This document shows positions 1 through 23,950 of a stretch of 23,950 bases of DNA, in pieces. The position numbers were made by a program, and so were the translations under genes. Under the pieces are notes generated by a model. It saw only the letters and a program-made list of their open reading frames with translations, did not search any database and was not told where the DNA came from. Within the stretch, counting starts at the first letter, position 1. Each line of letters starts with the position of its first letter. The DNA comes from a virus: IMG/VR virus record IMGVR_UViG_3300017917_001318, positions 1-23,950 of that record; one strand, written 5' to 3'.

Positions 1-28
1 GCGCTCAACTAACATAAGGAAATTTAAA

Positions 29-418
29 ATGGCACAATTTACAAGAACAAATGGTGACTTTAAACCAGTAATGAACTATGACCAACCAGGATACACAAAT
101 ACTGGCGTCAATACAATCACAAGTGCTGCAACAGTTCAGCCAATGGGTCCAAAGCTTGCTTTTGGAACAGTTACATTTACAGGTAATGCAACACCAAGCG
201 GAACAGATTTGGCAATCACATTCCAAACAATTGAACAATTAGCTACAATGATGGTTTATGAGTTTACAGAAGTTGGTGCAAACACAGATACATTAGCAGT
301 TGGTATCTATCCAGTAGAAGCATGGGATTTCACAAACGGTGGAAACTTAGATGTTGCATTGACAGCAGCATTAGGTTATGCAGTTACAACAGCAGCAACA
401 GCAACATTCACAAACTAA
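29..418 (+). CDS. Small virion-type protein, conserved in marine T4-like phages
   Basis: The 129-aa product has no cysteine, is rich in Thr, Ala and Val, and is predicted to be almost all beta strand, as expected of a small surface or decoration protein on a phage particle. It starts MAQFTRTNGDF, a form I associate from memory with small virion proteins of marine T4-like phages. The start is supported by AAGGA at 16-20, eight bases before the ATG. A strong terminator follows directly, so this gene ends a transcript that begins upstream of the window. The exact function is not known to me, and the structural role is inferred from composition and neighbourhood. Confidence 0.75.
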   Translation: MAQFTRTNGDFKPVMNYDQPGYTNTGVNTITSAATVQPMGPKLAFGTVTFTGNATPSGTDLAITFQTIEQLATMMVYEFTEVGANTDTLAVGIYPVEAWDFTNGGNLDVALTAALGYAVTTAATATFTN

Positions 419-441
419 TTTAACTTTAGTTTACATAAAGG

Positions 442-467
442 CCCGAGATTTATATCTCGGGTTTTTT
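442..467 (+). terminator. Rho-independent terminator
   Basis: A perfect 8-bp stem CCCGAGAT/ATCTCGGG (442-449 and 454-461) with a four-base loop TTAT is followed by six T at 462-467. This is a textbook intrinsic terminator. It closes the transcript of the small virion gene, and the next gene starts only 17 bases later. Confidence 0.92.
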
Positions 468-483
468 ATTGCTTAAATATAGT

Positions 484-927
484 ATGACTAATATTATTCG
501 TTGTTATACCCTTTTTAATATAACTAAAACAGGTATACGCCAGCGTGGTAAAATTCCAGATGATGTGCAGGTAGATAAATTTATAAAGCAAAGAAATAGT
601 CAAAATAATTTTGACACACTATTGCAAGTTATTAGTCTTAGGAGTCAGCCTGAAGTATTTAAGGATCCTATTTTTCGCAACATAGACCTTAAAGAATTAA
701 ATTTTGGGTTTATATATGAATCTACCAAAGAAATGTGTGATGTTTGGTATTTCGATTTTGAGGTGCATCATCCAAGCGTATTTAATGATGGGATAGATCA
801 GTTTGGTAATTTATACAAAGATTGTAATAACATACCTATGATGAAAGTGGAAAAAGAACATACCATGTTAAGTAACTTCTTGGATATCAGTCCTGAATTA
901 CAAAATATTTATTTTGAGTTTGTATGA
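484..927 (+). CDS. Conserved hypothetical protein of marine T4-like phages
   Basis: The product is 147 aa and starts MTNIIRCYTLFNITKTG. The open frame extends upstream to a TTG at 469, but that codon lies at the end of the terminator T-run, and the ATG at 484 gives the N-terminus I recall from cyanophage relatives. There is no Shine-Dalgarno sequence. A degenerate late box CTTAAATA ends at 479, four bases before the ATG, so the message may be leaderless. The protein is soluble, with an acidic, aromatic C-terminal half and no catalytic motif that I recognise. It overlaps the next gene by four bases (ATGA). Function unknown. Confidence 0.72.
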   Translation: MTNIIRCYTLFNITKTGIRQRGKIPDDVQVDKFIKQRNSQNNFDTLLQVISLRSQPEVFKDPIFRNIDLKELNFGFIYESTKEMCDVWYFDFEVHHPSVFNDGIDQFGNLYKDCNNIPMMKVEKEHTMLSNFLDISPELQNIYFEFV

Positions 928-1394
928 AAAAACAACAAATCATTGATAATTTTATAATTAAAGAGTTTAAAAAGAACAATGTAAAAGATTGGTTTATAAT
1001 TCAAAATAATGAAAATAGTTACTTGTTATTCAATAAATTTGAAATTGTAAGAAAAAAGAATTACTATAACATATACCAATTTACAAATTCTGAAGTGCAA
1101 ACATTTTATTCACTTAAAAATGCAGTAACATGGTGTATATTTGAAAATCTATCAAAATATAGTGAAGCATATGCTGTAAAAAATTTAGATTATAAAATTG
1201 AAAGTTTAACTTTCAATGAGTTATATCATAAAAAATTGTTTAATAACTGTAAAGAATTAAATCAAAAAATATTGTATTTTATCAAACATAACGAAGATAA
1301 AAAACAAAAAATATTAGCAGAAGAACAAATCGAATCTTACATAAATACAAGTAGATATTGGCTGCATAAAAAGCTTAAGTCCTTAATGCAATAA
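924..1394 (+). CDS. Hypothetical protein, Lys/Asn-rich
   Basis: The 156-aa product is very rich in Lys, Asn and Ile, with aromatic residues in the middle (ENSYLLFNKFEIVRKKN) and a long, probably helical, basic C-terminal half. There is no signal peptide, membrane segment or enzyme motif. Translation is coupled to the previous gene through an ATGA overlap at 924-927. The base composition is even more AT-rich than its neighbours, which may point to a recent or poorly constrained gene. Its length and clean frame argue that it is real. Function unknown. Confidence 0.62.
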   Translation: MKKQQIIDNFIIKEFKKNNVKDWFIIQNNENSYLLFNKFEIVRKKNYYNIYQFTNSEVQTFYSLKNAVTWCIFENLSKYSEAYAVKNLDYKIESLTFNELYHKKLFNNCKELNQKILYFIKHNEDKKQKILAEEQIESYINTSRYWLHKKLKSLMQ

Positions 1395-1406
1395 ATGTCA
1401 TTTTAT

Positions 1407-1414
1407 GATAAATA
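1407..1414 (+). promoter_or_regulatory. T4-type late promoter box GATAAATA
   Basis: GATAAATA lies 23 bases before the ATG at 1438. It matches the T4 late promoter element TATAAATA except at the first base, and the same RATAAATA form recurs before other late genes here. It would start the 1438-3472 operon. Confidence 0.7.
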
Positions 1415-1437
1415 TTTGATCAGATTGGAAAATTACT

Positions 1438-2139
1438 ATGAAACTAAATGATTTTGACTCAAAAAAAGTTGCTGTAAAAGCACTTAAAGAAAGTTTTGAT
1501 ATTGAGTTTAATCCAAGCAAACTTGGAAAACCACAAACTCAAAAAATGTTATTAAAGGTTAGAAATAATCTTAAAGAAGCAAAGGTAAGAAAAGACTTTC
1601 ATCAAACACAAAATAGCCATAGTTATCTAAAACTATTATTCATGGAACAAGCACTTAGTGATCATTATAATAAATTGATGTCACAAAAGGCAAAAATTGT
1701 TTTTGAAAACGAAGAAGTAGAAAAGAGTCAAGTTATTTTGGCTGCACAAGATATGGTTGATAGTGTTCAAAAAATGCTAGAAGATGTAGGTGAAATGCAA
1801 GTTAAAGAATTACCTGCATTAGTTAGTAGCATTGAGAGTGAAATGGATGCAAACAAAGCACAAGAGTTTAATACTCAAGTTAGTCAACAATTAGATACAT
1901 TGAGTGAAAGTTTAAAAGCTGGATTCGACGGATTAAAAGGTGCATTAAATCAATTAACAGGTGTAGGTGGCGGAGTTGCAGCAGCATTTGACACTGGTGC
2001 AGCACTGGGAGCTGAAGCTGGTGCCGAAGCGGGCCTTGATGCAGGATTAGAAGCAGGTGCCGAGTTAGATGCAGAAATGGAACCTGAAGAAGAACCTGAA
2101 CTTGCTCCAGTAGGTGGTGTAGGCAGAGCAAAAAGATAA
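1438..2139 (+). CDS. Conserved helical protein with acidic tail, probably virion- or prohead-associated
   Basis: The product is 233 aa. Residues 1-160 are strongly helical, with long charged stretches (VRNNLKEAKVRKDF and VFENEEVEKSQVILAAQDM). Residues 165-210 are low-complexity Ala/Gly (GAEAGAEAGLDAGLEAGAEL), followed by an acidic segment EMEPEEEPE and a basic end GRAKR. The AQDMVDSVQKMLEDVGEMQVKELPAL core is one I recall from T4-like cyanophages, where it is annotated as hypothetical or virion structural. A helical body with an acidic tail resembles scaffold or core proteins, but that is only an analogy. It is the first gene of a late operon, behind a GATAAATA box and a weak GGA ribosome site at 1427. 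The next gene starts in its stop codon (TAATG). Confidence 0.75.
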   Translation: MKLNDFDSKKVAVKALKESFDIEFNPSKLGKPQTQKMLLKVRNNLKEAKVRKDFHQTQNSHSYLKLLFMEQALSDHYNKLMSQKAKIVFENEEVEKSQVILAAQDMVDSVQKMLEDVGEMQVKELPALVSSIESEMDANKAQEFNTQVSQQLDTLSESLKAGFDGLKGALNQLTGVGGGVAAAFDTGAALGAEAGAEAGLDAGLEAGAELDAEMEPEEEPELAPVGGVGRAKR

Positions 2140-2465
2140 TGTTATTGTATGAGTTTGACGATCCACAAGATAGTAATCTAGTTGTAGCAGTGGATCGTTT
2201 AGCCCACGATTTAGATAGTGGGAAAATTAATAGTGAATGGACTGTAGACCAGCTATTGACTTACCTCGAACAATATGATATAATACTGGATGTTAGTGAT
2301 ATTTTAAAACTATATAAAAAACCTCCAATGAAAAAAGTAATTAGTAATATACAAAATGACAAAGTAGTTTGGCGTAGTGATAACATGCCAGCAGATTCTG
2401 GTACTCCAACTGATAAAAATGAAAAAACAGTAAAACAAATGGCAAACCGTGCTAATAAACTATGA
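2139..2465 (+). CDS. Small conserved hypothetical protein
   Basis: The product is 108 aa, acidic in its first half (MLLYEFDDPQDSNLV) and rich in Lys, Asn and Ser at the end. The N-terminal two thirds look helical and the C-terminal third disordered. The start ATG overlaps the preceding stop (TAATG, 2137-2141), and the end overlaps the IscA start (ATGA, 2462-2465), so it is translationally coupled on both sides. No domain recognised. Its fixed place between the 233-aa protein and IscA suggests an assembly-related role, but that is inference. Confidence 0.68.
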   Translation: MLLYEFDDPQDSNLVVAVDRLAHDLDSGKINSEWTVDQLLTYLEQYDIILDVSDILKLYKKPPMKKVISNIQNDKVVWRSDNMPADSGTPTDKNEKTVKQMANRANKL

Positions 2466-2782
2466 TAAGTGTTACCGAAGTTGCAGCAGAAAATATAAAA
2501 AGCAAATTAATTAAACGTGGTAAAGGGCTCGGAATAAGAGTAGGAGTTAAAACTACTGGTTGTTCTGGCTTAGCCTATATTCTTGAATATGTTGATATTC
2601 CAAATAATACCGACATTGAACATATGGATAACGGTTGTAAAGTTTTCATAGATGAAAAAGCTATGCCTTATTTAGATGGGTTGACAATCGATTTTGTAAA
2701 AAAGGGTCTAAACGAAGGTTTTGAATTTATGAACCCAATGGAAAAAGACCGTTGTGGATGTGGTGAAAGTTTTAGAGTTTAA
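2462..2782 (+). CDS. iscA: A-type iron-sulfur carrier protein (IscA/SufA/ErpA family)
   Basis: The 106-aa product has the normal length for the family and all three cluster-binding cysteines: Cys34 in the TTGCSG loop, and Cys98 and Cys100 in the C-terminal CGCGESF motif. Family members bind Fe-S or iron and pass clusters to apo-enzymes in the cytoplasm. Phage copies are known from marine T4-like genomes. The gene overlaps the one before it by four bases, and the next gene starts directly after its stop, so it is expressed with an assembly-type gene and a nuclease. The downstream nuclease lacks a four-cysteine Fe-S site, so the client may be another phage enzyme (for example a ribonucleotide reductase encoded elsewhere) or a host enzyme. 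The family call is firm; the client is unknown. Confidence 0.93.
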   Translation: MISVTEVAAENIKSKLIKRGKGLGIRVGVKTTGCSGLAYILEYVDIPNNTDIEHMDNGCKVFIDEKAMPYLDGLTIDFVKKGLNEGFEFMNPMEKDRCGCGESFRV

Positions 2783-3472
2783 GTGATTTATTTACCAAAC
2801 AAATATCCATATGTAGAACTTAAGCGTGAAAATTTAAATGGTTCACGCAGATACATTACACCTGACGGAAATCCAGTTCCAAGTGTAACAACAATACTAA
2901 GTGCTACTAAAAGTGAAGAAAGTAAACAAGCATTACATGAGTGGCGTAAGCGTGTTGGTGAAAAAAGGGCACAGGAAATAACCACAGAAGCAGCAGGTCG
3001 CGGGACAAGAATGCACAAATGGTTAGAAAACTACATTAAGACTGGGTCCACTGGTGACCCTGGTAGTAACCCGTATAGCATTCAAAGTCATCAAATGGCT
3101 CAAAGCATTATTACAAAAGGGTTAATTAAGTGTAATGAGTTTTGGGGGACAGAGGTAAGTTTGTATTTTCCATTAGTTTATGCAGGTACAACTGATTTAG
3201 TTGGAGTACATGATAATGAAGAATGTATTATGGATCACAAACAATCAAATAAATTTAAAAAACGAGAATGGATTGATGATTATTTTTTACAGTTAGCTGC
3301 ATATGCAACAGCACATAATGAAGTACACAATACAAAAATAAGAAAAGGTGTTATATTTATGTGCACCGCTGATAATGTATATCAAGAGTTCATCATTGAA
3401 GGTGTTGAATTCGATGGTTATGTTAATAAATGGTTTAACAAGTTAGAAGAATACTACACCAAGTTCAATTGA
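2783..3472 (+). CDS. PD-(D/E)XK exonuclease, MGME1/Cas4-like
   Basis: The product is 229 aa with a GTG start immediately after the IscA stop. Motifs occur in the family order: RGTRMH (His78), E124 in WGTEVSL, the metal site GTTDLVG (D138), D151-x-K153 in IMDHKQSNK, and QLAAYA (Q170 to Y174). This is the RecB-type nuclease fold of mitochondrial MGME1 and Cas4-like exonucleases, which degrade single-stranded DNA ends. T4-like marine phages carry such proteins, probably for DNA processing or recombination. Only three cysteines are present (117, 148, 194), so the Cas4/AddB Fe-S cluster is absent. The GTG start fits translational coupling to IscA. Confidence 0.88.
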   Translation: MIYLPNKYPYVELKRENLNGSRRYITPDGNPVPSVTTILSATKSEESKQALHEWRKRVGEKRAQEITTEAAGRGTRMHKWLENYIKTGSTGDPGSNPYSIQSHQMAQSIITKGLIKCNEFWGTEVSLYFPLVYAGTTDLVGVHDNEECIMDHKQSNKFKKREWIDDYFLQLAAYATAHNEVHNTKIRKGVIFMCTADNVYQEFIIEGVEFDGYVNKWFNKLEEYYTKFN

Positions 3473-3477
3473 CCCGT

Positions 3478-3485
3478 GATAAATA
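3478..3485 (+). promoter_or_regulatory. T4-type late promoter box GATAAATA
   Basis: GATAAATA lies 25 bases before the ATG at 3511, directly after the exonuclease stop. It would drive the fibre gene and the structural genes after it. Confidence 0.7.
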
Positions 3486-3510
3486 GCTATAGTAAAGTAA
3501 AGAAACTACT

Positions 3511-5895
3511 ATGGCTATTATACAAATTTCAAAAATACAAGTAAGGTCTGGTGATCTTGTTGATTTACCTCAACTGGATGAAGCAGAGTTTGGTTTTGCA
3601 AATGATGAAAAACGATTGTTTATCGGCAAGACAGAACCAAATGAAAATGTAGAAATACTTACCTCTTATTCAAGCTTAGGATTCAGCCAAATAGATGGTG
3701 CCAATGGAGCTAACTTAAGTTTAAGTAGTTTTGAAGATGGACAAGTATTAGTAATTAGTGATATTGGAGGCAACGTCAATGTAACCAACCGAGGTGGCAC
3801 AAAAGGTGGTAATATCAATTTGGGTTACATGTCTGATGTTATCATTTATGGTGGGTCAAGTGGACAAGTTCTAACAACTGATGGTACTGGGAATTTAACT
3901 TGGACATCAGGTGGAGGAGGCGGTGGGGGAAGTCCAACAGGATCAAATAGAGATGTTCAGTTTAATGATGGTGGAACATTTGGTGGTGTAGGAACCTTTC
4001 AATTTGATAAAATCACAGGACTTGTAACAATAACAAATAATTTAAGTGCAGGCAATGTTAGTGCAACAGGATTAACAGGAACATTAAGCACAGCAGCACA
4101 ACCAAATATCACTTCAGTAGGCACATTAACCTCACTTGGAGTATCTGGAACAGTAACAGCAAGTAGATTTGTAAGCAATGTTGCTGATGGTACTGCTCCA
4201 TTTACAGTAACATCAACAACACAAGTTGCAAATTTAAATGTTGCTACAGCGGGTACTGCAGGTACCGCGACAAGTGCAACAAACGCAAGTGCACTATTAC
4301 AAAATACGAGCGTAAGCACAACTGTTTATCCTACATTTACAACTTTAGGAAGTAACGGCAACAGTCAGGCTGTTTTTAATACAAGTATAACTGCTAATTT
4401 AGCCAATGCAAGTATAACAGCAACAACATTTGTTGGTGCATTAAGTGGAGCAGCTACAAGTGCATCTACAGCAGGAACTGTTACTACAGCAGCACAACCA
4501 AATATCACTTCAGTAGGCACATTAACCTCACTTGGTGTTTCTGGAAATATTACTTCAGGTAATATAGCTGTTACAGGTAACATAAAATTAAATGGTGCAA
4601 ACATTACTGCAAATGGTGCAGACGGAAATATTTTCACAATTGGTGACATTGCATGTAAAAGTTTAAATGCAAATGGCTTAGGAGTTTTGTATGCAAATGG
4701 ATTAATTACAGCAACAAGTGTTGCAGTAGGTTCACCAGGTAATGTAGTTTTATATCAGAATGGTAATATATATGGTGCAGGAGATACAGTTATTGCAGGT
4801 AACTTAACTGTAGAAGGGGCAAAAGCTAATTTAGGTCCAGTTGCCAATGTTATTATAGAAGGTGGTGTAAATGGTTATTCTTTAATTACTGATGGTACAG
4901 GTAATTTAAGTTGGGCAAATATTTCAGGATCTGGTAATGGTACTCCGGGTGGATCAAACACACAAATCCAATTTAATGATGAAAATAATTTCGCTGGATT
5001 CGTTGGGTTCACTTTTGATAAAATAAGTGGTAATTTTGCTGTACCAAATAATGCTAGTTTCGGTGGCAATATAACATTTGGTAACAGTTCTGCTTCAAAT
5101 ATTTCATTAATATTTAATGATGGTAATGGTGTAGGGACAACAACTGGCGTTATTTACACCGCATCTCCTGAAAGTATGGCTATTAGGCTTAATAATTCTA
5201 ACAGACTTTCAATAACAAATAGTGAAAATACATTACTAGGTAATCTGTTACTAAGTACAGGTAATTTGCATGTTGGAACAACAGGGACTTTTGAACTTGC
5301 AAACGCAAATGCTTCAACGATTCAAGCATTTGGCAATGCAAGTGCCATCGCTATAGGTAAAGCAGGAAGCACGGTTACTCTACGGGGTAATATTGCTGTT
5401 GATAAATCAATTAATTTTGTAGATACTGTTGTACCCAATACCGATACTTCAATTTATTATGCAGCAAGTCCAGAAGGAATTTACACAGTAATTAATAACT
5501 CCACTAAGTTTGTAATTGGCAACGCAGGTGGATCAATTAATTATGGCAATTTTACAGTAATAGGAAATAGTCTTGGTTATGGTTCAGGATCAGGTGGTAC
5601 AGTTACACAAGACACGTCTAGAACCACTTCTGTAACATTAAATAAACCAACAGGTAGTATTCAGTTATTTAATGCAGCAGGTGCAACTAGTTGGACTTCT
5701 TTTACTGTTAATAATAATTTAGTGGCTGAGACAGATACAATTATTGTGAACCAAAAATCAGGAAGTAATCAGTATCAAATTTTTGTAACACAGATTACTT
5801 CAGGAACTTTTACAATTACTTTTGCTACTACAGGTGGTACAACAACTGAACAGCCTATATTTAACTTTAATGTTATCAAGGGTGTAACATCGTAA
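3511..5895 (+). CDS. Large repetitive tail fibre / receptor-contact protein
   Basis: The 794-aa product is Gly, Asn, Thr and Ser rich. Residues 1-45 (QISKIQVRSGDLVDLPQL, then EFGFANDEKRLFIGK) resemble the N-terminal attachment domain of phage tropism determinants and fibres. A module with QVLTTDGTGNLTW, a Gly linker and DVQFNDGG starts near residue 114 and recurs near 451 (SLITDGTGNLSW, then IQFNDENNF). A second unit, AAQPNITSVGTLTSLGVSG, occurs twice at about residues 196 and 328, from a 50-bp exact DNA repeat. The last 95 residues (TVTQDTSRTTSVTLNKPTG to INFAVIK-like NFNVIKGVTS) match a beta domain common at the ends of phage tail proteins. It is probably a trimeric fibre that contacts the host. 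Which T4 fibre it replaces cannot be told from sequence alone. Confidence 0.85.
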   Translation: MAIIQISKIQVRSGDLVDLPQLDEAEFGFANDEKRLFIGKTEPNENVEILTSYSSLGFSQIDGANGANLSLSSFEDGQVLVISDIGGNVNVTNRGGTKGGNINLGYMSDVIIYGGSSGQVLTTDGTGNLTWTSGGGGGGGSPTGSNRDVQFNDGGTFGGVGTFQFDKITGLVTITNNLSAGNVSATGLTGTLSTAAQPNITSVGTLTSLGVSGTVTASRFVSNVADGTAPFTVTSTTQVANLNVATAGTAGTATSATNASALLQNTSVSTTVYPTFTTLGSNGNSQAVFNTSITANLANASITATTFVGALSGAATSASTAGTVTTAAQPNITSVGTLTSLGVSGNITSGNIAVTGNIKLNGANITANGADGNIFTIGDIACKSLNANGLGVLYANGLITATSVAVGSPGNVVLYQNGNIYGAGDTVIAGNLTVEGAKANLGPVANVIIEGGVNGYSLITDGTGNLSWANISGSGNGTPGGSNTQIQFNDENNFAGFVGFTFDKISGNFAVPNNASFGGNITFGNSSASNISLIFNDGNGVGTTTGVIYTASPESMAIRLNNSNRLSITNSENTLLGNLLLSTGNLHVGTTGTFELANANASTIQAFGNASAIAIGKAGSTVTLRGNIAVDKSINFVDTVVPNTDTSIYYAASPEGIYTVINNSTKFVIGNAGGSINYGNFTVIGNSLGYGSGSGGTVTQDTSRTTSVTLNKPTGSIQLFNAAGATSWTSFTVNNNLVAETDTIIVNQKSGSNQYQIFVTQITSGTFTITFATTGGTTTEQPIFNFNVIKGVTS
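4090..4139 (+). repeat. 50-bp direct repeat, copy 1, inside the fibre gene
   Basis: This is exactly identical to 4486-4535. It encodes TAAQPNITSVGTLTSL in frame in both places, so the fibre contains a duplicated module and the two copies could recombine to shorten or lengthen it. Confidence 0.9.
4486..4535 (+). repeat. 50-bp direct repeat, copy 2, inside the fibre gene
   Basis: Exact second copy of 4090-4139, offset by 396 bp (132 codons), so recombination between the copies would keep the reading frame. Confidence 0.9.
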
Positions 5896-5911
5896 TTTAA
5901 GGAAATTTTTT

Positions 5912-6460
5912 ATGTCAACTTATGTTTTAGGATCAAGTGGTACAACAGCAACTAGTGCAAATATTGCAACAGATAAAGTCCGTATTGCTACGACCGCTAA
6001 TAGTATACTATTTGCTGTAGGGTATCCAAATGTATCAGCTACAGGCACTGTAACAACACTTACGAATTCTAAAACTGTTACAGGTGTTAGTACCGTATTT
6101 TTAAGTGAGGTTGATGTAGGTTGGTGGATTGGTAATGCAACAGGTACAACTGTTGGAGTAGTTCAAAGCGTTGCTAATAATACTAGTTTAACATTAACAG
6201 CAAATGCAGCAATTGCATTAACTGGAGATGGTATTACAATTAGTCCATATGGAGTTCCTTATGTTGATGATACATTAGATCCAAGCAATTGTCCTAGAGC
6301 AAGTGGTATAGTTCCTGCAAATACTGTATTGAATGACGTATATGTTGGGCAAGGAAATGTAATAACTTATGTTAATGCTGAAACAGGCAATTGTATCTTT
6401 AGCATAACTGAATTAGGAATGCCTCATTTAGATACTGGAACGTCTGGCTATAATCTCTAA
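5912..6460 (+). CDS. Beta-rich virion structural protein
   Basis: The product is 182 aa. Residues 43-105 carry a module of the kind GTVTTLTNSKTVTGVSTVF followed by VGWWIG and NNTSLTLTANA, a beta repeat widespread in phage fibre and decoration proteins. The C-terminal part (LDPSNCPRASGIVPANTV) looks like a separate compact domain. The start is supported by AAGGA at 5899-5903. It lies between the large fibre and another structural gene. The structural role is well supported by composition, but its place in the virion is unknown. Confidence 0.78.
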   Translation: MSTYVLGSSGTTATSANIATDKVRIATTANSILFAVGYPNVSATGTVTTLTNSKTVTGVSTVFLSEVDVGWWIGNATGTTVGVVQSVANNTSLTLTANAAIALTGDGITISPYGVPYVDDTLDPSNCPRASGIVPANTVLNDVYVGQGNVITYVNAETGNCIFSITELGMPHLDTGTSGYNL

Positions 6461-6465
6461 TAAGT

Positions 6466-6473
6466 AATAAATA
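6466..6473 (+). promoter_or_regulatory. T4-type late promoter box AATAAATA
   Basis: AATAAATA directly follows the stop of the preceding gene and lies 80 bases before the ATG at 6554. The transcript would have an unusually long, GC-rich leader for this genome. Confidence 0.6.
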
Positions 6474-6499
6474 CAATATCATAATTTATTGTGATTTAT

Positions 6500-6533
6500 G
6501 CGGTCCCCGCCGCGTAGTGGGCTAGAACCCACT
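6500..6533 (+). promoter_or_regulatory. Structured 5' leader with two hairpins
   Basis: Two small stems are visible: GCGG/CCGC (6500-6503 and 6507-6510) and AGTGGG/CCCACT (6516-6521 and 6528-6533, loop CTAGAA). Neither is followed by a T-run, so neither is an intrinsic terminator. A good Shine-Dalgarno AAGGAG follows at 6540-6545. The GC content stands out against AT-rich surroundings, and the hairpins may protect the 5' end of the message or act in its control. Confidence 0.4.
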
Positions 6534-6553
6534 TTACTTAAGGAGAAAAACAA

Positions 6554-7780
6554 ATGGGTCGTCCTTTAAAGATAGCGAAAGCTCAAGCAATTTTAACAGT
6601 AACTAACACTACTGCAACAACAAATATAGTTACTGTATCTCAAACTTTAGCAGATTTAGGTGTTATTGCAGGTATGCCTTTTGTACCATCTACCACTACA
6701 GGTACAAATTTGATAGCAGGCACAACATATTGGATTTTACAGGTAACAGGAGCATCAACATTTACTGTTTCTGCTACTGAATTAAGTGCAAATCCAACAT
6801 ATACTCCAGTAACATTGACAACAGGCACAACTGCTTCAAGTTTATCAGTTGGTGTAGTTGACAGTGGATTTAACAACCCAGAAGGCACAGCTAATACTTA
6901 TGGTGTAGTTGGTGGTAACACAGCAATTTATGGCAATCAAGTATTAGCCCGTGTTGCAATTGGTGTAGCAGGAACAGGAAACATTTACTCATACGACAAT
7001 TCAAATGTAGTCGGCGGTGCAGGCACAGATTTTGCCAATACATTAAGCGCAGGAAGTGTTGTATCAAGTGTTGATTCACAAACAGGAGCACTAACAACTA
7101 TAGGATTTGTTGATACTGTCACTGGATATATAACAATTGAATGTAGTAACGCAACAGCGACAGGGAATTTTATTACAAGTGTTGGAAATGCTGAGACATT
7201 ATACGCAAATTTACCTATTACTTTTGATGTAAATATTGGTGGATTGACTACAGATAAAACATATTTTGTTAAGACAATTGTTAACGCAGCAGCTTTTAGT
7301 GTTTCCTATATTCCAGGTGGTGCAAATGTACCATTATCAAATGAAAATGTTACCTCAAACGCAACGCAGGATCAAGTTTTGTTACTTGCAGACGCAGCAG
7401 CTAATGCAAGTGGTACAGGATATGTTTATGCAGACAATGAAGCAGGATTTATTTTGCGTCAAAAAGGTAAACAAAAGTATTTGGTAAAAGGCGGTACAAG
7501 TGGATTGATTGCACAGTGTTTGACAGCTAATATTGCAAATGCATCATTGGTTCCAAACTCAATGAACATTCTATCAACATATGCAAATAGTAGTACACAG
7601 TTTGTCCAAAGCCTCAGCGATGTGAATGCAGAGTTGTTTACAGCAACATCTGGGCCAATCGCTACAGGAAATATTGTTTTAGCTAATGCTGATCCAGCCT
7701 TCGCTACATTCAATAGTGCTGTTGCTGCTAATACTGCAAATGGCTTGATTTATGAATTGGTACAGATCGCTAGTGCATAA
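6554..7780 (+). CDS. Beta-rich virion structural protein with duplicated domain
   Basis: The product is 408 aa, nearly free of charge in the first 300 residues and rich in Thr, Ala, Gly and Val. A beta module near residues 35-78 (GTNLIAGTTYWILQVTGAST) recurs near 220-258 (GGLTTDKTYFVKTIVNAAAF), which marks an internal duplication of a domain common in phage fibre and virion proteins. The C-terminal 110 residues (GFILRQKGKQKYLVKGG onward) differ and are more charged, resembling a capping domain I recall from cyanophage virion proteins. The start has AAGGAG nine bases upstream. The next gene begins two bases after its stop. Confidence 0.78.
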   Translation: MGRPLKIAKAQAILTVTNTTATTNIVTVSQTLADLGVIAGMPFVPSTTTGTNLIAGTTYWILQVTGASTFTVSATELSANPTYTPVTLTTGTTASSLSVGVVDSGFNNPEGTANTYGVVGGNTAIYGNQVLARVAIGVAGTGNIYSYDNSNVVGGAGTDFANTLSAGSVVSSVDSQTGALTTIGFVDTVTGYITIECSNATATGNFITSVGNAETLYANLPITFDVNIGGLTTDKTYFVKTIVNAAAFSVSYIPGGANVPLSNENVTSNATQDQVLLLADAAANASGTGYVYADNEAGFILRQKGKQKYLVKGGTSGLIAQCLTANIANASLVPNSMNILSTYANSSTQFVQSLSDVNAELFTATSGPIATGNIVLANADPAFATFNSAVAANTANGLIYELVQIASA

Positions 7781-7782
7781 TC

Positions 7783-8088
7783 ATGGCGCAGACTTTACCT
7801 ATTCAGACACAAACTGAAGTAGCTGTCCTTCAAGTTCAATTTAAAAATTTAGACGAAAAAGTTGATGATTTAAAAGTTGAATTGAAGGACATGCGTTCCT
7901 CACTAGAAAAACATAGTGAGGAACACAGTGCTTTAATGAAAGAAATGCAAGAATCAGCACAAGAAGCACATAAAAGCATGGCAAGTAAAATAAATGCACT
8001 AGAAAAATGGCGTTGGATGTTAATGGGCGCAGGAGTAGTTATAGGTGCATTAGGTTGGCCCACTATTGGAAAATTATTAAGTGGTTAA
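7783..8088 (+). CDS. Coiled-coil protein with one C-terminal membrane segment
   Basis: The product is 101 aa. Residues 10-72 form a clear coiled coil with heptad hydrophobic spacing (VAVLQVQFKNLDEKVDDLKV and following), and residues 76-97 (WRWMLMGAGVVIGALGWPTI) form one hydrophobic helix. This layout matches XhlA-like haemolysin/holin-associated proteins and many small phage membrane proteins. It lies two bases after a virion gene, has no good Shine-Dalgarno, and precedes the adhesin genes. It could take part in lysis or be a minor virion membrane-contact protein. The topology is visible; the function is inferred. Confidence 0.75.
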   Translation: MAQTLPIQTQTEVAVLQVQFKNLDEKVDDLKVELKDMRSSLEKHSEEHSALMKEMQESAQEAHKSMASKINALEKWRWMLMGAGVVIGALGWPTIGKLLSG

Positions 8089-8109
8089 AAAATTTTGGAG
8101 TAACTGAAA

Positions 8110-9159
8110 ATGGCATTATGTTCAACTGGATGTATGAGTATGGGGGGTAGTGATGCCCCTCGTAGTATTAATTGTGAACTAGGCGTACCAGGTAGTTCTA
8201 CTATATGTTTAAATAGTCCAACTGTACGAACTTTGGCTGGAGTTCCAGCTGGGGCAATTAGTTTATGTAACTTTTATGGTAAGGCAAATGCTCCTTACAG
8301 TGTTGAGTATTTGGTACTTGCAGGTGGCGGTAGCTCTAAATGCGCGGTAGGTACACCAAGTGGAACGCCCTCAATTAATGCTGGTTCAGGTGCCGGAGGA
8401 TTGGTAACCGGAAATTTTGGAGTTACATCAAATCAGGCTATTTGCATACAAGTGGGTGCAGGAGGAGGGAGCGGAACTAATGGGACTAATTCCTGTTTAG
8501 GGTGTTTTAAGACAACATGCGGAGGCGGTTCAGGTGGAGGTGGGGTTGGAACTCCAAGTGGTACAAGCTTACCTGCATGTTGTGGTGGTTCAGGTGGAGG
8601 TGCAGGATATGTCTTTGCGTTCGGGGCCATATATCAAGGTGCTTGTTCAATAAATAATGAAGGTAATTGTGGGGGCGGGTTTGGAAATCCAGGCGGGTAT
8701 GGAAGTTTAGCTGGAGGTGGAGGAGGTAGATCCACAGCTGGTGGATTTGCAGGAATTGGTGGTGGAGCTGGTGGACAAGGATGCTTTTATCCATTTAATC
8801 AAGTATTTTCATTAGGCCCACTTAGTGGAGGATGTTACTGGATTGCAGGCGGTGGAGGTGGAGGTGGCGGTGGTGCATATGGTGGTGGAGCTGGTGGTTT
8901 AGGTGGGGGCGGAAGCGGATCTTATTCTACATCAAGTGCTCAAGTTGGGCAGGCAGGTCAAGCAAACACAGGTGGTGGAGCTGGTGGAGGTACTGGGTGT
9001 GCCCCTGCGGCCGCAGGTGGAAGTGGGTCGGTATTTTTAAGATATCCGTCAAATATAATTGATGCACCTGCAACAACAGGAAGCCCATGTTATTGCTGTA
9101 CAGGTGGATACAAATATTATTGGTTTAGAGGATCAGGGTCAATTACTTTGTGTTGTTAA
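8110..9159 (+). CDS. Cysteine- and glycine-rich tail fibre adhesin, copy 1
   Basis: The product is 349 aa. Residues 1-58 are a docking module (MALCSTGCMSMGGSDAPRS to SLCNFYGK) of the RSINxELG...VRTLAGVxxGAISLxNFYGK type, common in marine phage fibres. The rest is a Gly-rich domain starting VEYLVLAGGGSS, with runs of up to nine Gly, as in gp38-like polyglycine adhesins that sit at fibre tips. About 22 cysteines are present, with CYCCTGG near the end and CC at the C-terminus. GGAG at 8097-8100 supports the start. A paralogue follows in tandem. The family-level role in host recognition is likely; the receptor is unknown. Confidence 0.85.
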   Translation: MALCSTGCMSMGGSDAPRSINCELGVPGSSTICLNSPTVRTLAGVPAGAISLCNFYGKANAPYSVEYLVLAGGGSSKCAVGTPSGTPSINAGSGAGGLVTGNFGVTSNQAICIQVGAGGGSGTNGTNSCLGCFKTTCGGGSGGGGVGTPSGTSLPACCGGSGGGAGYVFAFGAIYQGACSINNEGNCGGGFGNPGGYGSLAGGGGGRSTAGGFAGIGGGAGGQGCFYPFNQVFSLGPLSGGCYWIAGGGGGGGGGAYGGGAGGLGGGGSGSYSTSSAQVGQAGQANTGGGAGGGTGCAPAAAGGSGSVFLRYPSNIIDAPATTGSPCYCCTGGYKYYWFRGSGSITLCC

Positions 9160-9228
9160 ATATAACATGAAGTCTATGTTTTTGTTTTGAAGTTTTTGTA
9201 GTTTATAAAGGAATTAGTAAATGGCATT

Positions 9229-10254
9229 ATGTTCAACTGGTTGTATGAGTATGGGGGTAGTGATGCCCCTCGTAGCATCAATTGTGAACTCGGAGTACCA
9301 GGTAGTTCTACTATATGTTTAAATAGTCCTACTGTACGAACTTTGGCTGGAGTTCCAGCTGGGGCAATTAGTTTATGTAATTTTTATGGTAAATCTAACC
9401 AAATTCCTTTAAGTGCAGATATTTTGGTAGTTGCAGGTGGGGGTGGAAATTGGACTGGTGTGTCAGGAGGTTCTGGTGCAGGAGGTGTATTAATGTGTTG
9501 TTCAATCGGACCACCTACTATAACAAGATGCACGAGCTATTCCATTCAAGTTGGGGGTGGGGGTGGATGCAATTCTCGTGGTACAAGTTCTTGTTTTTTT
9601 AGTATTGTAACATGTGGAGGAGGAGGGGGAGGACACTACACACCAAATCCAGTGGCTCCCTTTGCGCAGGGCTGTTTATCTGGACAGGCAGGTGGATCAG
9701 GGGGTGGAAGTAATTATTCCCCTACATCGTTTGGTTGTGCTGTAAACAATTGTCTAGAAGGAAGAGAAGGTGCAGGATCAGGACCAGGCGGTGGTGGGAG
9801 TTATTGTGCAGGAGGAGGTGGAGGTAAATCAGCAGCAGGAGGCAACCCAGCAGGAGGTCAAGGATGTTTTTATCCTATCACTCAAGCAGTTAGTCATGGA
9901 GATTTGAGAAACGGATGTTATTGGGTAGGTGGCGGAGGTGGAGGCACGCAAGGAAGGACTAATCCTCCAGGTAGACCAAATGGTGGATTCGGTGGAGGGG
10001 GAGATTCGGGTTTTAATGTTGGTCCAAGTTATTGTGGAGGATGTCCAGGAATGACTAATACCGGTGGTGGTGCAGGGGGCGGAGGAGGAGGGTACACTGT
10101 ACCTTCAGGGGGAAGTGGTGTTGTGTTGATTAAGTATAATTCTGGATTACCTGATGCATGTACTACTGGCACACCTTGTTATTGTTGTACAGGGGGATTT
10201 AAGTATTATATATTTAAAGGTTCAGGCACAATAGCTTTTTGTTGTACAACTTAA
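9229..10254 (+). CDS. Cysteine- and glycine-rich tail fibre adhesin, copy 2 (frameshifted 5' end)
   Basis: This is a tandem paralogue of the preceding adhesin with the same docking module, Gly-rich core, GQGCFYP and GCYW motifs and CYCCTGG end, and about 25 cysteines if the ancestral start is restored. The natural start is the ATG at 9221, with AAGGA at 9208-9212, which begins MALCSTGCMSMG as in copy 1. However, a run of five G (9253-9257) replaces the six G of copy 1 (8142-8147), so that frame stops at 9320-9322 after 33 codons. The given coordinates use the ATG at 9229, which reads in frame as MFNWLYEYGGSDAP. Sequencing error, variation between phage genomes, or slippage on the G-run are all possible. 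Confidence 0.8.
   Translation: MFNWLYEYGGSDAPRSINCELGVPGSSTICLNSPTVRTLAGVPAGAISLCNFYGKSNQIPLSADILVVAGGGGNWTGVSGGSGAGGVLMCCSIGPPTITRCTSYSIQVGGGGGCNSRGTSSCFFSIVTCGGGGGGHYTPNPVAPFAQGCLSGQAGGSGGGSNYSPTSFGCAVNNCLEGREGAGSGPGGGGSYCAGGGGGKSAAGGNPAGGQGCFYPITQAVSHGDLRNGCYWVGGGGGGTQGRTNPPGRPNGGFGGGGDSGFNVGPSYCGGCPGMTNTGGGAGGGGGGYTVPSGGSGVVLIKYNSGLPDACTTGTPCYCCTGGFKYYIFKGSGTIAFCCTT
9253..9257 (+). other. Five-G tract that decides the frame of adhesin copy 2
   Basis: With six G the ATG at 9221 would read through the whole gene; with five it ends after 33 codons. A ribosome with Gly-tRNA on GGG at 9254-9256 could slip back one base to GGG at 9253-9255 and then read GGT AGT GAT, giving the same MGGSD sequence as copy 1. 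No classical tandem-slip heptamer is present. Confidence 0.85.
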
Positions 10255-10256
10255 TA

Positions 10257-10277
10257 AAAGGAATTAGAAAATGGCAT
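10257..10277 (+). repeat. Relic of a third adhesin start region
   Basis: This stretch matches the ribosome site and start of copy 2 (9207-9227) at 20 of 21 bases, including AAAGGAATTAG and ATGGCAT. After ATGGCAT the match ends, and only a 34-codon open frame follows. It looks like the front end of a third adhesin gene cut off where the minus-strand block begins. Confidence 0.65.
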
Positions 10278-10286
10278 ATGCCATTT
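10269..10286. repeat. 18-bp perfect palindrome between convergent genes
   Basis: AAATGGCAT/ATGCCATTT is its own reverse complement and lies between the ends of the plus-strand adhesin and the minus-strand NUDIX gene. It could work as a weak two-way terminator hairpin, although without a loop it would need to open at the centre. It also marks the point where the adhesin-like sequence stops. Confidence 0.55.
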
Positions 10287-10686
10287 ATAATTTTGTAGTA
10301 ACAAGTAAAAGTTTTTCTTTTACAATATCAAAATTTATGGTATTGAATAATCCAGGATGTAATGGTTTGGGATAATAGTTGTTCCCTACCCAAGCATATC
10401 CACAATGTTCATTATTTAAAATTGGTATAAATTCATTCTCTACTTCACAAAAGAAAGTATGATAAACAAATTCTTTATTAACAAATTGTTGTATGGGAAT
10501 TAACTTACAATCATTTATGTTGTAATTTATTTCTTCAATACACTCTCGGCTTAATGCTTCAAATAATGTTTCATTTTTTTCAACTTTACCACCTGGTATA
10601 CTCCAACTGGGAGTTTTATCTGTACGCAACAAATAAAGAAAACGGTTGGTATTTTTACTGTAAAAAAATATGCCTGCTGATTGCAT
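10285..10686 (-). CDS. NUDIX hydrolase
   Basis: The product is 133 aa. The NUDIX box G-x5-E-x7-RE-xx-EE is present at G33, E39, R47, E48, E51 and E52 (PGGKVEKNETLFEALSREC), with the usual Gly near its end replaced by Asn54. These enzymes hydrolyse nucleoside diphosphates linked to another group, such as oxidised or modified nucleotides, NAD-type molecules or capped RNA. The substrate cannot be read from the sequence. It is the last gene of the minus-strand block, 18 bases after gp15. No Shine-Dalgarno is seen; a partial late-like sequence GATAAATC lies just upstream. Confidence 0.88.
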   Translation of the reverse strand: MQSAGIFFYSKNTNRFLYLLRTDKTPSWSIPGGKVEKNETLFEALSRECIEEINYNINDCKLIPIQQFVNKEFVYHTFFCEVENEFIPILNNEHCGYAWVGNNYYPKPLHPGLFNTINFDIVKEKLLLVTTKL

Positions 10687-10704
10687 AATAAGATTTATCT
10701 GTAA

Positions 10705-12075
10705 TCATATAACTATAGAAAAATCTCCAGCGGAATACCATCCTTCAAAAGATTTCATCCATGCACCGTCAGCATAACGATATTGCACATTACTAACTAA
10801 ATTTGTTACAAATTCAACTGTAGTTGCAGCTTCACTATCAAAACTAACTTCCCATGCACCTGATGTTGCATTATATTCAACAATATCATTTGCATTGGCT
10901 ACTAAATTACCCCATGCAACAGTTGTATCTCCATCACTTCCAATATTATCTACTAACAAATATCGTACATTTGGAGTCGGTCCAGGTAAACCAGCATTTG
11001 GTCCAGTTACTTGTGGATTAATAACACCATCTACAGGATCTAAAGTATTTTGTGGTAGTGTGTCAGGATCAATGTTATAAATTATTAATCTATCATCTAA
11101 TGGATCAGGCACAATGGTTCCCACAATCTCAGTTGTTAAGTATGGATTTTCAAGCCATATTTCGCTAATGCCTGGTCTTACAGCACCATATACATTTAAG
11201 AATGAACTCCAATATATGTCAGTATTTGGAGGACTAATACTATCTAATGAACTATTGGGTGGGTTAAAAGGAATATTCTCTGGTAATACTTGTAGTGTAT
11301 TGTTAAGTAATAATAATTTATATCCAAATGGTGTGATTTTTTGTCTAGTTCCCAATAATAAATCTTCATCTTGTGTTGCCAATAAACTATTGCCCTGAAA
11401 GATACTAGCAATGATTTTTTCAATAACACCAAGTTTCTTAAGTTTACTGCTTGTACTTAACCATATAGGCATATAAAACTTCCAAGACAACACATCAATT
11501 GGGTTATTTGTACCTTGTGGAATAGTTCTACTGCTAAAATTTAAATTATCCTGATATACAACAGTCAAACTTGTCCAATCAATAAAATTATCTGTACTTT
11601 GGATTTCTAAGCTTGGATTGAATAATGTTCCTAATTGTTCAATAAATTGTAATTTTTGATTGTAGTTTGTTGTCCATAAATCTACTGTTATTCGTAGAGT
11701 GTAAGGTACTGGCATCAATCGTTCTATACTAAATGCTTGACCTTGTGTCGTTTGATATGATAAAGTTTCTTGGTCGTACGTTCTTTGTCTAACATTTAGT
11801 TTATCAACAAAGAAAGGTTCTTGCGTCCTTTTTTGATCATATTCCAAACCTGAAATATAATAAGTTATTAATGGGGCGCTTGGCAAATTACTAGCACTAT
11901 TATTAGCTAATACAGTGCTCGCCTGTCTACTACTATCACCGTACATGATTGGAACACGGACAAGAATATCATTACCTGCAGGATCTTTTCCTTTGGTAAC
12001 ATACCAGTTGGAAAATATTTTCGCAAACTGAATTAAAAACCTACGGATTTGAGCATCATAGAAGAACTGTGCCAA
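10705..12075 (-). CDS. 15: Tail sheath stabiliser and completion protein, gp15-like
   Basis: The product is 456 aa. The N-terminus (FFYDAQIRRFLIQFAKIFSN, then DILVRVPIMYGD) aligns with T4 gp15 (FYNSSFRRYATLMGDLFSN, then FIRVPITYAS). gp15 forms the ring that caps the tail and joins it to the neck. T4 gp15 is 272 aa, so this copy has a C-terminal extension of about 180 residues, including an IVEYNATSGAWEVSFD-type beta module. The start is TTG, chosen because it gives the expected MAQFFYD and has AAGGA at 12085-12089 on the minus strand. A near-match late box ACTAAATA lies at 12102-12109. It sits between gp14 and NUDIX genes on the minus strand. Confidence 0.82.
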   Translation of the reverse strand: MAQFFYDAQIRRFLIQFAKIFSNWYVTKGKDPAGNDILVRVPIMYGDSSRQASTVLANNSASNLPSAPLITYYISGLEYDQKRTQEPFFVDKLNVRQRTYDQETLSYQTTQGQAFSIERLMPVPYTLRITVDLWTTNYNQKLQFIEQLGTLFNPSLEIQSTDNFIDWTSLTVVYQDNLNFSSRTIPQGTNNPIDVLSWKFYMPIWLSTSSKLKKLGVIEKIIASIFQGNSLLATQDEDLLLGTRQKITPFGYKLLLLNNTLQVLPENIPFNPPNSSLDSISPPNTDIYWSSFLNVYGAVRPGISEIWLENPYLTTEIVGTIVPDPLDDRLIIYNIDPDTLPQNTLDPVDGVINPQVTGPNAGLPGPTPNVRYLLVDNIGSDGDTTVAWGNLVANANDIVEYNATSGAWEVSFDSEAATTVEFVTNLVSNVQYRYADGAWMKSFEGWYSAGDFSIVI

Positions 12076-12101
12076 TTTAACTTTTCCTTATACCATTATG
12101 A

Positions 12102-12109
12102 TATTTAGT
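12102..12109 (-). promoter_or_regulatory. Possible late promoter box ACTAAATA for gp15
   Basis: Read on the minus strand it is ACTAAATA, one base off the RATAAATA seen elsewhere, and it lies 26 bases before the TTG start, like other leadered late genes in the window. It may give a second transcript inside the gp14-gp15 unit. Confidence 0.4.
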
Positions 12110-12115
12110 GTTATA

Positions 12116-13834
12116 TTAGGGCTCGGGAGGTAAAGGGTCAGGAGCTAATTGTAGTATTGAACTTAATGGTTGTGCTTCAGGAACAAATGTTTCTGTTTGT
12201 TGCATATAAATTGTAGTTGTATCATTTATGAACAATGATTTTCTTGACTGATCATCAATTGTGAATCCTGTTTCTGTTCTAACATTTTCGCTAATTCTTA
12301 CCCACATTACACCATCCCAGCGATATAATATTTGTGGTAGATAATCTGTTCTTAGGAAGTAATCACCAACTTGTGGACTTTGAGGGAAACTTATTCCAGC
12401 GCCAGTTGGTAATCCATTTGGTGGTGATGCTGTACCTGTGAGATATCCTGCAATATAACCAAACGATCTAGGGGTATATCTTGCAATAAATTGATATCTA
12501 GGATCACAGTCTGCTCTAAAATCCATTTGTGGAGTTATGGTATCGGTAAAGCCTGGCTGTGTTGGATCTTGATCAGCAGTAGCATAAGTGTTATCAGCAG
12601 TGCCATATGGTCCTGTAATTGCTCCTAATGATTGAACTGATAAAATTTTCTCGCCAGTAACTGGGCCAGATCCTGATCCCATTTTTTGTGCAGGAAGTTC
12701 AATGACTTCTAAGTTTGTTTGCACAAATTTATCAAGTTTTTGTGATAAATCCATATCAACAGTTAAGTCCCAAATACTTTGCATTGCTGCTTGAGGAACT
12801 TTAATACCAATACTTGGATTTTTATATTTTGGATTACGCATTGATACGACAACTCCACTCACAGTTGTACCTGGAGCTCCTGCCGAACTAACGATTACAT
12901 TAATTGGTGGTGCAGGTTGACCATCTTTATCAGAAAACACACCATCTGATTCATAAACACCATAAGTTGGAACAACATATAATTTACTATTATCATAACC
13001 AGCTTTTGGAACTATTCTTCTCGCCTCGTCTAAATTAGCATTATTAATACTAATATTTTGATTGTATCTGCCTAGTATATCTCTTAGGTTTTGATTCGTA
13101 TCTAACTCCCAATATGTTGGATTTGGTGGATTGATTCCAATTGGAACTTCTGCTATTGAAATATAATTTTTGTCACCGTACGTTATTACATATCCAGCTG
13201 GGTATGTTCTTGTGTTATCATATAATCCCAAATAATTATCTTGGTTTATTGGTTCGCTTAATATTTGACTGAATTCTTCACTGTCAACTAATGGTTCACA
13301 TTTTATACGCCATAAGTGTGGAAACCAAGTTTGACTAAAACCTTCACTTGCATAATTAGCATCAGTGATTTGCATGAACCTTTTTAACGCAACTGGAATA
13401 GTTTCTTTTAAAGGATTGTAGTCTAACAAGTGCGGCAATTCAATTACATCGCCTACCATTAATTTACGGCCTACAATATCAATCATATCATTGTAATGCA
13501 CTGTAATGAAGATAATGTCATTGTTTAAAAATAACCCGAACTGACTTAAATCAAAATCTAAATTTTGGACTTGATAATGCCCACGCAGTCTGTAAATACT
13601 AGTGTCATATGTCCGATCTCTATTTTCAAGAAACATCAAATCCTGTATATTAGTTGGACTTAATGTTTCATATTCAGGTTGCGTATAATCAACACTTGGT
13701 CCTTGATTTGTCGGTCCCAAATATTTATGTATATATAAATCCGTCCCGCCCACAGTAAGTTGTTCAGAAATGGTTCTGTCAAAAAATCGATAGTCGTTTT
13801 GTTTATTAGGTCTGTATAGGGATAATTTTGGCAT
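12116..13834 (-). CDS. 14: Neck protein, gp14-like, enlarged
   Basis: The product is 572 aa. The start at 13834 (MPKLSLYRPNKQNDYRFFD) is chosen over the longer frame to 14032 because the extra N-terminal part overlaps the divergent gene and its promoter. Residues 60-195 contain VGDVIELPHL and ITDANYASEGFSQTW, which I align by eye with the VEPREGDLIYFP and ITWVEPYN region of T4 gp14, a neck protein (256 aa) that with gp13 seals the filled head for tail joining. Residues 203-245 look like a chitin-binding-type (CBM5/12) module, and residues 490-515 (GDYFLRTD to WVRI) match a module of the sheath protein. gp15 follows, as in T4. The N-terminal homology is moderate and the insertions are inferred. 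Confidence 0.62.
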   Translation of the reverse strand: MPKLSLYRPNKQNDYRFFDRTISEQLTVGGTDLYIHKYLGPTNQGPSVDYTQPEYETLSPTNIQDLMFLENRDRTYDTSIYRLRGHYQVQNLDFDLSQFGLFLNNDIIFITVHYNDMIDIVGRKLMVGDVIELPHLLDYNPLKETIPVALKRFMQITDANYASEGFSQTWFPHLWRIKCEPLVDSEEFSQILSEPINQDNYLGLYDNTRTYPAGYVITYGDKNYISIAEVPIGINPPNPTYWELDTNQNLRDILGRYNQNISINNANLDEARRIVPKAGYDNSKLYVVPTYGVYESDGVFSDKDGQPAPPINVIVSSAGAPGTTVSGVVVSMRNPKYKNPSIGIKVPQAAMQSIWDLTVDMDLSQKLDKFVQTNLEVIELPAQKMGSGSGPVTGEKILSVQSLGAITGPYGTADNTYATADQDPTQPGFTDTITPQMDFRADCDPRYQFIARYTPRSFGYIAGYLTGTASPPNGLPTGAGISFPQSPQVGDYFLRTDYLPQILYRWDGVMWVRISENVRTETGFTIDDQSRKSLFINDTTTIYMQQTETFVPEAQPLSSILQLAPDPLPPEP

Positions 13835-13838
13835 ATAG

Positions 13839-13846
13839 TATTTATC
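13839..13846 (-). promoter_or_regulatory. Late promoter box GATAAATA four bases before the gp14 start
   Basis: On the minus strand the order is GATAAATA, CTAT, ATG, with no Shine-Dalgarno between box and start. With T4 late-promoter geometry, transcription would begin at or within one base of the start codon. The 12 bases GATAAATACTAT are identical to those upstream of gp13 (15721-15732). Confidence 0.65.
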
Positions 13847-13854
13847 GGGCAAGG

Positions 13855-13883
13855 TTGACAATAAATATGAGGTCGTGTATAAT
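13855..13883 (+). promoter_or_regulatory. Perfect consensus sigma70 promoter (early type)
   Basis: TTGACA (13855-13860), a 17-base spacer, and TATAAT (13878-13883) match the bacterial sigma70 consensus at all twelve positions with ideal spacing. Such promoters drive T4-type early genes through host RNA polymerase. A late box AATAAATA at 13860-13867 lies inside the spacer, so the site may serve both early and late transcription. The start point would be near 13890, about 20 bases before the ATG at 13911. Confidence 0.88.
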
Positions 13884-13910
13884 ATACGATGTTTACTAGA
13901 TGGAGCTAAC

Positions 13911-15098
13911 ATGGCAAGAAGTGCTAAAAAACCGCAAAAAGAGTCGTTTGTAAGTGTAAAATCAATAGTAATCAAAGACCCTGATACGAAATATTTTGGG
14001 GATGAACCAGATTTCACACTACAACCTGACAACCGTACTGTAGCTTTAATGAAAAGCTTTACTTGGTATACTCATTTTCTTACCAGAAAAGAAGCAAAAG
14101 ACTTTATTTGTCAATATGTAGAGATAAATGGTAAGCCCGAAGACCACAAAGTTATCCGTAAGATTGATGAAAATGAACTTATTCCAACGATTGGTTGGCT
14201 AGCAAGAATGAGTTTGCGTGGATTGGAACTTAATGAACATGAATCATTAACACTAAAAAATGAAATAGCAAGATTGATTCGCTCAGTCCATAAGCCTGAA
14301 CTTAAACAAAAATCACAAACTGGCAAAAATGCTATTGAAAAACCTGTTGTGAAAGCAAGACCCAATGTCCAAGAAATTATGAAAGACAAGGCCCGTGAGG
14401 CAGCAGGCGAACTGGAAGGCTTGTTCGACGATTTTATTAAGTCAGGAGCAAAAACAATTGCTACCAAGACTATGGATGAACTTAGCAAGAAAAATGTTCT
14501 GCCCCAACACACAAGTATCTTACTTGATATTTGGAATAAAAAACTTGATGAATTTTTAGAAGTACAAAAGGGAAAAAGTGACTTGGCAGAAGGGTATACA
14601 AACTTTTCTAAAGTACAAGTAAAAAATATTATAAAGTATATTGAGCAGGTAATAAGTGACCTTAACGCTTATATTAATGTTAAGAAAGCACAAAAGGCAC
14701 CCCGTAAGCGTAAGGCAGTACCTGTTGAAAAACTTGTTAGTAAACTGAAGTTTCAAAAAGAGTTTAAAGATCCTGCTAGTAAGTTAGATTTGGTAAGTAT
14801 TCACCCGACGAAATTACATGGTGCTAGTGAAGCGTGGGTTTATGATACTGCTAAACGCAAATTACATCATTACATTGCTGATGAATACAGCAAGACATTT
14901 AGTGTGAAAGGTAACACATTGCTAGGCTTTTGCACTAAACAAAGCGAGGTAAAAACACTTCGCAAACCTAGCGAACAACTAAAAGAGATTGTTGGAAGTA
15001 AGCCTGCTGCAAGAAAATATTTTAAAGATATTAAAGCAGTAAGTGTAGCACCAACTGGTCGTTTTAGTGAGAGTATGATTATTTTAAAGGCGTTTTAA
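13911..15098 (+). CDS. Conserved hypothetical protein of marine T4-like phages, early-type
   Basis: The product is 395 aa. The ATG at 13911 has GGAG at 13902-13905; the longer frame from a GTG at 13875 would start inside the promoter and is rejected. The middle is Lys-rich and helical (residues 130-275, with KKAQKAPRKRKAVP near 270). The last 120 residues form a compact domain with EAWVYDTAKRKLHHYIADEY, FSVKGNTLLGF and SMIILKAF, which I recall as a conserved end of hypothetical proteins in T4-like cyanophages and pelagiphages. The basic linker suggests nucleic-acid contact, but no catalytic motif is seen. It heads an operon with a small membrane protein and MazG. Function unknown. Confidence 0.8.
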   Translation: MARSAKKPQKESFVSVKSIVIKDPDTKYFGDEPDFTLQPDNRTVALMKSFTWYTHFLTRKEAKDFICQYVEINGKPEDHKVIRKIDENELIPTIGWLARMSLRGLELNEHESLTLKNEIARLIRSVHKPELKQKSQTGKNAIEKPVVKARPNVQEIMKDKAREAAGELEGLFDDFIKSGAKTIATKTMDELSKKNVLPQHTSILLDIWNKKLDEFLEVQKGKSDLAEGYTNFSKVQVKNIIKYIEQVISDLNAYINVKKAQKAPRKRKAVPVEKLVSKLKFQKEFKDPASKLDLVSIHPTKLHGASEAWVYDTAKRKLHHYIADEYSKTFSVKGNTLLGFCTKQSEVKTLRKPSEQLKEIVGSKPAARKYFKDIKAVSVAPTGRFSESMIILKAF

Positions 15099-15099
15099 T

Positions 15100-15282
15100 A
15101 TGAAAGAAAAAATTGGTAATTGGTTTGCTGATAACCGAATTAAAATAGGTTATTTTTTAGGTGGACTGAATATTGCTGGTGGAATAAGCTTGATACCATT
15201 AGGACAATATGCTAATGGTGCTATTCAGATTTTTGTTGGTTTTGTATTAGTTATTGATGCGTGGTTACAAAATGAATATTGA
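15100..15282 (+). CDS. Small two-helix membrane protein
   Basis: The product is 60 aa with two hydrophobic segments, about residues 15-34 (IKIGYFLGGLNIAGGISLIP) and 38-55 (ANGAIQIFVGFVLVIDAW), and a charged N-terminus. It starts one base after the preceding stop and overlaps MazG by 11 bases, so it belongs to the early-type operon. The likely location is the host inner membrane. Size and topology would fit a holin-like or membrane-modifying early protein, but placement with MazG under an early promoter argues against a lysis role. Unrecognised family. Confidence 0.7.
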   Translation: MKEKIGNWFADNRIKIGYFLGGLNIAGGISLIPLGQYANGAIQIFVGFVLVIDAWLQNEY

Positions 15283-15706
15283 TTTAAATAAGTATAGTGA
15301 GTTTGTAAAAGAAGTAACAAGCAATGAGAGTAAAGACCTTACTTCATTTATGAATCGTTTAGATGTAATTGATGGGAACTATGACTTTCAAAAACATGAA
15401 CATGGCCCAAGTGTCAATGTTCCACTACTTTTAACAGGTGCATTAGGACTGGGCAGTGAGACAGGTGAGTTTCAGGAAATTGTTAAAAAGATTTACTTTC
15501 AAGGGAAACCTTTGACTGAAGAAAACTTGTTCCATATGAAACGAGAGTTGGGCGATATTATGTGGTACTGGATTAATAGTTGTAGAGCACTGGACTTAGA
15601 TCCAAATGATGTTATTGCAGAAAATGTTACTAAGTTAAAAGCACGATATCCTGGGGGAGAGTTTGATCCCTATTATAGTGAAAATCGAAAAGAGGGAGAT
15701 TTGTAA
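15272..15706 (+). CDS. mazG: MazG-like nucleoside triphosphate pyrophosphohydrolase
   Basis: The product is 144 aa with the all-alpha NTP-PPase signature: SETGEFQEIVKK (E63, E66, E69) and RELGDIMWYW (E92, D95), the EXXE...EXXD metal site. The family hydrolyses (d)NTPs to monophosphates. Phage MazG has been proposed to alter the host nucleotide pool or stress-alarmone state, but the substrate of marine phage MazG is best regarded as dNTP-like. The ATG at 15272 is chosen because it gives the normal domain start; a longer frame from 15254 adds only six residues. It overlaps the membrane-protein gene and ends just before the late box for gp13. Confidence 0.9.
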   Translation: MNIDLNKYSEFVKEVTSNESKDLTSFMNRLDVIDGNYDFQKHEHGPSVNVPLLLTGALGLGSETGEFQEIVKKIYFQGKPLTEENLFHMKRELGDIMWYWINSCRALDLDPNDVIAENVTKLKARYPGGEFDPYYSENRKEGDL

Positions 15707-15720
15707 TCAAAAGGTTGCCT

Positions 15721-15728
15721 GATAAATA
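15721..15728 (+). promoter_or_regulatory. T4-type late promoter box GATAAATA for gp13
   Basis: GATAAATA ends 18 bases before the gp13 ATG, with AAAGG at 15734-15738 between them. It shares 12 bases (GATAAATACTAT) with the gp14 box, but there the ATG follows directly. Confidence 0.72.
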
Positions 15729-15746
15729 CTATTAAAGGTAAATATC

Positions 15747-16532
15747 ATGGCAGCCAGTATATTATCAACTCCTACAAACTTAGATTTACAAGAGTTAAAA
15801 TCTGCATTATTTGAAAACTTGCGCCTTCGTATGGGCGGCGATATCATAGATTTAGAACTTGATCCACAACATTATGAAGCTGCCTACAATTATGCTATTA
15901 AAATTTACAGACAAAGAGCACAAAATGCTACTGTAGAATCTTACACACTAATGGAAGTCATCAAAAATGTTGATACTTACACATTGCCAAGTGAATTTAT
16001 TAATGTAAGAAGTTTGTTTAGAAGAACTGTAGGGCTTGAAACAGGGCCAAGTTCAACATCATTTGATCCTTTCAGTAGTGCTATTCTTAATACTTATTTG
16101 TTGAACTACAATTATACAGGTGGTATGGCAACATATGATTTTTATGCTGGGTATGTTGAATTGGCTGCAAGAATGTTTGGTGGTTACTTGACATATACTT
16201 TTAACCCCGTTACAAAAGTTTTAAGAATTACAAGAGATTTTAAAGGCACTGGCGAGCGTATATTAATTTGGGCAGATATACAACGACCTGAAGTTGAGTT
16301 ATTACAAGATCCTGGCGCAGGTGTTTGGATTGGAGATTACACACTTGCTGTATTAAAAGGTATTATTGGTGAAGCCCGAGAAAAATTTGCTACCATTGCA
16401 GGGCCAAGTGGTGGCACTTCATTAAATGGTGCTGCTATGAAAGCAGAAAGCAAAGAAGCACAAACAGCATTAATTGATCAACTTAAAGCATATGTTGATT
16501 ATTCACAGCCCTTGACATGGATACAAGGTTAA
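15747..16532 (+). CDS. 13: Neck protein, gp13-like
   Basis: The product is 261 aa. It carries the conserved blocks of marine T4-like neck proteins: LDPQHYEAAYNYAIKIYRQR, VDTYTLPSEFINVRSLFRR, ATYDFYAGYVELAARMFGG, WIGDYTLAVLKGIIGEAREK and the end QPLTWIQG. The protein attaches to the portal after packaging and with gp14 forms the neck to which the tail joins (T4 gp13 is 309 aa). A GATAAATA box and AAAGG site precede it. gp14 and gp15, its usual downstream partners, are here upstream and on the other strand. The end of the gene carries a 12-bp palindrome AAGGTTAACCTT (16525-16536) across the stop codon. Confidence 0.83.
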   Translation: MAASILSTPTNLDLQELKSALFENLRLRMGGDIIDLELDPQHYEAAYNYAIKIYRQRAQNATVESYTLMEVIKNVDTYTLPSEFINVRSLFRRTVGLETGPSSTSFDPFSSAILNTYLLNYNYTGGMATYDFYAGYVELAARMFGGYLTYTFNPVTKVLRITRDFKGTGERILIWADIQRPEVELLQDPGAGVWIGDYTLAVLKGIIGEAREKFATIAGPSGGTSLNGAAMKAESKEAQTALIDQLKAYVDYSQPLTWIQG

Positions 16533-16571
16533 CCTTAATTCTTTAATTTTAAATTTAACTGTAGTAATATA

Positions 16572-16589
16572 TACTATCAGGAGATAGTA
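16572..16589 (+). promoter_or_regulatory. Hairpin presenting the ribosome binding site in its loop
   Basis: TACTATC (16572-16578) and GATAGTA (16583-16589) form a perfect 7-bp stem closed by the four-base loop AGGA. The Shine-Dalgarno AGGAG (16579-16583) is the loop plus the first stem base, and the ATG follows immediately at 16590. This resembles translational operators of T4 early genes, but the regulator, if any, is unknown. Confidence 0.6.
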
Positions 16590-17222
16590 ATGATTATTGG
16601 TGTGACTGGTTTGATAGGGTCAGGCAAAGATACTGTAGCAGATTATTTGTGTACGTTTTATGGATTCAGACGCTTAAGTTTTGCTGCTAGTTTAAAAGAT
16701 GCATTATCAGCAATCTTTGGTTGGGATCGTGAACTATTAGAAGGATCAACAAAATCAAGTCGTGAATGGCGTGAACAAGTTGATGAATGGTGGGCAAAAC
16801 GATTAAATATCCCACATCTTACCCCACGTTGGACTATGCAAATTTGGGGGACAGAAGTTGCTAGAGAAAGTTTTCATAATGATATTTGGGTAGCCAGTGT
16901 TGAAAATAAACTGAGAACAACCAAAGATGATATAGTAATTACTGATTGTAGATTTAGTAATGAGGTAAATGCAATTAAAAATGCAGGTGGTATAGCTATT
17001 AGAATTGAACGTGGTGATAAACCTGATTGGTATGAATATGCGGAACAATTTAATAGAGGACCTAGTGCAATAGGTTGGGCACTTAGTAAGTCTGAACTAA
17101 TTAATCGCAACATTCATGCAAGTGAATATAGTAGCGTTGGTTTAAATTATGATGCTATTATAGATAATAATGGAACAATAGACCAACTTCACACTAATAT
17201 TAAATCAATACTCAATTTGTAA
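16590..17222 (+). CDS. 1: Deoxynucleoside monophosphate kinase (T4 gp1-like)
   Basis: The product is 210 aa. It has a P-loop at residues 7-15 (GLIGSGKDT), then LSFAASLKDALSAIFGW, PRWTMQIWGTEVAR, and DDIVITDCRFSNEVNAIKNA, the pattern of T4-type dNMP kinases. The enzyme phosphorylates dNMPs with ATP to feed phage DNA synthesis in the cytoplasm. T4 gp1 is 241 aa. Its ribosome site sits in a hairpin loop. The 3' end overlaps the convergent HNH gene by 18 bases. A nucleotide-metabolism gene between neck and sheath genes is out of place relative to T4 and, with MazG and NUDIX, makes three nucleotide enzymes scattered among late genes. Confidence 0.88.
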   Translation: MIIGVTGLIGSGKDTVADYLCTFYGFRRLSFAASLKDALSAIFGWDRELLEGSTKSSREWREQVDEWWAKRLNIPHLTPRWTMQIWGTEVARESFHNDIWVASVENKLRTTKDDIVITDCRFSNEVNAIKNAGGIAIRIERGDKPDWYEYAEQFNRGPSAIGWALSKSELINRNIHASEYSSVGLNYDAIIDNNGTIDQLHTNIKSILNL

Positions 17223-17552
17223 GTCTCCACGCTTCCAGTTGACATTTTTTCTTTTTATTACTTCAACACAATTTAGACATACTGTTCTTAGGTTATTTAA
17301 TTGCACATTTATTAAATTACCATCAATGTGAAACACTGTTAATTGTGTTGGATAAATTGATTTAAAGCCGCATAAATCACAGGTTGGTTTCTTTTTATAC
17401 CCAGACTTTTCCCAATTGGAAACTCTGGGTTTTAATTTTTCTTTTTTCCTGCCACAAACATCACATAAACTACGGTAATAGATTTTACCTTTACGCCAAT
17501 AATTTATAGCACAAACATTGGCATTGCATTGTTTACATAAAGGCCTTTGCAT
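17205..17552 (-). CDS. Free-standing HNH endonuclease with zinc-ribbon motifs
   Basis: The product is 115 aa with four Cys-x2-Cys pairs (C6/C9, C30/C33, C58/C61, C92/C95) and the HNH core FHIDGNLINVQLNNLRTVC (H75, D77, N79, N86/N87). It is related to small phage HNH homing enzymes that cut near their own insertion site and spread by repair. It is on the opposite strand to its neighbours, overlaps the dNMP kinase end by 18 bases and sits before gp18, as expected of a mobile intergenic gene. No Shine-Dalgarno is present; AATAAATA lies exactly four bases before the ATG. Confidence 0.83.
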   Translation of the reverse strand: MQRPLCKQCNANVCAINYWRKGKIYYRSLCDVCGRKKEKLKPRVSNWEKSGYKKKPTCDLCGFKSIYPTQLTVFHIDGNLINVQLNNLRTVCLNCVEVIKRKNVNWKRGDLQIEY

Positions 17553-17556
17553 ATTT

Positions 17557-17564
17557 TATTTATT
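17557..17564 (-). promoter_or_regulatory. Late promoter box AATAAATA four bases before the HNH start
   Basis: On the minus strand the order is AATAAATA, AAAT, ATG. Spacing and lack of a ribosome site are the same as at gp14 and at the last gene of the window. Confidence 0.55.
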
Positions 17565-17565
17565 A

Positions 17566-17577
17566 ACCTTTAAAGGT
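17566..17577. repeat. 12-bp palindrome in the HNH-gp18 divergent spacer
   Basis: ACCTTTAAAGGT is its own reverse complement and lies between the divergent HNH and gp18 promoters, with GGTATACC (17581-17588) close by. It may be a protein-binding site or a mark of HNH insertion; no function can be read. Confidence 0.4.
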
Positions 17578-17606
17578 ACGGGTATACCGTGTTTTCTAGT
17601 GTTTTT

Positions 17607-17614
17607 AATAAATA
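17607..17614 (+). promoter_or_regulatory. T4-type late promoter box AATAAATA for gp18
   Basis: AATAAATA lies 53 bases before the sheath ATG, with a clear ribosome site AAGGA at 17656-17660. It divides the spacer with the divergent HNH gene. Confidence 0.7.
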
Positions 17615-17667
17615 GTTATATGCAATACAGGTGGTAAACCTTAAAATTTTACATAAAGGAAAATAAC

Positions 17668-20600
17668 ATGGCACTAGTATCTCCAGGCGTAGAAGTAACG
17701 ATTATTGATCAATCACAGTATTTACCTGCGCCACCAGCAAGCGTACCTTTCTTTCTTGTAGCAACAGCACAAAATAAAGCAGACCCAACTGGGTTGGCAG
17801 TTGCTAGTGCTACTACAGCAGCGAATGCAAACAAATTATACACAGTTACAAGTCAGCGTGACTTAGTAACACTATATGGTACACCATTCTTTTACACAAC
17901 AGCAGATGGTACACCAATTCAGGGTTATGAATTAAACGAATACGGATTACTTGCAGCATACTCAGCATTGGGTGTAAGTAATCAAGTTTATGTTTTAAGA
18001 GCAGATGTTGATTTAGCAAGTTTAGTTGGACAAACAGGTCGTCCAAGTAGTGCTCCTGCTAATTTAACATATTGGTTAGACACAACCAATACAACATGGG
18101 GCATTTATGAATGGAACGCAACCACTTCATCATTTACCAACAAAGTGCCTATTGTAATTACAGATTCAGCAGATTTAACAGGTAGTGCTCCTTCTGCGAG
18201 TGTTGGTTCAATTTATGATTATGCAGTAGTTAGTATAGCTGATTATGGAAGTCCAACAGCAACAACTGCACCAGAATATTGGTATAAAAATTCTACAGGA
18301 ACATGGGTAAGTTTAGGTAGTACAGGTTGGTTAGGCTCATGGCCAACTGTTCAAGGAACAACAGCTAACCCTGCTCCTACAGCAGGAAATACTTTTACAA
18401 TTGATGTAAATGGAAGTTATACAGTAACTATTACAATACCAAACAATGGTGGTGGGTTCGGTACTGCAACAGGTGTTGCAAGTGCTATTAATGCATTGAG
18501 CCTAACAGAAGTAACCGCAGCAGTTGTAAGTAATAAGTTAGTAATTTATTCAAAACAGCAATCAGGTGCAATTACTAATCCATTATATTTAACATTAGCA
18601 AATGGTACAGGTACTCCTTTAACTGCATTGGGTATTACAGCAGATACTTATAATCAACCCGAAATTCAGTATGGCACATCAGCAGAGCAACCATTATGGG
18701 CTGCAAGTCAGACAGAACCAAGACCAACAGGTAGTGTGTGGCTAAAAATGGGATCGGCAGGCACAGGTTTTAATCCATCGATGAGTGTTTACACTACTGC
18801 AACTGCAAGTTTTGTGCCAAAGACAGTAACTTTAGCAACAGGTGACCTAGCAGTTACAGCTACATTAGATAGTACAGGTGGTCAAGCCATTCCAGCTAAT
18901 ACAATATATGCACAATACAATTATAACAACCTTTGGAATCAAGGTCCAATTTATTTTTGGAAAAGAATTTCTACAGGAGCAACTGTAATAACAGGTGATG
19001 ATACAACACCAACATTTAATGATGGTCCATACTCTGCTACAATTTATGTAAGCACTCCAGGTTCAACATCTTATAGTTCAGGTTACGCATTTAGTTTAGC
19101 AGATAACAGTGATGCACAAGATTTTGTTGATGCTTGGGCAGCAGCAGGTGTCCCCTACACAGAAGCAACCGTCCTATCAACAGGTGCTATTCAAATTACT
19201 CATACTGAAGGTGGGGTAATTTTAGTTGATGATGTAAGTTCCTCAACTGGTATTTCGAATGGGTTAATGGCAGATGCAGGATTTAATATTGGAACTACAG
19301 ATAGTGTAAAATATGGAGACTTTGCTCCATTTACAGGATCATTTGGTGATGACTCTGTTAGCCCTGCAGGTGGAACAGGATTTGCAATTACTATTACAAA
19401 TGAAAATGGTGTTTATAACTTAGGTGCTATTACCAACGCAGGTACAGGCTATTCTGCTAATGATTTAATTACTATTAACGGTGCTACATTAAACGGTGCA
19501 ACTCCTGCAAATAATTTAGTATTAAAAGTTATTAGTGCATCAGGAGGCACTGTTGATGAAGTTGCTTTTATTTCAGGCACGCCAATTCAAGCGTATATGA
19601 CACAATTAAGCAATTGGCAAGAATTTACATATACAGTAAATGAAGGTGCACCAGTAGCAGATCCTGCTAATAATACAAATTGGTATTATAGTGTAGTTGA
19701 TGAAGTTGATATTATGGTTAACACATCAAGCGGCTGGAGGGGATATCGTAATGTTGAGTATGATAGCAATGGTTTCCCAATGCCATCTGGTACTCCTGCA
19801 ACAGATCCAAATGGCCCAATTGTAAGTGCCACTGAGCCTTCTTTACAAAGTGACGGGACAGCACTTGTCTATGGTGATATTTGGATTGATACTAGTGATT
19901 TAGAAAACTATCCAGTTATCTATCGTTGGCAATCAGTTAGTGGTACAAATCAATGGGTATTAATAAACAACACTGATCAAGTAAGTAGTACAGGTATTCT
20001 CTTTGCCGATGCCCGTTGGTCAAGTAATCAGGATACAATTGATCCAGTCAATGATCCTATTCCAACTATTGTATCATTATTAACAAGTAATAATTTAGAT
20101 TTAGATGCACCTGACAATACATTATACCCAGTTGGAATGCTAATGTTTAATACAAGACGATCAGGATTTAATGTTAAGCAATTTAGATCAAATTACTTTA
20201 ATTCTACAAGTTTCCCAGATGAAACACTACCTACTTATACAGATACTTGGGTAAGTGTTAGTGGGTTACAAAGTAATGGTTCTCCATACATGGGCCGTAA
20301 AGCACAGCGTGCTATTGTAGTACAAGCATTAAAATCTAGCATTGACACTAACTTAACGATCCGTGATGAAGATACTTTCTTTAACATAATGGCTACACCA
20401 AATTACCCTGAATTACAACCAAACATGGTAGTATTAAACGCCGATAGAGGTGATACAGGATTTATTGTAGGTGATACACCATTAAGACTTACAGACAGCG
20501 CAACTGCTATAAATGCATGGGCTACTAATGCAGCAGGTGCAACCTCAACAGGTGAAGAAGGTCTTGTAACAAGAAACACTTATATGGGATTATTTTATCC

Positions 20601-21243
20601 TAGTGGCTTAACAAATGATTTGTCAGGTAATGATGTTGTTGTTCCAGCAAGTCATATGATGGTAAGAACATTGATACGCAATGATACAATTGCTTTCCCT
20701 TGGTTCGCTCCAGCTGGTACACGTCGTGGATTAATTGATAATGCGTTAAGCATTGGATTTATTGATCCAACAACTGGTGAATATGTGTCAACAAGAACAA
20801 GAGTAGGAATTCGTGATGTATTATATACTAACTTTATTAATCCTCTTGTATTCTTCACAGGTAATGGTTTATTAAACTATGGTAATAAGAGTAGTTTTAA
20901 TAGTCAATCAGCATTAGACAGAATTAATGTTGCTAGACTTGTTGCTTATTTACGTAGACAATTAACACTTGCTGCAAGACCATTTATCTTTGAACCAAAT
21001 GATGCGTTTACTAGAGGACAGGTTTCAACAGTTATTGGAACATTGTTAAATGATTTAGTAACAAATAGAGGTATCTATGATTATAGTGTAGTGTGTGATG
21101 AGTCAAATAACACACCAACTAGAATTGATAGAAATGAGTTGTGGGTAGATATTGCAATACAACCTGTTAAGGCAATTGAATTTATCTACATACCTGTAAG
21201 AATTTTGAATACAGGTGAGGCAGTAGCAGGAACAGGTATCTAA
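17668..21243 (+). CDS. 18: Contractile tail sheath protein, gp18-like, very large
   Basis: The product is 1191 aa, against 659 in T4. The N-terminus MALVSPGVEVTIID, the SNQVYVLRADVDLASL segment near residue 110, and the last 370 residues (YPVGMLMFNTRRSGFN onward, then DRINVARLVAYLRRQL, RPFIFEPNDAFTRGQ, WVDIAIQPVKAIEFIYIPVR) are the conserved sheath core. About residues 125-800 hold beta modules with repeated Trp/Tyr patterns (YWLDTTNTTWGIYEW; GDIWIDTSDLENYP with YRW). These would lie on the outer face of the sheath. The protein contracts to drive the tube through the host envelope. The start has AAGGA eight bases upstream. gp19 follows. Confidence 0.92.
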   Translation: MALVSPGVEVTIIDQSQYLPAPPASVPFFLVATAQNKADPTGLAVASATTAANANKLYTVTSQRDLVTLYGTPFFYTTADGTPIQGYELNEYGLLAAYSALGVSNQVYVLRADVDLASLVGQTGRPSSAPANLTYWLDTTNTTWGIYEWNATTSSFTNKVPIVITDSADLTGSAPSASVGSIYDYAVVSIADYGSPTATTAPEYWYKNSTGTWVSLGSTGWLGSWPTVQGTTANPAPTAGNTFTIDVNGSYTVTITIPNNGGGFGTATGVASAINALSLTEVTAAVVSNKLVIYSKQQSGAITNPLYLTLANGTGTPLTALGITADTYNQPEIQYGTSAEQPLWAASQTEPRPTGSVWLKMGSAGTGFNPSMSVYTTATASFVPKTVTLATGDLAVTATLDSTGGQAIPANTIYAQYNYNNLWNQGPIYFWKRISTGATVITGDDTTPTFNDGPYSATIYVSTPGSTSYSSGYAFSLADNSDAQDFVDAWAAAGVPYTEATVLSTGAIQITHTEGGVILVDDVSSSTGISNGLMADAGFNIGTTDSVKYGDFAPFTGSFGDDSVSPAGGTGFAITITNENGVYNLGAITNAGTGYSANDLITINGATLNGATPANNLVLKVISASGGTVDEVAFISGTPIQAYMTQLSNWQEFTYTVNEGAPVADPANNTNWYYSVVDEVDIMVNTSSGWRGYRNVEYDSNGFPMPSGTPATDPNGPIVSATEPSLQSDGTALVYGDIWIDTSDLENYPVIYRWQSVSGTNQWVLINNTDQVSSTGILFADARWSSNQDTIDPVNDPIPTIVSLLTSNNLDLDAPDNTLYPVGMLMFNTRRSGFNVKQFRSNYFNSTSFPDETLPTYTDTWVSVSGLQSNGSPYMGRKAQRAIVVQALKSSIDTNLTIRDEDTFFNIMATPNYPELQPNMVVLNADRGDTGFIVGDTPLRLTDSATAINAWATNAAGATSTGEEGLVTRNTYMGLFYPSGLTNDLSGNDVVVPASHMMVRTLIRNDTIAFPWFAPAGTRRGLIDNALSIGFIDPTTGEYVSTRTRVGIRDVLYTNFINPLVFFTGNGLLNYGNKSSFNSQSALDRINVARLVAYLRRQLTLAARPFIFEPNDAFTRGQVSTVIGTLLNDLVTNRGIYDYSVVCDESNNTPTRIDRNELWVDIAIQPVKAIEFIYIPVRILNTGEAVAGTGI

Positions 21244-21250
21244 TATAGGT

Positions 21251-21268
21251 AGGGGGATAAAACCCCCT
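21251..21268 (+). terminator. GC-rich hairpin after the sheath gene, possible attenuator
   Basis: AGGGGG (21251-21256) and CCCCCT (21263-21268) form a perfect 6-bp stem with loop ATAAAA, eight bases after the sheath stop. No T-run follows, so termination may be partial or the hairpin may protect the 3' end of the sheath message. A new late box starts 12 bases later. Confidence 0.5.
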
Positions 21269-21279
21269 CTATAAAAGGC

Positions 21280-21287
21280 AATAAATA
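21280..21287 (+). promoter_or_regulatory. T4-type late promoter box AATAAATA for gp19
   Basis: AATAAATA lies 22 bases before the tube ATG, with AGGAG at 21295-21299. Together with the hairpin just upstream it makes gp19 a separate, probably strongly expressed, unit. Confidence 0.72.
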
Positions 21288-21309
21288 GTAGAACAGGAGA
21301 AACATACAA

Positions 21310-21921
21310 ATGTCTTTAACTACACTTAACAATCTTTCTGTATTTGGATCAGATGGTGGAGTGGGAAATCAATCCCTACTCATGCCCAAATTACAGTATA
21401 GATTTAGGGTTGAATTTTTTAACTTCGGTATTGACCCAACAGGCCCACTTGCTCTAACAAGACAAGTTATGGACTGTGCTAGACCACAGGTTCAATTTGA
21501 TGACATTACACTTAATGTTTACAACTCAAGAGTTTATTTGGCAGGCAAGCATACATGGCAGCCATTGTCAATCAATATACGTGATGATGCACAGGGTGAG
21601 GTATCACGAGCAATTGGTCAACAGTTACAGAAACAAATTGATTTTGCACAACAAGCAAGTGCGAGTTCAGGAATAGATTATAAATTCCAAACATCAATTG
21701 TTATCTATGATGGCGGTAATGGTGTATTGGCTCCTAGAGAACTTGAGGTTTGGGAACTTTATGGATGTTATTTGCAATCAGCAAATTATCAATCATTGAA
21801 TTATGCAACCAGTGACTCAGTTAGTATTGCATTAACCTTGAGATATGATAATGCATTACAGAAACCTGATAACGCAGGCGTCGGTGCATTTGTTGGAAGA
21901 TCACAGGGTGATGTTGTATAA
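21310..21921 (+). CDS. 19: Tail tube protein, gp19-like
   Basis: The product is 203 aa (T4 gp19 is 163). Core blocks typical of T4-like tube proteins are present: LQYRFRVEFFNFGIDP, TRQVMDCARPQVQFDDITL, VYLAGKHTWQPLSINIRDD, and YDGGNGVLAPRELEVWELYGCYLQ. Subunits stack as hexameric rings inside the sheath and form the channel for DNA. It follows the sheath gene, as in T4, with its own late box and Shine-Dalgarno. The next gene encodes a second protein of related fold, which starts four bases after its stop. Confidence 0.9.
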   Translation: MSLTTLNNLSVFGSDGGVGNQSLLMPKLQYRFRVEFFNFGIDPTGPLALTRQVMDCARPQVQFDDITLNVYNSRVYLAGKHTWQPLSINIRDDAQGEVSRAIGQQLQKQIDFAQQASASSGIDYKFQTSIVIYDGGNGVLAPRELEVWELYGCYLQSANYQSLNYATSDSVSIALTLRYDNALQKPDNAGVGAFVGRSQGDVV

Positions 21922-21924
21922 TAT

Positions 21925-22755
21925 ATGAATGAATATTTAAGGGATTATAAAAACGCATCACAGATATTTAGGACAAATGTTTATCAACACGCTCCTAAAC
22001 TAAAGTTTTTATTTCACACTTATTTTGATATTAATACCGAAGCATATGATCAAGGATTGAATACAGGTCATAACTTCGGTTTAGTCGTTAGAGATGTAAA
22101 ACTTCCTAGTTACAGATTTAAAACTACTCAATTAAATCAGTATAATCGAAAACGCATTGTTCAAACAAAAATTGAATACGAAGAAGTTACTGTAAGTTTC
22201 TACGATGATAATAAAAATATGATTACTAAGTTATGGGAGGCATATTATACCTATTACTATAGTGATGGAAGAAAACCTAAAGTTGCTTTTAGTGGCACAA
22301 ATCAAGGTGGTGCACCAATAACACAAATTGGTGCAGGTGGCACAACTACTACTAATAGTAATGCCGATTACAATGTTAGAAATCCATATGTTGAGTCAAT
22401 AACAGGCAATGCTGATTGGGGATATATAGGAGAATCAAGTGTTCCTAGCTCTCCTACTGGTAAAAAAGTACCTTTCTTTAAAAATATTACAGTGTTTGGT
22501 TTTAGTCCAGGTAATAATTTTACTGCATATACACTAATAAATCCAATAATTACTAATTTTGCACATGATACTTATAATTACGATGACGGTGCAGGAGTAA
22601 TGAGAAATACGATGAGATTTGACTATGAAACTGTTGTGTATAACTATGGAAACATGGGAAGTTCTAATCCTGCTGATATTGTAAAAGGATTTGGTCTATT
22701 TAATTCATACGATACAAGACCTAGCCCTAACAATGTTTTTTACGCTTCTTACTAA
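21925..22755 (+). CDS. Tube-like protein, possible baseplate tube initiator
   Basis: The product is 276 aa. KFLFHTYFDINTEAYD, VVRDVKLPSYRFKTTQLNQY, NRKRIVQTKIEYEEVTVSFY and MITKLWEAYYTYYYSDG match the general pattern of tail tube folds, and VPFFKNITVFGF with TLINPIITNFAHDTY is a conserved block of marine T4-like relatives. Size and fold would suit the gp54 or gp48 role, in which a tube-like protein links baseplate and tube, but a minor tube subunit is also possible. There is no clear ribosome site, and translation is probably coupled to gp19. Confidence 0.72.
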   Translation: MNEYLRDYKNASQIFRTNVYQHAPKLKFLFHTYFDINTEAYDQGLNTGHNFGLVVRDVKLPSYRFKTTQLNQYNRKRIVQTKIEYEEVTVSFYDDNKNMITKLWEAYYTYYYSDGRKPKVAFSGTNQGGAPITQIGAGGTTTTNSNADYNVRNPYVESITGNADWGYIGESSVPSSPTGKKVPFFKNITVFGFSPGNNFTAYTLINPIITNFAHDTYNYDDGAGVMRNTMRFDYETVVYNYGNMGSSNPADIVKGFGLFNSYDTRPSPNNVFYASY

Positions 22756-22763
22756 GGATTCAT

Positions 22764-23075
22764 ATGCCTGCTTACTTATATGGCGGTACAACTAGAAATT
22801 TGTTAGTTGCTACACAAAAACAAAATACTTTTTATCAACGGTTAGGAAAACAAGGTAATGCTGTTGGATACAATCAAATACCAACTGCTTTGTTGGGTCA
22901 AACTATTCTATCTTCTGAAAATCCAACTAGAAATATTAAATTTGAAATACCTACCCCATATGGTATGACTCCAGGTCCTGCAGGACTGGCAGGTTCACCT
23001 ACAGTAGGAACATTGTCTCAGCCACCTAATGTTTCTGGTATTACTACTGCAGGAGTCACAAATGCCAACAGTTAA
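22764..23075 (+). CDS. Small conserved hypothetical protein, probably tail-related
   Basis: The product is 103 aa. The first half (YLYGGTTRNLLVATQKQNTF, then YQRLGKQGNAVGYNQIPTAL) contains aromatic and Gly turns, and the second half is Pro, Gly and Thr rich and probably extended. AAGGA at 22754-22758 supports the start. The end overlaps the next gene by 14 bases. A small extended protein next to tube genes could be a connector or plug, but I do not recognise a family with a known role. Confidence 0.65.
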   Translation: MPAYLYGGTTRNLLVATQKQNTFYQRLGKQGNAVGYNQIPTALLGQTILSSENPTRNIKFEIPTPYGMTPGPAGLAGSPTVGTLSQPPNVSGITTAGVTNANS

Positions 23076-23421
23076 TAATAGAGCAAATTTAGACAGAACT
23101 GTTGAAATATTTGATAGTTTTTATAATATAAAATATATTGCTGATGCAACAAAATATGATATTGTATATGGATTTTTTTACGAAATTAATGGCAGTCAGA
23201 AAATCAGTGCAAACTTTGCAGCAGCACTTTTTAGAATATCACAACAAACTGGAATAGATGTTTTAGACTTGTTAAATCAACTTAAAGGTGCTCCAAACAC
23301 ACTTGAACTTAGTAAAACCATTTCTTATTATTTAAACTTACTAAAATCTAAAACTTCGTTATACGGAGTAGCAAGAATTCCTACTCCTAATTTAACAGTA
23401 GCGAGAAATGTAGTGGTATGA
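23062..23421 (+). CDS. Conserved small protein of marine T4-like phages, tail/baseplate region
   Basis: The product is 119 aa. The ATG at 23062, with AGGAG at 23051-23055, is preferred to the longer frame at 23029, whose extra residues come from the overlapping gene. The pattern VEIFDSFYNIKYIADATKYD, IVYGFFYEINGSQKIS, LFRISQQTGIDVLDLLNQL, and a C-terminal SLYGVARIPTPN is one I recall from cyanophage proteins next to the tube-like gene. It looks like an all-helical domain. A role in tail or baseplate assembly is likely from context only. Confidence 0.72.
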   Translation: MPTVNNRANLDRTVEIFDSFYNIKYIADATKYDIVYGFFYEINGSQKISANFAAALFRISQQTGIDVLDLLNQLKGAPNTLELSKTISYYLNLLKSKTSLYGVARIPTPNLTVARNVVV

Positions 23422-23422
23422 T

Positions 23423-23860
23423 ATGGCTAATTACGCACAAGGTTTTTATGATATAAAAAATACAGAAAAGTATGTAGGAAATCATAAACCTAAATATCGT
23501 TCGGGTTGGGAACTCACGTTTATGATGTTTTGTGATAATAACAAAAACATTTTACATTGGGCCAGCGAAGCAATAAAAATTCCATACCGTCATCCAATAA
23601 CTGGAAAACAAACAATTTATGTACCAGATTTTTTTGTAGTTTATGAGAATAAACGCAAACAAAAGGTAGCTGAGATTGTAGAAATAAAACCTAAAAAACA
23701 AAGCTTGATAGAAAGTAGAACAGCCAGTGCTAGGGACAAACTAGCAGTTGTTATCAATCATGCTAAGTGGGCAGCAGCTAATGCGTATTGTAAAAGACAT
23801 GGTTATACTTTTAGAGTCGTAACTGAAACTGATTTGTTTTATAACGGTCGTAAACCCTAA
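23423..23860 (+). CDS. 4: Head completion protein, gp4-like, with nuclease-type fold
   Basis: The product is 145 aa (T4 gp4 is about 150). PKYRSGWELTFMMFCDNNKN, LHWASEAIKIPYRHP, YVPDFFVVY, and EIVEIKPKKQ align with T4 gp4 (TYRSNWEKFFFEWL, WGSETAVIPY, YFMDIWM, FFIEIKPKKE). The arrangement E30, D69, E87-x-K89 matches a PD-(D/E)XK nuclease site, so the protein may trim or cut DNA when the filled head is completed. It begins one base after the previous stop. Confidence 0.9.
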   Translation: MANYAQGFYDIKNTEKYVGNHKPKYRSGWELTFMMFCDNNKNILHWASEAIKIPYRHPITGKQTIYVPDFFVVYENKRKQKVAEIVEIKPKKQSLIESRTASARDKLAVVINHAKWAAANAYCKRHGYTFRVVTETDLFYNGRKP

Positions 23861-23867
23861 ATAAATA
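23860..23867 (+). promoter_or_regulatory. Late promoter box AATAAATA four bases before the next start
   Basis: The box begins on the last base of the gp4 stop codon. The order is AATAAATA, AAAC, ATG, with no Shine-Dalgarno, the same geometry as at gp14 and the HNH gene. Confidence 0.6.
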
Positions 23868-23871
23868 AAAC

Positions 23872-23949
23872 ATGACAAAAAAATTAGAAGAATTATTTGA
23901 ACTAGCAAGTTCAGACGATAATGACCTTGTAACTCCACTTCCTGAAGTA
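23872..23949 (+). CDS. Partial gene, possibly small terminase gp16
   Basis: Only the first 26 codons are in the window (MTKKLEELFELASSDDNDLV, then TPLPEV), and the frame is open at the end. The acidic, helical start with KLEELFEL resembles what I remember of the N-termini of small terminase (gp16) proteins in T4-like marine phages, and the gene follows a head completion gene. With so little sequence this is a guess. The last base of the window (23950) begins codon 27. Confidence 0.4.
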   Translation, partial: MTKKLEELFELASSDDNDLVTPLPEV

Positions 23950-23950
23950 A

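Follow-up and report, generated by a model that had tools for sequence, protein, structure and literature searches.

A one-G difference places the conserved start of the second of two tandem phage surface-protein genes out of frame

Two tandem genes for glycine- and cysteine-rich surface proteins stand side by side in a virus fragment from IMG/VR, which we analysed over its whole length of 23,950 bases (the window), and the second of them (copy 2) has one G fewer than the first (copy 1) in a G-run near its start. Is copy 2 a broken gene, an intact gene misread, a gene that works from another start, or a gene that can be turned on and off? The frame difference between the copies is real in the assembled sequence, and a recheck returned the same G-run coordinates and the same codon counts from the two starts as the original prediction had given (Table 1). 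That prediction offered assembly error, standing variation or an on/off switch as explanations. These were the right set to weigh, with the switch left unsupported. We consider it probable, with some reserve, that copy 2 is a redundant paralogue that has undergone a recent, ordinary one-base deletion in the sampled phage.

Table 1. Features of the two-gene locus, with their positions in the window
Feature	Position	Strand	Basis or remark
Two-gene cassette, approximate extent	8089..10284	+	2-85 bp gap here in relatives
Copy 1, glycine- and cysteine-rich surface protein, intact, 349 aa	8110..9159	+	ORF; PHROG 2295; in-frame family N-terminus
Six-G run of copy 1, within the M11-G12-G13 codons	8142..8147	+	Sequence
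SD-like AAAGGA of copy 2	9207..9212	+	8 nt to ATG 9221, 16 nt to ATG 9229
Copy 2, frame from the ancestral start, 33 codons, MALCSTGCMSMGVV... then TAA (9320-9322)	9221..9322	+	
Copy 2, open frame from ATG 9229, 341 aa	9229..10254	+	PF21722 Gly_rich_2 above cut-off
Five-G run of copy 2 (ATGGGGG), one G fewer than in copy 1	9253..9257	+	Sequence, family comparison
20/21 repeat of the copy 2 SD and start (9207-9227)	10257..10277	+	Runs into perfect palindrome AAATGGCATATGCCATTT; repeat and palindrome together 10257-10286

The N-terminal domain that both copies share belongs to an unnamed phage family with M[T/A/P]L..SG.[I/M]S.GG at its start and LAGVPSGAIS..NFYGK at its end, whose annotated members include proteins of Pelagibacter phage HTVC008M, Vibrio phage 1.081.O and Rhizobium phage Pasto. 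A profile scan yielded 86 such domains from 84 sources, both window copies counted in; the IMG/VR loci among them are the best 80 of 200 by score, a set that favours intact copies and holds some near-duplicates. All 84 domains from outside the window (including the best 80 of 200 IMG/VR loci) have M[T/A/P]L..SG.[I/M]S, or a motif close to it, in frame from the initiator codon, and the sole exception in the collected set, its IMG/VR part again being the best 80 of 200, is copy 2 of the window. Within the 38 aligned relatives, S6 occurs in 37, G7 in all 38 and S10 in 35. Copy 1 matches the family over all 60 residues of the domain (residues 1-60) and carries the motif in frame from its initiator methionine, with T in place of S6 (MALCSTGCMSMGGS). 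At the six-G run it reads ATGGGGGG. Copy 2 as assembled lacks the in-frame motif and matches the family from residue 12, the one-base difference having shifted its 11 conserved N-terminal residues into another frame; it fits the motif only if read from 9221 as far as the G-run. The domain core, residues 12-60, is present in both copies (E 1e-28 and 3e-23), and the closest other N-terminal domain found among the best 80 of 200 IMG/VR loci is 60% identical.

The substitutions that separate the two copies bear on the same frame. Up to codon 58 there are eight, one upstream of the tract and seven downstream, and all eight are synonymous in the full-length frame of copy 1 (P about 1e-5 if random). 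The upstream change lies in codon 7, GGA in copy 1 (A8130 region) and GGT in copy 2 (at 9241); it leaves the protein unchanged in the 9221 frame but turns M into L in the 9229 frame, and as the only substitution on that side of the tract it makes the selection test weak there. This silent pattern shows purifying selection: since the duplicates parted, both have for most of the time been constrained as proteins in the full-length frame, so the one-base difference is either recent or not real. Taken with the in-frame family motif, it also indicates that copy 2 began at 9221 and that its five G represent a recent loss or an error. The six-G frame is thus ancestral and copy 2 as assembled is without its conserved start, in agreement with the original prediction. 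The break in copy 2 is derived and probably recent, unless it is an undetected sequencing slip.

Could copy 2 nevertheless work from ATG 9229, its altered first eight residues being tolerated? That frame is open for all of its 341 codons and retains domain residues 12-60, and beyond the first eight residues (MFNWLYEY), which are unlike the family, the remainder of the product matches it. However, the good ribosome site previously claimed for ATG 9221 holds up: the spacing of the SD-like AAAGGA suits that start and not ATG 9229, which lies 16 nt from it with a better-placed ATG 8 nt upstream. Moreover, the 9229 product (MFNWLYEYGGS) has N, W and E at family positions S6, G7 and S10 and so loses three near-invariant residues, and the single substitution upstream of the tract alters a residue in this frame. 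We therefore regard use of the 9229 start as improbable.

If the true sequence had six G, copy 2 would be intact and would agree fully with both the family and the silent-substitution pattern. The tract is a homopolymer and lies inside, or on the border of, a 140-nt repeat with 96% identity to copy 1, and it is possible that the assembler swapped reads between these near-identical 5' ends. On the other hand, five G are short for a homopolymer error, and no other frameshift was found: 23 other genes of the window, those with comparable relatives, align to them in one frame over about 20 kb, and they contain 103 homopolymers of 5 nt or longer (35 being 6 nt or longer), none with a frameshift. 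This count makes a generally error-prone assembly unlikely, and we rejected that version on the whole-window frame check, which does not by itself reject a single error. A single error is possible mainly because the tract sits at the edge of the near-repeat, where reads could be exchanged, and we judge a sequencing or assembly error rather unlikely overall, although it ranks second after a real deletion. Searches for other alleles of the locus returned no DNA match in phages and none by pattern in IMG/VR.

The genomic setting shows that the gene pair is an insertion. The cassette is flanked by convergent genes, one coil/holin-like (7783-8088, + strand) and one NUDIX (10285-10686, - strand), and it is absent from about 75 relatives of these neighbouring genes, in which the flanking gene ends lie 2-85 bp apart. 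In two near relatives (L004 and L005), the gap is filled by a terminator-type hairpin, TTGAGGGGC...CCCCTCAA; the window has the two genes instead. The repeat and palindrome that follow copy 2 are possibly the remnant of a third copy, a terminator, or both, and suggest a tandem array whose copy number has risen and fallen. In such an array, loss of frame in one copy may be tolerable because copy 1 remains.

The deletion that we favour would have proceeded as follows. Copy 2 is a tandem paralogue of copy 1, with its ancestral start at ATG 9221 and the conserved attachment-domain start MALCSTGCMSMGGS, and its short G-run encoding Met-Gly-Gly would then have lost one base, throwing that start out of frame. 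As assembled, most initiation would occur at 9221 and yield a dead 33-residue peptide, and weak initiation at ATG 9229 would at best give a protein with abnormal first eight residues, while function can rest on the intact copy 1. We infer both that the deletion is real, not an error, and what it does to expression.

Full-length protein could in principle also be made from the five-G gene by -1 frameshifting, programmed or leaky, or by transcriptional slippage at ATG_GGG_GTA. As originally predicted, a -1 slip on GGG would restore the copy 1 N-terminus exactly; tRNA-Gly would re-pair with a second GGG and the product of the five-G template would carry MALCSTGCMSMGGSDAP. There is a precedent in a frameshifted viral gene that is rescued elsewhere through low-level slippage on a G run (PMC5009743). 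However, the site contains no X_XXZ_ZZN heptamer, since the following codon GTA cannot re-pair on GGT, and only a G_GGG tetramer is present. In a systematic test in E. coli, G_GGG gave no true frameshifting and the signal of G_GG.G was ascribed to SD-like initiation (PMC4066793), so the only slippery motif present here is not shifty in that host. The downstream RNA (9258-9340, 83 nt) folds no better than shuffled sequences (z -0.22) in a pseudoknot-free model. Five G are also short for transcriptional slippage. Programmed frameshifting was rejected on motif, downstream fold and literature, and we hold recoding or slippage at this site to be extremely unlikely.

In both copies the G-run could pair, as the 5' arm of a hairpin, with the GCCCC that follows it (8139-8164 and 9250-9274), giving 11 pairs in copy 1. 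Such a hairpin might make slippage during replication easier or influence translation.

A contingency locus, in which the G-run would gain or lose a base at a high rate and turn copy 2 on and off, would fit paralogues that differ in the run by exactly one G, and the run lies within the potential 11-pair hairpin, which could promote slippage. The likeness to phase-variable homopolymer loci is that a one-base change in a G-run shifts the frame of a surface-protein gene. Copy 2 differs from them in that its tract of five is not conserved and no length variants were seen in IMG/VR. Typical phase-variable tracts are longer than 5-6 G, and the caution in the original prediction that the tract is short for classical phase variation was well placed, with five or six G here and G-runs close to codon expectation. 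In relatives the same codons mostly have 2-3 G, so the tract is not conserved in the family. Three relatives (L101, L103 and L133) do have six G (ATG GGG GGC), and each of these genes is intact. A scan of relatives for a five-G allele of the ATG GGG GGC type found none. The two genes together contain 13 runs of at least 5 G, and synonymous-codon shuffling gives about 6 per gene (about 12). Because the G-run falls on the Met-Gly-Gly codons of the conserved motif, it follows from codon choice. A phase-variable tract was rejected on the tract lengths of relatives, the G-run expectation and the five-G allele scan, and a contingency locus appears most improbable. The broader idea of a slippage-tuned pair is very improbable too; here the short G-run of the attachment domain would decide which of the two cysteine-rich adhesins is displayed, through a change in the DNA tract or low-level ribosomal slippage. 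The host-range switch proposed earlier is accordingly not supported, given a 5-nt, unconserved tract with no other allele found in IMG/VR and no recoding signal found.

What the proteins do is partly indicated by their architecture. PHROG 2295, which carries no assigned function, matches both glycine-rich bodies (E 7e-19 and 6e-25), and PF21722 Gly_rich_2 matches copy 2 (27.8 bits against a cut-off of 24.3). For copy 1, Pfam gave nothing at E 0.001. A sequence search of PDB chains gave no match, and predicted structures gave no fold match for the N-terminal domain (pLDDT 74) or for the full-length protein, whose model was poor (pLDDT 50). With the polyglycine gp38 adhesins of T-even long tail fibres the pair shares glycine-rich motifs and a likely place among tail-tip proteins, but it has no sequence match to them in the PDB and no fold match, the full-length model being poor (pLDDT 50). 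The label 'adhesin' in the original prediction is therefore plausible from the glycine-rich architecture only, as neither structure nor function yielded a match in its favour.

The 60-residue domain is widespread in phages (L087-L166), matches no Pfam entry as it stands in copy 1, and is fused to diverse bodies, including glycine-rich ones, short proteins of about 190 aa and an 800-aa protein. Its occurrence on such different bodies suggests a modular attachment domain. Each glycine-rich protein of the window (8110-10254) has 22-23 cysteines (6.3-6.7%), and the other virion proteins of the phage have almost none. Many of these cysteines are common to both copies, and in both the N-terminal domain has cysteines at several positions where relatives have other residues. 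Furthermore, a protein on an otherwise different phage contig (L170, 6263-7156) has the same cysteine-rich C-terminus, TTGSPCYCCTGGYKYY, with 65% identity over 52 residues.

Regarding the phage itself, Agrobacterium phage Atu_ph07 has, among named phages, the sheath-stabiliser gene nearest to its own. One relative with 76% identity (L080) sits on a 349 kb contig. The window phage is likely a large myovirus. A search of a genome collection found three weak relatives, in MAGs. A long protein encoded at 3511-5895, starting MAIIQISKIQVRSGDLVDLPQLDEAEFGF, has conserved ends and a divergent middle (52-55% identity to L003 and L004), which marks another variable region.

It would be notable for a phage to carry a contingency switch within its own adhesin, but the evidence points elsewhere. 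For annotation, copy 2 should not be entered as intact, with 9229 as its natural start. If the one-base difference is real, the locus captures a phage surface protein after duplication, at a moment when one copy is losing its frame or is soon to regain it, and this is the expected behaviour of redundant host-recognition genes.

Follow-up and report, generated by a model that had tools for sequence, protein, structure and literature searches.

The DNA analyzed here, a 23,950-base IMG/VR virus record (hereafter the window), raises the question of whether a late promoter of the T4 type, when placed a few bases before a start codon, can give rise to a messenger that begins at that very codon. The earlier note had recognized three genes in which RATAAATA is followed by four bases and ATG, together with a fourth having a degenerate box at the same spacing, and had read them as a distinct leaderless class of late transcripts. 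All three exact sites lie where it had placed them (GATAAATACTATATG at 13832-13846 and AATAAATAAAATATG at 17550-17564, both on the minus strand, and AATAAATAAAACATG at 23860-23874 on the plus strand), against 0.14 expected from 100 dinucleotide shuffles, none of which reached three; the degenerate site, CTTAAATA-TAGT-ATG, is likewise present at 472-486. The unusual feature of the window's boxes is their position and not their number. ATAAATA occurs 15 times versus 14.2 expected, a point in favor of mere chance in an A+T-rich genome, and the consensus of T4 itself, TATAAATA, was not found in the window (0 versus 4.5 expected).

The gene behind the first site, located at 12116..13834 on the minus strand and predicted to be leaderless, encodes a virion structural protein (phrog_11591, E 3.9e-80), and its late box GATAAATA (13839..13846, minus) ends four bases before the ATG at 13832-13834. 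It had been called gp14, a label that PHROGs, which gives only "virion structural protein," did not confirm. The protein is related to structural proteins of the jumbo phages PA5oct, Atu_ph07, and CBB, with 38-43% identity over one-third to two-thirds of its length. The IMG/VR relatives align from residue 1, and the PA5oct homolog does so as well and begins at an ATG behind AGGAG, which supports the ATG at 13834 as the true start. The second predicted leaderless gene (17205..17552, minus) encodes an HNH endonuclease-like protein (phrog_10822, E 2.1e-5) and carries the box AATAAATA at 17557..17564 (minus), four bases before the ATG at 17550-17552. The third, which is cut by the window end (23872..23950, plus) and whose product might, as a guess, be a small terminase, has AATAAATA at 23860..23867 (plus), four bases before the ATG at 23872-23874, the first A of the box being also part of the upstream gene's stop codon. 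The fourth predicted leaderless gene (484..927, plus), encoding 147 aa without a PHROGs match, follows the degenerate box CTTAAATA (472..479, plus) at the same distance of four bases.

The box-to-ATG distance, hereafter d, was surveyed in 160 related IMG/VR loci, consisting of 80 with the 13834 gene and 80 with the tail tube gene, in each case the best 80 of a longer list, and including a few that share a contig. Together with the window, these loci gave 1,865 ORFs, which were defined by the longest-ORF rule with in-frame ATGs within the first 40 codons and dereplicated by flanking sequence. The distance from RATAAATA was clearly bimodal in this set, with 34 genes at d=4, 51 at d=5, and 191 at d=17-25, while only 2 in all fell at d=0-3 and 10 at d=6-16. 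Three permutations of the box that do not overlap the real one yielded 1, 0, and 0 genes at d=4-5; ATAAATAR and RTAAATAA, two permutations with a one-base overlap with the real box, gave 11 and 8 genes at this distance and were excluded from the controls. When any first base was allowed, 46 genes at d=4 and 68 at d=5 were obtained, making 114 distinct genes. They fall into 16 protein families, two of which account for 62 of the genes and eight of which have one member each; at least one of these single-gene families, that in locus L071, probably reflects a wrong start, as its window homolog 6554 starts further in by eye. G is the commonest first base of the late box in this clade, NNTAAATA is also used, and the T4 consensus TATAAATA appears in the relatives 9 times at d=4 and 12 times at d=5. 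The codon at this spacing was nearly always ATG: the in-frame codons at d=4-5 of NATAAATA were ATG in 114 cases, GTG in 0, TTG in 1, ATT in 0, ATA in 4, and ACG in 1, and GTG starts were seen in 2 of the 205 short-spaced family members.

The earlier note had proposed testing related genomes for short spacing beyond what shuffled sequences give, and such an excess was found. In eight related records, two of them covered in part, ATAAATA stood at d=4-5 before 45 of 1,642 candidate ATGs, while the shuffles averaged 2.2 and never exceeded 6; in phage HTVC008M it did so before 8 of 331, with a shuffle mean of 0.6 and a maximum of 3 (30 shuffles per set). Its argument against chance is thus upheld, and so is the conservation of a short spacing, but the fixed value of four is not: both 4 and 5 are used in the relatives and the spacing is looser still in the HTVC008M lineage, which rules out an exact spacing of four as the hallmark of the class.

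The spacing was also conserved gene by gene. Orthologs were counted as distinct upstream sequences and scored for the distance from TAAATA to ATG; those with no ATG inside 12 codons of the aligned start, and those less than 70 bases from a contig end, were left out. In a separate display of the upstream regions, three rows of the HNH gene and two of the 484 gene showed no ATG close by. TAAATA stood 4-6 bases from the start ATG of the 13834 gene in 47 of 53 orthologs, of the HNH gene in 59 of 62, of the 23872 gene in 10 of 11, and of the 484 gene, whose degenerate box in the window is accordingly backed by its ATG-starting relatives, in 13 of 13; in G003, a further 484 ortholog, a late box precedes a GTG. 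The short spacing is accordingly a property of the gene, and it persists, as judged by eye, where the DNA upstream has largely diverged. The shuffles, the permuted boxes, and this gene-by-gene conservation together make chance a negligible explanation. A few 13834 orthologs were seen by eye to have the box further upstream and to carry AAGGAG or AGGAG, while in one of the orthologs, L047, the box stands 20 bases upstream with no evident Shine-Dalgarno sequence. Four orthologs with a distant box (L027, L029, L030, and L043) have an apparent ATT start behind AAGGAG or AGGAG, again as judged by eye.

The genes with a distant box, by contrast, keep it distant. In the window, all on the plus strand, GATAAATA lies at 1407..1414, 23 bases before ATG 1438, at 3478..3485, 25 bases before ATG 3511, where no four-base Shine-Dalgarno match is present, and at 15721..15728, 18 bases before the adaptor gene ATG 15747, with AGGT; AATAAATA lies at 17607..17614, 53 bases before the tail sheath ATG 17668, with AAGGA, and at 21280..21287, 22 bases before the tail tube ATG 21310, with AGGAG. 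For the tail sheath gene the box was found at 17-70 bases in 52 of 52 distinct orthologs and at 4-6 in none of them, and for the tail tube gene at 17-70 in 77 of 81 and at 4-6 in 0 of 81, every one of these 52 and 77 having a Shine-Dalgarno match of at least four bases. The adaptor gene had the box at 17-70 in 43 of 45 distinct orthologs, 25 of the 43 with a Shine-Dalgarno match.

As for the ribosome sites, the earlier note had described the short-spaced genes as lacking a Shine-Dalgarno sequence and the longer-spaced late genes as mostly having one. A four-base match was detected in 17 of the 114 genes at d=4-5, which is at the random rate of 14%; however, since the box fills the usual site, this absence is in part forced by the position of the box and is weak evidence when taken alone. 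At d=17-30, 175 of 243 genes had a match and 68 had no four-base match, so that the second description holds for the majority but not for every gene: gene 1438 has none in the window or in 16 of 16 distinct orthologs. Within the 16 families, a match was found in 23 of 205 short-spaced members versus 102 of 206 others. The 11 matches among the distinct HNH orthologs probably stem from a palindrome upstream of the box. A-rich sequence before an AUG can aid initiation, and TAAATA near the ATG might then be an A/U-rich ribosome-binding element in longer transcripts from other promoters. We regard this as very unlikely, because the same box is found 17-70 bases upstream of the sheath and tube genes, from where it would be unable to act at the AUG, and because the sharp spacing of 4-5 and the base preceding the ATG, described below, fit transcription initiation better.

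The position of the transcription start was approached from the geometry of the T4 late promoter, in which, as the earlier note had stated, the box is published at -13 to -6 (PMC1524935; PMC2988020). On this basis +1 falls on the A of the ATG when d=5, and at d=4 the start would have to lie one base nearer to the box; if +1 lay rigidly six bases after the box, the genes at d=4 would lose the A, which would count against the leaderless reading. Of 105 short-spaced genes, 96 have a pyrimidine immediately before the ATG (37 of 42 at d=4 and 59 of 63 at d=5); in the Shine-Dalgarno class this holds for 81 of 160, and among 1,058 ATG genes for 60%. The family mean was 0.92 over 16 families, with lower values in the HNH (48 of 64) and 484 (10 of 14) families. 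A pyrimidine at -1 is the usual preference at bacterial start sites, and the pattern is as would be expected if the A of the AUG is +1. Some transcripts may nevertheless have a leader of one to three bases, because the spacing varies (4 and 5 in the window's clade; 5, 6, and 8 in the HTVC008M lineage). That most of them start one to three bases before the AUG and so bear a very short leader, a reading which falls within the range of our preferred one, appears rather improbable though well worth keeping in mind, given that the pyrimidine-A signature stands at the ATG for d=4 and d=5 alike. The predicted folding of the first 45 bases was also weaker in the short-spaced genes, with a mean energy of -2.23 kcal/mol (G+C 0.34) versus -3.41 kcal/mol (G+C 0.37) for the Shine-Dalgarno class and -3.65 kcal/mol (G+C 0.35) for all ATG genes.

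The surroundings of gene 484 bear on whether such genes are served by transcripts from upstream. An intrinsic terminator of the upstream gene is predicted at 437..466 (plus), with a 13-pair stem followed by a T run (462-467) and a folding energy of -17.7 kcal/mol for 436-470 (z -6.1), and four bases separate the end of its T run from the late box. The hairpin and T run were visible by eye in 15 of 16 rows, the window included, the 16th being cut by a contig end. Transcription from upstream should thus mostly end ahead of gene 484, although readthrough of the terminator is possible, and this arrangement likewise speaks against a ribosome-binding element acting in a longer transcript. Reinitiation or readthrough from an upstream gene could in principle supply the ribosomes, the box being then merely an internal promoter, and for the 23872 gene reinitiation on a longer transcript is possible because the upstream stop lies 11 bases before it; as a general account, however, this is scarcely credible, since the upstream neighbors of the 13834 and HNH genes run in the opposite direction and gene 484 follows the terminator.

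A promoter of the late type would be expected to be read by a late sigma factor, and a predicted gp55-family late sigma was found in G001 (8.6e-75), HTVC008M, PA5oct, and T4. G001 was the only match among the eight related IMG/VR records, the other seven (43-144 kb) being possibly fragments. No -35 element was seen by eye in the 60 bases upstream of the 13834 orthologs, where a divergent promoter overlaps, and no hexamer near -35 was among the start-proximal hexamers listed. From the sequence data we propose that a gp55-type late RNA polymerase would recognize every late gene by one and the same box, NATAAATA/NNTAAATA. Where this box stands at d=4-5, transcription would begin at the A of the AUG, and the ribosome would have to bind the 5'-terminal AUG directly; where the box lies at least 17 bases upstream, the transcript would have a leader, usually with a Shine-Dalgarno sequence, and the box-to-ATG distance would thereby encode the mode of translation. 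The shuffles, the pyrimidine at -1, the weaker predicted 5' structure, and the 484 terminator support the distinct leaderless late class that the earlier note had suspected, and we consider it highly probable that these genes are expressed as leaderless late mRNAs from a gp55-type promoter, with the 5' end at the A of the AUG or within three bases of it. It is still speculative that this split keeps low-copy products low while providing the sheath and tube proteins with strong ribosome sites. A broader scheme, in which one late promoter type serves two translational classes set only by the box-AUG distance (a Shine-Dalgarno leader for sheath and tube, no leader for low-copy and packaging proteins) and in which the phage could tune the classes apart late in infection via initiation factors or ribosomes, compare phiYS40 below, is put forward tentatively, as an idea that may well prove wrong.

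The short-spaced class was then placed among other phages. HTVC008M represents a second lineage in which short spacing recurs: its genes at d=5 include those for the tape measure, the baseplate, and a DNA end protector, one of the eight has a Shine-Dalgarno match, and the seven that fall within the annotated stretch all begin at the annotated CDS start. Its spacing is looser, however, as 45 IMG/VR loci of this lineage with the baseplate wedge gene (L336-L380) showed mostly 5 (13) and 6 (15), and 35 loci of a sister group mostly 5 (11) and 8 (11). T4 had ATAAATA at d=4-5 in 0 of 462 candidate ATGs, and in the gene-based count 0 genes at d=4-5 versus 24 at d=17-30, of which 21 have a Shine-Dalgarno match. 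S-PM2 and Syn9 gave 0 of 749 at d=4-5, with neither NATAAATA nor NNTAAATA at that distance, and the sampled parts of Atu_ph07 and CBB gave 0 of 933; no gene had NATAAATA or NNTAAATA at d=4-5 in about 198 of the 378 kb of CBB, and in 198 of the 490 kb of Atu_ph07 there were 0 with NATAAATA and one with NNTAAATA. PA5oct, with 2 of 651, showed no excess over shuffles (mean 1.7). These counts for T4, S-PM2, Syn9, CBB, Atu_ph07, and PA5oct rule out a general feature of T4-like phages, and the range of the class seems, so far as sampled, to be the window's clade and the HTVC008M lineage. Gene-based histograms were chosen over raw pattern counts where the reversed control was equally high, since raw counts against that control were uninformative for SCTP-2 (14 vs 16), Atu_ph07 (6 vs 6), and CBB (2 vs 4). 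SCTP-2, Vibrio phage 2.275.O, phiM12, Aeh1, and Phosso were covered by the pattern scan only, with 0 vs 0 for phiM12, 1 vs 4 for Aeh1, and 4 vs 2 for Phosso.

The proposed class resembles T4 in having a TATAAATA-like box ahead of late genes and in the family of its late sigma, but differs in that T4 has no genes at d=4-5 and that this clade has a G-first box and NNTAAATA. HTVC008M is alike in its 8 genes at d=5, of which 1 has a Shine-Dalgarno match, and differs in belonging to the Kyanoviridae lineage, in having mostly a G after the box, and in having relatives that drift to d=6 and 8. The closest parallel outside this group is phiYS40, a Thermus phage most of whose middle and late mRNAs are said in a review to lack a leader, with a shift of IF2/IF3 during infection (PMC3594737). 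It is likewise a large phage with leaderless middle and late transcripts, yet there most of these mRNAs are leaderless while a defined subset is predicted here. Of the 14 start-proximal hexamers listed for phiYS40, TTGACA at 29 and TAAAAT at 6 look like the two parts of a -35/-10 promoter, and the list does not include TAAATA at 4-5; this clade and HTVC008M, conversely, have TAAATA at 4-5 and no TTGACA among the 14 hexamers listed per set. The phiYS40 record gave no gp55-family match (its control genomes gave none, and the same families matched in T4). Because of the -35/-10-like motifs and the missing gp55 match, phiYS40 would not use the same promoter system, although it may work alike at the ribosome.

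A bimodal leader length with a gap has also been described in Lactococcus cremoris, in which none of 4-14 nt was identified and the second mode is at about 40 nt (PMC10986495); that case concerns host genes and host promoters, and its gap and second-mode numbers are unlike those found here. A paper on AR9 mentions incidentally that transcripts of phages often lack a leader (PMC5312081), and the words "leader" and "Shine-Dalgarno" are absent from the accessible text of the review on T4 late transcription (PMC2988020). Leaderless phage mRNAs and T4-type late promoters are thus each already known separately, and a literature search covering few subscription journals returned, among the matches listed, no work joining the two. 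If the preferred reading of leaderless late mRNAs is true, the DNA of a large group of uncultured phages would reveal the mode of translation, gene starts could be called better in uncultured T4-related phages, and initiation at a 5'-terminal AUG during infection would become testable in an isolate such as HTVC008M.

Several further features of the loci were recorded. A perfect 12-bp palindrome, ACCTTTAAAGGT, stands just upstream of the HNH late box at 17566..17577 (1 found vs 0.00 expected), and the palindrome ACCTTYRAAGGT was seen by eye upstream of this box in most of the orthologs shown. Of the 40 palindrome sites in the loci, 38 adjoin a TAAATA-ATG pair, whereas four control palindromes gave 0 each; the center of the palindrome was CG in 26 of the sites, TA in 8, CA in 4, and TG in 2. 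The element at 17566-17577 may be an operator or the target of the HNH protein itself. Near the ATG, the box permutation RAATATAA, with 0 genes at d=4-5, occurred at d=1 in 14 genes of the 160 loci and window, and AATATA at d=2 in 6 HTVC008M genes, perhaps as part of an extended ribosome site. Facing gene 13911, and divergent from the 13834 gene, is a consensus sigma-70 promoter with TTGACA (13855-13860), a spacer of 17, and TATAAT (13878-13883); the copy of AATAAATA at 13860-13867 on the plus strand was rejected as a late box, as it lies almost wholly in the spacer of this promoter.

Elsewhere in the window, the stretch 2462-2782 contains a putative A-type iron-sulfur carrier-like gene, which is closest to Burkholderiaceae and gammaproteobacteria at about 60% identity (genome scan, best 80 of 143). 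A beta- or gammaproteobacterial host was not adopted on this ground, because an identity of about 60% is too weak to use. At 8110-10254, two adjacent glycine-rich proteins were seen by eye to share an N-terminal segment and are apparently a tandem duplication; an early run of G is, also by eye, shorter by one in the second copy, which is there read in another frame than the first.
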